From Craspedostauros australis (Eukaryota; Bacillariophyta; Bacillariophyceae; Mastogloiales; Achnanthaceae), in assembly GCA_026770025.1 (NCBI GenBank), contig JAMXDE010000016.1, positions 1 to 64,000 on the forward strand: a stretch of DNA of 64,000 nucleotides. Reading direction: 5' to 3'. The notes below the pieces were generated by a model. That model was not told the origin of the DNA. It saw only the letters and a list, made by a program, of their open reading frames with translations, and did not search any database. Each line of letters starts with the position of its first letter. Position 1 is the first letter of the stretch. Shown here piece by piece: positions 1 through 64,000 of this stretch. The translations under genes were made by a program, and so were the position numbers.

Positions 1-1057
1 ATGGATGGAGAATGCGGCAATCCAGGTCGTCTGGCACTGTTGAAAGTCCTCCACAAATATGGGTCCCTGTGATCCAGCGATGCCACCTACATCCTGCATA
101 GCAGCGACACCAATGGTGGACGAAGGTTGGGAAGAGGAGTGAGAGGTAGGGCTGCTCAACCTGCCGGAGTCGTGGCAGTTCAGAACGGTCACTAACCAGC
201 TGAAGGATCTGAACAATATGGCAGGTCCCAAGCAGCAGCAGCAGCCAGCAGCAGTCGCAGCAGTAGCACAGTCACTCAAGAGGGTGGGAGAAACGAACAG
301 GGCGAAGAAGAATCCAAGCAAGCAAGATGCAGACAAAGGAGACAGCAGCAGAGATGAAGATACGAGCAGCAGCTCGATTTGCTGCTGAATAGAGCTCCGT
401 CAGCAAGAAACGACACCGCACAACCTGAGAGCACTCTATAGAGATCAAAGAAAGCAGTAGGGAAAAGCAGCATCAATAGCTATCAGCTCAAATACCATTG
501 CAACGATCTGTGCAGAAGACAGACAATGACACGAAAATCAAACCGGATTATTGAGCGCGAAAGCAAACTACGGAAATGAATTACCACTTGCATACACGCG
601 AAGGCTACCACAAAATCAACTAACACGTGGATACACGCGAAAGCATAACACAAAAATAAAAAATTAACACGTGAATACGTGAAAGGCAGATGAACCAATG
701 CTCTCGACTGAGATCGTAAGAATTATAAACTCGAGAAAACAAATGAAAACAATTTGTAAACGCAAGTAGCGAAAAAATCGCAAGGTTACTATAGAGCATC
801 TCATGATCAGGAAACAATTTGAGCAAATTGGAAACAATCCATCGCAACATCTCAATGAAAAAAATGGGATCGCCCCGAAGGGGATCCAACACAACACAAC
901 TCTCTACTCCTCACGGAAAGCAAAAAATGAAACACTTGCCACACCAAACCAAAAAACAAACAATGGTATCACAAGACATGATGAAAAACATGACAAGAAG
1001 ATGATATTACGTTGTAACGAATAGATGTACTATTTCAGTGAATGGCCACCTTTATAT
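1..1057. other. Left flank of the satellite, no recognisable gene
   Basis: I see no convincing gene here. The + strand is purine-rich and A-rich, with a CAG-rich low-complexity stretch at about 228-300. Around 585-690 there are three imperfect direct repeats built on motifs such as ACACGCGAAAGC and ACACGTGAATACGTGAAAGG. The longest frames are under 100 codons and low in complexity. The 24-codon frame opening at base 1 ends at a stop near base 72 and shows no family I know. The region could be the tail of a neighbouring gene or plain intergenic DNA. Confidence 0.5.
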
Positions 1058-4000
1058 GTGGATGTGATGCTGTGTGGGTGCAGGAGCGAGTGTGACTGCT
1101 CCAGTGGTGTGGATGGCTGCTCCAGTTGCTGAGGATGGCATTCTGTGTGCATGCTCGGACGAGGGCGACTGCTACAGTTGGTGTGGATGGCTGCTCCAGT
1201 TGATGAGGATGTGATGCTGAGTGATGTGCATGGGACGAGGCGGACTGCTTCAGTTGGTGTGGATGGTTGCTCCAGTTGCTGAGGATGGCGTTCTGTGTGC
1301 ATACTCGGACGAGGGCGGCTGCTTCAGTTGGTGTGGATGGCTGCTCGAGTTGATGAGGATGTGATGCTGAGTGAGTGCATGGACGAGGGCGACTGCTTCA
1401 GTTGGTGTGGATGGCTGCTCCAGTTGCTGAGGAATGGCATTCTGTGTGCATGCTCGGACGATGGGGCGACTGCTCCAGTTGGTGTGGATGGCTGCTCCAG
1501 TTGCTGAGGATGTGATGCTGAGTGAGTGCATGGACGAGGGCGACTGCTTCAGTTGGTGTGGATGGCTGCTCCAGTTGCTGAGGATGGCATTCTGTGTGCA
1601 TGCTCGGACGAGGGCGGCTGCTTCAGTTGGTGTGGATGGCTGCTCGAGTTGATGAGGATGTGATGCTGAGTGAGTGCATGGACGAGGGCGACTGCTTCAG
1701 TTGGTGTGGATGGCTGCTCCAGTTGCTGAGGATGTGATGCTGAGTGAGTGCATGGACGAGGGCGACTGCTTCAGTTGGTGTGGATGGCCTGCTCCAGTTG
1801 CTGAGGATGGCATTCTGTGTGCATGCTCGGACGAGGGCGACTGCTCCAGTTGGTGTGGATGGCTGCTCCAGTTGCTGAGGATGTGATGCTGAGTGAGTGC
1901 ATGGACGAGGGCGACTGCTTCAGTTGGTGTGGATGGCTGCTCCAGTTGCTGAGGATGGCATTCTGTGTGCATGCTCGGACGAGAGCGGCTGCTCCGGTTG
2001 GTGTGGATGGCTGCTCCAGTTGCTGAGGATGGCATTCTGTGTGCATGCTCGACGAGGGCGACTGCTCCAGTTGGTGTGGATGGCTGCTCCAGTTGCTGAG
2101 GATGTGATGCTGAGTGAGTGCATGGACGAGGGCGACTGCTTCAGTTGGTGTGGATGGCTGCTCCAGTTGCTGAGCATGGCATTCTGTGTGCGTGCATGGA
2201 CGAGAGCGGCTGCTCCGGTTGGTGTGGATGGCTGCTCGAGTTGATGAGGATGTGATGCTGAGTGAGTGCATGGACGAGGGCGACTGCTTCAGTTGGTGTG
2301 GATGGCTGCTCCAGTTGCTGAGGATGGCATCTGTGTGCATGCTCGGACGAGGGCGACTGCTCCAGTTGGTGTGGATGGCTGCTCCAGTTGCTGAGGATGT
2401 GATGCTGAGTGAGTGCATGGACGAGGGCGACTGCTTCAGTTGGTGTGATGGCTGCTCCAGTTGCTGAGGATGGCATTCTGTGTGCATGCTCGGACGAGAG
2501 CGGCTGCTCCGGTTGGTGTGGATGGCTGCTCCAGTTGCTGAGGATGGCATTCTGTGTGCATGCTCGACGAGGGCGGCTGCTCCAGTTGGTGTGGATGCTG
2601 CTCCAGTTGCTGAGGATGTGATGCTGAGTGAGTGCATGGACGGAGGGCGACTGCTTCAGTTGGTGTGGATGGCTGCTCCAGTTGCTGAGCATGGCATTCT
2701 GTGTGCGTGCATGGACGAGAGCGGCTGCTCCAGTTGGTGTGAATGGTTGCTCCAGTTGCTGAGGATGTGATGCTGAGTGCGTGCATGGACGAGAGCGACT
2801 GCTTCAGTTGGTGTGAATGGTTGCTCCAGTTGCTGAGGATGGCATTCTGTGTGCATACTCGGACGAGGGCGGCTGCTCCAGTTGGTGTGGATGGCTGCTC
2901 CAGTTGCTGAGGATGTGATGCTGAGTGCGTGCATGGACGAGAGCGGCTGCTTCAGTTGGTGTGGATGGCTGGCTCCAGTTGCTGAGGCATGGCATTCTGT
3001 GTGCGTGCATGGACGAGAGCGACTGCTTCAGTTGGTGTGGATGGTTGCTCCAGTTGCTGAGGATGGCGTTCTGTGTGCATACTCGGACGAGGGCGGCTGC
3101 TTCAGTTGGTGTGGATGGCTGCTCCAGTTGCTGAGGATGGCATTCTGTGTGCATGCTTCGGACGAGGGCGGCTGCTCCAGTTGGTGTGGATGGTTGCTCC
3201 AGTTGCTGAGGATGGCATTCTGTGTGCATACTCGGACGAGGGCGACTGCTCCAGTTGGTGTGGATGGTTGCTCCAGTTGCTGAGGATGGCATTCTGTGTG
3301 CATGCTCGGACGAGGGCGGCTGCTCCAGTTGGTGTGGATGGTTGCTCCAGTTGCTGAGGATGGCATTCTGTGTGCATACTCGGACGAGGGCGACTGCTCC
3401 AGTTGGTGTGGATGGTTGCTCCAGTTGCTGAGGATGGCATTCTGTGTGCATACTCGGACGAGGGCGGCTGCTTCAGTTGGTGTGGATGGTTGCTCCAGTT
3501 GCTGAGGATGGCATTCTGTGTGCAATGCTCGGACGAGGGGCGACTGCTCCAGTTGGTGTGGATGGTGCTCCAGTTGCTGAGGATGGCATTCTGTGTGCAT
3601 GCTCGGACGAGGGCGACTGCTCCAGTTGGTGTGGATGGTTGCTCCAGTTGCTGAGGATGGCATTCTGTGTGGCATGCTCGGACGAGGGCGGCTGCTCCAG
3701 TTGGTGTGGATGGTTGCTCCCAGTTGCTGAGGATGGCATTCTGTGTGCCTACTCGGACGATGGGCGGCTGCTTCAGTTGGTGTGGATGGCTGCTCCAGTT
3801 GCTGAGGATGTGATGCTGAGTGCGTGCATGGACGAGAGCGGCTGCTTCAGTTGGTGTGGATGGCTGTCCAGTTGCTGAGCATGGCATTCTGTGTGCGTGC
3901 ATGGACGAGAGCGACTGCTTCAGTTGGTGTGGATGGTTGCTCCAGTTGCTGAGGATGGCGTTCTGTGTGCATACTCGGACGAGGGCGGCCTGCTTCAGTT

Positions 4001-7000
4001 GGTGTGGATGGTTGCTCCAGTTGCTGAGGATGGCATTCTGTGTGCATGCTCGGACGAGGGCGACTGCTCCAGTTGGTGTGGATGGTTGCTCCAGTTGCTG
4101 AGGATGGCATTCTGTGTGCATGCTCGGACGAGGGCGGCTGCTCCAGTTGGTGTGGATGGTTGCTCCAGTTGCTGAGGATGGCATTCTGTGTGCATGCTCG
4201 GACGAGGGCGGCTGCTCCAGTTGGTGTGGATGGTTGCTCCAGTTGCTGAGGATGGCATTCTGTGTGCATACTCGGACGAGGGCGGCTGCTTCAGTTGGTG
4301 TGGATGGCTGCTCCAGTTGCTGAGGATGTTGATGCTGAGTGCGTGCATGGACGAGAGCGGCTGCTTCAGTTGGTGTGGATGGCTGCTCCAGTTGCTGAGC
4401 ATGGCATTCTGTGTGCATGCTCGGACGAGGGCGGCTGCTCCAGTTGGTGTGGATGGTTGCTCCAGTTGCTGAGGATGGCATTCTGTGTGCATACTCGGAC
4501 GAGGGCGGCTGCTTCAGTTGGTGTGGATGGCTGCTCCAGTTGCTGAGGATGTGATGCTGAGTGCGTGCATGGACGAGAGCGGCTGCTTCAGTTGGTGTGG
4601 ATGGCTGCTCAGTTGCTGAGGATGGCATTCTGTGTGCATGCTCGGACGAGAGCGGCTGCTCCGGTTGGTGTGGATGGCTGCTCCAGTTGCTGAGGATGGC
4701 ATTCTGTGTGCATGCTCGGACGAGGGCGACTGCTCCAGTTGGTGTGGATGGCTGCTCCAGTTGCTGAGGATGTGATGCTGAGTGAGTGCATGGACGAGGG
4801 CGACTGCTTCAGTTGGTGTGGATGGCTGCTCCAGTTGCTGAGCATGGCATTCTGTGTGCATGCTCGGACGAGGGCGACTGCTCCAGTTGGTGTGGATGGC
4901 TGCTCCAGTTGCTGAGGATGTGATGCTGAGTGAGTGCATGGACGAGAGCGACTGCTCCAGTTGGTGTGGATGGTTGCTCCAGTTGCTGAGGATGGCATTC
5001 TGTGTGCATGCTCGGACGAGGGCGACTGCTTCAGTTGGTGTGGATGGCTGCTCCAGTTGCTGAGCATGGCATTCTGTGTGCATGCTCGGACGAGGGCGGC
5101 TGCTCCAGTTGGTGTGGATGGTTGCTCCAGTTGCTGAGGATGGCATTCTGTGTGCATGCTCGGACGAGGGCGGACTGCTCCAGTTGGTGTGGATGGCTGC
5201 TCCAGTTGCTGAGGATGTGATGCTGAGTGAGTGCATGGACGAGGGCGACTGCTTCAGTTGGTGTGGATTGGCTGCTCCAGTTGCTGAGCATGGCATTCTG
5301 TGTGCGTGCATGGACGAGAGCGGCTGCTCCGGTTGGTGTGGATGGCTGCTCGAGTTGATGAGGATGTGATGCTGAGTGAGTGCATGGACGAGGGCGACTG
5401 CTTCAGTTGGTGTGGATGGCTGCTCCAGTTGCTGAGGATGGCATTCTGTGTGCATGCTCGGACGAGGGCGACTGCTTCAGTTGGTGTGGATGGCTGCTCC
5501 AGTTGCTGAGCATGGCATTCTGTGTGCATGCTCGGACGAGGGCGACTGCTCCAGTTGGTGTGGATGGTTTGCTCCAGTTGCTGAGGATGGCATTCTGTGT
5601 GCATGCTCGGACGAGGGCGACTGCTCCAGTTGGTGTGGATGGCTGCTCCAGTTGCTGAGGATGTGATGCTGAGTGAGTGCCATGGACGAGAGCGACTGCT
5701 CCAGTTGGTGTGGATGGTTGCTCCAGTTGCTGAGGATGGCATTCTGTGTGCATGCTCGGGACGAGGGCGACTGCTTCAGTTGTTGTGGATGGCTGCTCCA
5801 GTTGCTGAGCATGGCATTCTGTGTGCATGCTCGGACGAGGGCGGCTGCTCCAGTTGGTGTGGATGGTTGCTCCAGTTGCTGAGGATGGCATTCTGTGTGC
5901 ATACTCGGACGAGGGCGACTGCTCCAGTTGGTGTGGATGGCTGCTCCAGTTGCTGAGGATGGCATTCTGTGTGCATGCTCGGACGAGGGCGGCTGCTCCA
6001 GTTGGTGTGGATGGTTGCTCCAGTTGCTGAGGATGGCATTCTGTGTGCATACTCGGACGAGGGCGACTGCTCCAGTTGGTGTGGATGGTTGCTCCAGTTG
6101 CTGAGGATGGCATTCTGTGTGCATACTCGGACGAGGGCGGCTGCTTCAGTTGGTGTGGATGGTTGCTCCAGTTGCTGAGGATGGCATTCTGTGTGCATGC
6201 TCGGACGAGGGCGACTGCTCCAGTTGGTGTGGATGGTTGCTCCAGTTGCTGAGGATGGCATTCTGTGTGCATGCTCGGACGAGGGCGGCTGCTCCAGTTG
6301 GTGTGGATGGTTGCTCCAGTTGCTGAGGATGGCATTCTGTGTGCATACTCGGACGAGGGCGGCTGCTTCAGTTGGTGTGGATGGCTGCTCCAGTTGCTGA
6401 GGATGTGATGCTGAGTGCGTGCATGGACGAGAGCGGCTGCTTCAGTTGGTGTGGATGGCTGCTCCAGTTGCTGAGCATGGCATTCTGTGTGCGTGCATGG
6501 ACGAGAGCGACTGCTTCAGTTGGTGTGGATGGCTGCTCCAGTTGCTGAGGATGGCATTCTGTGTGCATGCTCGGACGAGGGCGGCTGCTCCAGTTGGTGT
6601 GGATGGTTGCTCCAGTTGCTGAGGATGGCATTCTGTGTGCATGCTCGGACGAGGGCGACTGCTCCAGTTGGTGTGGATGGTTGCTCCAGTTGCTGAGGAT
6701 GGCATTCTGTGTGCATGCTCGGACGAGGGCGGCTGCTCCAGTTGGTGTGGATGGTTGCTCCAGTTGCTGAGGATGGCATTCTGTGTGCATGCTCGGACGA
6801 GGGCGGCTGCTCCAGTTGGTGTGGATGGTTGCTCCAGTTGCTGAGGATGGCATTCTGTGTGCATACTCGGACGAGGGCGGCTGCTTCAGTTGGTGTGGAT
6901 GGCTGCTCCAGTTGCTGAGGATGTGATGCTGAGTGCGTGCATGGACGAGAGCGGCTGCTTCAGTTGGTGTGGATGGCTGCTCCAGTTGCTGAGCATGGCA

Positions 7001-10000
7001 TTCTGTGTGCATGCTCGGACGAGGGCGGCTGCTCCAGTTGGTGTGGATGGTTGCTCCAGTTGCTGAGGATGGCATTCTGTGTGCATGCTCGGACGAGGGC
7101 GGCTGCTCCAGTTGGTGTGGATGGTTGCTCCAGTTGCTGAGGATGGCATTCTGTGTGCATGCTCGGACGAGGGCGGCTGCTCCAGTTGGTGTGGATGGTT
7201 GCTCCAGTTGCTGAGGATGGCATTCTGTGTGCATACTCGGACGAGGGGCGGCTGCTTCAGTTGGTGTGGATGGCTGCTCCAGTTGCTGAGGATGGCATTC
7301 TGTGTGCATGCTCGGACGAGGGCGGCTGCTCCAGTTGGTGTGGATGGTTGCTCCAGTGCTGAGGATGGCATTCTGTGTGCATACTCGGACGAGGGCGGCT
7401 GCTTCAGTTGGTGTGGATGGCTGCTCCAGTTGCTGAGGATGTGATGCTGAGTGCGTGCATGGACGAGAGCGGCTGCTTCAGTTGGTGTGGATGGCTGCTC
7501 CAGTTGCTGAGCATGGCATTCTGTGTGCGTGCATGACGAGAGCGACTGCTTCAGTTGGTGTGGATGGCTGCTCCAGTTGCTGAGGATGGCATTCTGTGTG
7601 CATGCTCGGACGAGGGCGGCTGCTCCAGTTGGTGTGGATGGTTGCTCCAGTTGCTGAGGATGGCATTCTGTGTGCATGCTCGGACGAGGGCGACTGCTCC
7701 AGTTGGTGTGGATGGTTGCTCCAGTTGCTGAGGATGGCATTCTGTGTGCATGCTCGGACGAGGGCGGCTGCTCCAGTTGGTGTGGATGGTTGCTCCAGTT
7801 GCTGAGGATGGCATTCTGTGTGCATACTCGGACGAGGGCGGCTGCTTCAGTTGGTGTGGATGGCTGCTCCAGTTGCTGAGGATGTGATGCTGAGTGCGTG
7901 CATGGACGAGAGCGGCTGCTTCAGTTGGTGTGGATGGCTGCTCCAGTTGCTGAGCATGGCATTCTGTGTGCATGCTCGGACGAGGGCGGCTGCTCCAGTT
8001 GGTGTGGATGGTTGCTCCAGTTGCTGAGGATGGCATTCTGTGTGCATACTCGGACGAGGGCGGCTGCTTCAGTTGGTGTGGATGGCTGCTCCAGTTGCTG
8101 AGGATGTGATGCTGAGTGCGTGCATGGACGAGAGCGGCTGCTTCAGTTGGTGTGGATGGTTGCTCCAGTTGCTGAGGATGGCATTCTGTGTGCATGCTCG
8201 GACGAGGGCGGCTGCTCCAGTTGGTGTGGATGGTTGCTCCAGTTGCTGAGGATGGCATTCTGTGTGCATACTCGGACGAGGGCGGCTGCTTCAGTTGGTG
8301 TGGATGGCTGCTCCAGTTGCTGAGGATGTGATGCTGAGTGCGTGCATGGACGAGAGCGGCTGCTTCAGTTGGTGTGGATGGCTGCTCCAGTTGCTGAGCA
8401 TGGCATTCTGTGTGCGTGCATGGACGAGAGCGACTGCTCCAGTTGGTGTGGATGGTTGCTCCAGTTGCTGAGGATGGCATTCTGTGTGCATACTCGGACG
8501 AGGGCGGCTGCTTCAGTTGGTGTGGATGGCTGCTCCAGTTGCTGAGGATGTGATGCTGAGTGCGTGCATGGACGAGAGCGGCTGCTTCAGTTGGTGTGGA
8601 TGGCTGCTCCAGTTGCTGAGCATGGCATTCTGTGTGCGTGCATGGACGAGAGCGACTGCTCCAGTTGGTGTGGATGGTTGCTCCAGTTGCTGAGGATGGC
8701 ATTCTGTGTGCATGCTCGGACGAGGGCGACTGCTCCAGTTGGTGTGGATGGTTGCTCCAGTTGCTGAGGATGGCATTCTGTGTGCATGCTCGGACGAGGG
8801 CGGCTGCTCCAGTTGGTGTGGATGGTTGCTCCAGTTGCTGAGGATGGCATTCTGTGTGCATACTCGGACGAGGGCGGCTGCTTCAGTTGGTGTGGATGGT
8901 TGCTCCAGTTGCTGAGGATGGCATTCTGTGTGCATGCTCGGACGAGGGCGACTGCTCCAGTTGGTGTGGATGGTTGCTCCAGTTGCTGAGGATGGCATTC
9001 TGTGTGCATACTCGGACGAGGGCGGCTGCTTCAGTTGGTGTGGATGGCTGCTCCAGTTGCTGAGGATGTGATGCTGAGTGCGTGCATGGACGAGAGCGGC
9101 TGCTTCAGTTGGTGTGGATGGCTGCTCCAGTTGCTGAGGATGGCATTCTGTGTGCATGCTCGGACGAGAGCGGCTGCTCCGGTTGGTGTGGATGGCTGCT
9201 CCAGTTGCTGAGGATGGCATTCTGTGTGCATGCTCGGACGAGGGCGACTGCTCCAGTTGGTGTGGATGGCTGCTCCAGTTGCTGAGGATGTGATGCTGAG
9301 TGAGTGCATGGACGAGGGCGACTGCTTCAGTTGGTGTGGATGGCTGCTCCAGTTGCTGAGCATGGCATTCTGTGTGCGTGCATGGACGAGAGCGACTGCT
9401 CCAGTTGGTGTGGATGGTTGCTCCAGTTGCTGAGGATGGCATTCTGTGTGCATACTCGGACGAGGGCGGCTGCTTCAGTTGGTGTGGATGGCTGCTCCAG
9501 TTGCTGAGGATGTGATGCTGAGTGCGTGCATGGACGAGAGCGGCTGCTTCAGTTGGTGTGGATGGCTGCTCCAGTTGCTGAGCATGGCATTCTGTGTGCA
9601 TGCTCGGACGAGGGCGGCTGCTCCAGTTGGTGTGGATGGTTGCTCCAGTTGCTGAGGATGGCATTCTGTGTGCATACTCGGACGAGGGCGACTGCTCCAG
9701 TTGGTGTGGATGGCTGCTCCAGTTGCTGAGGATGGCATTCTGTGTGCATGCTCGGACGAGGGCGGCTGCTCCAGTTGGTGTGGATGGTTGCTCCAGTTGC
9801 TGAGGATGGCATTCTGTGTGCATACTCGGACGAGGGCGACTGCTCCAGTTGGTGTGGATGGTTGCTCCAGTTGCTGAGGATGGCATTCTGTGTGCATACT
9901 CGGACGAGGGCGGCTGCTTCAGTTGGTGTGGATGGTTGCTCCAGTTGCTGAGGATGGCATTCTGTGTGCATGCTCGGACGAGGGCGACTGCTCCAGTTGG

Positions 10001-13000
10001 TGTGGATGGTTGCTCCAGTTGCTGAGGATGGCATTCTGTGTGCATGCTCGGACGAGGGCGGCTGCTCCAGTTGGTGTGGATGGTTGCTCCAGTTGCTGAG
10101 GATGGCATTCTGTGTGCATACTCGGACGAGGGCGGCTGCTTCAGTTGGTGTGGATGGCTGCTCCAGTTGCTGAGGATGTGATGCTGAGTGCGTGCATGGA
10201 CGAGAGCGGCTGCTTCAGTTGGTGTGGATGGCTGCTCCAGTTGCTGAGCATGGCATTCTGTGTGCGTGCATGGACGAGAGCGACTGCTTCAGTTGGTGTG
10301 GATGGCTGCTCCAGTTGCTGAGGATGGCATTCTGTGTGCATGCTCGGACGAGGGCGGCTGCTCCAGTTGGTGTGGATGGTTGCTCCAGTTGCTGAGGATG
10401 GCATTCTGTGTGCATGCTCGGACGAGGGCGACTGCTCCAGTTGGTGTGGATGGTTGCTCCAGTTGCTGAGGATGGCATTCTGTGTGCATGCTCGGACGAG
10501 GGCGGCTGCTCCAGTTGGTGTGGATGGTTGCTCCAGTTGCTGAGGATGGCATTCTGTGTGCATGCTCGGACGAGGGCGGCTGCTCCAGTTGGTGTGGATG
10601 GTTGCTCCAGTTGCTGAGGATGGCATTCTGTGTGCATACTCGGACGAGGGCGGCTGCTTCAGTTGGTGTGGATGGCTGCTCCAGTTGCTGAGGATGTGAT
10701 GCTGAGTGCGTGCATGGACGAGAGCGGCTGCTTCAGTTGGTGTGGATGGCTGCTCCAGTTGCTGAGCATGGCATTCTGTGTGCATGCTCGGACGAGGGCG
10801 GCTGCTCCAGTTGGTGTGGATGGTTGCTCCAGTTGCTGAGGATGGCATTCTGTGTGCATACTCGGACGAGGGCGGCTGCTTCAGTTGGTGTGGATGGCTG
10901 CTCCAGTTGCTGAGGATGTGATGCTGAGTGCGTGCATGGACGAGAGCGGCTGCTTCAGTTGGTGTGGATGGTTGCTCCAGTTGCTGAGGATGGCATTCTG
11001 TGTGCATGCTCGGACGAGGGCGGCTGCTCCAGTTGGTGTGGATGGTTGCTCCAGTTGCTGAGGATGGCATTCTGTGTGCATACTCGGACGAGGGCGGCTG
11101 CTTCAGTTGGTGTGGATGGCTGCTCCAGTTGCTGAGGATGTGATGCTGAGTGCGTGCATGGACGAGAGCGGCTGCTTCAGTTGGTGTGGATGGCTGCTCC
11201 AGTTGCTGAGCATGGCATTCTGTGTGCGTGCATGGACGAGAGCGACTGCTCCAGTTGGTGTGGATGGTTGCTCCAGTTGCTGAGGATGGCATTCTGTGTG
11301 CATACTCGGACGAGGGCGGCTGCTTCAGTTGGTGTGGATGGCTGCTCCAGTTGCTGAGGATGTGATGCTGAGTGCGTGCATGGACGAGAGCGGCTGCTTC
11401 AGTTGGTGTGGATGGCTGCTCCAGTTGCTGAGCATGGCATTCTGTGTGCGTGCATGGACGAGAGCGACTGCTCCAGTTGGTGTGGATGGTTGCTCCAGTT
11501 GCTGAGGATGGCATTCTGTGTGCATGCTCGGACGAGGGCGACTGCTCCAGTTGGTGTGGATGGTTGCTCCAGTTGCTGAGGATGGCATTCTGTGTGCATG
11601 CTCGGACGAGGGCGGCTGCTCCAGTTGGTGTGGATGGTTGCTCCAGTTGCTGAGGATGGCATTCTGTGTGCATACTCGGACGAGGGCGGCTGCTTCAGTT
11701 GGTGTGGATGGCTGCTCCAGTTGCTGAGGATGTGATGCTGAGTGCGTGCATGGACGAGAGCGGCTGCTTCAGTTGGTGTGGATGGCTGCTCCAGTTGCTG
11801 AGGATGGCATTCTGTGTGCATGCTCGGACGAGGGCGGCTGCTCCAGTTGGTGTGGATGGTTGCTCCAGTTGCTGAGGATGGCATTCTGTGTGCATACTCG
11901 GACGAGGGCGGCTGCTTCAGTTGGTGTGGATGGCTGCTCCAGTTGCTGAGGATGTGATGCTGAGTGCGTGCATGGACGAGAGCGGCTGCTTCAGTTGGTG
12001 TGGATGGTTGCTCCAGTTGCTGAGGATGGCATTCTGTGTGCATGCTCGGACGAGGGCGGCTGCTCCAGTTGGTGTGGATGGTTGCTCCAGTTGCTGAGGA
12101 TGGCATTCTGTGTGCATACTCGGACGAGGGCGGCTGCTTCAGTTGGTGTGGATGGCTGCTCCAGTTGCTGAGGATGTGATGCTGAGTGCGTGCATGGACG
12201 AGAGCGGCTGCTTCAGTTGGTGTGGATGGCTGCTCCAGTTGCTGAGGATGGCATTCTGTGTGCATGCTCGGACGAGAGCGGCTGCTCCGGTTGGTGTGGA
12301 TGGCTGCTCCAGTTGCTGAGGATGGCATTCTGTGTGCATGCTCGGACGAGGGCGACTGCTCCAGTTGGTGTGGATGGCTGCTCCAGTTGCTGAGGATGTG
12401 ATGCTGAGTGAGTGCATGGACGAGGGCGACTGCTTCAGTTGGTGTGGATGGCTGCTCCAGTTGCTGAGCATGGCATTCTGTGTGCGTGCATGGACGAGAG
12501 CGGCTGCTCCGGTTGGTGTGGATGGCTGCTCGAGTTGATGAGGATGTGATGCTGAGTGAGTGCATGGACGAGGGCGACTGCTTCAGTTGGTGTGGATGGC
12601 TGCTCCAGTTGCTGAGGATGGCATTCTGTGTGCATGCTCGGACGAGGGCGACTGCTCCAGTTGGTGTGGATGGCTGCTCCAGTTGCTGAGGATGTGATGC
12701 TGAGTGAGTGCATGGACGAGGGCGACTGCTTCAGTTGGTGTGGATGGCTGCTCCAGTTGCTGAGGATGGCATTCTGTGTGCATGCTCGGACGAGGGCGGC
12801 TGCTCCGGTTGGTGTGGATGGCTGCTCCAGTTGCTGAGGATGGCATTCTGTGTGCATGCTCGGACGAGGGCGGCTGCTCCAGTTGGTGTGGATGGCTGCT
12901 CCAGTTGCTGAGGATGTGATGCTGAGTGAGTGCATGGACGAGGGCGACTGCTTCAGTTGGTGTGGATGGCTGCTCCAGTTGCTGAGCATGGCATTCTGTG

Positions 13001-16000
13001 TGCGTGCATGGACGAGAGCGGCTGCTCCGGTTGGTGTGGATGGCTGCTCCAGTTGCTGAGGATGGCATTCTGTGTGCATGCTCGGACGAGGGCGGCTGCT
13101 CCAGTTGGTGTGAATGGTTGCTCCAGTTGCTGAGGATGGCATTCTGTGTGCATACTCGGACGAGGGCGGCTGCTCCAGTTGGTGTGGATGGCTGCTCCAG
13201 TTGCTGAGGATGTGATGCTGAGTGCGTGCATGGACGAGAGCGGCTGCTTCAGTTGGTGTGGATGGCTGCTCCAGTTGCTGAGCATGGCATTCTGTGTGCG
13301 TGCATGGACGAGAGCGACTGCTTCAGTTGGTGTGGATGGTTGCTCCAGTTGCTGAGGATGGCGTTCTGTGTGCATACTCGGACGAGGGCGGCTGCTTCAG
13401 TTGGTGTGGATGGCTGCTCCAGTTGCTGAGGATGGCATTCTGTGTGCATGCTCGGACGAGGGCGGCTGCTCCAGTTGGTGTGGATGGTTGCTCCAGTTGC
13501 TGAGGATGGCATTCTGTGTGCATACTCGGACGAGGGCGACTGCTCCAGTTGGTGTGGATGGTTGCTCCAGTTGCTGAGGATGGCATTCTGTGTGCATGCT
13601 CGGACGAGGGCGGCTGCTCCAGTTGGTGTGGATGGTTGCTCCAGTTGCTGAGGATGGCATTCTGTGTGCATACTCGGACGAGGGCGACTGCTCCAGTTGG
13701 TGTGGATGGTTGCTCCAGTTGCTGAGGATGGCATTCTGTGTGCATACTCGGACGAGGGCGGCTGCTTCAGTTGGTGTGGATGGTTGCTCCAGTTGCTGAG
13801 GATGGCATTCTGTGTGCATGCTCGGACGAGGGCGACTGCTCCAGTTGGTGTGGATGGTTGCTCCAGTTGCTGAGGATGGCATTCTGTGTGCATGCTCGGA
13901 CGAGGGCGACTGCTCCAGTTGGTGTGGATGGTTGCTCCAGTTGCTGAGGATGGCATTCTGTGTGCATGCTCGGACGAGGGCGGCTGCTCCAGTTGGTGTG
14001 GATGGTTGCTCCAGTTGCTGAGGATGGCATTCTGTGTGCATACTCGGACGAGGGCGGCTGCTTCAGTTGGTGTGGATGGCTGCTCCAGTTGCTGAGGATG
14101 TGATGCTGAGTGCGTGCATGGACGAGAGCGGCTGCTTCAGTTGGTGTGGATGGCTGCTCCAGTTGCTGAGCATGGCATTCTGTGTGCGTGCATGGACGAG
14201 AGCGACTGCTTCAGTTGGTGTGGATGGTTGCTCCAGTTGCTGAGGATGGCGTTCTGTGTGCATACTCGGACGAGGGCGGCTGCTTCAGTTGGTGTGGATG
14301 GCTGCTCCAGTTGCTGAGGATGGCATTCTGTGTGCATGCTCGGACGAGGGCGGCTGCTCCAGTTGGTGTGGATGGTTGCTCCAGTTGCTGAGGATGGCAT
14401 TCTGTGTGCATGCTCGGACGAGGGCGACTGCTCCAGTTGGTGTGGATGGTTGCTCCAGTTGCTGAGGATGGCATTCTGTATGCATGCTCGGACGAGGGCG
14501 GCTGCTCCAGTTGGTGTGGATGGTTGCTCCAGTTGCTGAGGATGGCATTCTGTGTGCATGCTCGGACGAGGGCGGCTGCTCCAGTTGGTGTGGATGGTTG
14601 CTCCAGTTGCTGAGGATGGCATTCTGTGTGCATACTCGGACGAGGGCGGCTGCTTCAGTTGGTGTGGATGGCTGCTCCAGTTGCTGAGGATGTGATGCTG
14701 AGTGCGTGCATGGACGAGAGCGGCTGCTTCAGTTGGTGTGGATGGCTGCTCCAGTTGCTGAGCATGGCATTCTGTGTGCATGCTCGGACGAGGGCGGCTG
14801 CTCCAGTTGGTGTGGATGGTTGCTCCAGTTGCTGAGGATGGCATTCTGTGTGCATACTCGGACGAGGGCGGCTGCTTCAGTTGGTGTGGATGGCTGCTCC
14901 AGTTGCTGAGGATGTGATGCTGAGTGCGTGCATGGACGAGAGCGGCTGCTTCAGTTGGTGTGGATGGCTGCTCCAGTTGCTGAGCATGGCATTCTGTGTG
15001 CGTGCATGGACGAGAGCGACTGCTCCAGTTGGTGTGGATGGTTGCTCCAGTTGCTGAGGATGGCATTCTGTGTGCATGCTCGGACGAGGGCGACTGCTCC
15101 AGTTGGTGTGGATGGTTGCTCCAGTTGCTGAGGATGGCATTCTGTGTGCATGCTCGGACGAGGGCGGCTGCTCCAGTTGGTGTGGATGGTTGCTCCAGTT
15201 GCTGAGGATGGCATTCTGTGTGCATACTCGGACGAGGGCGGCTGCTTCAGTTGGTGTGGATGGCTGCTCCAGTTGCTGAGGATGTGATGCTGAGTGCGTG
15301 CATGGACGAGAGCGGCTGCTTCAGTTGGTGTGGATGGCTGCTCCAGTTGCTGAGGATGGCATTCTGTGTGCATGCTCGGACGAGGGCGGCTGCTCCAGTT
15401 GGTGTGGATGGTTGCTCCAGTTGCTGAGGATGGCATTCTGTGTGCATACTCGGACGAGGGCGGCTGCTTCAGTTGGTGTGGATGGCTGCTCCAGTTGCTG
15501 AGGATGTGATGCTGAGTGCGTGCATGGACGAGAGCGGCTGCTTCAGTTGGTGTGGATGGTTGCTCCAGTTGCTGAGGATGGCATTCTGTGTGCATGCTCG
15601 GACGAGGGCGGCTGCTCCAGTTGGTGTGGATGGTTGCTCCAGTTGCTGAGGATGGCATTCTGTGTGCATACTCGGACGAGGGCGGCTGCTTCAGTTGGTG
15701 TGGATGGCTGCTCCAGTTGCTGAGGATGTGATGCTGAGTGCGTGCATGGACGAGAGCGGCTGCTTCAGTTGGTGTGGATGGCTGCTCCAGTTGCTGAGCA
15801 TGGCATTCTGTGTGCGTGCATGGACGAGAGCGACTGCTCCAGTTGGTGTGGATGGTTGCTCCAGTTGCTGAGGATGGCATTCTGTGTGCATGCTCGGACG
15901 AGGGCGACTGCTCCAGTTGGTGTGGATGGTTGCTCCAGTTGCTGAGGATGGCATTCTGTGTGCATGCTCGGACGAGGGCGGCTGCTCCAGTTGGTGTGGA

Positions 16001-19000
16001 TGGTTGCTCCAGTTGCTGAGGATGGCATTCTGTGTGCATACTCGGACGAGGGCGGCTGCTTCAGTTGGTGTGGATGGCTGCTCCAGTTGCTGAGGATGTG
16101 ATGCTGAGTGCGTGCATGGACGAGAGCGGCTGCTTCAGTTGGTGTGGATGGTTGCTCCAGTTGCTGAGGATGGCATTCTGTGTGCATGCTCGGACGAGGG
16201 CGGCTGCTCCAGTTGGTGTGGATGGTTGCTCCAGTTGCTGAGGATGGCATTCTGTGTGCATACTCGGACGAGGGCGGCTGCTTCAGTTGGTGTGGATGGC
16301 TGCTCCAGTTGCTGAGGATGTGATGCTGAGTGCGTGCATGGACGAGAGCGGCTGCTTCAGTTGGTGTGGATGGCTGCTCCAGTTGCTGAGCATGGCATTC
16401 TGTGTGCGTGCATGGACGAGAGCGACTGCTCCAGTTGGTGTGGATGGTTGCTCCAGTTGCTGAGGATGGCGTTCTGTGTGCATACTCGGACGAGGGCGGC
16501 TGCTTCAGTTGGTGTGGATGGCTGCTCCAGTTGCTGAGGATGGCATTCTGTGTGCATACTCGGACGAGGGCGGCTGCTTCAGTTGGTGTGGATGGCTGCT
16601 CCAGTTGCTGAGGATGTGATGCTGAGTGCGTGCATGGACGAGAGCGGCTGCTTCAGTTGGTGTGGATGGCTGCTCCAGTTGCTGAGCATGGCATTCTGTG
16701 TGCGTGCATGGACGAGAGCGACTGCTCCAGTTGGTGTGGATGGTTGCTCCAGTTGCTGAGGATGGCATTCTGTGTGCATGCTCGGACGAGGGCGACTGCT
16801 CCAGTTGGTGTGGATGGTTGCTCCAGTTGCTGAGGATGGCATTCTGTGTGCATGCTCGGACGAGGGCGGCTGCTCCAGTTGGTGTGGATGGTTGCTCCAG
16901 TTGCTGAGGATGGCATTCTGTGTGCATACTCGGACGAGGGCGGCTGCTTCAGTTGGTGTGGATGGCTGCTCCAGTTGCTGAGGATGTGATGCTGAGTGCG
17001 TGCATGGACGAGAGCGGCTGCTTCAGTTGGTGTGGATGGCTGCTCCAGTTGCTGAGGATGGCATTCTGTGTGCATGCTCGGACGAGGGCGGCTGCTCCAG
17101 TTGGTGTGGATGGTTGCTCCAGTTGCTGAGGATGGCATTCTGTGTGCATACTCGGACGAGGGCGGCTGCTTCAGTTGGTGTGGATGGCTGCTCCAGTTGC
17201 TGAGGATGTGATGCTGAGTGCGTGCATGGACGAGAGCGGCTGCTTCAGTTGGTGTGGATGGCTGCTCCAGTTGCTGAGCATGGCATTCTGTGTGCGTGCA
17301 TGGACGAGAGCGACTGCTTCAGTTGGTGTGGATGGTTGCTCCAGTTGCTGAGGATGGCGTTCTGTGTGCATACTCGGACGAGGGCGGCTGCTTCAGTTGG
17401 TGTGGATGGCTGCTCCAGTTGCTGAGGATGTGATGCTGAGTGCGTGCATGGACGAGAGCGGCTGCTTCAGTTGGTGTGGATGGCTGCTCCAGTTGCTGAG
17501 CATGGCATTCTGTGTGCGTGCATGGACGAGAGCGACTGCTCCAGTTGGTGTGGATGGTTGCTCCAGTTGCTGAGGATGGCATTCTGTGTGCATGCTCGGA
17601 CGAGGGCGACTGCTCCAGTTGGTGTGGATGGTTGCTCCAGTTGCTGAGGATGGCATTCTGTGTGCATGCTCGGACGAGGGCGGCTGCTCCAGTTGGTGTG
17701 GATGGTTGCTCCAGTTGCTGAGGATGGCATTCTGTGTGCATACTCGGACGAGGGCGGCTGCTTCAGTTGGTGTGGATGGCTGCTCCAGTTGCTGAGGATG
17801 TGATGCTGAGTGCGTGCATGGACGAGAGCGGCTGCTTCAGTTGGTGTGGATGGCTGCTCCAGTTGCTGAGGATGGCATTCTGTGTGCATGCTCGGACGAG
17901 GGCGGCTGCTCCAGTTGGTGTGGATGGTTGCTCCAGTTGCTGAGGATGGCATTCTGTGTGCATACTCGGACGAGGGCGGCTGCTTCAGTTGGTGTGGATG
18001 GCTGCTCCAGTTGCTGAGGATGTGATGCTGAGTGCGTGCATGGACGAGAGCGGCTGCTTCAGTTGGTGTGGATGGTTGCTCCAGTTGCTGAGGATGGCAT
18101 TCTGTGTGCATGCTCGGACGAGGGCGGCTGCTCCAGTTGGTGTGGATGGTTGCTCCAGTTGCTGAGGATGGCATTCTGTGTGCATACTCGGACGAGGGCG
18201 GCTGCTCCAGTTGGTGTGGATGGTTGCTCCAGTTGCTGAGGATGGCATTCTGTGTGCATGCTCGGACGAGGGCGACTGCTCCAGTTGGTGTGGATGGTTG
18301 CTCCAGTTGCTGAGGATGGCATTCTGTGTGCATGCTCGGACGAGGGCGGCTGCTCCAGTTGGTGTGGATGGTTGCTCCAGTTGCTGAGGATGGCATTCTG
18401 TGTGCATACTCGGACGAGGGCGGCTGCTTCAGTTGGTGTGGATGGCTGCTCCAGTTGCTGAGGATGTGATGCTGAGTGCGTGCATGGACGAGAGCGGCTG
18501 CTTCAGTTGGTGTGGATGGCTGCTCCAGTTGCTGAGGATGGCATTCTGTGTGCATGCTCGGACGAGGGCGGCTGCTCCAGTTGGTGTGGATGGTTGCTCC
18601 AGTTGCTGAGGATGGCATTCTGTGTGCATACTCGGACGAGGGCGGCTGCTTCAGTTGGTGTGGATGGCTGCTCCAGTTGCTGAGGATGTGATGCTGAGTG
18701 CGTGCATGGACGAGAGCGGCTGCTTCAGTTGGTGTGGATGGCTGCTCCAGTTGCTGAGCATGGCATTCTGTGTGCGTGCATGGACGAGAGCGACTGCTTC
18801 AGTTGGTGTGGATGGTTGCTCCAGTTGCTGAGGATGGCGTTCTGTGTGCATACTCGGACGAGGGCGGCTGCTTCAGTTGGTGTGGATGGTTGCTCCAGTT
18901 GCTGAGGATGGCATTCTGTGTGCATACTCGGACGAGGGCGGCTGCTTCAGTTGGTGTGGATGGCTGCTCCAGTTGCTGAGGATGGCATTCTGTGTGCATA

Positions 19001-22000
19001 CTCGGACGAGGGCGGCTGCTTCAGTTGGTGTGGATGGCTGCTCCAGTTGCTGAGGATGTGATGCTGAGTGCGTGCATGGACGAGAGCGGCTGCTTCAGTT
19101 GGTGTGGATGGCTGCTCCAGTTGCTGAGGATGGCATTCTGTGTGCATGCTCGGACGAGGGCGGCTGCTCCAGTTGGTGTGGATGGTTGCTCCAGTTGCTG
19201 AGGATGGCATTCTGTGTGCATGCTCGGACGAGGGCGGCTGCTCCAGTTGGTGTGGATGGTTGCTCCAGTTGCTGAGGATGGCATTCTGTGTGCATACTCG
19301 GACGAGGGCGGCTGCTCCAGTTGGTGTGGATGGCTGCTCCAGTTGCTGAGGATGTGATGCTGAGTGCGTGCATGGACGAGAGCGGCTGCTTCAGTTGGTG
19401 TGGATGGCTGCTCCAGTTGCTGAGCATGGCATTCTGTGTGCGTGCATGGACGAGAGCGACTGCTTCAGTTGGTGTGGATGGTTGCTCCAGTTGCTGAGGA
19501 TGGCGTTCTGTGTGCATACTCGGACGAGGGCGGCTGCTTCAGTTGGTGTGGATGGCTGCTCCAGTTGCTGAGGATGGCATTCTGTGTGCATGCTCGGACG
19601 AGGGCGGCTGCTCCAGTTGGTGTGGATGGTTGCTCCAGTTGCTGAGGATGGCATTCTGTGTGCATACTCGGACGAGGGCGGCTGCTCCAGTTGGTGTGAA
19701 TGGTTGCTCCAGTTGCTGAGGATGTGATGCTGAGTGCGTGCATGGACGAGAGCGACTGCTTCAGTTGGTGTGGATGGTTGCTCCAGTTGCTGAGGATGGC
19801 GTTCTGTGTGCATACTCGGACGAGGGCGGCTGCTTCAGTTGGTGTGGATGGCTGCTCCAGTTGCTGAGGATGGCATTCTGTGTGCATGCTCGGACGAGGG
19901 CGACTGCTCCAGTTGGTGTGGATGGCTGCTCGAGTTGATGAGGATGTGATGCTGAGTGAGTGCATGGACGAGGGCGACTGCTTCAGTTGGTGTGGATGGC
20001 TGCTCCAGTTGCTGAGGATGGCATTCTGTGTGCATACTCGGACGAGGGCGACTGCTTCAGTTGGTGTGGATGGCTGCTCCAGTTGCTGAGGATGGCATTC
20101 TGTGTGCGTGCATGGACGAGAGCGACTGCTTCAGTTGGTGTGGATGGCTGCTCCAGTTGCTGAGGATGTGATGCTGAGTGCGTGCATGGACGAGAGCGGC
20201 TGCTTCAGTTGGTGTGGATGGCTGCTCCAGTTGCTGAGCATGGCATTCTGTGTGCGTGCATGGACGAGAGCGACTGCTTCAGTTGGTGTGGATGGTTGCT
20301 CCAGTTGCTGAGGATGGCGTTCTGTGTGCATACTCGGACGAGGGCGGCTGCTTCAGTTGGTGTGGATGGCTGCTCCAGTTGCTGAGGATGGCATTCTGTG
20401 TGCATGCTCGGACGAGGGCGGCTGCTCCAGTTGGTGTGGATGGTTGCTCCAGTTGCTGAGGATGGCATTCTGTGTGCATACTCGGACGAGGGCGGCTGCT
20501 CCAGTTGGTGTGAATGGTTGCTCCAGTTGCTGAGGATGTGATGCTGAGTGCGTGCATGGACGAGAGCGACTGCTTCAGTTGGTGTGGATGGTTGCTCCAG
20601 TTGCTGAGGATGGCATTCTGTGTGCATGCTCGGACGAGGGCGGCTGCTCCAGTTGGTGTGGATGGCTGCTCCAGTTGCTGAGGATGTGATGCTGAGTGCG
20701 TGCATGGACGAGAGCGGCTGCTTCAGTTGGTGTGGATGGCTGCTCCAGTTGCTGAGCATGGCATTCTGTGTGCGTGCATGGACGAGAGCGACTGCTTCAG
20801 TTGGTGTGGATGGTTGCTCCAGTTGCTGAGGATGGCGTTCTGTGTGCATACTCGGACGAGGGCGGCTGCTTCAGTTGGTGTGGATGGCTGCTCCAGTTGC
20901 TGAGGATGGCATTCTGTGTGCGTGCATGGACGAGAGCGACTGCTTCAGTTGGTGTGGATGGTTGCTCCAGTTGCTGAGGATGGCGTTCTGTGTGCATACT
21001 CGGACGAGGGCGGCTGCTTCAGTTGGTGTGGATGGCTGCTCCAGTTGCTGAGGATGGCATTCTGTGTGCATGCTCGGACGAGGGCGGCTGCTCCAGTTGG
21101 TGTGGATGGTTGCTCCAGTTGCTGAGGATGGCATTCTGTGTGCATGCTCGGACGAGGGCGGCTGCTCCAGTTGGTGTGGATGGTTGCTCCAGTTGCTGAG
21201 GATGGCATTCTGTGTGCATACTCGGACGAGGGCGGCTGCTCCAGTTGGTGTGAATGGTTGCTCCAGTTGCTGAGGATGTGATGCTGAGTGCGTGCATGGA
21301 CGAGAGCGACTGCTTCAGTTGGTGTGGATGGTTGCTCCAGTTGCTGAGGATGGCATTCTGTGTGCATGCTCGGACGAGGGCGGCTGCTCCAGTTGGTGTG
21401 GATGGCTGCTCCAGTTGCTGAGGATGTGATGCTGAGTGCGTGCATGGACGAGAGCGGCTGCTTCAGTTGGTGTGGATGGCTGCTCCAGTTGCTGAGCATG
21501 GCATTCTGTGTGCGTGCATGGACGAGAGCGACTGCTTCAGTTGGTGTGGATGGCTGCTCCAGTTGCTGAGGATGGCATTCTGTGTGCATACTCGGACGAG
21601 GGCGGCTGCTCCAGTTGGTGTGAATGGTTGCTCCAGTTGCTGAGGATGTGATGCTGAGTGCGTGCATGGACGAGAGCGACTGCTTCAGTTGGTGTGGATG
21701 GTTGCTCCAGTTGCTGAGGATGGCATTCTGTGTGCATGCTCGGACGAGGGCGGCTGCTCCAGTTGGTGTGGATGGCTGCTCCAGTTGCTGAGCATGGCAT
21801 TCTGTGTGCGTGCATGGACGAGAGCGACTGCTTCAGTTGGTGTGGATGGTTGCTCCAGTTGCTGAGGATGGCGTTCTGTGTGCATACTCGGACGAGGGCG
21901 GCTGCTTCAGTTGGTGTGGATGGCTGCTCCAGTTGCTGAGGATGGCATTCTGTGTGCATACTCGGACGAGGGCGACTGCTTCAGTTGGTGTGGATGGCTG

Positions 22001-24974
22001 CTCGAGTTGATGAGGATGTGATGCTGAGTGAGTGCATGGACGAGGGCGACTGCTTCAGTTGGTGTGGATGGCTGCTCCAGTTGCTGAGGATGGCATTCTG
22101 TGTGCATGCTCGGACGAGGGCGACTGCTTCAGTTGGTGTGGATGGCTGCTCCAGTTGCTGAGGATGTGATGCTGAGTGCGTGCATGGACGAGAGCGGCTG
22201 CTTCAGTTGGTGTGGATGGCTGCTCCAGTTGCTGAGCATGGCATTCTGTGTGCGTGCATGGACGAGAGCGACTGCTCCAGTTGGTGTGGATGGTTGCTCC
22301 AGTTGCTGAGGATGGCGTTCTGTGTGCATACTCGGACGAGGGCGGCTGCTTCAGTTGGTGTGGATGGCTGCTCCAGTTGCTGAGGATGTGATGCTGAGTG
22401 CGTGCATGGACGAGAGCGACTGCTTCAGTTGGTGTGGATGGCTGCTCCAGTTGCTGAGGATGGCATTCTGTGTGCATGCTCGGACGAGGGCGGCTGCTCC
22501 AGTTGGTGTGGATGGTTGCTCCAGTTGCTGAGGATGGCATTCTGTGTGCATACTCGGACGAGGGCGGCTGCTCCAGTTGGTGTGAATGGTTGCTCCAGTT
22601 GCTGAGGATGTGATGCTGAGTGCGTGCATGGACGAGAGCGACTGCTTCAGTTGGTGTGGATGGTTGCTCCAGTTGCTGAGGATGGCATTCTGTGTGCATG
22701 CTCGGACGAGGGCGGCTGCTCCAGTTGGTGTGGATGGCTGCTCCAGTTGCTGAGGATGTGATGCTGAGTGCGTGCATGGACGAGAGCGACTGCTTCAGTT
22801 GGTGTGGATGGTTGCTCCAGTTGCTGAGGATGGCATTCTGTGTGCATACTCGGACGAGGGCGACTGCTTCAGTTGGTGTGGATGGCTGCTCGAGTTGATG
22901 AGGATGTGATGCTGAGTGAGTGCATGGACGAGGGCGACTGCTTCAGTTGGTGTGGATGGCTGCTCCAGTTGCTGAGGATGGCATTCTGTGTGCATGCTCG
23001 GACGAGAGCGGCTGCTTCAGTTGGTGTGGATGGCTGCTCCAGTTGCTGAGGATGTGATGCTGAGTGCGTGCATGGACGAGAGCGGCTGCTTCAGTTGGTG
23101 TGGATGGCTGCTCCAGTTGCTGAGCATGGCATTCTGTGTGCGTGCATGGACGAGAGCGACTGCTTCAGTTGGTGTGGATGGTTGCTCCAGTTGCTGAGGA
23201 TGGCGTTCTGTGTGCATACTCGGACGAGGGCGGCTGCTTCAGTTGGTGTGGATGGCTGCTCCAGTTGCTGAGGATGGCATTCTGTGTGCATGCTCGGACG
23301 AGGGCGGCTGCTCCAGTTGGTGTGGATGGTTGCTCCAGTTGCTGAGGATGGCATTCTGTGTGCATACTCGGACGAGGGCGGCTGCTCCAGTTGGTGTGAA
23401 TGGTTGCTCCAGTTGCTGAGGATGTGATGCTGAGTGCGTGCATGGACGAGAGCGACTGCTTCAGTTGGTGTGGATGGTTGCTCCAGTTGCTGAGGATGGC
23501 GTTCTGTGTGCATACTCGGACGAGGGCGGCTGCTTCAGTTGGTGTGGATGGCTGCTCCAGTTGCTGAGGATGGCATTCTGTGTGCATGCTCGGACGAGGG
23601 CGACTGCTCCAGTTGGTGTGGATGGCTGCTCGAGTTGATGAGGATGTGATGCTGAGTGAGTGCATGGACGAGGGCGACTGCTTCAGTTGGTGTGGATGGC
23701 TGCTCCAGTTGCTGAGCATGGCATTCTGTGTGCGTGCATGGACGAGAGCGACTGCTCCAGTTGGTGTGGATGGTTGCTCCAGTTGCTGAGGATGGCATTC
23801 TGTGTGCATACTCGGACGAGGGCGGCTGCTTCAGTTGGTGTGGATGGCTGCTCCAGTTGCTGAGGATGTGATGCTGAGTGCGTGCATGGACGAGAGCGGC
23901 TGCTTCAGTTGGTGTGGATGGCTGCTCCAGTTGCTGAGGATGGCATTCTGTGTGCATGCTCGGACGAGGGCGGCTGCTCCAGTTGGTGTGGATGGTTGCT
24001 CCAGTTGCTGAGGATGGCATTCTGTGTGCATACTCGGACGAGGGCGGCTGCTTCAGTTGGTGTGGATGGCTGCTCCAGTTGCTGAGGATGGCATTCTGTG
24101 TGCATGCTCGGACGAGGGCGGCTGCTCCAGTTGGTGTGGATGGTTGCTCCAGTTGCTGAGGATGGCATTCTGTGTGCATGCTCGGACGAGGGCGGCTGCT
24201 CCAGTTGGTGTGGATGGTTGCTCCAGTTGCTGAGGATGGCATTCTGTGTGCATACTCGGACGAGGGCGGCTGCTCCAGTTGGTGTGAATGGTTGCTCCAG
24301 TTGCTGAGGATGTGATGCTGAGTGCGTGCATGGACGAGAGCGACTGCTTCAGTTGGTGTGGATGGTTGCTCCAGTTGCTGAGGATGGCATTCTGTGTGCA
24401 TGCTCGGACGAGGGCGACTGCTTCAGTTGGTGTGGATGGTTGCTCCAGTTGCTGAGGATGGCATTCTGTGTGCATACTCGGACGAGGGCGGCTGCTTCAG
24501 TTGGTGTGGATGGCTGCTCCAGTTGCTGAGGATGTGATGCTGAGTGCGTGCATGGACGAGAGCGGCTGCTTCAGTTGGTGTGGATGGCTGCTCGAGTTGA
24601 TGAGGATGTGATGCTGAGTGAGTGCATGGACGAGGGCGACTGCTTCAGTTGGTGTGGATGGCTGCTCCAGTTGCTGAGGATGGCATTCTGTGTGCATGCT
24701 CGGACGAGGGCGACTGCTTCAGTTGGTGTGGATGGCTGCTCCAGTTGCTGAGGATGTGATGCTGAGTGCGTGCATGGACGAGAGCGGCTGCTTCAGTTGG
24801 TGTGGATGGCTGCTCCAGTTGCTGAGCATGGCATTCTGTGTGCGTGCATGGACGAGAGCGACTGCTTCAGTTGGTGTGGATGGTTGCTCCAGTTGCTGAG
24901 GATGGCGTTCTGTGTGCATACTCGGACGAGGGCGACTGCTTCAGTTGGTGTGGATGGCTGCCCCAGTTGATGCA
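1058..24974 (+). repeat. 74-bp tandem satellite array, about 320 copies
   Basis: One continuous head-to-tail array with a monomer of exactly 74 bp. A representative monomer starts GATGGCATTCTGTGTGCATG and ends CTCCAGTTGCTGAG. By hand count it has 29 G, 15 C, 21 T and 9 A, so it is about 59% GC with strong G-over-C and T-over-A asymmetry on the + strand. Three main variants mix: one starting GATGGCATTCTGTGTGCAT, one starting GATGTGATGCTGAGTG, and one reached through CTGAGCATGGC and continuing GTGCGTGCATGGACGAGAG. A rarer form carries CTCGAGTTGATGAGGATG (near 1341, 2236, 5350, 12530, 19929, 22891, 24592). Variants often recur every 222 bp (three monomers). Reading frames exist in every frame on both strands, but 74 is not a multiple of 3, so they are read-through and not genes. 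Confidence 0.97.
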
Positions 24975-25075
24975 GATGCCTGTTTCAGTGGATGTGGATG
25001 GCATGCGGTGTGGATGCACGAATGCTTGGATGGGGATGGCATGAATCAATGGATGCGGATGTGATGATGAGGGGC
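24975..25075 (+). repeat. Degenerate right edge of the satellite
   Basis: After the last well-formed monomer the sequence still carries pieces of the repeat vocabulary (CAGTTGATGCAGATG, CAGTGGATGTGGATGGCATG, GGATGGGGATGGCATG) but the 74-bp register is lost. This is the expected picture at the boundary of a tandem array, where monomers escape homogenisation and drift. Confidence 0.7.
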
Positions 25076-25957
25076 TGGCCTTTCCAGACAGGTTTTGTGC
25101 TGTGGATGTTGATGCTGTGTTTTTCTTTGCTGGTGTGGTCGCTTTCGTTGTTGCTTTTGCTGTCGCTTTGTCGTCGCTTTTTTCGTTGCGGTGCCGTTGG
25201 CTTTTCGTCTTCTGCCCATCCTTCCGCCTTGATGTGCAATGGACATGAACAATGACGCAAACCCAGACCTAAACAAACCCAGTTGGTTGTTCTGGGCCAC
25301 CCAAAACCGATGACATTCATTGGCGCAGAAACCGGACACAACTGTCCAACCCAGAACCTGGATACCGCTATATGTCACTGCAGACACCAAAACGACTCTT
25401 TTCACATAACGGTGCGATTTCGCAGATTTTTTCAACGCCTCGATGAAATTTGTTTGAAATCGAGTGTAACATGTGGAAGACGTTTCATTCAGCTTGAAAA
25501 CGATCAAAACACGACCGAGATGGACGCCAAGCGCAACCAGAGGAGAAGAATCGGAACCACCTCATCTACACGTGGAGGTGGGACGTCCTCCCGCATCTGT
25601 CAGTCTGAACGTCGACTTGCATGTAGACGTAGCAAAGCAACCTTGAAGGCAACTGTACTAAAGTAACATAGTAGAAATATATGCATTACTATTACCATTA
25701 TCGATCTTCCACATGCATAGGAGAAGTATAGATCAGCTAGTGTCGAAGGAGAGGCATTTGTGTATTATTCGTGCTCACATCAAGTGCTGCATGCGTGCGC
25801 TGCAATTTGGCACTAGTCTGTAAAGCACAGCAACCAGAAGTAAATTTGCGGTTGCAACGTCCGTATGTATCGCGTAGAGCAAAAACCGTGTTGTTTTCAC
25901 GCAGTGGGGTGTCATGTTTGCGTTGGGGTCTGTTTTTTTGCCATCTGGACCCCTCCT
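25076..25957. other. No identifiable gene between satellite and palindrome cluster
   Basis: Frames of 127 codons (25283-25666, +) and 153 codons (25046-25507, -) overlap each other. Neither shows a domain, a membrane segment or a family resemblance. The minus frame becomes a Lys/Gln/His-rich low-complexity tail that runs into satellite-derived sequence. I annotate no gene here. A degenerate exon cannot be excluded. Confidence 0.4.
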
Positions 25958-26077
25958 GAGAGGCCGGAGAAGTGCTTTTAAAAGCACCTGGTGCTTTTCA
26001 AAGCATTTTTGGGCCTCTCGGATCACCCGAAGTGCTTTCAAAAGCACCTCCGCTAGAGAAAGTGCCTTCAAAGGCAC
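25958..26077. repeat. Cluster of nested short palindromes (hairpin block)
   Basis: Four near-identical palindromic words lie within 106 bp: GTGCTTTTAAAAGCAC (25972-25987, perfect), GGTGCTTTTCAAAGCA (about 25990-26005, imperfect), GTGCTTTCAAAAGCAC (26032-26047) and GTGCCTTCAAAGGCAC (26062-26077). The first two sit inside a wider inverted pair, GAGAGGCC (25958-25965) and GGCCTCTC (26012-26019). In the last word both arms have changed together (GTGCC with GGCAC), so pairing is kept while sequence changes. Possible identities are a fold-back or MITE-like element or a structured RNA. No target-site duplication was identified. Confidence 0.75.
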
Positions 26078-26487
26078 CAAAAAAATCACCATGGATATGC
26101 TCTGATATTTTGCACGATAGTCGTAGATTGAGCCAGTGTGTCCGAATAGGGGTTGTACAATTATGCTGTATGGTATCATAGAGTATTATATTCATGAGCT
26201 ATTATGTTTCGCAACGCCTGCGTCGCCTTCCTTGATGTGCGATGTTCCTCCATGGACACCACCCTTCCGCCGCAATTGTATCCACATCGATGGGTGGATT
26301 GTTGAGCTCACTCTGCGGTGTCAGCCTCTCGTTCATCTCGTGGGAGCGACGATTTGGTCATGTACTCGTACGAACTGTGACATCGTAGGAACATCGAGGC
26401 GTGCTGGGCTGTACTGTGCCGTGGTTGGTTCGTTAGTATGTAAAAGTATATGTACATGGGTGGATGGCCACCACAAGCTTTGCTTGC

Positions 26488-27486
26488 CTACAACGACCTT
26501 GGGGGGAACGTATGAAGGCCGTTGTTGTCATGTCGTCGCATCTTGAGGACCTTGCGTGATGGCATTTCAAATGCATCTTCATCGCAAAGTTCCCTGAGCT
26601 CAGGCAACGGCTGGCCTGGGATGTCGTGCTGCGGGAAGGAGGTTGCGGTGGTCGCGGACTTCGACATCGACAGCGACAGCGACGGAGCCGCGGGTAGCTG
26701 GGTCGGGGCACTCTCGCGAAGCTGGAGCTTCCACGTCTCGAGGAACTTGAGGTCGACGACTGTGCTGCGCTTGACCGGCGAGTACTGGGGGCGGTGCCTT
26801 CGGAATGGGTTGCCATCGAAGGCCTCCATCTCTGGCGAGTTGGGTAGCATGGGAGCGGGAAGTGCGAACGCGTCGTAGCTCTGGGTGCAGCGCAGACGCT
26901 TGCGCGAACTGCCCGTGCTATCGTTGCTCGCGTCATCGTCGCTGGCCACGTGGCCGAAGGATCGGTCGCAGACGTCCTCCCGGGCAGCAAAACAGAAGCG
27001 GATGCGATCCTGCTCTGCGTAGGGTTGGAGGCATTTCTCGCGGCACATTTGCGGCGGCAAGATCTTGGGGGGTGTGACGCAGCTTGGTTTGCGCTTGCGC
27101 GCGACGATCGGTGTTTGCGGTGCGGGTGATGGCAGGTCGTTCAGGCTGAGGCGGCTGAGATCCAGTACCTGTTTCTCCAGGGAGGGAGTGGCAAAGCCAT
27201 CGCCGCCAGCTGCGTTCACGTTCACATCGATGTCGGCGTTGTTGGTGTTTTCGTGGCGGCGCTTGCCATCACCGACGACGGTGCTGTAAGTCGTGGACGA
27301 TGACGATGTTGTAGAGGCCGAAGCTGTGGCACGAGTTGACATTGGTGCTGGTGAAAGAAAAGATGGCGATGTTGGCTGTGTCATGGTGGCGGAAGGAGAT
27401 TGTCGGGTCGAGCAGGTACTTGTGTCGCTGATAACGTTGCTGTTGGCAATCCTGGCGGTCGTCGTGCTCTTGCTCTTGCTTTGCAT
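26488..27486 (-). CDS. Hypothetical Ser/Thr-Pro-rich protein
   Basis: A 332-codon frame with no recognised domain. The first 75 residues are Ser/Thr/Asn-rich low complexity, and the start may be the second Met (residue 35, ATG at 27384). The rest is mostly polar and probably disordered, with short ordered-looking stretches such as LEKQVLDLSRLSLNDLP and VVDLKFLETWKLQLRE. Several S/T-P sites are present, two of which (TPPK and YSPVKR) fit the S/T-P-x-K/R consensus for cyclin-dependent kinases. A basic SRKRLRC stretch resembles an RxL cyclin-docking or nuclear-localisation motif. There is no signal peptide or membrane segment. The composition looks coding, but function is unknown, and a nuclear phosphoprotein is only a guess. 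An upstream exon is possible. The next 960 bp on the 5' side have no gene. Confidence 0.55.
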   Translation of the reverse strand: MQSKSKSTTTARIANSNVISDTSTCSTRQSPSATMTQPTSPSFLSPAPMSTRATASASTTSSSSTTYSTVVGDGKRRHENTNNADIDVNVNAAGGDGFATPSLEKQVLDLSRLSLNDLPSPAPQTPIVARKRKPSCVTPPKILPPQMCREKCLQPYAEQDRIRFCFAAREDVCDRSFGHVASDDDASNDSTGSSRKRLRCTQSYDAFALPAPMLPNSPEMEAFDGNPFRRHRPQYSPVKRSTVVDLKFLETWKLQLRESAPTQLPAAPSLSLSMSKSATTATSFPQHDIPGQPLPELRELCDEDAFEMPSRKVLKMRRHDNNGLHTFPPRSL

Positions 27487-28445
27487 GGATGTTGATGCCA
27501 GCCGACGTTTCGTTTTTGTGTGATGGTTCTGTCTTGGCCTTGTGGTGTTTGCTCAAATTGTGGCCGTTCTGTGGACCAGGATGAACGTGGCTGGTTAGAT
27601 ATGTGCACAATACCTCAGGTGGACAGATTTCAGAGGTTCTTCCCATCACTGGGGTCTTTCCAGAATCGAGCCTGGCACGTATTTGGTGCTATTTTTGTAG
27701 TATATACCATCTGAAGTGAGCATGGTATTTAGACTTTTTCGAGCGCGGTTGTGTGGTTCCAAATCGTATGCTTCCTTCATGTTTGATTACGTGAATAAAC
27801 CAATGACCTCATTGTTGTCCGTGAAATAACGCCGATTCAACGTCAGAATGGACCCTGTCTAGTTCGTGGGCGCGAACGAAGCGCGCGTGTGGGGAAGAGA
27901 GAAGGTAGGTTGACTGGAGATTTGGGGTTGTGGGGGTTTGTTGGGGATGCCAATCACCGATTGGATGCCATGGTGAAGTTGTGTTGACTGAGTGTCGTCA
28001 TCGTGATGCCGTTGATGCCGTTGATGCCATCTGTGTGGTTCCGCGTCGTCCTCACGTTCTCTCCGCTTACTTCAACGCATTGAAACCACGGCACACATCA
28101 GGAGGCATCCGAGGGTGCGCTCAATACTGGTCTTTGGAGGGCATACTGGTATGGCGGTGCATGATATTCTATGTAATAGTGGGCATGCATCTCGTTTTCT
28201 TTTTTGGCCATCATCGCCCGCCCAAGGAGGCCGTTGTGGTCTGAAATTTCAAGCAGGGCGTGCGACCTCCCGAAACGAACTGAGGAAGAAGAAAAGTCGA
28301 TGCGTGTGACGTAAATCAATGTTCGCAAGAACCATGTTTGTGAACATCTTACAGAATTGGCCATACTCAATCTCGGAAGGTGCCTTGCATCGTTTACGGA
28401 TACGTGTGCCAATCGTCTCTACATGATGACGCAGCGCATGTATGA
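27487..28445. other. Intergenic, no gene seen
   Basis: Short frames only (up to about 100 codons, mutually overlapping on both strands) with no recognisable product. It contains ATGCCGTTG-type short direct repeats around 28000-28030. The left half presumably holds the promoter and 5' UTR of the minus-strand hypothetical gene. Confidence 0.45.
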
Positions 28446-28482
28446 CCCCATTCAGGATAGAAACGTACGTTTTTGCGGATTT
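28446..28482 (+). repeat. Left inverted repeat, 37 bp
   Basis: Begins CCCCATTCAGGATAGAA and ends GTTTTTGCGGATTT, with the palindrome CGTACG near its middle. It matches the reverse complement of 35465-35501 at 36 of 37 positions; the mismatch is A here and T there at position 18. Similarity stops abruptly on both sides. Confidence 0.85.
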
Positions 28483-29347
28483 TTAAGATAAGCACTTAGA
28501 TCATCCTATTATGTTGCATAGAGTATATGAGTGAAGTTACAAGATCCTGGGCCTTATAGTTAAAAAGTTTATATTTTTCGCATTAGTCTACGACTAGAAA
28601 CGTTGAGCATGCGGACGTTGAGAGGCACGTAGGGTTCGGAATCGCCAGTCGTGCTTCGGCTCGCTGTCCAGTCGTGTCCATCATCGGCGCTCTCGCATTT
28701 CGCACGGGTGAGACGGTTGGGTGCGAAGAAATGATGAGGATTGCGCAGTGGCGGCAGGCTTGCTGCGGCCGATGCTTCGTCTGGGCTGCCGATCAGGCAT
28801 CGCAATCCAGAGTTGTGGGTTGGTGGGTAATCCAGATCTTGATGCCCAGCTTGACTTCCACACTGCTTTGTTCTCTGTTCTGCTGCTATTCACGGCCATC
28901 GTTGGCTTCTGGCCGTTGTTCATCTGCTTTGCTCTTGGCTTTTTGTTTCAGTGTCAATTACTTGATTCTTCCGAATTGAACGCAGTTTTGTGTATTTTCC
29001 CGTTTCCGGAGACGCATGATTTTCTTGTTCTCAACGTATTTCACGTTTTGGACGAGAACAAAGGCCTGACGTCATCAAATATTGATTCCAAATTTCTGAT
29101 TTCTGATCATGTGTCGGCGAGAGGTGTTCTCCACGATAGTGTTTGAATTTTCAGTGACCAATCAATTCTTCTCGATGTAGCATAATATCTTCACGAAAGA
29201 GGGACAGACCTTGTATTTGGCAGTGAATACCAGCAGCAGTTGGGGTCTTGGTGGGAGAGAGTGCAACTCGTGATCCTGTTGTGTTGGGTGCAATCTCTCC
29301 AAGTTCGCCAACCTCTATCGCACCCACACACCACAAGCTACGATTCC

Positions 29348-29381
<34 letters not shown>

Positions 29382-31500
29382 ACAATCTAACCACAAAAGC
29401 AGCTCCTGAAGAATCTGCGTTGTGACCGCCAGTTGTCATGATCAGAGATTGTTCCATGGAAGCAATTGAAAGTGCAACTGGCATTCATTACTGAATTCAT
29501 TGTTGGGGGCAACACGCATCTTGCACACTCAAAATTTGTCACTCTGCCTGGGAAACCTTTGACCGCGCGAGATGTTTGCGCTCCGCGCGTGCAACACTTG
29601 TGATGTTGACATCTGTCGAAGGACCACTTTCGATTTGCATTGTCCACGTCGCGTGCAATGATTGGTGTAAAAACAAGTCCATTTGGTCGAGGGTTGTGAC
29701 ATGTTGGTGATTCCTTCGGTCTCTCTTGGGTCATTCATCCAAGGACTGTCGGATGAAGGATCAGGCATGTGCTGCCGGGATCGATCAGTGTTTGCAGATC
29801 AAGATGGTGGCACTCAAGTATCAGATCGGTGTTGCCCCTGGCATCTGGCCTAGCATGAGTATCCATTTGATTTTCATTCTTTCCATGCTTTGTGACCGAC
29901 GGCAAAGGTATGAGCTTAATGCTCAACTCGATTGCAGCGGACAATGATGGCGATAGTAGTATTCAATGACATGAAAGTTGCTGGATGGTCCAAGTGTTGA
30001 GGGTTCGCACACAGCAGTATAGCATGATGCATGCCATGCAACAGAGATGAAGAACAACTCCAACGCAATACGCACCATGTGGTGTCAGAGTCTGAGCCAC
30101 GAATGCAATGTTCCCATACACGCACAATGCCATCACCGATGCACTTACCTGGTGCAGGGCACCCCATCTTCTGCATGCTTTTTGCAATCCTCCCATCAAC
30201 CCTCTTCCGGTGTCGCCTTGCGCATGTGGACGACTGACCCATAGAAGCAACGTCTGCACGAGGCAACCGATCTTGCGATCGGCGTATTCCAACAACAATG
30301 GACCCCACATGACAGGGTATGTGAGCAGTCATCTCCCCTCTTCCAATATCTTCTCCTCACTTCTTTCCATCGTCAGGCGCACCCTGACACAAAGTCGGCA
30401 TACGTCTCAAGTCTAGTGTATGCCATCTGGGATCTGTGCGCATTATCAACATCTAGATCGAAATTAGGTACCCATCTCCCATGACTGAAACGTGATTCAC
30501 TATTTTTGATTCGACTCGATTTGAGAGTATAGTCGAGTGAGTCTTGATACACGATTGATATTCGGTCACTACGGTCATCGAGCATGACGTAGGCACTGAC
30601 ATCATCGTATGACGTCAGAGGATCGGTCATTGTGATCCTCGGAATCGAGATTATGTTTTAGTCATGGTACACTGACCTGTCTAGCCATGCCGAGTGCATC
30701 ATCGAGCACGTGGCAACAATACTTAGGATCCAGAACAACATCGTCAGAGGTGATGCATGCACCTTGTCGACGTAGACGGATCAATCCATATGTGATCAAA
30801 CAGAGATCAAGATTAGGCAAGACCAGGAGAGATGAAGAAAGACCCAAAGGCAAGAATAACACGGAGTATCGTGTAGATCAACATACCATCTTGGGCAATG
30901 TTTTAGAAAAGACTGCAAGAGAAACCACAAGGTAATCGAGCAGCACGTTAGCAACCGTGCATTAGGCACCATCATTAGAAATAGGAGATCATCATCTCAT
31001 AATCCAAACTCAATCATCAATTGAACACAACCTATTAGAACAACAACAAACACCAAACATCTCCAACTCCACCTGACGGATTGATCACCCTGGCGGCGTA
31101 GTAAGTGCAGTGTTTGGTGCTCCCCTCTTGTCCTGTGTGTAATTGCTGATTATCACGCATGGCCAGAGTAGGAAGGCATAATATGGCCAAGGCCCAAGCT
31201 CCAACTACATGGCAACCAACTTGTGTACGTTGCTGCTGCGTATTCTGGTGTATGCAGAGCCTGACAGGACTGTTTCCATGACTGCACCGAATGCTGATCG
31301 CTGGATGCACTAAAACACTGACATCGGCGCGTGTGTAGAGGCAGCATCTTTGCCCAGTCGCCAACAGCCAAGTTTTCGCAACCTGGGCACATTCCATGCA
31401 GACATATAGATGCGGCGCATCGCTAGTCCCATGCATTGTTGCCTCCTCCTCATGCTTGTAGCCTGCGTTGCAACACATCTCACCTATTCTAGTCATTCAA
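28483..31500. other. Interior left part of the putative element, no gene seen
   Basis: No frame longer than about 155 codons, and none with a recognisable motif. At 30594-30614 there are two TGACGT-type words (ATGACGTAGG, TATGACGTCAGAGG). An 82-codon + frame at 30687-30935 is Arg/Lys-rich in its middle but has no assignable family. I treat the stretch as non-coding or decayed sequence. Confidence 0.4.
29347..29391 (+). repeat. (AAC)n microsatellite
   Basis: A run of AAC trinucleotides with one ACG interruption. It lies in a region (28483-31500) where I see no gene, only short overlapping frames with no family resemblance. Confidence 0.8.
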
Positions 31501-34500
31501 TGCTGCCAACACGGATACCCTGGGCAGCCAACGCGCTCTCGTGGTATGATCGTTGCTCGTTGCATGTGACCTTCGCCGAGTTTCTGCCAAGTATTTGAAC
31601 GGATTGACTGATGACAATCATGAGCCAAAAGAATTGATTCTGATGGTGCAGAGGCCATCAGCAATGAACCGCGACTGTGCTCATGGCATACCATTTCACT
31701 GTTGCCATTGCCCTCGTCATGGCGCATTCGACGTGTTCCATTCTCCAATGATGCAGGTTGGGCATAAAGCCCGACGCACAGGCTCGCATCAGCAATCTGA
31801 CCACCACACATATGCGAATGAGCTCGGTTGTGATGTGTTTTCCTCAACTCTCGTGTCGGTTGTACTGCATCTTCTTTCGGCTGTCTATCACTGTGGCGAA
31901 CTCCTCGCACAATGGACACCACAGCTGGTGCTTGAGTTTTGTTCTCCTGATGAGGTGGGGTCAGAGTTTAATAGAGATGGAGGGATTCACAATGACTGCT
32001 GCAAGGATAGACTTGAACGGCAGTTGCAAATCTTGCCGTATTCGCTTGTAGGATGGCCAGTCAATCATGAGAGCCTTCATTTCCGTTCGGTGCGCTTACA
32101 TCAACTACCTTGGCCCCATGTGTTCATCCGCATCCTTGGGGGCATCGTCTGTGCTTTCTTTGTGGGCTACTGCCTGTACTTTTCTTGTCCCCACTTCCGC
32201 TTCCACGTTCTTCATGATCTTTGCTTTCAGCTTATTCGCACAATGCTTTATTCACCTGATACATTTTCTGATTAGTCCGTCCTGGTATGTGCTGAAACGT
32301 CTTTTCCTCCAGACACATGATTATTGGCATAAGAGACACACTAGAGAACATCAGAGATTCGGTCTGGCCACCACCTGGCAATCATGTGACGCCAAGTTTA
32401 ACTTGATCTACTTCCCAACTAAACCTGAAGTGACACCACCTTCAATGACCTCAAGATTCATCAATGGAATGTGGAATCGACAGAGCCATGGAATGGTGAT
32501 GAGTGACATGGACACAGGAGACGTCATTGCCACATCATGGGTCATCTCCACATCAGAACAAGATTGCAAAGATGCATGACCGAGAGCTGTCCTTGAACAC
32601 AGCAACATGAGATACAACTCAATGAAGATAACATAGATTCAGAAGTCACTCTACCCAATCAGTGCCTTCGTTACACCAGCTCATTGCCATCTTCCTGAAA
32701 GACTTGATCTCTCTTGACGGATTCGTGTGATTTCGCTGTTTACAATAACAGGATAACACAGCTCCTCCACAGGCTGTTCTGACTCTTGAAGGTGGACAGA
32801 GGTGTTCAAATGCTCTCACACATGTGTGTGGATGGTCTTGCTGGACTCGTGAACACAACCACAGATGACCCATCTGGATCCTTCGAGATGGTACGTAACA
32901 TTTTTGGAATTCACTCTGTGTTGATTGTTGTTGCTGAGCCAAGGCTGCTTCATCTGGAAGGAGAATAAGTTCAAAGAGGATAGGCTTGTTAGACTTGGTG
33001 CTTTGAAGATGGTTCTGGACAAGGGGCAAATGAGGGAGGATTCGAATTCATCTTCCATGCTGCGACCATTGAGGTTGGGATCAGCAGGGAAGATGTGAGC
33101 TGATGCATCCTGGCAGTTCACATGGAAGACAGCATGACCAGGGGTCTGTGTGGAATGGAATAACACTGTCCCTGGTAGTTTATCATTGTGCACCTGGGAC
33201 GGAAAGTTGTTGCACAAGTTGCTGTTCAAGGAAATCGCCTCCTTGGCAATGATAGGCGTCTGCATTCGTTCCCCGCGCAACCTTGTGGAAAATGCTACCG
33301 ACATATGCCGATGAGCATCACGGACAGTGCCAACGTTCTGATTGCCCATGGACCAATTTCAAAGGTTGTACATGGGGGAGAATCCAATTGGCAGTGAGCT
33401 CTTGTCATGGTCACAAGGTCACAATCATGTTGGCTGTGGAGGATGGGACCCAGTTTGCTCAAATCCAGCCGACTTGGTGTTGCAAGGCAGTTCAAAGCCA
33501 TTTCGATTGGCACTCCTTCCTTGTGGTTGTTGGAATCATGATGATATCACCAGTTGCAGGAGTATTAGACCTTGTTTTGACATCTGGTGTCCTGAGCGTA
33601 TATGGTGCATGGCACGGGCCACTGCTGTAAAAATGGTGGCAGGATGAGGAGGTGTGGCTGCAAGGAACCTTGCACAATGCCTCCTGCCTCCTCTTCTTGT
33701 TCCTGTTCCGCTGCTGCTGGAGTTGGCACGCCCTCTGTTGCGGATCGAATTGGTACTGCTGATCCTGATGTAATTAAGGATCCTGGTGCAGCCAAAGATA
33801 TCAGGATTTGTACCAACAAAGGCACACAGTTCTTGCTGGAACCTGTCTTCTGTTGACACCAATGGCACAATAGCCAGCAACTCTCTCCAGTTTTGTACAG
33901 ACTGCACAAAAGGGTGCATGGTTGATGTCTTGGCGTGCTCTTCACAACAGGAGTAGATGAGATGATGCTGCTATTGCTGCTACTCAATCCTATTGGTTCT
34001 TCTCCAGCAACCTCCACGGTTCTGATGTATGTGCATGTTCCAAGGATGTTGGTGGCTGGAGGCTTTGGATGCAGTCGTCATGATGGCCATGTTGTCTCTT
34101 GTGGCCACCTGCTTGCCTGCTGATGGTTGGATGGTTGGAGGGACGGAGGGAGGGACAATGCCATCTATTCGTGTATCGTGCAAGCTCACATGGGATGCTG
34201 TGAAAAGCATGGACCTGGCCTGGTAGAAGTATGATGGGTCTGTACATGTATGGGAGAGCAGAATTGATGTGAGGTGTGTCTGTGGACGGATCTTTTCCCA
34301 GAGTATACCATGCTCAGCACCAACATTGCAATACGTTGGCAGTGCATGCCAGGTTGACTACTTCCATGGGTGCATGGAAAAGTTGGTGGATGGATGGGCC
34401 AGCCCATGTGATAATGCTGGAATAGACTGTATTCCATGTCGAAGGCAAGGATGGCAACAGTCGAGAAAAACTGTCACACTCAACGCACCCTCCCACAGAT

Positions 34501-34822
34501 CACCAGATGCAAAACGTTGAACGGATCATCCGATGTGACCGCAGCAGCCAAAAAAGCTGTCGCGGCTAGTAGCAGTCTGCCCTTGACTTTGCTTCCCCTG
34601 CAAAACCAGATACGAAACACTCTTTGGCTGATCTGCACCATCACTGGTTGTCCGATTCTCAGCAGAATGGTTTGACAGTAGAGCCCATTCTCGTGTTGTT
34701 TGTCTGCTCGATCCTTCAAAATGACAAATTCAACGTCTGTCCCACCACCAGGATCAGAAGCACCAAAACGTGCTCTGACGCCAGATCATGCAAACGGAAC
34801 CATGGAATTGGAAAAAATGTGG
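31500..34822 (-). pseudogene. Fragmentary minus-strand coding-like sequence (decayed or intron-rich gene)
   Basis: Translating the minus strand gives successive segments that read like ordinary protein but lie in different frames with stops between them. Examples, from 5' to 3' on the minus strand, are FGASDPGGGTDVEFVILKD (about 34780-34700), QNWRELLAIVPLVSTED (near 33880), PSQVHNDKLPGTVLFHS (near 33200), KIMKNVEAEVGTRKVQ (near 32230), ALMIDWPSYKRIRQDLQLP (near 32060) and QLWCPLCEEFATVIDSRKK (near 31910). The last has a CxxC pair. I cannot tie them to a known family or join them with convincing splice sites. Decay of one gene, for example one carried by the surrounding element, explains frames that change without splice signals. 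An intron-rich divergent gene is the alternative. Confidence 0.3.
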
Positions 34823-34972
34823 TCATTTGGTACCTTCTTCCAGCCCAAATCGTGTTGCGATTTGCACAATGATGGCTGCCACAACAGGAAAGGTCAAAAT
34901 CAACCAACAAGCACTGAAACACAACAAAGGAAACAACACTGCCGCCACCAGTATCTTTCCGCGTCGTGCCAT
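34823..34972 (-). CDS. Short ORF with N-terminal membrane anchor, 49 codons
   Basis: ATG at 34972 opens a frame beginning MARRGKILVAAVLFPLLCFS. A basic N-terminus (MARRGK) is followed by about 30 hydrophobic residues (7-36) with a Cys pair, then RFGLEEGTK and a stop. This is the shape of a signal anchor in a type II membrane protein. The minus-strand fragments that follow could be its continuation after an intron or a frameshift, but I could not find a junction that keeps frame. It may be the first exon of the decayed gene downstream or a chance ORF. Confidence 0.25.
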   Translation of the reverse strand: MARRGKILVAAVLFPLLCFSACWLILTFPVVAAIIVQIATRFGLEEGTK

Positions 34973-35464
34973 CAGGTCAGCAAGGGGAGAGATGCAGGTT
35001 GCGCAGGACTTTGTATGTACAAACTAAGCTTAACATTAAATAGTATAATATCATACAATATTTTGCATACCACAGGATAAGCCACTGTGATCCATTACAT
35101 TATAGAATACTGTGTTGTGTGGTATTCGCAAGTGTTGCTGTTGCTGTGAACATGGACGTGCAGGAACGCTGCCACCAACGCTGTGCTGTTTGACACAACA
35201 CACACACAAACGAGGAAGCACACAACAGAACCAAATCACCAACAACGCAAGGAATCAAGGCAACACCGAATCTGCGACAACGTCACCATCCACAACATTG
35301 GATTCCATTGCCGTCTGATATCGACCGTCAAAGACGTCATCAATTTCGTCCGCGGTGAAGACAAGTCAGCCAGGTATTTGTGTCGTAAAAGCTAGCTAAA
35401 TAAATCTAACCCTAATTGACAACGCGGCGTATAGTTATCTAAATATATCACGTTTTACGATGTC

Positions 35465-35501
35465 AAATCCGCAAAAACGTACGATTCTATCCTGAATGGG
35501 G
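35465..35501 (-). repeat. Right inverted repeat, 37 bp
   Basis: Read on the minus strand it begins CCCCATTCAGGATAGAAT and matches the left copy at 28446-28482 with one mismatch. Just inside, at 35406-35415, lies CTAACCCTAA, two copies of a CCCTAA-like word. That is too short to call telomeric. Confidence 0.85.
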
Positions 35502-36587
35502 CCGTATTTAGGAGTTGCAACAAGGCCTGTCCGTCCCAGGTTTTATCCTCCCGGAAAGTATGTTTCGTTGCGTCGTGTTGCGTCGCGTTGAACTATCGGA
35601 ATACGTAAATCGCACAGAGGTGGAGGTGGCTGGTGACATCACCAACAGCCCAATGTCATCTCCGACTGGAAGTGGAGGAGGAATTCGTATGTCTGGATCA
35701 GCTATCCGCAAGGGTACCCGCAAACAAGTTCGTGCGTGCCTTGGAGATGGTGATTCTCGGCTCTGCTCCGCTCCACACCTCCAAAAGGTTGTCTCAAAAG
35801 ATCCCGCGTCTTTCAGACATACTACTACGTATTCGCAGCAGGCGCGATACGTACAAGAGCTGTAACGATTGTTTCTCATCTGCCATTGCTTGTGGCTTCG
35901 GTCGTATTGCGTAGTATGCAATAGACGTTGTGACGCTGAGCAACAATTGCAAGTACGGGACGAGTTTGCTTTAAAGGTGGAGGACGTGTCGTGGCAATGC
36001 TCAGCTTTTTTTCATTTGTACCGCAACTACGCACTATACTTACGAGTATTGTAGTGGCATGATACATACTCGTGCTCTGCATTGTACTTGTGGCATCTCA
36101 CAAGTTGGTCTGGTTCTTGTGCCAATGACGAGGGTTGCAAAACAGTTGCGCATTGCAATTGGTATTGTTACGCGGATGGAATCCTCTACATCCTCTGGTG
36201 CAGAGAAGGAGTTTATGAACTGCTGTCAAAACTGCTATCCGAAAAACGCACGTGTAAGTTCTACCTGTCGACAACTTCAGCAAAGTGTGCTCTGACACCG
36301 CGAAAGCGCTTCGTGCGAAGCAAATCTAGACTAGTCTATATAGACTTCATTCAACACAAACAAGAACGTTGGAAAGCATGCACAGACGAAGGACAACAAC
36401 GAATCGAGAACAAGAGAGAGCCAGAACGACGAATCTCCAACAGAAACACCAGGAAGGGCCGCACATCTCATGGGTTGGCTGCGCGATCCATCACCGTTGG
36501 AATTGCTGACGACGCGATCACAACTTCAGAGATTTTGCACCTACCTCCTCGTATTAGTCCGATTCCCGCAATTGGAACTAAGCAACC
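35502..36587. other. Upstream region of the HAD gene, no gene seen
   Basis: Frames of 116 codons (35515-35865, +) and 137 codons (35508-35921, -) cover the same bases and neither resembles a known family. The last few hundred bases are probably the promoter and 5' UTR of the phosphatase gene. They contain the palindrome TCTATATAGA at 36335-36344 and a TACGAGTA word at 36041-36048. Confidence 0.4.
36335..36344 (+). promoter_or_regulatory. Possible TATA-like element upstream of the HAD gene
   Basis: TCTATATAGA, a palindromic A/T-rich word just after CTAGACTAG, about 245 bp before the ATG of the phosphatase gene. Position and sequence fit a TATA box with a 5' UTR of about 200 nt, but there is no direct evidence of transcription start. 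Confidence 0.25.
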
Positions 36588-37595
36588 ATGGTCCCTAAAC
36601 CTGACGACACGGAGGCATGCAAGGCTGATGCCAACGGAGACGCTGCTGTGGTGGCCGCATTGGAGAACGACGATCGCACATTCAAGGCAGTCTTCCTGGA
36701 TCTAGATGGCACGTTGCTGCGGTCCAACCACAAGCTCTCGGACAGGACCGTCGAGTATCTGCGGGACTTGGATGCCAAAGGCTTCTTCGTTGCCATCGCG
36801 ACGGGACGCGACATCTCGACCGTGTACGAGCACATAATCAAGTTGAACTTCCCCTCCCACCCGACGCCGGTCATTTGCTCCAACGGTGCGCGTGGGCTGC
36901 TGTGCAACGTCGAAAAGCCCACGAACATCAGCGATGATGCGCATGTGACATTCGACGTGCTGTTCGAGACGCCCGTCCCCAAGCACGTCGCCACGGAAGT
37001 CATCCAGCTCTCCAAGTCGTTGGGCTGCTGCTGCCAGTTCTACGTGGCGCAAAAGATCTACGCGGATCCGTCGCGGGATCAACATTTCGAGCACACTGAG
37101 AAGTACCAGCAATTGACCGGATGCGAGACGGTATACGTCAAGGATGATTTCCGGGCCGCGCTGGAAATCGGATTGCCGTCCAAGATGCTGGTGCTTTGCG
37201 CCGACCCGGACAGCATCCTGGTGAAGTTCCAGAGCCACATGGAGGCAACATTTGCCAACCCTGAGGATCGGCCAACGCTCATCCGCGGCAATTGGTTCCT
37301 GGAGGTGCTGCACCCGTCCATTTGCAAGGGAGTCGGCCTTGAGAAGATGTGCAAGCATTTCCACATGCCGTTATCGGAGGTCATTGCGTTTGGGGATGGC
37401 GACAACGACCTGGAGTTCATTCAGATGGCTGGCAGAGGCGTCGTCATGAAGAACGGCCGGGATATGGTCAAGGAGGCTGGGGATGTGGTCATCCCATACA
37501 CGAACGACGAGGACGGTGTCATCCAGACTCTCAAGGTGATGGAATTTGCTGGTCATCTACGATTTGGTGCAGGCTTGGGCGTCAAGCAAACTTGA
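36588..37595 (+). CDS. HAD-superfamily (type IIB, Cof-like) phosphatase
   Basis: A 335-residue haloacid-dehalogenase hydrolase, most likely a cytosolic phosphatase acting on a small phosphorylated metabolite such as a sugar phosphate or nucleotide. All four HAD motifs are present. Motif I is DLDGT at 38-42 (nucleophile D38, acid D40), motif II is ATGR at 71-74, and the motif III lysine is in CKGVGLEK (K247). Motif IV is GDGDND at 269-274, which binds Mg2+. SNGA at 98-101 and the roughly 150-residue cap between motifs II and III are typical of the Cof/YidA (IIB) branch, and length is slightly above the bacterial norm (about 270). The first 30 residues are a polar extension without a targeting signal. 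ATG in ACCATGG is a good start context. The gene is intronless and converges with the LRR gene 382 bp downstream. Substrate cannot be read from sequence. Confidence 0.92.
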   Translation: MVPKPDDTEACKADANGDAAVVAALENDDRTFKAVFLDLDGTLLRSNHKLSDRTVEYLRDLDAKGFFVAIATGRDISTVYEHIIKLNFPSHPTPVICSNGARGLLCNVEKPTNISDDAHVTFDVLFETPVPKHVATEVIQLSKSLGCCCQFYVAQKIYADPSRDQHFEHTEKYQQLTGCETVYVKDDFRAALEIGLPSKMLVLCADPDSILVKFQSHMEATFANPEDRPTLIRGNWFLEVLHPSICKGVGLEKMCKHFHMPLSEVIAFGDGDNDLEFIQMAGRGVVMKNGRDMVKEAGDVVIPYTNDEDGVIQTLKVMEFAGHLRFGAGLGVKQT

Positions 37596-37977
37596 TGGTG
37601 AGCACCAACGTCGTGCATATCGTTCACGCAATTGTTCCACACAATAATCTACAAGCTTCAGTGCTCTACAAGTATGCTCCTACTATTGTACTAGAGTACT
37701 ACTCATAGTTTGCAACACAGTTGACCTTGTCGCTTCGTGGGTTCTGATGCTATCTCGAGTTCCGAAAGTTGGAGTATGGTGGCTTTCATTGTGACTTGTT
37801 CTGACCCCAAAATGAAATGAAGCCAAGCCAAGGCGAGCCCAAGCAAATTACAATCACAGCAAAATCGAACGAATCTATGTACTCTCGTATTCTATTCATA
37901 TTCATCTTAACATTCATCTTATTGTTCAATTCATGCTCGTTCTCGAACTTGTACTCGTACGTGTACTCGTATGTGAC

Positions 37978-39756
37978 TCAATTGTCATCTCCGTCAGGGG
38001 TAACCGAGCTGCTGCAGCACGGACAGTTGATCTGGGTGTCGTAGACTGAGATCTGTCGCTCCTCTCCACACATTGTGATCGTACCTTGGAGGTTAGCATT
38101 CTTGTGCAGCGACATCGTCGTCAATGCCGTGGATTTGCTCAAGAAGAGATCCAAGCCGCCGACCCAACCTTCGAGTTTGTTGTCATGCACGTGGACGCGC
38201 TCCAGTGTGGAATTGTCGACCGTAAGGGCATCCAGCGGCAATTCACCCGTGAGTTCGTTTCCGCTGAGCGAGAGGCGGCGCAACGGCAGCTGTCCAATTT
38301 CCGGCGGGATGGTGCCGCTCAAGCGGTTGCCTTCGGCGTACAATATCTCAATGCCTGGACTCGTCGCGGCGATCGTGGTGGGAATCGTACCTGACCATGA
38401 GTTGAAGGCAAGGTCAAGGTACACCATGTCCTCGAATTCGAAGAGGAATTCTGGCACGGGCCCCTCCTCGAACATGTTGAGAGACATGCAGAGCGTGTCA
38501 AGATCGGTCAACTGTGCGAGGTCGGTGGGCACTTTGCCCCGGAGGAAGTTGCCGGACACGGTGAGTTCAAAGAGCGTGGTGAGCAGCGACAGCTCCGATG
38601 GCAGGGATCCATGCAGCTCGTTGTCCTCCAACCGCAAGACGCGCAGCTGCTCCTGATGGTTGCAAGCGTCGATACGGTTGTCCAACGTCGTGACCCAGTC
38701 GCACTCGTGCTCGGTGTCGGAAATCCAGTTGTGATTCTGCGCCCAGTTGGGACCGTCGGTCTCGCAGAAGAAGGTGGCCATGGCGTATCGCTGGTAAATT
38801 CGTTCGTCCGTGAAGCTCGCGAACTCCTGGTTGGAGCGCAACCAATCTCGAGCAAGGATCTGACAAGGCTTCGTTGTCTCCATGCCCTTCTCCTCGAGCA
38901 GATCGATGATGGTCTGGCAGTTGGGATCTCTGTCGCACGGTGTTAGGTCGGCGCTGGATGGGAAGAATACGTCGAGACCGTCAGCGTCTTGGGCGGTGGG
39001 TCCCGTCTGGTCCACCCCGGCTCTGGACTGCTGAAGGGATGTCGACAGCCTGTCCTCCTGGTTGACTAGCTGCATCACCAGACCGACGAGGAAGACGACG
39101 AGCACCGCGCAACCCAAACACCCGATGATGGCGCAAGGAATGCCGACGGTGCGCCGCTTTGCACCATCATCGTCATCGTAGTCGTCGCCATCGTAGTCGT
39201 CGTCATCGTCGTCGGTGTCGTCATTATCACTTCGAGCCTTCCGAATGAATCTTTCTTTGTCGTCAAACATGGAGTGCGAAGCCATGCTCATGTCATCCTG
39301 AGCCTGCTGCAACTGGCTGTTGCTGGAGTCTTCATTGGAACCGCACGAGTGTTGGTCACTGTCGTCGCGATACCAACCGCTGTCGCTGTAACCACCCATG
39401 TTCCGAACTTTCAATGTGTTGTCGCTGTTGCTGATGTGGTTGCTGATGTTGGCGTTGGCGTTGGCGTTGGCGTTGGCGTTGGTGTTTGGTAGTACACTGT
39501 TATTATGAATGTTGACGCTGGTGGTGGCATTGTCGTTGTTGGTTTTATTGTGATTGGAATGTTGTGTGTTTTCCTGTGATGGGCCGCGATGGTTTGTACC
39601 TCTCGTGCATGTTTCGGCCAGCGTGCTCTTCTTGTCTTGCGCATCTGACAAAATGTGGTTTGTTTTGTTCGTTGTGGGTGTCTTTGTTCGTGCGGTGAAA
39701 CCAAAAAGGGACCGACTCAATGACCAGGCTTCTTCGCCGCACTTATGATAGGGCAT
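37978..39756 (-). CDS. Single-pass membrane protein with extracellular-type LRR domain
   Basis: A 592-residue protein in the diatom LRR style. Residues 60-155 are Asn/Ser/Gln-rich, including an (NA)n run at 91-102 encoded by a GTTGGC repeat. An acidic block (179-197) and KRR come before one membrane helix at about 205-231. The outer part has Cys274/280/298, a cap with CETDGPNW (331-338) and ECDW (351-354), then about eight LRRs (370-565) of the plant-type LxxLxxNxLxGxIP pattern, and a Cys-rich end (CPCC, 578-581). No signal peptide is visible; basic residues before the helix suggest N-inside topology. No kinase domain is present, so any signalling role is inferred. The start is uncertain: ATG at 39399 (residue 120, MGGYSDSGWYRDD) is an attractive alternative giving 473 residues. 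It is a paralogue of the C-terminal part of the giant protein at 50184-64000. Confidence 0.85.
   Translation of the reverse strand: MPYHKCGEEAWSLSRSLFGFTARTKTPTTNKTNHILSDAQDKKSTLAETCTRGTNHRGPSQENTQHSNHNKTNNDNATTSVNIHNNSVLPNTNANANANANANISNHISNSDNTLKVRNMGGYSDSGWYRDDSDQHSCGSNEDSSNSQLQQAQDDMSMASHSMFDDKERFIRKARSDNDDTDDDDDDYDGDDYDDDDGAKRRTVGIPCAIIGCLGCAVLVVFLVGLVMQLVNQEDRLSTSLQQSRAGVDQTGPTAQDADGLDVFFPSSADLTPCDRDPNCQTIIDLLEEKGMETTKPCQILARDWLRSNQEFASFTDERIYQRYAMATFFCETDGPNWAQNHNWISDTEHECDWVTTLDNRIDACNHQEQLRVLRLEDNELHGSLPSELSLLTTLFELTVSGNFLRGKVPTDLAQLTDLDTLCMSLNMFEEGPVPEFLFEFEDMVYLDLAFNSWSGTIPTTIAATSPGIEILYAEGNRLSGTIPPEIGQLPLRRLSLSGNELTGELPLDALTVDNSTLERVHVHDNKLEGWVGGLDLFLSKSTALTTMSLHKNANLQGTITMCGEERQISVYDTQINCPCCSSSVTPDGDDN
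39441..39485 (+). repeat. (GTTGGC)n hexanucleotide run
   Basis: Tandem GTTGGC units inside the 5' part of the LRR frame. On the minus strand they encode alternating Asn-Ala, residues about 91-102. If the true start is the ATG at 39399, this run lies in the 5' UTR. Confidence 0.8.
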
Positions 39757-40354
39757 AAACGAAGATCGTGGAAATGCACCGAGATTGTCCGTTGGGATCC
39801 AGGCTTTGGAATCGGTTTTTTGACTACCTCGATCGAATTGTGTGTGTTTCTTTAATCGATCGAGTCAGTGTTGGTCTTTGTCAACCGTCTCGGTTCGGCG
39901 ACAACGAACTCCACTTGAAAATAACGGTCGTATTCAGCGACATCGTTGTTCCACTTCGAGCCAGGAAGCGAAAACGACCATGGCGATTGACAGACGCGGT
40001 GGCTGCTTCGGGGTCGTTTTCTGTCGCACAGAGGCTTGGCGCTTAGCAGTGCGAGAGGCTTCCGCTCTGGTCGATACCATCATCATTGTCATCATCACCA
40101 TCATCATTCTGAAAGCATCTTCGACATCGTTACCAATATCATTATCAACATCATTATCAACATCATTATCAACATCGTTGTGAACGTCGTTGTGAACAGC
40201 AGCAGGTATCCAAGGCAACTTCTGAATAGGCATTGACGCGCTGTCGTCCGCTGCGGCATCCATCGGACCCATCGAATCCATCAACTTGAGCAGAGACTCC
40301 AGAGAGTGCCCACCGCGCGAGCAGACTTGGAACTGCACAAGCCGAACAGCAACC
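39757..40354. promoter_or_regulatory. Divergent promoter region between LRR and PEN-2 genes
   Basis: The 598 bp between two divergent starts must hold both promoters. It includes an imperfect 12-bp tandem repeat at about 40122-40200 (ATCATTATCAAC units, drifting to GTCGTTGTGAAC). A 183-codon minus frame spans part of it and reads the repeat as VDND; I regard it as incidental. Confidence 0.45.
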
Positions 40355-41119
40355 ATGTCATCTCCAGAAGCAGGCAGCAATGCCGCAAGCGGCGAAGAAG
40401 CCGGCGAATTGAGACGCGACGAGCTGTCACGACGGATGTTCATCGGTGGGCTGTTCGGTCTGCCATGGCTCTGGATCGTCCACACATTCTTCTGGCACGG
40501 TCAGCAACGCGCAGCAGATCAAGCTCTGTTGGATTCCAACGAAGGTGAGCGGCAAAGCACGGCAACGCAGCGTCATCCATGCTATCTCTTTCCACGCTGC
40601 CCTGCACTCGCATGCATGTACTCATCATAGTATGCAACTATGCAACCGAGTGGAATACTCTGGAGCACTCCAATGTCTGGCGCTGGCGCTGGTGTGCTAT
40701 CATTCTGCAGAGAGTACGCTCAAGCAACTCATTTTGATGTTTCAAACATTCACTTACACTCATTGCACGTTGTGTTCGTCTTGAAATATCTTCTTCTCCC
40801 TGCGGTATTGTTGTGGTGTGGATCCCTACCCACTCTACACCGTACTCGTACTTTGACAACGTCAAATGGTACTTCGTACCAACGGCAACCTGTGCACGCC
40901 TCGGAACTGCCATCCACAGATGCGCGACAACCTCAGCAAGAGGAAGAGCTGATCAACATGAAGCAGAGAGAATGGGTGCGGCGTGGGCGTAATGCAGCGG
41001 TGGTGGCAATGACTTTATGGTGTGGCTGGATCGTCGTGGTGCAGCTCTTCCTCAAGGATATCCTGCCCAACGCCTTGTACGTTCGATCTGAAGATTATGC
41101 TGAGCGGACTGGCTGGTAA
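40355..41119 (+). CDS. PEN2: Gamma-secretase subunit PEN-2 (two exons)
   Basis: Joining 40355-40544 and 40920-41119 gives 129 codons. The protein matches presenilin enhancer 2, the smallest subunit of gamma-secretase, which is needed for presenilin maturation and intramembrane cleavage in endomembranes. Residues 26-46 contain RRMFIGGLFGLPWLWIVHTF, the counterpart of the animal YLGGFAFLPFLWLVNIFW hairpin. Residues 82-110 (WVRRGRNAAVVAMTLWCGW onward) match the second helix (YVWRSAVGF..W). The length is a little above the animal protein (about 101) because of an acidic Gln/Glu-rich linker at 60-80 and an N-terminal extension. ATG at 40355 sits in AACCATG. An upstream in-frame ATG at 40286 would add 23 residues of non-conserved sequence. 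The gene is divergent from the LRR gene. Confidence 0.88.
40545..40919 (+). other. Intron of the PEN-2 gene
   Basis: A 375-nt GT-AG intron: donor GAAG|GTGAGC at 40544/40545 and acceptor ATCCACAG|AT at 40919/40920. Phase 1 on both sides restores the frame (SNE-D-ARQ). Without splicing the first exon runs into a stop at 40630 and loses the second conserved helix. Confidence 0.85.
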
Positions 41120-42285
41120 TCGTGGCATACGATTTCCAAGCAGTTACGAATGCTCAGGTAATGATGAGAGAGTGGTCGACTGGAGTTCTCTCATCTTGCC
41201 GCATTTCGCAAATCACCACCAGATTCTGAATGGACACGGCGTATTGGAGCCGTATGTGTCGCCAACACCACATCCAGTAACGAGGACGGTATTTCATCTC
41301 AGGATGGAAAATCAAGCCAACGCGGCAGGTGGTTCATCTTTGGCGAAACTAGATTGTGATAGTATTTCTGTATGTTACTAGTGTAGCAGAGAAGAAATAG
41401 GTCGTACAGCAGAGGATGGCCCGGCACCAAATCAAGCCTCACCTCGATGCTCACAGCTTGGAATCGTGACCATCTGGCGATCACAATCAACGTCGTCTGG
41501 GCCTCGCATTTCCAGAGAGAGAAAGAGAGAGAAAGAAGATTGCACAGATCATTGTATCCCGTTGGAGGTGGTGCTGTGAAGTCCAGTATTGTGCGCCACA
41601 GCCCAGCAACACTGATCTTGGTTCTAAGTGGTTCGAAACGGGTTTCCTCCTAGCATCATTGTGCGGCATCAGCACGCAAAGAATAACGTCGTTTGTGGAG
41701 TAGTTGAGCAGAGTGGAGCGCTGTGGCAGCTGCCATGATACTTACTACCAGCATGGTCGTATTCAAAAGTAAAAAAAAAGACACACTCAAGTTTTGCTTG
41801 ACGAAGCTCGTACCGTACCCAAACTGCCACCTCGTCCGACCTCGATTGTAAAAGCAGATGGGGAATGGGCGAATGGGCGATGGCAGAGCAGATGTCACCC
41901 ACTGAGAACATATCAAGCGTATAGCACTCGTATTCCCCTGCTCTCCATCAGATTGTGGCCGTGTCGAGAGTCCTCCCTTGCATGCGGTGTTGTGAATGCT
42001 TTGAATGAACGCCTTTTGCTGGAAGCCCATTGATTTCAACTCGTCTGTGTGTTGGAATGTGTGCTTGCCCTGTTGGTTGCCAAATGGTGGCAAACAGACA
42101 AACAGGCAAGCAAGCAGCAGGAAATCTTGTGCCTCACGCATGTGCACCTATGGTGTGCTATAATGTATAGAGTAAGTATGGATGTGTGCATGGTTGCGCG
42201 GAATCTCTCATTCTTCAAATCTGTCACCCCTTCACTCATGCACTCATGCACCCGTCCAGTTCCATTGCCAGCTGTCGGATCGGGA
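41120..42285. other. Intergenic between PEN-2 and cyclodeaminase, no gene seen
   Basis: Frames of up to 163 codons (41656-42147, -) show no family resemblance. The region should contain the 3' ends of two convergent genes. A + frame reaching into the cyclodeaminase gene (42049-43257) is its antisense shadow. Confidence 0.45.
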
Positions 42286-43335
42286 TTACAACGTACTGAG
42301 CTTATCCCATGCGACTTGGCCGATGGCAGCATCCTGCGCGCCGGTGCCTGTCAGATCCACCACGATCAGCTCGTCGCCTTCGCGTCCGGGCTTGCCGTTG
42401 ACGAGCTCGCCCAGCTCGGCGTAGACATCGGCCTCGGTCATGACGCCAGCCTGCAACGGACCGCGGAGCTCACCGACCTTGGACGTTTGCTTGGTGAGGT
42501 CCGAGATGTACTTGCTCGCCTTGAGGACATCGTTCGGGATCTCCTGCTTCGTCGGCTGATCGCTGCCAGACGCGATGATGGTGGTGCCTGGCTTCAAGTG
42601 CTCGAGCTGGAGCACCGTGTCGGCGCCCGTGGTTTGCGTGAAGATGACGTTGCTCTGGCCGCAAAGGTCCTCCGAGGACGACGCGACGCGGAAGGGAACG
42701 CCCAGCTCGGCCTCCATGTCGGCGCAGAACTCCTCGGCGCCAGCGAACGCGAATGCCACCCCCTCGAACTGAGGGCGCACGGCAGCTGCCGCACGGGCCA
42801 TGTTACGCGCGATGGCACCGCAGCCGATGAAACCGATGGTATTGCCCTCGAGAGGGGTGGTGTACTTGGTGGCGACTGCTCCAGCCGCACCGGTGCGCAG
42901 ATCCGTCATGAATCTGTTCTCCTGGAAGATGCCCAGCGGGGCGCCCGTGACGGCATCCACCACGACGAAGATGCCAGAACCAGGCGGCAGGCCCTTCTCG
43001 ACGTTCTTGTAGAAGGAGACGCACGCGAGCTTCACGGTGAAGGTCTTGGCGCCGCTCACGTAACCGCCTTTGATGTGGCAGTCTCCAGGACCAGCGGCCG
43101 GGGTCTCCTCGATGCCGATGTGCATGGGCATGGGCACGTCAACCTTGCCCTTGGCCAGGGCGGAGAATGCCTCTTCCACCGACTCGATGGCGTCTGCCAC
43201 CGTCAGATTGGTGGTCACCGTCTCGTAGTCGAACAGTCGCGGGGACGGGAAGCCTGAGAGCTTGCGTTGAGCCGAGGAAGCGAAGGCCTTGCTGCGCAGT
43301 GAGCGTGCTCCGCGGGAAACGAGGGAGGTCCACAT
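42286..43335 (-). CDS. Ornithine cyclodeaminase / mu-crystallin family protein, probably mitochondrial
   Basis: A 349-residue NAD(P)-binding enzyme of the OCD/mu-crystallin family. Known members include ornithine cyclodeaminase (ornithine to proline plus ammonia), alanine dehydrogenase and ketimine reductase. Visible signatures are KLACV (102-106), ENRFMTDLRTGAAGA (139-153), the Rossmann dinucleotide loop GFIGCGAIA (168-176), and the C-terminal VDLTGTGAQDAAIG (326-339) followed by WDKL. Length is usual for the family (about 320-350). The first 27 residues (Arg/Ser/Ala-rich, no acids: RGARSLRSKAFASSAQRK) look like a mitochondrial or plastid transit peptide. The gene is intronless and the ATG at 43335 sits in GACCATGTGG. 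Which substrate it uses cannot be settled from sequence; proline or ketimine metabolism is the likely field. Confidence 0.92.
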   Translation of the reverse strand: MWTSLVSRGARSLRSKAFASSAQRKLSGFPSPRLFDYETVTTNLTVADAIESVEEAFSALAKGKVDVPMPMHIGIEETPAAGPGDCHIKGGYVSGAKTFTVKLACVSFYKNVEKGLPPGSGIFVVVDAVTGAPLGIFQENRFMTDLRTGAAGAVATKYTTPLEGNTIGFIGCGAIARNMARAAAAVRPQFEGVAFAFAGAEEFCADMEAELGVPFRVASSSEDLCGQSNVIFTQTTGADTVLQLEHLKPGTTIIASGSDQPTKQEIPNDVLKASKYISDLTKQTSKVGELRGPLQAGVMTEADVYAELGELVNGKPGREGDELIVVDLTGTGAQDAAIGQVAWDKLSTL

Positions 43336-44335
43336 GGTCGATCAATTATCAAGACTTGGTGGTCAGTGGAGGTATGTCCTATCACACGAGCAGAACGGGT
43401 ATGTAGGTAAGGTGGGGGAAGGAGCTGTCTGTTTCGTTTGTCTCTCGTCTCGTGCCTCGTCGATGTGCCTCTTTGTGAATGGATCAAGAGATCAAGGGGC
43501 TGTGGGACGATACGACTACAAACGAATTATACAATAGAACGCAAGGCAGAGCAGCAACAGGGAGCCTGCGCAGGACAAGGCACGCAGAGCACGATCTTCG
43601 ATCTGCGATCCAGCATCGATTCTTCGATCTCCCACGCCTGCATCGTCTGCTGAAGAACGAAATCGTCTCCCTGTGATGATGTGTTGATGTTGCCCCAGGC
43701 AGAAAAGATCTGGTGTGATTCGTGAAAATGATGACGTCATCGGTGTGATGTCATGATGTCACGAACTGATGCCAAGAACGAAATGACCGTGAATGGATTC
43801 TTCCAAAACGGAGTTCGAAGTGACACAAACAAGCTCATATTCACCGATTCTGAGGACATTTTTAATTGTGCGCAGTTGCAGACAAGGAATCTTTGCAGGC
43901 GTTCCTAAATCGTTATTTTCGTGGCTAAATCAGAATAAACCGCTAGATTGTCTGTTGCCGTTCACGAAAGCAAACAGACAGTCAAACAGACACCAGTGCA
44001 CACATCATACAGACATACTCGTCCTCTCCAATGCTCTGCTTAGGAATAGAGAAGACCTATTATACGAGGGACTATGCGTACTACTACTGTTGCGCGGGAC
44101 TCCATGCCAATACATCGAGTGCTGCTTGCAGCCAACCATTACAAATACTGTCCTGTGCTCTCCTCCGCAATATTGTACTTCGCACTCTCTGTCAATGGGT
44201 TGTCAAGTTGTCAAGCTTGGGTGAGAGTTACATACGAGTAGTGAGTGGATGCGGATTTCTGCGTGTGCACAGACACCATGATGTGCGAGCACCACGAGTA
44301 TTGAGTCATGGGACGACATTTTGGAGCTGGAGCTA
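43336..44335. other. Intergenic between cyclodeaminase and Sec10, no gene seen
   Basis: This region lies upstream of the cyclodeaminase gene and downstream of Sec10. A 143-codon + frame (43793-44224) has no family resemblance and overlaps Ser/Cys-rich low-complexity sequence. The notable item is the CRE-like palindrome at 43732-43739. Confidence 0.45.
43732..43739. promoter_or_regulatory. CRE-like palindrome TGACGTCA
   Basis: A perfect TGACGTCA, the consensus for bZIP factors of the CREB/ATF type, within ATGACGTCAT. It is about 400 bp upstream of the cyclodeaminase start and followed by two related words (GATGTCATGATGTCAC). TGACGT elements mediate CO2/cAMP responses in diatom promoters, but use here is only a possibility. 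Confidence 0.35.
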
Positions 44336-47300
44336 TCATGTTCGATTCTCGGCGATGTGGGCTGCCGAGAACAGCCCGATGTTGACATGCCCGTCGCTTG
44401 GGTCTCTCGCACCGAGACTTTCGAGGAGCTGAAGCGCCCAGCTGCTCTTCCTCTGCCCTTGCGCCGACCGGTAGCGGTAGTCAACGCGCCGGCTGAGGAA
44501 TACGAGCGAATGATCTTTGCCTGCACGCTGGAACAACCCCTTCCCGGAGCTCGCGTCGCCCTCAGGACCGATGAGAATGATCTTCAATGCATCCGGAGGG
44601 GTCATGTACAGCGTCAGCAACTCGCGCAGAATATCCCAATGCTCGTGCTGCGTCCCTGCCAGCATGGAGACGGAACGGAGCGCCTCGACGTCTCTAGCCA
44701 AGATTACGGCGCCGACGGTCGAAATGTAGTAATGCTGGAGCAACCGGGCGACGAGGATGTCGTACAGTCGCATCGAGAGCGCAGTCCAGAAGGCGGACAG
44801 TGATTGAGGTGTCAGCGCTGCCTGGACATGGACGAATTGGACCCGAAGACAGTACGTCAGCGACTTGACAGCTGGGCTGTTCGGAGCCTCTAGAGACGAC
44901 CCGCCAGCCATGGCATACGGGCCCTGCGGTTGGTGCAGTTGACGCGAAATCAAGAAACAAGGTGTGTGTGCGAGACACAGAGAGAGACGGTCAGAGTCAC
45001 GGAAGGCTGTGCGGAGGATGGATTGAAGCAAACCGCAAGCCACTCAGGACGGACGCAGAAAACAAGCCAAGCCAAGTAGAGCATGGCATGAAAGCAAAAA
45101 CGCGAACCTGCGCCCATCGAAGGTATGATAACGGCCAATAACAACACGAAAAGCAGCAGCAGCAGTCTCGGTCATTCAGGCGTGATGCTGCAAGCAAGTG
45201 ATTGCATCTGCGCGGCCATCTTTCATGCCAGAGTCGACACCCATCGATTCGTGTACGTACTCCAGAAGTTCCTGTTAGGGACTGCAAGATCCGGGTTCCA
45301 CCACTGGCCGACATTGCTTCGCCACCGGTGACGAGAATCCACTGGATGTGCGTGCTCAAGGTGTCGAGGGCCTTCAAGATACAACTCTCGCCTCTCGTCT
45401 CGAGGTCAGTGAAGAACTCCACGCGGCATTCCCGAGCGACTGACATGCTGTTGGAAATGCCGCTCCCGTCTCGGTTCGTTGTTAGTATCTCCCAAACCCG
45501 GTTGCTCGCGGAACGGCCTTCCGCCCACATCTCGCGATCGAATGCCTTCGCTGCCGAATGGACACGTTCCAGCGCCACCCAAAATGCAGGGTCCACGCCC
45601 ATGTCGTGGGCGGTCTGATCCTCATCGAATGGCAACTGCGGCGCTTGATGCGGCGCTCTGATTGGGAGCATCTCCGACAGCGATTCCACGATGGGGAAGA
45701 GGAAAGCCTGACCGTAGAAGGTGCACATTTGGTTGTAGATTGACGCGATAACACGTGCGATCGTCTCGCCTCCTCTTTTGTCGGAACCAAACATCAAGCG
45801 TGCCCGCGCAAGCGAGTCTGTGGCATGGATCAGTGGTTGCCGGAGGACGGACTGTTTCAGGGGTCCTGCAAGTATCTCGTTGTACCCGCCCTCTTTCAGG
45901 ATTGACTTGTCGAGGGGGAGCAACGGGGCCTTGTACTCCTGCAGTATCCCCTTCTCCAGCATCGACTGGTCCACCTTCACCGGGGCCGGTCGGAGCAGCA
46001 TGCAACCCACTTGTGCCAGGCTATTGCAGCACTCGTGGTGCAGAAGGCGGAGCTCCAGATTCAGATACCCCTGACGGTGACTGTTGTTCAACGACAGTTC
46101 CTGAGAGTTGAGGAAGGCCTTCAGGCTCTCCACAGCCCGAGTCGCCGCGGCCTTCTTCTCTGAAGCCGACGGATCCTGGTCCGATCCACGCTCATCGCGC
46201 TTCAGCAAGCGATCGGCTGCGTCCTTCAGCAAGCCGAACAGACCCGCTGCTTTCTCATGAATGACGACGAAGGTATCCAGCTTCTTTGCACCCGTATCGA
46301 AGTCCCCCTGTTTGTCGATGTTTTCGAGCAAGCCGTTGATGCGTGCCTGCAATCCATGGTTCGGATCCCCGATCACTCTGGTGCAGAGAGCGCGGGCCAC
46401 CACAAGCGGCATATCCTCGGTGACGACCCCGGATTCAGCGAAGCTCTTGCTTTGCGACTCGCTGCCGAAGACGAACGCGATGAGCTGGAATTCCTTCATG
46501 CAGACCTCTGACACGCGGTGGAACAAGTTTGACAACTTCGATCTTGTGGCATCCATGTCGAACTCTTCCTCCTCCTTCTCGTCTTCGTCGTCTGTAGGCT
46601 TGACTGATTCGGCATCGAACAGCTCTGGGAATCTGGTCGACACGACGATTTCGACGTATCGTTTGTGCAGATTTCGTCCCGTGTCAAAGAGCAACAGCGC
46701 GCGGGACAGCTCCCTCAGCTGCCTCCAGTCGATCGATCCGGACCTTGACTTGCTGGAGAAATCGTAGTTGCCGCCCTTGGCATATATCTCAGAGAACTTG
46801 TTGAGCAATCGCTGTTCCAATGCATCTGATGTTCTGTTGATCAAGTTGGCCGTCAGGTCGAATCTTCTTGAAGATGTTGTGTCTGACTTCTCCCACTGGC
46901 CGCTGCTGAGGTTGGCCGATGCCGCATTTCCTCGCGAACGCACGACGGAGCGGAGCTGCTTCAGGGCCCTTGCAGCCTCCAGCGAGTTTTCAGGTCGCAG
47001 AAACAGCGGGTCCATCCGGCAAGAAGTGAGCGGAATCACGCCTCTCACCTCCTCCTGCACCTTCAATTCTTCCCCGCTCAGCGCTTCCTGTTCGGCCAAT
47101 GACTCCATCAACCACCACCGTCTGATGAGGATCGATGCCGATTCGCACCTTTGTCGTTTGGATTCGGCAAACTCCAGCTGATTTCCAATCTGCAACGCTG
47201 CCCGGCCATTAATGCGGAACTGATTCTGGATCTCCTCAGTTCGTTCCAGCGCGTTCCTGGCGAACATTTCATGTGCCTCAAGCCGGATCTGGTAGGAATC

Positions 47301-48833
47301 CTCCACCTCTTTGATACTCTCGGACGCATCTCTGACGACCTGCTTTGTAACATCCACTAGCGTACTGCACATTCCGGATGCCTGTGCGAGGATGTCTGAC
47401 ATTTCATCCTCCTGTGTGGCGTCGTGATTTCATGAAAGCGGACGCGTCGTCACCGAGACCAGCGCCAAGCCCCCATTGGCGACGGCAACAGAGATCCCAG
47501 CACCGGCAACGTCCACAAGATGTTGGCGATGAGGAAGTTGGCAGACGGAACCGTCAGTTGGTGGGGATGAAAATGAGAGGCAGAAATGTACGTGTGTCCA
47601 ATGAGAACGTTTTGTGCCCAACAGTGGATTTGGGGACGGAAGCCAGCTTGCGCTGCACAACACTGCACTGCACCAACGCGCATGGTTCAGTTCCCTTGTC
47701 CATTTGATGTCGAGTTTGCCACTGGGCATGCAGGCACCATCTGGCCAATCATCCATCCAAACATCCATCCAACCAACGACGCAAACAAGCAATGTAGACG
47801 AAGACGAATTGGTGTCGGAGACAATGCCAAGTCGTCCGCCGAGCTGCTCTTCGGATCTGATTCACCCTGCTGTTCTCCTCTTCAACCCTCTCGCTCTCTT
47901 TCTCTCTATATATATATATATGCGTGTGCATGCGAGCAGTGCACTTACCTCACTAATACCTTCAAAAAGTTTTTCGAGGAGCCCGAGAAGGTCCATGTTG
48001 CTGTTGATATTGAAGCCATCTTGGAGGCCATCAGCCACAAAGATAGACGCCGCTGCATCGCCTGAAGAGACCGGAGGAGCATACACGAAGAGTTCGAGCG
48101 CGCGTTGCCACCTGGCAAGCTGCACCTGCGTCTTCTCCTTGGCAGTCAACCCTGTGAAGTCCGCCTGCAGCAGTTCTTTAAGGATAATCTGCCTCTCCGT
48201 GTCGAGCTTGGACAGCAGGAGCACCCTCTCATTGAGGCGCTGCTGGCGGGCCAGCCACTCTGTGTCTGTCTCGATCTTGTACTTTCTGAGCAGTTTGGTG
48301 TCGCCTGTCTTGCCTGCCTGGATCCTCGCGCGATGGAGACGGATGTCATCTTCGGCAGCCGCCAGCAGAAGACGGAGGTTGGTGAATTTGATATTGCTTG
48401 TCGTTGAGGAGGACGATGTCGACGATGGCTGCACCATCGCTGCCGTGGAAGCGGAGAGCGCGAACGCCTTTGGGAGATAGTAGAGGATGGGCTCCGCATT
48501 CGTGGGGTTGAAGACGTATTCCTGTGGGATGGTCTCCAGAACTGTGTCTGTCATGCTGATGACGGAATGATCATCGCTGTTAGACCTCCTGATATTGGCT
48601 GACGACATGGGCGGGAAGCTGCTGTTTCCGCTGCCGTTGCCACGGCCCTGCCGCTTGGATGAGCCTTTCTGAGAGGACTTGCCGGCAGCATTGCCAGAGG
48701 ACTTGGCAGACGCGGGGCGATCCTCCATCATCGATGCTTCGTCCATCGGCGCGCCATCAAAATCGGAGCGGCCTCGGTTCTTCGGCGTCTTGGAGCCTTG
48801 CTTGCGCCGTTGGTTCGATTGGGAGCTCGACAT
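44336..48833 (-). CDS. SEC10: Exocyst complex component Sec10 (EXOC5), three exons
   Basis: Exons 48833-47949, 47411-45261 and 44923-44336 join in phase 0 to give about 1207 residues. The exocyst tethers secretory vesicles to the plasma membrane; Sec10 links the vesicle- and membrane-side subunits. Recognisable Sec10 stretches are the helical N-part (EEIQNQFRINGRAALQIGNQ, followed by the RQR.E.A..L segment), the middle LRELSRALLLFDTGRNLHKR, the run LSNLFHRVSEVCMKEF, and the C-terminal RLYDILVARLLQHYYIS..G with SRRVDYRYRSA, close to the metazoan LRADYRSARL end. It is longer than human Sec10 (708). The first 150 residues are an Arg/Ser/Gly-rich low-complexity extension. Because exon 1 is joined only by splice logic, it could belong to a separate gene. 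Family assignment rests on exons 2 and 3. Confidence 0.82.
44924..45260 (-). other. Intron 2 of the Sec10 gene
   Basis: A 337-nt intron with donor TCTGGA|GTACGT (first intron base 45260) and acceptor AACCGCAG|GGCCCG (last intron base 44924), phase 0. Without it the second exon reads into unrelated sequence and stops near 44997, while the conserved Sec10 C-terminus lies in the downstream exon. Confidence 0.72.
47412..47948 (-). other. Intron 1 of the Sec10 gene
   Basis: A 537-nt intron on the minus strand with donor GTGAG|GTAAGT (first intron base 47948) and acceptor CCACACAG|GAGGAT (last intron base 47412). Both sides are phase 0, giving GISE-EDEMSD. It contains a short (TA)n run at about 47907-47921. 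An ATG at 47402, just inside exon 2, would be an alternative start if exon 1 were not part of the gene. Confidence 0.7.
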
Positions 48834-50183
48834 GGCGATTCAATTGAGTTGAGAAGAATGCAGTTGGATGGGGTGTAGAATAGTGTGTAGAATAGTGTGC
48901 AGAATCGGGTGTAGAGTAGAGCGTGGTCGAATTGTACGACGAGTCTAGTAGCAATCGCAACTCAATCTTCCACTCGACCTGTCGGTTCCCACTCGTCCAC
49001 AATAATCAACACACGTCGCGTTGCCCTCCTTCTTGCTCTCGTCCTTCTGCGGATTGTTGATCGCTGATTGTTGATCGCTGATTGTTGATTCTGCAAGTAT
49101 GAAGTCGAGCAGAGAGTCAACTGGCGATCGATGATCGATGATTGATGATTGATGATTAATGACGTCTACTAGTTTGGATGCAAGTGTGGTTGTACGCGCA
49201 GGTGCCTGAGCACAGGGCGCGATCTCTGCTGTGGTCTGTTGTGGTCTGTTGTGGTCTGTTGTGGTCTTCCTTCTGCTGCGAGGAACCTGTGCCATACGTC
49301 GCTGGTCTGGGACAGGATGTAGTTTTGTCCATGGACGCCTCAGGATTTTCTCCATTCCGCGCAAACAAAATCGCTGCGCGCGCCCAATGCCGCTTCCGTC
49401 CATTCTTATTTTGGGGTCTGCCCCGTCCGCTATTTGGGGACGAACCACAATCCAACGGACGATACAGGGAAATACGGATAAATATTCTTAATTTCAAATA
49501 ACGAACACAAGTCACGAACACGAATAAACACCATCATCATGCTTCACCTCTTCTTCGTCGCGTCGCCGTTTAGGCCGTCCCATTTGATTCGTCTCAAGCG
49601 CGTCGGGAGAACCAATCCAACAAGTTCTGGGACAGTGGCCCTCTACTGGACTATTCGACCCTACTGTGCTCGACTGCAATCTACTGCGCCATCCGCTTCA
49701 CTCTTCGGTCTTCACTCCACTCCCGAGAGAATATATATGGTCAAGTCAAGTAAACTAGAGTATGCTCCATGGATCTGCTGTGCTGTGCGCGAATTGATCC
49801 TTGGTCACTTGTCAACATTCGTAGGCAAAGTCCTCACGCTCGCAAAACCGAGAACGAAGGCCAAGTGGCTGGAAGGATCCATCCACACATGCATGCAACA
49901 AGCATGGTGCAGGCGTGCTCCAATTTCGCCACAAGTGCATGCACCGTAGCGTCAAGTAGTCGGCGTTGGTGCACCATGTCATAATCATCAAGCATGCAGC
50001 AATGCGATGTAGCACAAAATGTGGGATAGTTGAGAGTAGAATGTGAAGTGTATCTAATTCGTGTTGTGTTGAATCTGTCGTGCAATGATGGGCTCGCGTA
50101 CAGGCCTGTGCCATGCTCATGCTTCGTCACTGCTGCGCTGCTCTTGTGCATCAAATCCGAGATGGCGGAAGTTGCACGCGTGT
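48834..50183. other. Intergenic between Sec10 and the giant repeat gene
   Basis: This stretch contains the Sec10 promoter and the 3' region of the giant gene. It holds short tandem repeats: GATTGTTGATCGCT units at about 49055-49095, GATGATTGAT-type units at about 49127-49160, and four copies of TGTGGTCTGTT at about 49228-49268. Minus frames of 167 and 155 codons over these repeats are low in complexity and I do not call them genes. Confidence 0.5.
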
Positions 50184-53100
50184 TTATGGGGTTGGTGGGA
50201 CTGGCGGGGTTGGGTCCACGAAAGTGCAGCACTCGCACGCTGTACCTGTGTCTGCAGATACCTCGAACGGGACGTCCTTGAAGATCTTCGCTCCGTTGCA
50301 AACCTCGTCTGGGACCTCCGCCGGCGCATTTGGATCATCCAAGAATTTGTTACCATCCAGTGAAAGTTGTCGCAACTTCGTCAGATCTCCGAATTCGGTT
50401 GGGATTGGTCCTGTGAACTGATTCTTGTGGAAATACAGCTGTTCCAAATTGGCAGGCTTTCCAAGTTCTGTCGGAATGGTTCCGTCGAAGCGGTTGCCGT
50501 CGAAGTGCGCTCGGCGCAGCGGCAGGTTACCCAAGGTGGTTGGGAGGTTGCCGCTGAGTTGGTTGCCTTCCGTGTACAGGATGGCGACATTCGGACTGTC
50601 GGCCGCGAATGACTCGGGGATGTTGCCTTGGAAGTCGTTGTAGGCAAAGTCCAGGTACACCATGTCCGGGTACTTGAAGAAGAAGGGCGGGATCGGCCCT
50701 TCGAACTCGTTGTCTGAGATGACGAGGGTATCGAGTTCTTTCAGGTTAGCGAAATCATCCGGGAAGGTTCCCTGTAGCATGTTGTTGGAGAGAGTCAATT
50801 CGAACAGAGAGTCCATGATCGACAATTCGACTGGCAAAGTTCCCTCAAGCTCGTTACCGCTGAGTCGCAAGACTTCGTAGAGCTCCACGCGGTTGCATGG
50901 ATCGAGCTCCAAGTCACCCTGCCAGTCGCACTCGTGCATGTCAGATAGCCACTGGTTGTTGTCTCCCCACGCACCGCCGTCCGTCTCGCAAAAGATCATG
51001 GACATGGCGTAGCGTTGGCGAATACGTTCCGGCGTGAACACAAGAATGTCCACGTTGGTACGGAGGTAGTCACGCGACTTTGTCTGACAAGTGCCGCCAA
51101 AGTCCCACAGAGACTCGCCGTCAGGAGGCACGGTGATGTCAAGTGCATCGGCAATCGCCCTGCAGATGGGATCTTGGGTCGTGCACTGGCCAAGCGCATC
51201 AGTGGCTGGGAAGTAGTCGGCCGTTGCTGTGGTGGCATCAGCACCCGTGATGGCCTTGTCGGTTGCAATTCCACCACTCACCCCGGCTGTCGCGGCAGGG
51301 CCTCCGGTGGCTGCAATTCCTCCAGCGACCACGCCCAACGCAAGGAATGTCCAGGCTGCGCATGGCACGCCAGTGACAGGTGGTGGACGATCGTCTTCCT
51401 CCTCAGTGTATTCGCTGAGGTCGTCTTCTGGGACGTTGTTGAGGGAGCTGCTCGGTCCATCTGGTCCTTGGTCTTCCAGTGGGTCAGTGAAAACTGAACC
51501 ATCACGCGGGTTGAAGGACATGTCGTCGTCGGGGCGGCCTCCTTGCCAGTCGTAATCCGGTTCATCTTTCTTCCAGACGGCGTCGTCGGGACGCTGGCTT
51601 GACCAGCCGTATTCTGGTTCAGCCTCGGGCTCGTCTCCTTCACCTGGTCGCGGCGAGGCTGCGATCTTGTCCGGCCTGCCACCTGCCCAATCGTAGTCTG
51701 GTTGATCCTTCTTCCAGCTCGCGTCTTCTGGCCGATCAGCCGACCAGTCCATCTCAGGTTTCTCAACGGAATGACTGGCATCCTCTGGAGTTGCTCCCTC
51801 ACCTGGTCTTGGCGATGCTCCCATCTTGTTGGGCCTTCCACCGGCCCAATCAAACTCGGGAGCTTCCTGCTTCCAGGCCGAATCATCTGGCTTCTCTGCT
51901 GACCAGTCCATGTCTGGCTCCTCTTCGTGAGGTTTTCGTGTCCAGTTCAACAAGTCGTCATCTGCGGACTCGGGCGGGTTCTTCGATCGAGGAACTGAGT
52001 TGAGCTGTCCTGGCGGGACAAAAGGACCCAGAGGAGTGTCCTCATCGTCTGTTGCATTGGGCACTCTGTCCCATCCAAGCTCGGGGTAGTCCACGGTTCT
52101 TGGCTTGCCATCACGGGGAATGCTACGAACATCACCTGGTCGCTCAAATACTTCGTCGTCCATGGCAGTAGGAACTGCCTTGTCTCCGGGCGTTCGCTTC
52201 CAATCCAGTTCTGGATAGTCCTCGTCAGAAGGCGAACCGTCTCGTGGGATGCTTCTGACATCACCTGGGCGATCGAACACGTCTTCATCGTCGTCTGGTA
52301 CACCTGGGACGCTGTCGGTTGGTTGACGAGACCACGTGGTTTCTGGATGGTCATCGTTCTTGGGCTTTCCGTCACGCGGGATGCTACGAACATCACCTGG
52401 TCGCTCAAATACTTCCTCGTCTTCCGAAAGAGCTGGCGCCTTGCTGCCTGGTTGGCGGCTCCACGCGAGCTCTGGGTTGTCGTCTTCGGTTGGCTGACCA
52501 TCGCGCGGGATGCTGCGCAAGTCGCCTGGGCGATCGAACACATCATCGTCATCCGGTACGCCTGGAACGCTGTCGGTTGGCTGGCGAGACCACATGGTTT
52601 CTGGATGGTCATCGTTCTTGGGCTTGCCATCACGCGGGATGCTTCTCACGTCACCTGGTCGCTCAAACACCTCTTCATCTTCTGGAGTGGCAGGTGCTTT
52701 GCTGCCTGGTTGGCGGCTCCATGCGAGTTCTGGGTTGTCGTCTTCGGTTGGCTGACCATCGCGAGGGATGCTGCGCAAGTCGCCTGGACGATCGAACACA
52801 TCGTCGTCGTCCGGTACGCCTGGGACGCTGTCGGTGGGTTGACGAGACCACATGGTTTCTGGGTGGTCATCGTTCTTGGGCTTTCCGTCACGCGGGATGC
52901 TTCTCACGTCACCTGGACGATCGAACACCTCTTCATCTTCAGGAGTGGCAGGTGCTTTGCTGCCTGGTTGGCGGCTCCACGAGAGCTCAGGGTTGTCGTC
53001 TTCGGTTGGTTGACCATCGCGGGGGATGCTGCGCAAGTCGCCTGGACGATCGAACACATCGTCGTCGTCCGGTACGCCTGGGACGCTGTCGGTTGGTTGA

Positions 53101-56100
53101 CGAGACCACATGGTTTCTGGGTGGTCATCGTTCTTGGGCTTTCCATCACGCGGGATGCTACGAACATCACCTGGACGATCGAACACCTCTTCATCTTCAG
53201 GAGTGGCAGGTGCTTTGCTGCCTGGTTGGCGACTCCACGCGAGTTCTGGGTTGTCGTCTTCGGTTGGCTGACCATCGCGCGGGATGCTGCGCAAGTCGCC
53301 TGGACGATCGAACACATCGTCGTCGTCCGGTACGCCTGGGACGCTGTCGGTTGGTTGGCGAGACCACATGGTTTCTGGATGGTCATCGTTCTTGGGCTTT
53401 CCATCACGCGGGATGCTACGAACATCGCCTGGACGATCGAACACCTCTTCATCTTCAGGAGTGGCAGGTGCTTTGCTGCCTGGTTGGCGGCTCCACGCGA
53501 GCTCTGGGTTGTCGTCTTCGGTTGGCTGACCATCGCGGGGGATGCTGCGCAAGTCGCCTGGACGATCGAACACATCGTCGTCGTCCGGTACGCCTGGAAC
53601 GCTGTCGGTTGGTTGACGAGACCACATGGTTTCTGGGTGGTCATCGTTCTTGGGCTTTCCGTCACGCGGGATGCTTCTCACGTCACCTGGACGATCGAAC
53701 ACCTCTTCATCTTCAGGAGTGGCAGGTGCTTTGCTGCCTGGTTGGCGGCTCCACGCGAGTTCTGGGTTGTCGTCTTCGGTTGGCTGACCATCGCGGGGGA
53801 TGCTGCGCAAGTCGCCTGGACGATCGAACACATCGTCGTCGTCCGGTACGCCTGGAACGCTGTCGGTTGGTTGACGAGACCACATGGTTTCTGGATGGTC
53901 ATCGTTCTTGGGCTTTCCATCACGCGGGATGCTACGAACATCACCTGGACGATCAAACACCTCTTCATCTTCAGGAGTGGCAGGTGCTTTGCTGCCTGGT
54001 TGGCGGCTCCACGCGAGTTCTGGGTTGTCGTCTTCGGTTGGCTGACCATCGCGAGGGATGCTGCGCAAGTCGCCTGGACGATCGAACACATCATCTTCAT
54101 CTGGTACACCAGGGATGACATTTGTTGGTTGGCGCGTCCAGAGCATGTCCGGATTGTCATCGTTCTTGGGCTTGCCATCACGCGGGATGCTTCTCACGTC
54201 ACCTGGACGATCGAATACGTCTTCCATTTGCGGCTCATCGGTAGACTTTTGTGGGACATGACGAGCCCAAATTGATTCGGGTGAGTCTTCGGGCGCAGTT
54301 TTCCCCGACCTCGGGATAGAACGAAAGTCTCCTGGACGAGAGAACGGCGAGTCACCGTCTTCGGACGGTTCATCGTTCTCCGAACTTGGTCGTCTCGCCC
54401 AATCAAGAACAGAATCATCAAGATCATCCTGAGGACTGAAGCTCCGTGGGATAGAGTTCAATTTGTCTGGTTTGTCGAACGGAGTGTCGTGATCGGAAAC
54501 GCCAGGGATTGGCGACGACGATCGACGGGTCCAATCAAATGATGGAAACTGAGGCTCATCGTGCTTGCCTGATCGAGGCACAGAATTGACATCGCCTGGA
54601 GTCCAAAACGGAGAGTCCTGATCATCTGCCACGGCTGGCCTGTTCTCTGGAGAACGTTTCCAATCAAGGGTTGGTTCGTCCTCGCTTGGCACTCCATCAA
54701 GGCCTCTAGGAAGCACGTTGAGGTCCTCCGGTTGATCAAACGGAATATCTTCTTGCGGAACACCTGGAACGTTTCTTACAGGCTGCCGAGACCAATCGTA
54801 CATTGGATCGTCGAAGGCGGTCGGGCGACCGTCACGTGGAATGGAAGTCACGTCGCCTGGGCGGGCGAATGGAGAATCCTCGTCCTCCTCGACATCGTCT
54901 GGCTTCTTGCCACCTGGGTAGCGTCTCCAGTCGACTGGGCTGTCGTCGGCTCCATCCTGGCCTGGTTGGCGGTTGCGTGGGATGGAGTTGAGCTCGTCTG
55001 GCTTGTCGAATGGAACCTCCTCTTCTGGCACGCCTGGAATTGGCTTGCTTGGCTGGCGGCCCCACTCGAGCTCAGGTGCCTCCTCTTCGGTTGGCTTGCC
55101 GTCGCGTGGAATGGAAGTCACGTCGCCTGGGCGGGCGAATGGAGAATCCTCGTCCTCCTCGACATCGTCTGGCTTCTTGCCACCTGGGTAGCGTCTCCAG
55201 TCGACTGGGCTGTCGTCGGCTCCATCCTGGCCTGGTTGGCGGTTGCGTGGGATGGAGTTGAGCTCGTCTGGCTTGTCGAATGGAACCTCCTCTTCTGGCA
55301 CGCCTGGAATTGGCTTGCTTGGCTGGCGGCCCCACTCGAGCTCAGGTGCCTCCTCTTCGGTTGGCTTGCCGTCGCGTGGAATGGAAGTCACGTCGCCTGG
55401 GCGGGCGAATGGAGAATCCTCGTCCTCCTCGACATCGTCTGGCTTCTTGCCACCTGGGTAGCGTCTCCAGTCGACTGGGCTGTCGTCGGCTCCATCCTGG
55501 CCTGGTTGGCGGTTGCGTGGGATGGAGTTGAGCTCGTCTGGCTTGTCGAATGGAACCTCCTCTTCTGGCACGCCTGGAATTGGCTTGCTTGGCTGGCGGC
55601 CCCACTCGAGCTCAGGTGCCTCCTCTTCGGTTGGCTTGCCATCACGTGGAATGGAAGTCACGTCGCCTGGGCGGGCGAATGGAGAATCCTCGTCCTCCTC
55701 GACATCGTCTGGCTTCTTGCCACCTGGGTAGCGTCTCCAGTCGACTGGGCTGTCGTCGGCTCCATCCTGGCCTGGTTGGCGGTTGCGTGGGATGGAGTTG
55801 AGCTCGTCTGGCTTGTCGAATGGAACCTCCTCTTCTGGCACGCCTGGAATTGGCTTGCTTGGCTGGCGGCCCCACTCGAGCTCAGGTGCCTCCTCTTCGG
55901 TTGGCTTGCCGTCGCGTGGAATGGAAGTCACGTCGCCTGGGCGGGCGAATGGAGAATCCTCATCCTCCTCGACATCGTCTGGCTTCTTGCCACCTGGGTA
56001 GCGTCTCCAGTCGACTGGGCTGTCGTCGGCTCCATCCTGGCCTGGTTGGCGGTTGCGTGGGATGGAGTTGAGCTCGTCTGGCTTGTCGAATGGAACCTCC

Positions 56101-59100
56101 TCTTCTGGCACGCCTGGAATTGGCTTGCTTGGCTGGCGGCCCCACTCGAGCTCAGGTGCCTCCTCTTCGGTTGGCTTGCCGTCGCGTGGAATGGAAGTCA
56201 CGTCGCCTGGGCGGGCGAATGGAGAATCCTCGTCCTCCTCGACATCGTCTGGCTTCTTGCCACCTGGGTAGCGTCTCCAGTCGACTGGGCTGTCGTCGGC
56301 TCCATCCTGGCCTGGTTGGCGGTTGCGTGGGATGGAGTTGAGCTCGTCTGGCTTGTCGAATGGAACCTCCTCTTCTGGCACGCCTGGAATTGGCTTGCTT
56401 GGCTGGCGGCCCCACTCGAGCTCAGGTGCCTCCTCTTCGGTTGGCTTGCCATCACGTGGAATGGAAGTCACGTCGCCTGGGCGGGCGAATGGAGAATCCT
56501 CGTCCTCCTCGACATCGTCTGGCTTCTTGCCACCTGGGTAGCGTCTCCAGTCGACTGGGCTGTCGTCGGCTCCATCCTGGCCTGGTTGGCGGTTGCGTGG
56601 GATGGAGTTGAGCTCGTCTGGCTTGTCGAATGGAACCTCCTCTTCTGGCACGCCTGGAATTGGCTTGCTTGGCTGGCGGCCCCACTCGAGCTCAGGTGCC
56701 TCCTCTTCGGTTGGCTTGCCGTCGCGTGGAATGGAAGTCACGTCGCCTGGGCGGGCGAATGGAGAATCCTCGTCCTCCTCGACATCGTCTGGCTTCTTGC
56801 CACCTGGGTAGCGTCTCCAGTCGACTGGGCTGTCGTCGGCTCCATCCTGGCCTGGTTGGCGGTTGCGTGGGATGGAGTTGAGCTCGTCTGGCTTGTCGAA
56901 TGGAACCTCCTCTTCTGGCACGCCTGGAATTGGCTTGCTTGGCTGGCGGCCCCACTCGAGCTCAGGTGCCTCCTCTTCGGTTGGCTTGCCATCACGTGGA
57001 ATGGAAGTCACGTCGCCTGGGCGGGCGAATGGAGAATCCTCGTCCTCCTCGACATCGTCTGGCTTCTTGCCACCTGGGTAGCGTCTCCAGTCGACTGGGC
57101 TGTCGTCGGCTCCATCCTGGCCTGGTTGGCGGTTGCGTGGGATGGAGTTGAGCTCGTCTGGCTTGTCGAATGGAACCTCCTCTTCTGGCACGCCTGGAAT
57201 TGGCTTGCTTGGCTGGCGGCCCCACTCGAGCTCAGGTGCCTCCTCTTCGGTTGGCTTGCCGTCGCGTGGAATGGAAGTCACGTCGCCTGGGCGGGCGAAT
57301 GGAGAATCCTCGTCCTCCTCGACATCGTCTGGCTTCTTGCCACCTGGGTAGCGTCTCCAGTCGACTGGGCTGTCGTCGGCTCCATCCTGGCCTGGTTGGC
57401 GGTTGCGTGGGATGGAGTTGAGCTCGTCTGGCTTGTCGAATGGAACCTCCTCTTCTGGCACGCCTGGAATTGGCTTGCTTGGCTGGCGGCCCCACTCGAG
57501 CTCAGGTGCCTCCTCTTCGGTTGGCTTGCCATCACGTGGAATGGAAGTCACGTCGCCTGGGCGGGCGAATGGAGAATCCTCGTCCTCCTCGACATCGTCT
57601 GGCTTCTTGCCACCTGGGTAGCGTCTCCAGTCGACTGGGCTGTCGTCGGCTCCATCCTGGCCTGGTTGGCGGTTGCGTGGGATGGAGTTGAGCTCGTCTG
57701 GCTTGTCGAATGGAACCTCCTCTTCTGGCACGCCTGGAATTGGCTTGCTTGGCTGGCGGCCCCACTCGAGCTCAGGTGCCTCCTCTTCGGTTGGCTTGCC
57801 GTCGCGTGGAATGGAAGTCACGTCGCCTGGGCGGGCGAATGGAGAATCCTCGTCCTCCTCGACATCGTCTGGCTTCTTGCCACCTGGGTAGCGTCTCCAG
57901 TCGACTGGGCTGTCGTCGGCTCCATCCTGGCCTGGTTGGCGGTTGCGTGGGATGGAGTTGAGCTCGTCTGGCTTGTCGAATGGAACCTCCTCTTCTGGCA
58001 CGCCTGGAATTGGCTTGCTTGGCTGGCGGCCCCACTCGAGCTCAGGTGCCTCCTCTTCGGTTGGCTTGCCGTCGCGTGGAATGGAAGTCACGTCGCCTGG
58101 GCGGGCGAATGGAGAATCCTCGTCCTCCTCGACATCGTCTGGCTTCTTGCCACCTGGGTAGCGTCTCCAGTCGACTGGGCTGTCGTCGGCTCCATCCTGG
58201 CCTGGTTGGCGGTTGCGTGGGATGGAGTTGAGCTCGTCTGGCTTGTCGAATGGAACCTCCTCTTCTGGCACGCCTGGAATTGGCTTGCTTGGCTGGCGGC
58301 CCCACTCGAGCTCAGGTGCCTCCTCTTCGGTTGGCTTGCCGTCGCGTGGAATGGAAGTCACGTCGCCTGGGCGGGCGAATGGAGAATCCTCGTCCTCCTC
58401 GACATCGTCTGGCTTCTTGCCACCTGGGTAGCGTCTCCAGTCGACTGGGCTGTCGTCGGCTCCATCCTGGCCTGGTTGGCGGTTGCGTGGGATGGAGTTG
58501 AGCTCGTCTGGCTTGTCGAATGGAACCTCCTCTTCTGGCACGCCTGGAATTGGCTTGCTTGGCTGGCGGCCCCACTCGAGCTCAGGTGCCTCCTCTTCGG
58601 TTGGCTTGCCGTCGCGTGGAATGGAAGTCACGTCGCCTGGGCGGGCGAATGGAGAATCCTCGTCCTCCTCGACATCGTCTGGCTTCTTGCCACCTGGGTA
58701 GCGTCTCCAGTCGACTGGGCTGTCGTCGGCTCCATCCTGGCCTGGTTGGCGGTTGCGTGGGATGGAGTTGAGCTCGTCTGGCTTGTCGAATGGAACCTCC
58801 TCTTCTGGCACGCCTGGAATTGGCTTGCTTGGCTGGCGGCCCCACTCGAGCTCAGGTGCCTCCTCTTCGGTTGGCTTGCCGTCGCGTGGAATGGAAGTCA
58901 CGTCGCCTGGGCGGGCGAATGGAGAATCCTCGTCCTCCTCGACATCGTCTGGCTTCTTGCCACCTGGGTAGCGTCTCCAGTCGACTGGGCTGTCGTCGGC
59001 TCCATCCTGGCCTGGTTGGCGGTTGCGTGGGATGGAGTTGAGCTCGTCTGGCTTGTCGAATGGAACCTCCTCTTCTGGCACGCCTGGAATTGGCTTGCTT

Positions 59101-62100
59101 GGCTGGCGGCCCCACTCGAGCTCAGGTGCCTCCTCTTCGGTTGGCTTGCCGTCGCGTGGAATGGAAGTCACGTCGCCTGGGCGGGCGAATGGAGAATCCT
59201 CGTCCTCCTCGACATCGTCTGGCTTCTTGCCACCTGGGTAGCGTCTCCAGTCGACTGGGCTGTCGTCGGCTCCATCCTGGCCTGGTTGGCGGTTGCGTGG
59301 GATGGAGTTGAGCTCGTCTGGCTTGTCGAATGGAACCTCCTCTTCTGGCACGCCTGGAATTGGCTTGCTTGGCTGGCGGCCCCACTCGAGCTCAGGTGCC
59401 TCCTCTTCGGTTGGCTTGCCGTCGCGTGGAATGGAAGTCACGTCGCCTGGGCGGGCGAATGGAGAATCCTCGTCCTCCTCGACATCGTCTGGCTTCTTGC
59501 CACCTGGGTAGCGTCTCCAGTCGACTGGGCTGTCGTCGGCTCCATCCTGGCCTGGTTGGCGGTTGCGTGGGATGGAGTTGAGCTCGTCTGGCTTGTCGAA
59601 TGGAACCTCCTCTTCTGGCACGCCTGGAATTGGCTTGCTTGGCTGGCGGCCCCACTCGAGCTCAGGTGCCTCCTCTTCGGTTGGCTTGCCGTCGCGTGGA
59701 ATGGAAGTCACGTCGCCTGGGCGGGCGAATGGAGAATCCTCGTCCTCCTCGACATCGTCTGGCTTCTTGCCACCTGGGTAGCGTCTCCAGTCGACTGGGC
59801 TGTCGTCGGCTCCATCCTGGCCTGGTTGGCGGTTGCGTGGGATGGAGTTGAGCTCGTCTGGCTTGTCGAATGGAACCTCCTCTTCTGGCACGCCTGGAAT
59901 TGGCTTGCTTGGCTGGCGGCCCCACTCGAGCTCAGGTGCCTCCTCTTCGGTTGGCTTGCCGTCGCGTGGAATGGAAGTCACGTCGCCTGGGCGGGCGAAT
60001 GGAGAATCCTCGTCCTCCTCGACATCGTCTGGCTTCTTGCCACCTGGGTAGCGTCTCCAGTCGACTGGGCTGTCGTCGGCTCCATCCTGGCCTGGTTGGC
60101 GGTTGCGTGGGATGGAGTTGAGCTCGTCTGGCTTGTCGAATGGAACCTCCTCTTCTGGCACGCCTGGAATTGGCTTGCTTGGCTGGCGGCCCCACTCGAG
60201 CTCAGGTGCCTCCTCTTCGGTTGGCTTGCCATCACGTGGAATGGAAGTCACGTCGCCTGGGCGGGCGAATGGAGAATCCTCGTCCTCCTCGACATCGTCT
60301 GGCTTCTTGCCACCTGGGTAGCGTCTCCAGTCGACTGGGCTGTCGTCGGCTCCATCCTGGCCTGGTTGGCGGTTGCGTGGGATGGAGTTGAGCTCGTCTG
60401 GCTTGTCGAATGGAACCTCCTCTTCTGGCACGCCTGGAATTGGCTTGCTTGGCTGGCGGCCCCACTCGAGCTCAGGTGCCTCCTCTTCGGTTGGCTTGCC
60501 GTCGCGTGGAATGGAAGTCACGTCGCCTGGGCGGGCGAATGGAGAATCCTCATCCTCCTCGACATCGTCTGGCTTCTTGCCACCTGGGTAGCGTCTCCAG
60601 TCGACTGGGCTGTCGTCGGCTCCATCCTGGCCTGGTTGGCGGTTGCGTGGGATGGAGTTGAGCTCGTCTGGCTTGTCGAATGGAACCTCCTCTTCTGGCA
60701 CGCCTGGAATTGGCTTGCTTGGCTGGCGGCCCCACTCGAGCTCAGGTGCCTCCTCTTCGGTTGGCTTGCCGTCGCGTGGAATGGAAGTCACGTCGCCTGG
60801 GCGGGCGAATGGAGAATCCTCGTCCTCCTCGACATCGTCTGGCTTCTTGCCACCTGGGTAGCGTCTCCAGTCGACTGGGCTGTCGTCGGCTCCATCCTGG
60901 CCTGGTTGGCGGTTGCGTGGGATGGAGTTGAGCTCGTCTGGCTTGTCGAATGGAACCTCCTCTTCTGGCACGCCTGGGATTGGTTTTCCTGCACTGTTTC
61001 GGGTCCACACGTTTTCGTTGTCGCGTACCAGATTTGATTTCTTTGGTTTTCTGTTGACGTCGACCATATCGGTGTGCATCACTGGCAAGTCGTCTTGGCT
61101 GTCAAGGTTGTCAACACCTGGAATTGGTGCTTGCGGGACGTGTCGCTTCCACTCCATTTCAGGTGTGTCACTCTCAGTTGTTGGACTTTTGTCCTGTGGG
61201 ATGATGGAGACATCACCACGTCTGTTGAATGGATGTTCGGGCTCGTCGGGAACTTCTTCCGTTTGCAGTCCGCGTGGGTATCTCGACCAATCCAAACTGT
61301 CCAGGTTCGGTTTCTTATCTTGTGGAGCTTTCGGTTTTGGAATAGAATTGAACCCTTCGTTCTTGCGGAAGTGCTCGGCTTCGGGTGCATCGTCGTCTCT
61401 TGGGGTGAGCTTATTGCCTGTATTCCTCATCCAGTTCAGAGCATTCTCGATATCTTCGGCTCTGCCCTTTGGAGATTGCCCTGGAACCTTGGGAAGAAGA
61501 TTGTCAAGCTTTTCGAACTGATCCACGGGGGTGTCGTCGTCGATGTCCTTGACAGTGCTTGGTTTGCCATTGCGCAGCCAGTCCAAGATCTTTTCAGTCT
61601 CTTTTTCTCTCTGCTCCGGTGTCTTCTTTGGCATCGTTGCGGTCGTCTCGATTGGAAGAGGAAGGAAATCGCTCGTGTCGTCCACTGGAACATCGTTGTT
61701 TCTCAACCAGTTGAGAACGTTCTCAATATCTTTGGCCCTTTCCTCTGGTTGTTGCCCTGGCACATTCGGTAGGAGCTGGTCAACCTTTGCGAAGGGCTCA
61801 GCTTCTTCGGGAGACGCGTCCTTAGGATTTCGCATCCAACCGAGAATGGTGTCCACGTCTGATTTTCTTTCATCGGGAGTCTTCCTGTCAGCTGGTGAGT
61901 CAAGAAGTTTTGCCTTGTCGAATGGGACACTGTCTTCATCCATGTCCTCCAAGTCAATGTTGTTGTTTCGCATCCAGTCCAAACCATCCTGGATGTCATC
62001 AGCTCGCTGCGTTGGTGATTGTGGCAGGCGCTTCGGCAAAAGGCTGTCGATCTTCTCAAGGAGGTGATTGGTGTCGTCATCAACACTGTCTGGATTACGA

Positions 62101-64000
62101 ACCCAGTTCACGATGTCTTCGTGTTCTTGTGCCTTCGACGGTGGCTCAGCGCGTGTCGACAACGGCAACTGTGGTTGGCGCTTGAAGTCAGTGTTATCAG
62201 GGTCCTCGTCAACTTCCACACGGTTGTTCCTCATCCAATCAAGCGACCCCTCGATCTGTCTTGCGCGTTCGACGGGGTTCTCCTTGCTGCGCGAAGGCAA
62301 CATCTGGTCGATCTTCTTGAACTCGCCAGTGGGGTCCAACGAATCAGGCTTGCCGTTGCGAGCCCAGTTAAATGCTTTTTCTGCATCGGTTGCACGCTCT
62401 TCCGGAGAGCGGCGAGACACTGGGATGGATCCGAGCTTGTCGAATGGAACATCACTCTCATCCACATCCTCAGGACGTCGGTTGCGAGACCAGTCAAGGG
62501 CACTCTCGATGTCTCGAGCACGGTCCTCTGGGGTCTGACCTGGACGGGTTGGCATCAGCTGGTCGATCTTCTTGAACTCTCCAGTTGGATCCAACGAATC
62601 AGGCTTGCCATTGCGCATCCAGTTCAACACGTTGTTCACATCCTCAGAGCGTTCCTCTGGGGAGCGACGAGACACTGGAATGGATCCAATCTTGCTGAAT
62701 GGAACGTCGACATCGCCGTCATCGTCATCGGTTGGCTTCGTGTTGCGCATCCAGTCAAGGGCGCTTTCGATGTCACGAGCACGATCCTCTGGAGTCTGGC
62801 TCTTCTTCTGTGGAAGCATCTGATCGATCTTCTTGAATTCGCCGGTTGGGTCCAACGAATCAGGCTTGCCATTGCGAGCCCAGTTCAGGACGTTGTCGAT
62901 GTCCTTGGAGCGGCCCTCTGGTGAGCGCTTCGACACTGGAATCGATGCCAGCTTGTCGAAGGACGGGATCGAATCCTCATCAGGCTTCAATCCCTTGTTG
63001 CGCATCCAGTCAAGGGCGCTCTCGATGTCGCGAGCACGCTCTTCTGGAGTCTGGCTCTTTCGCTGAGGCATCATCTGGTCGATCTTCTTGAACTCACCAG
63101 TTGGGTCGTCTTCAGCATCCTTCCCGCTGCGCATCCAGTTGAGCACGTCGTCGATGTCCTGCTCTCTGTCTTCTGGGGAGCGACGAGACACTGGAATGGA
63201 TCCAAGCTTGTCGAATGGGGCAACAGAATCGTCGCTGTCGTCGGGCTTCAGCCCCTTGTTGCGCATCCAGTCGAGAGCACTCTCGATCTCCCGAGCACGA
63301 TCCTCTGGAGTCTGGCTCTTCTTCTGTGGGAGCATCTGGTCGATCTTCTTGAACTCGCCAGTTGGGTCGTCCTCATCGTTCTTGCCGTTGCGAGCCCAGT
63401 TCAGGACATCGTCGATGTCCTTGCTGCGTTCTTCTGGAGAGCGGCGAGACACTGGGATGGAGTTGAGCTGATCGAAGGAAGGCACATCATCAGTGACAGG
63501 GTTCACGTCGTGATTGCGCATCCAGTCAAGGGAGTTCTCGATGTCGCGCACACGTTCACGTGGAGTCTGACCTGGACGGGTTGGGATCATCTGGTCGATC
63601 TTCTTGAATTCACCGGTTGGATCCAACGAGTCAGGCTTGCCATTGCGCATCCAGTTCAACACGTCATCGATGTCCTTGCTGCGCTCCTCTGGGGAGCGAC
63701 GAGACACTGGAATAGATGCCAGCTTGTCGAATGGAACGTCGGCATCGCTGTCATCAGCATCGGTTGGCTTCGTGTTGCGCATCCAATCAAGGGCGCTTTC
63801 GATGTCTCGGGCACGATCCTCTGGAGTCTGGCTCTTCTTCTGTGGGAGCATCTGGTCGATCTTCTTGAACTCGCCAGTTGGGTCGTCCTCATCGTTCTTG
63901 CCATTGCGAGCCCAGTTCAGGACATCATCAATGTCCTTGCTGCGTTCTTCCGGAGAGCGGCGAGACACTGGGATGGATCCGAGCTTGTCGAATGGAACAT
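50184..64000 (-). CDS. Giant repetitive single-pass membrane protein with C-terminal LRR domain (5' partial)
   Basis: One uninterrupted frame of at least 4604 codons, open at base 64000, so the N-terminus is outside the window; the first in-frame GTG near 63968 lies inside a repeat and is not a start. From N to C: 86-residue units with DDVLNWARNGK and GEFKKIDQMLP (64000 to about 61400), a linker, 23 copies of a 90-residue unit (about 60978-54832), seven copies of an 86-residue unit (about 54235-52105) and three 50-residue units with DWSA.(K/R)P and DW.GGRP (51935-51507). Then come one hydrophobic segment (about 51375-51280), a Cys-containing cap with FCETDGGAW and ECDW (51020-50910), about nine LRRs (50890-50300) and a CECC end. 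The repeats are acidic, rich in Pro, Asp and Glu, and probably disordered. The outer part is paralogous to the LRR gene at 37978. Function is unknown; a surface or cell-wall-spanning protein is a guess. Confidence 0.85.
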   Translation of the reverse strand, partial: VPFDKLGSIPVSRRSPEERSKDIDDVLNWARNGKNDEDDPTGEFKKIDQMLPQKKSQTPEDRARDIESALDWMRNTKPTDADDSDADVPFDKLASIPVSRRSPEERSKDIDDVLNWMRNGKPDSLDPTGEFKKIDQMIPTRPGQTPRERVRDIENSLDWMRNHDVNPVTDDVPSFDQLNSIPVSRRSPEERSKDIDDVLNWARNGKNDEDDPTGEFKKIDQMLPQKKSQTPEDRAREIESALDWMRNKGLKPDDSDDSVAPFDKLGSIPVSRRSPEDREQDIDDVLNWMRSGKDAEDDPTGEFKKIDQMMPQRKSQTPEERARDIESALDWMRNKGLKPDEDSIPSFDKLASIPVSKRSPEGRSKDIDNVLNWARNGKPDSLDPTGEFKKIDQMLPQKKSQTPEDRARDIESALDWMRNTKPTDDDDGDVDVPFSKIGSIPVSRRSPEERSEDVNNVLNWMRNGKPDSLDPTGEFKKIDQLMPTRPGQTPEDRARDIESALDWSRNRRPEDVDESDVPFDKLGSIPVSRRSPEERATDAEKAFNWARNGKPDSLDPTGEFKKIDQMLPSRSKENPVERARQIEGSLDWMRNNRVEVDEDPDNTDFKRQPQLPLSTRAEPPSKAQEHEDIVNWVRNPDSVDDDTNHLLEKIDSLLPKRLPQSPTQRADDIQDGLDWMRNNNIDLEDMDEDSVPFDKAKLLDSPADRKTPDERKSDVDTILGWMRNPKDASPEEAEPFAKVDQLLPNVPGQQPEERAKDIENVLNWLRNNDVPVDDTSDFLPLPIETTATMPKKTPEQREKETEKILDWLRNGKPSTVKDIDDDTPVDQFEKLDNLLPKVPGQSPKGRAEDIENALNWMRNTGNKLTPRDDDAPEAEHFRKNEGFNSIPKPKAPQDKKPNLDSLDWSRYPRGLQTEEVPDEPEHPFNRRGDVSIIPQDKSPTTESDTPEMEWKRHVPQAPIPGVDNLDSQDDLPVMHTDMVDVNRKPKKSNLVRDNENVWTRNSAGKPIPGVPEEEVPFDKPDELNSIPRNRQPGQDGADDSPVDWRRYPGGKKPDDVEEDEDSPFARPGDVTSIPRDGKPTEEEAPELEWGRQPSKPIPGVPEEEVPFDKPDELNSIPRNRQPGQDGADDSPVDWRRYPGGKKPDDVEEDEDSPFARPGDVTSIPRDGKPTEEEAPELEWGRQPSKPIPGVPEEEVPFDKPDELNSIPRNRQPGQDGADDSPVDWRRYPGGKKPDDVEEDEDSPFARPGDVTSIPRDGKPTEEEAPELEWGRQPSKPIPGVPEEEVPFDKPDELNSIPRNRQPGQDGADDSPVDWRRYPGGKKPDDVEEDEDSPFARPGDVTSIPRDGKPTEEEAPELEWGRQPSKPIPGVPEEEVPFDKPDELNSIPRNRQPGQDGADDSPVDWRRYPGGKKPDDVEEDEDSPFARPGDVTSIPRDGKPTEEEAPELEWGRQPSKPIPGVPEEEVPFDKPDELNSIPRNRQPGQDGADDSPVDWRRYPGGKKPDDVEEDEDSPFARPGDVTSIPRDGKPTEEEAPELEWGRQPSKPIPGVPEEEVPFDKPDELNSIPRNRQPGQDGADDSPVDWRRYPGGKKPDDVEEDEDSPFARPGDVTSIPRDGKPTEEEAPELEWGRQPSKPIPGVPEEEVPFDKPDELNSIPRNRQPGQDGADDSPVDWRRYPGGKKPDDVEEDEDSPFARPGDVTSIPRDGKPTEEEAPELEWGRQPSKPIPGVPEEEVPFDKPDELNSIPRNRQPGQDGADDSPVDWRRYPGGKKPDDVEEDEDSPFARPGDVTSIPRDGKPTEEEAPELEWGRQPSKPIPGVPEEEVPFDKPDELNSIPRNRQPGQDGADDSPVDWRRYPGGKKPDDVEEDEDSPFARPGDVTSIPRDGKPTEEEAPELEWGRQPSKPIPGVPEEEVPFDKPDELNSIPRNRQPGQDGADDSPVDWRRYPGGKKPDDVEEDEDSPFARPGDVTSIPRDGKPTEEEAPELEWGRQPSKPIPGVPEEEVPFDKPDELNSIPRNRQPGQDGADDSPVDWRRYPGGKKPDDVEEDEDSPFARPGDVTSIPRDGKPTEEEAPELEWGRQPSKPIPGVPEEEVPFDKPDELNSIPRNRQPGQDGADDSPVDWRRYPGGKKPDDVEEDEDSPFARPGDVTSIPRDGKPTEEEAPELEWGRQPSKPIPGVPEEEVPFDKPDELNSIPRNRQPGQDGADDSPVDWRRYPGGKKPDDVEEDEDSPFARPGDVTSIPRDGKPTEEEAPELEWGRQPSKPIPGVPEEEVPFDKPDELNSIPRNRQPGQDGADDSPVDWRRYPGGKKPDDVEEDEDSPFARPGDVTSIPRDGKPTEEEAPELEWGRQPSKPIPGVPEEEVPFDKPDELNSIPRNRQPGQDGADDSPVDWRRYPGGKKPDDVEEDEDSPFARPGDVTSIPRDGKPTEEEAPELEWGRQPSKPIPGVPEEEVPFDKPDELNSIPRNRQPGQDGADDSPVDWRRYPGGKKPDDVEEDEDSPFARPGDVTSIPRDGKPTEEEAPELEWGRQPSKPIPGVPEEEVPFDKPDELNSIPRNRQPGQDGADDSPVDWRRYPGGKKPDDVEEDEDSPFARPGDVTSIPRDGKPTEEEAPELEWGRQPSKPIPGVPEEEVPFDKPDELNSIPRNRQPGQDGADDSPVDWRRYPGGKKPDDVEEDEDSPFARPGDVTSIPRDGKPTEEEAPELEWGRQPSKPIPGVPEEEVPFDKPDELNSIPRNRQPGQDGADDSPVDWRRYPGGKKPDDVEEDEDSPFARPGDVTSIPRDGKPTEEEAPELEWGRQPSKPIPGVPEEEVPFDKPDELNSIPRNRQPGQDGADDSPVDWRRYPGGKKPDDVEEDEDSPFARPGDVTSIPRDGKPTEEEAPELEWGRQPSKPIPGVPEEEVPFDKPDELNSIPRNRQPGQDGADDSPVDWRRYPGGKKPDDVEEDEDSPFARPGDVTSIPRDGKPTEEEAPELEWGRQPSKPIPGVPEEEVPFDKPDELNSIPRNRQPGQDGADDSPVDWRRYPGGKKPDDVEEDEDSPFARPGDVTSIPRDGRPTAFDDPMYDWSRQPVRNVPGVPQEDIPFDQPEDLNVLPRGLDGVPSEDEPTLDWKRSPENRPAVADDQDSPFWTPGDVNSVPRSGKHDEPQFPSFDWTRRSSSPIPGVSDHDTPFDKPDKLNSIPRSFSPQDDLDDSVLDWARRPSSENDEPSEDGDSPFSRPGDFRSIPRSGKTAPEDSPESIWARHVPQKSTDEPQMEDVFDRPGDVRSIPRDGKPKNDDNPDMLWTRQPTNVIPGVPDEDDVFDRPGDLRSIPRDGQPTEDDNPELAWSRQPGSKAPATPEDEEVFDRPGDVRSIPRDGKPKNDDHPETMWSRQPTDSVPGVPDDDDVFDRPGDLRSIPRDGQPTEDDNPELAWSRQPGSKAPATPEDEEVFDRPGDVRSIPRDGKPKNDDHPETMWSRQPTDSVPGVPDDDDVFDRPGDLRSIPRDGQPTEDDNPELAWSRQPGSKAPATPEDEEVFDRPGDVRSIPRDGKPKNDDHPETMWSRQPTDSVPGVPDDDDVFDRPGDLRSIPRDGQPTEDDNPELAWSRQPGSKAPATPEDEEVFDRPGDVRSIPRDGKPKNDDHPETMWSRQPTDSVPGVPDDDDVFDRPGDLRSIPRDGQPTEDDNPELSWSRQPGSKAPATPEDEEVFDRPGDVRSIPRDGKPKNDDHPETMWSRQPTDSVPGVPDDDDVFDRPGDLRSIPRDGQPTEDDNPELAWSRQPGSKAPATPEDEEVFERPGDVRSIPRDGKPKNDDHPETMWSRQPTDSVPGVPDDDDVFDRPGDLRSIPRDGQPTEDDNPELAWSRQPGSKAPALSEDEEVFERPGDVRSIPRDGKPKNDDHPETTWSRQPTDSVPGVPDDDEDVFDRPGDVRSIPRDGSPSDEDYPELDWKRTPGDKAVPTAMDDEVFERPGDVRSIPRDGKPRTVDYPELGWDRVPNATDDEDTPLGPFVPPGQLNSVPRSKNPPESADDDLLNWTRKPHEEEPDMDWSAEKPDDSAWKQEAPEFDWAGGRPNKMGASPRPGEGATPEDASHSVEKPEMDWSADRPEDASWKKDQPDYDWAGGRPDKIAASPRPGEGDEPEAEPEYGWSSQRPDDAVWKKDEPDYDWQGGRPDDDMSFNPRDGSVFTDPLEDQGPDGPSSSLNNVPEDDLSEYTEEEDDRPPPVTGVPCAAWTFLALGVVAGGIAATGGPAATAGVSGGIATDKAITGADATTATADYFPATDALGQCTTQDPICRAIADALDITVPPDGESLWDFGGTCQTKSRDYLRTNVDILVFTPERIRQRYAMSMIFCETDGGAWGDNNQWLSDMHECDWQGDLELDPCNRVELYEVLRLSGNELEGTLPVELSIMDSLFELTLSNNMLQGTFPDDFANLKELDTLVISDNEFEGPIPPFFFKYPDMVYLDFAYNDFQGNIPESFAADSPNVAILYTEGNQLSGNLPTTLGNLPLRRAHFDGNRFDGTIPTELGKPANLEQLYFHKNQFTGPIPTEFGDLTKLRQLSLDGNKFLDDPNAPAEVPDEVCNGAKIFKDVPFEVSADTGTACECCTFVDPTPPVPPTP
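50300..50960 (-). other. LRR and cap domain of the giant protein
   Basis: Reads ECDWQGDLELDPCNRVE, then successive LxxLxLxxNxLxGxIP repeats (for example LRLSGNELEGTLP, LTLSNNMLQGTFP, LVISDNEFEGPIP, LYFHKNQFTGPIP), and closes toward a Cys-rich tail at 50220-50240. This is the plant-type extracellular LRR class. Order and spacing match the smaller LRR protein repeat by repeat, including LDxAxNxxxGxIP and ILYxEGNxLSGxxP. Confidence 0.88.
51507..51935 (-). repeat. Three coding repeats of about 50 residues (WS..RP / DW.GGRP)
   Basis: Three imperfect copies next to the membrane segment, each with an E-x-D/G-W-S segment, a P-D/E-D-x-x-W-K segment and D-W-x-G-G-R-P. They are more diverged from each other than the central units, so they appear older or less homogenised. 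Confidence 0.8.
52105..54235 (-). repeat. 258-bp coding repeat array, seven regular copies plus diverged ends
   Basis: The word GGGATGCTGCGCAAGTCGCC recurs at steps of 258 bp from about 52508 to 54056, seven copies. Each unit encodes 86 residues made of two similar halves: ELAWSRQPGSKAP..EEVFDRPGDVRSIPRDGK and ETMWSRQPTDSVPGV..DVFDRPGDLRSIPRDGQ. Copies differ by scattered substitutions, so this array is less uniform than the 270-bp one. Confidence 0.9.
54832..60978 (-). repeat. 270-bp coding repeat array, about 23 near-identical copies
   Basis: GAATGGAGAATCCTC recurs every 270 bp from about 54868 to 60808 with no length change. The 90-residue unit contains ELEWGRQPSKPIPGVPEEE, FDKPDELNSIPRN, DWRRYPGGKKPDDVEEDE and FARPGDVTSIPRD. 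The protein is identical in all copies. The DNA variants I noticed are synonymous: GTCGCG or ATCACG in the IPRDG codons, and CGTCCT or CATCCT in the acidic run. Confidence 0.95.
61400..64000 (-). repeat. About 258-bp coding repeats with variable spacing (N-terminal array)
   Basis: Units step at about 253-262 bp between 62408 and the window edge, using the GGCGAGACACTGGGATGGA-type word as marker. They become strongly diverged from 62300 down to 61400. Each encodes two halves: VLNWARNGK...PTGEFKKIDQMLP and ALDWMRN...VPFDKLASIPVSRRSPEER. The array continues beyond the window. Confidence 0.88.

Follow-up and report, generated by a model that had tools for sequence, protein, structure and literature searches.

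A minus-strand open frame that runs off the end of the DNA analysed here raises three questions: what kind of protein joins several thousand residues of tandem repeats to a leucine-rich repeat (LRR) domain through a single membrane segment, on which side of the membrane the repeats lie, and what so long a chain might do. The DNA in question, referred to below as the window, is a stretch of 64,000 nucleotides corresponding to positions 1–64,000 of contig C14, which is 1.72 Mb long in an assembly of 74.8 Mb in 90 contigs. A sequence-only reading of the window had described an intronless giant of at least 4,604 codons with an acidic, Pro-rich repeat stalk, and had left two topologies side by side, a very long extracellular or wall-embedded fibre and a huge disordered cytoplasmic tail.

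Extent and integrity of the giant gene

The stop-free frame of at least 4,604 codons was confirmed on the minus strand at 50,184–63,998, both by the ORF listing and by translation, and it reaches the end of the window. The sequence-only reading had also proposed extending the contig past position 64,000 in search of the true start, and translation of C14:60,001–90,000 found it: the frame continues beyond the window until it meets an in-frame stop upstream of the start, at 84,861–84,863, and its first ATG, which has a plausible context (ATCATGGCT), lies at 84,818. The giant gene is one uninterrupted single-exon frame encoding 11,544 residues without a stop (1.30 MDa, pI 4.5), and because the frame extends to this ATG the window holds only the C-terminal 40% of the protein. 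Over the same 34.6 kb, the five remaining frames contain 43, 137, 244, 202, and 543 stops; therefore the open frame is not a product of chance. Additionally, the ORF has main repeat periods that are multiples of three (270, 258, 264, and 516 bp, the last two corresponding to 88 and 172 residues). The parts of the giant in the window are as follows.

50184..63998, minus strand: window part of the giant ORF, residues 6,941–11,544 plus stop, the rest lying on C14 up to the ATG at 84,818 (translation)
61029..63995, minus strand: last stretch of the helical-module region, residues 6,942–7,930, a helical core of about 64 residues plus linker (profile, predicted structure)
62217..62408, minus strand: single module, first row of the array A2 alignment, AlphaFold2 pLDDT 88.2 and pTM 0.71 (alignment, AlphaFold2)
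54829..60983, minus strand: array B, a Pro/acid-rich unit of 270 bp (90 residues) repeated 22.8 times with 99% matches (repeat finding)
51969..54848, minus strand: array C, a relative of B whose Pro/acid-rich units measure about 86 residues (258 bp) (repeat finding, profile)
51369..51968, minus strand: juxtamembrane acidic Trp-rich stretch, residues 10,951–11,150 (composition)
51312..51368, minus strand: single membrane segment, residues 11,151–11,169 (hydropathy)
50187..51305, minus strand: C-terminal domain with linker, cap, LRRs (about 50,334–50,873 by Pfam positions) and CxCC tail, probably extracellular or lumenal (Pfam, comparison with the paralogue)

The plan of a repeat stalk, one membrane segment and an LRR domain, as first read from the window, was thus borne out by hydropathy and by Pfam LRR matches. 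Its estimate of about 4,000 acidic, Pro-rich repeat residues is right for the window part, in which 4,210 residues precede the membrane segment; of the 6,940 residues that precede those in the window, most are less Pro-rich and carry a helical module.

Near-identical arrays with an internal offset of 5.7 kb at 93.5% identity are where assemblies fail, and a repeat gene could have been fused artificially to an LRR gene or the arrays inflated. We consider such an artefact extremely unlikely, since a single frame spans the unique N-terminus, the diverged modules, the arrays and the unique C-terminus, the contig is a long one in an assembly of few contigs, and the 90 kb of sequence read contain no undetermined base (0 N). 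The copy number of the arrays may still differ from the assembled value.

Other features lie around the gene. A kinesin motor gene is placed head to head with the giant (C14 from about 87608 onwards, L003:7608-9998; PF00225 E 9e-74 on L003:8187-9998), its start lying about 2.8 kb from the giant gene as inferred from the ORF list. Plus-strand open frames of up to 2,101 codons are found opposite the arrays (window 52319-54275 and 54732-61037); they probably arise as a side effect of the repeat units, and no evidence of a gene was seen in them. The start of C14 is occupied by a satellite-like tandem array of 24 kb (window 1096-24969; 74-bp unit, 322 copies, 90% matches), and the long minus-strand ORFs inside it look spurious. 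Elsewhere in the genome the silicon transporter family PF03842 gave 88 matched stretches, 32 of them nearly full length (covering at least positions 11–484 of 513; for example C11:710408-712021 and C9:2024068-2025684) and four of these 32 with in-frame stops. This abundance supports a diatom origin of the DNA, short of proof, as silicon transporters also occur in some silica-forming protists other than diatoms. The flagellar marker PF10211, considered for telling pennate from centric diatoms, gave no match and was set aside because it had no positive control.

Membrane segment, LRR head and the family in this genome

The membrane segment has a mean hydropathy of 1.82 and is the sole stretch of the giant above the usual threshold (next best, 0.93). 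The C side that follows it comprises 375 residues with plant-type LRRs (Pfam LRR_1 2.8e-21, LRR_8 4.1e-14), and the best matches of this head among PDB sequences are ectodomains of plant LRR receptors, with GSO1 at the top (E 1.6e-100). Across 11,539 of the 11,544 residues, only LRRs passed in Pfam as stretches of their own, except for DUF3717 in the N-terminal part, which was rejected because its one short passing stretch scores below the family cut-off; neither a kinase or other known signalling domain nor an IQ motif was found in these 11,539 residues. NCBIfam matches to four pieces of the giant were all far below cut-off, those of the head being bacterial LRR proteins and reflecting the LRRs, and Rfam gave nothing in the 64-kb window.

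At least 64 stretches of the genome match the head region at E ≤ 1e-10, the giant included; these are stretches rather than genes, and the number is a lower bound because scoring covered 77 of 443 candidates. Next to the giant, the longest open frame in the 64 matches listed has 2,323 codons. A cluster of several long TM-LRR frames in both orientations (up to 2,323 codons among those listed) was observed at C4:2269988-2298919, and one of these frames has extra hydrophobic peaks upstream. The closest paralogue lies in the window itself, about 10 kb from the giant:

37978..39756, minus strand: closest head paralogue among the matches listed, TM-LRR plan, short N tail, no modules (sequence comparison)

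Its N tail has 209 residues and it shares 41–43% identity with the giant head. Nine of the ten cysteines after the membrane segment of the giant are common to this paralogue (9 of 13 Cys columns), and so is the CxCC tail.

The TM-LRR family of this genome is defined by a membrane segment, a cap and LRRs in one frame, an arrangement found in the giant, and the relatives show the same plan, cap and CxCC tail. Among 19 relatives fetched, 15 have a membrane segment (hydropathy ≥ 1.8) in the fetched part and four do not. The segment of the giant is the weakest measured, at 1.82 against 2.17–3.33 in the 15 passing relatives. Because 12 of the 19 fetched frames touch the edge of their locus, tail lengths are restricted to the five relatives that are complete and have a membrane segment; counted from the first Met, these tails have 38, 209, 384, 390, and 396 residues, and two incomplete relatives on contig C4 have tails of at least 617 and at least 718 residues. 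Since tail length varies so widely, a short N tail is taken as variable and not as defining the family. Neither is the family strictly single-pass, because at least one relative (L006, extended as L047) shows further hydrophobic peaks upstream in a frame that is cut at the edge. The giant, which the sequence-only reading had singled out as intronless, is indeed encoded by a single exon, but this is not unusual, as 15 relatives also have the membrane segment and the LRRs in one open frame. Both the head and the lack of introns are ordinary for this genome; the N side is what is new, with 11,150 residues of modules and repeats in place of a short low-complexity tail.

To our knowledge, diatom membrane LRR proteins are mostly without an assigned function on the inner side. 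A computational survey of the LRR proteins of Phaeodactylum is said to have been made by Schulze and colleagues. Proteins that combine a membrane segment and LRRs with no recognisable kinase, as the giant does, are described in other diatoms (MRP2 and MRM2 of Pseudo-nitzschia multistriata, and the expansions in Seminavis robusta) (PMC6261938; PMC7335047), and membrane LRR proteins are reported to be expanded in some other diatoms (PMC7335047). The giant differs from them by its module tail of 11,150 residues, against the 38–396 residues of the complete relatives in its own genome. The giant belongs with the diatom membrane LRR proteins, and what is new in it is the kind of tail.

Plant LRR receptor kinases (GSO1, PEPR1, FLS2, TDR) share the LRR type of the giant head and provide its best PDB matches. 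They are type I proteins with a signal peptide and a kinase on the inner side. The giant is unlike them in being, as argued below, probably N-inside, and a classification as an LRR receptor kinase was rejected since no kinase domain was found by Pfam in the residues covered. A receptor of another kind can be envisaged, in which the head senses a ligand (a pheromone, or a signal from bacteria or neighbours) while beads on the inside dock signalling proteins, the length serving multivalency and not mechanics. This would agree with the resemblance of the head to plant receptor ectodomains, with the sharing of the module with a protein predicted to bind calmodulin (see below), and with the proposal that two mating-type-biased TM-LRR genes of the pennate diatom P. 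multistriata, which lack a recognisable kinase, encode pheromone receptors or adhesion molecules (PMC6261938). However, the giant shows no signalling domain in the span covered by Pfam and 10,000 residues are not obviously needed for signalling; we regard a receptor scaffold as possible but rather unlikely.

Helical module and Pro/acid-rich arrays of the N side

The N side begins with a Pro-rich leader without a hydrophobic stretch (residues 1–350, 13% Pro), continues with the module region (residues 350–7,930, about two thirds of the N side) and ends, before the juxtamembrane stretch, with the Pro/acid-rich arrays (residues 7,930–10,950, its last quarter). Proline makes up 3–9% from residue 350 through the module region compared with 16–18% in arrays B and C. 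A profile built for the module finds 85 copies at 10 bits or more, or 72 by a stricter pattern, and about 7,600 residues of the giant carry it. The early copies are diverged and the later ones sit in nested arrays, such as A2 (units of 88 residues) and A4 (units of 85–87 residues, with super-periods of 172, 516, 688, 1,204, and 1,892 residues). Compared with itself, the DNA of A4 has identities of 0.80–0.94 at the eight best in-frame offsets against 0.31 at the best off-frame one. A regular tryptophan spacing runs through the chain: 214 of 223 Trp-to-Trp distances between residues 1,140 and 10,950 are 42–46 residues, and 232 of the 278 tryptophans of the giant stand in a W-x-R context.

A single module is predicted by AlphaFold2 as a compact helical bead; two of five models reach pLDDT 88, the best being the one listed above, and the other three 67–72. 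In the model of a three-module stretch, three helical beads are recovered (mean pLDDT 62) with linkers below pLDDT 50, and the pTM of 0.34 indicates beads without a fixed mutual packing. The huge disordered tail of the sequence-only reading holds in so far as the linkers are predicted to be flexible, but most of the chain carries the module, and the modelled copies are helical beads.

The bead found no match in Pfam or in PDB sequences, and no clear one among PDB folds. The best match of the module profile to PDB sequences was a Sel1 repeat protein at E 0.003 with no passing stretch, and the N-terminal 1,206 residues reached only E 0.38. One module searched against bacterial and archaeal genome contigs and one stretch of the IQ-motif gene described below searched against viral contigs gave no relative, collections that say nothing on diatoms. 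Several Pfam families suggested on the arrays were rejected: UBA_DHX29 and UBA_7 reached their cut-off only when many partial matches were added up, no single stretch passing by itself, and the same holds for PknG_TPR, PPR_2, Tal_Pri, DUF4884, FCSD-flav_bind, ParD_like, NIL, and others. An origin of the module helix (ALDWLRN) from the LRR cap helix (ALDWLANQD in the relatives) was also rejected, the scores falling inside the shuffle range, and in a comparison of the module model with the frames of the 19 relatives the best of the 15 scored reached 2.8 bits (shuffle maximum, 6.4). Set against the Pfam and PDB libraries searched, the module is apparently an undescribed folded helical unit.

A profile search of the genome found the module in one other gene:

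C2:2067745-2075601 (L034, L035): IQ-motif gene with four module copies (profile, Pfam)

Its open frame has 2,645 codons, and its four copies score 40–45 bits with a model made from the modules of the giant only, whereas the best of 500 shuffles scores 6.4. The IQ motifs (E 1.9e-17, four stretches) stand in front of the beads, and no membrane segment was found by hydropathy (best stretch, 0.99). This protein also contains ten acidic motifs of the IEWVVD type between residues 976 and 1,697.

Arrays B and C are clearly related to each other in profile comparison (E 9e-19). A comparison of A4 with B was in register but weak (E 0.0013, probability 18%), by which a descent of the B and C units from the helical module is no more than hinted at. 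The protein sequence of the repeat units is conserved in A2, A4 and C. Between units, pN/pS is 0.22 in A2 (pN < pS in 65 of 66 pairs), 0.35 in C (36 of 36 pairs) and 0.38 in A4 when it is cut into 23 four-Trp units (249 of 253 pairs), or 0.36 as 46 two-Trp units; the arrays were divided into units at W-x-R/K without the leftover pieces at their ends, and the pairs compared in one array are not independent of each other. In A1, A3 and A5 all 45 pairs have pN < pS as well (pN/pS 0.52–0.68), at a divergence (pS 0.73–0.77) too high for a reliable ratio. The 21 units compared in array B have one amino-acid sequence in three DNA versions, their three variable sites all being silent; with so few sites this is weak on its own and points in the same direction as A2, A4 and C.

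These values bear on the idea that the tail has grown by replication slippage and that its length has no selected function. Such growth would be in line with the nested recent duplications (B at 99% identity with three variable sites in 21 units, A4 with offsets of 172, 516, 688, and 1,892 residues) and with the five complete relatives that manage on tails of 38–396 residues. Nevertheless, the units of A2, A4 and C keep their amino acids while synonymous sites change, and the absence of stops from all 11,544 codons includes the first 350 residues and the early modules, which are diverged, so that a purely passive expansion appears quite improbable.

Topology and possible role of the giant

The giant is very probably N-inside, with the LRR head outside or in a lumen. 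This orientation is favoured because the true N-terminus lacks a hydrophobic stretch resembling a signal peptide (hydropathy from the first Met), the N side carries the basic flank in the relatives, cysteines and LRRs lie on the C side, and the module is found in an IQ protein. In 13 of 15 relatives the 20 residues before the membrane segment are richer in K/R than the 20 after it, with two ties and no reversal; the flanks of the giant itself tie, with one K/R on each side. The N side contains only six cysteines in its 11,150 residues. Moreover, the second protein with the module is predicted to bind calmodulin and hence to be cytoplasmic, which argues for a cytoplasmic chain in the giant.

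An inside tail, one of the two alternatives of the sequence-only reading, is therefore the one favoured. In the other, the N side would be a fibre outside the cell or embedded in the wall, and the LRRs would lie inside. Acidic, Pro-rich repeats do resemble wall proteins by composition, and diatom adhesive trails are reported to hold proteins of about 1 MDa (CaTrailin4, about 900 kDa; Ca5609, more than 1 MDa) (PMC11420354). In size and diatom origin these two are like the giant; they were found in adhesive trails (PMC11420354), whereas the giant has a membrane anchor and an N-terminus without a signal-peptide-like stretch. The relatives also point N-in, a plant-type LRR domain with cysteines would have to lie inside, and the module is common to an IQ protein. 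The N side has 13 sequons where about 48 would be expected from composition (proline not excluded and repeats not independent), in addition to its scarcity of Cys. We judge an extracellular fibre very unlikely.

The N-inside orientation would equally fit an internal membrane, such as that of the silica deposition vesicle or another endomembrane, with a lumenal head and a chain that recruits a shaping cytoskeleton. A scan of the C side for N-glycosylation sequons found none, which would suit such a location, as would the abundance of silicon transporter genes in this genome. On the other hand, no targeting evidence was seen in the sequence and the LRR head is like those of cell-surface receptors, which makes this location improbable.

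Our tentative preference, short of an even chance, is for the giant as an N-inside membrane tether that links LRRs on the outside to many sites on the inside, probably cytoskeletal ones. The giant would be a type II single-pass membrane protein and, judging from family and composition, its head would face out of the cell or into the lumen of an internal compartment, and its chain of 11,150 residues would lie in the cytoplasm. With less certainty, the chain of beads may form a long, flexible and multivalent tether, making one contact outside and many inside through about 80 similar beads on flexible linkers. Every bead would present the same surface, formed by the conserved Leu-Asp-Trp-x-Arg helix and a Phe-x-Lys helix, to a partner that is itself repeated, with a cytoskeletal filament or a motor-associated protein as the likeliest candidate, and the roughly 3,000 acidic, Pro-rich residues beside the membrane may act as an entropic spacer. 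Fully extended, the N side would have a contour length of about 4.0 micrometres (11,150 × 0.36 nm); therefore one molecule could span far across the cell or couple a surface contact to dozens of inside sites. Since the bead sits behind four IQ motifs in the second protein, its partner may be shared and regulated by calcium.

A cytoskeletal partner is a candidate that we infer from size, repetition, the IQ protein and giants of the FAZ10 type. Nebulin, titin and spectrin connect membranes or filaments through extended strings of small modules or through Pro-rich springs. In the PDB, the module of the giant gave no sequence match and no clear fold match. FAZ10 of Trypanosoma brucei, described as a giant protein of the flagellum attachment zone with a 13,005-bp ORF and 52 near-identical repeats of 35 residues (PMC5358337), may be an analogue in its working as a giant repetitive cytoskeletal protein. 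It is reported with coiled coils, with no detected transmembrane helix and with repeats of another length and type (PMC5358337), while the giant is itself anchored. Among the papers listed by a literature search, mainly open-access ones, none was seen to report a giant LRR protein or this module from diatoms, and the main text of a survey of proteins of more than 5,000 residues does not contain the words diatom, stramenopile or Bacillariophyta (PMC11573180). The size of the giant alone is notable and not unprecedented, because proteins of about 1 MDa are reported from diatom adhesive trails (PMC11420354).

During gliding, force must cross the plasma membrane through a continuum of molecules, the identity of which is described as open (PMC11420354; PMC11962607). 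The giant could be a structural transmembrane link of a kind so far absent from diatom biology, in which a module chain of cell length binds the cortical cytoskeleton or motors inside, the LRR head binds wall or adhesive material outside, and the IQ protein acts as a calcium-regulated partner; this more specific proposal is a long shot. If it is true and the host is raphid, the component of the gliding machinery that spans the membrane, and is still missing, would have a candidate in such a link. The gene offers a directly testable candidate for the transfer of gliding force across the plasma membrane. The module, found here in just two genes of which one is predicted to encode a calmodulin-binding protein, is a small domain that could be expressed as bait. 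More generally, an inside chain of 1.26 MDa suggests that some membrane LRR proteins may be mechanical or multivalent links and not sensors only.
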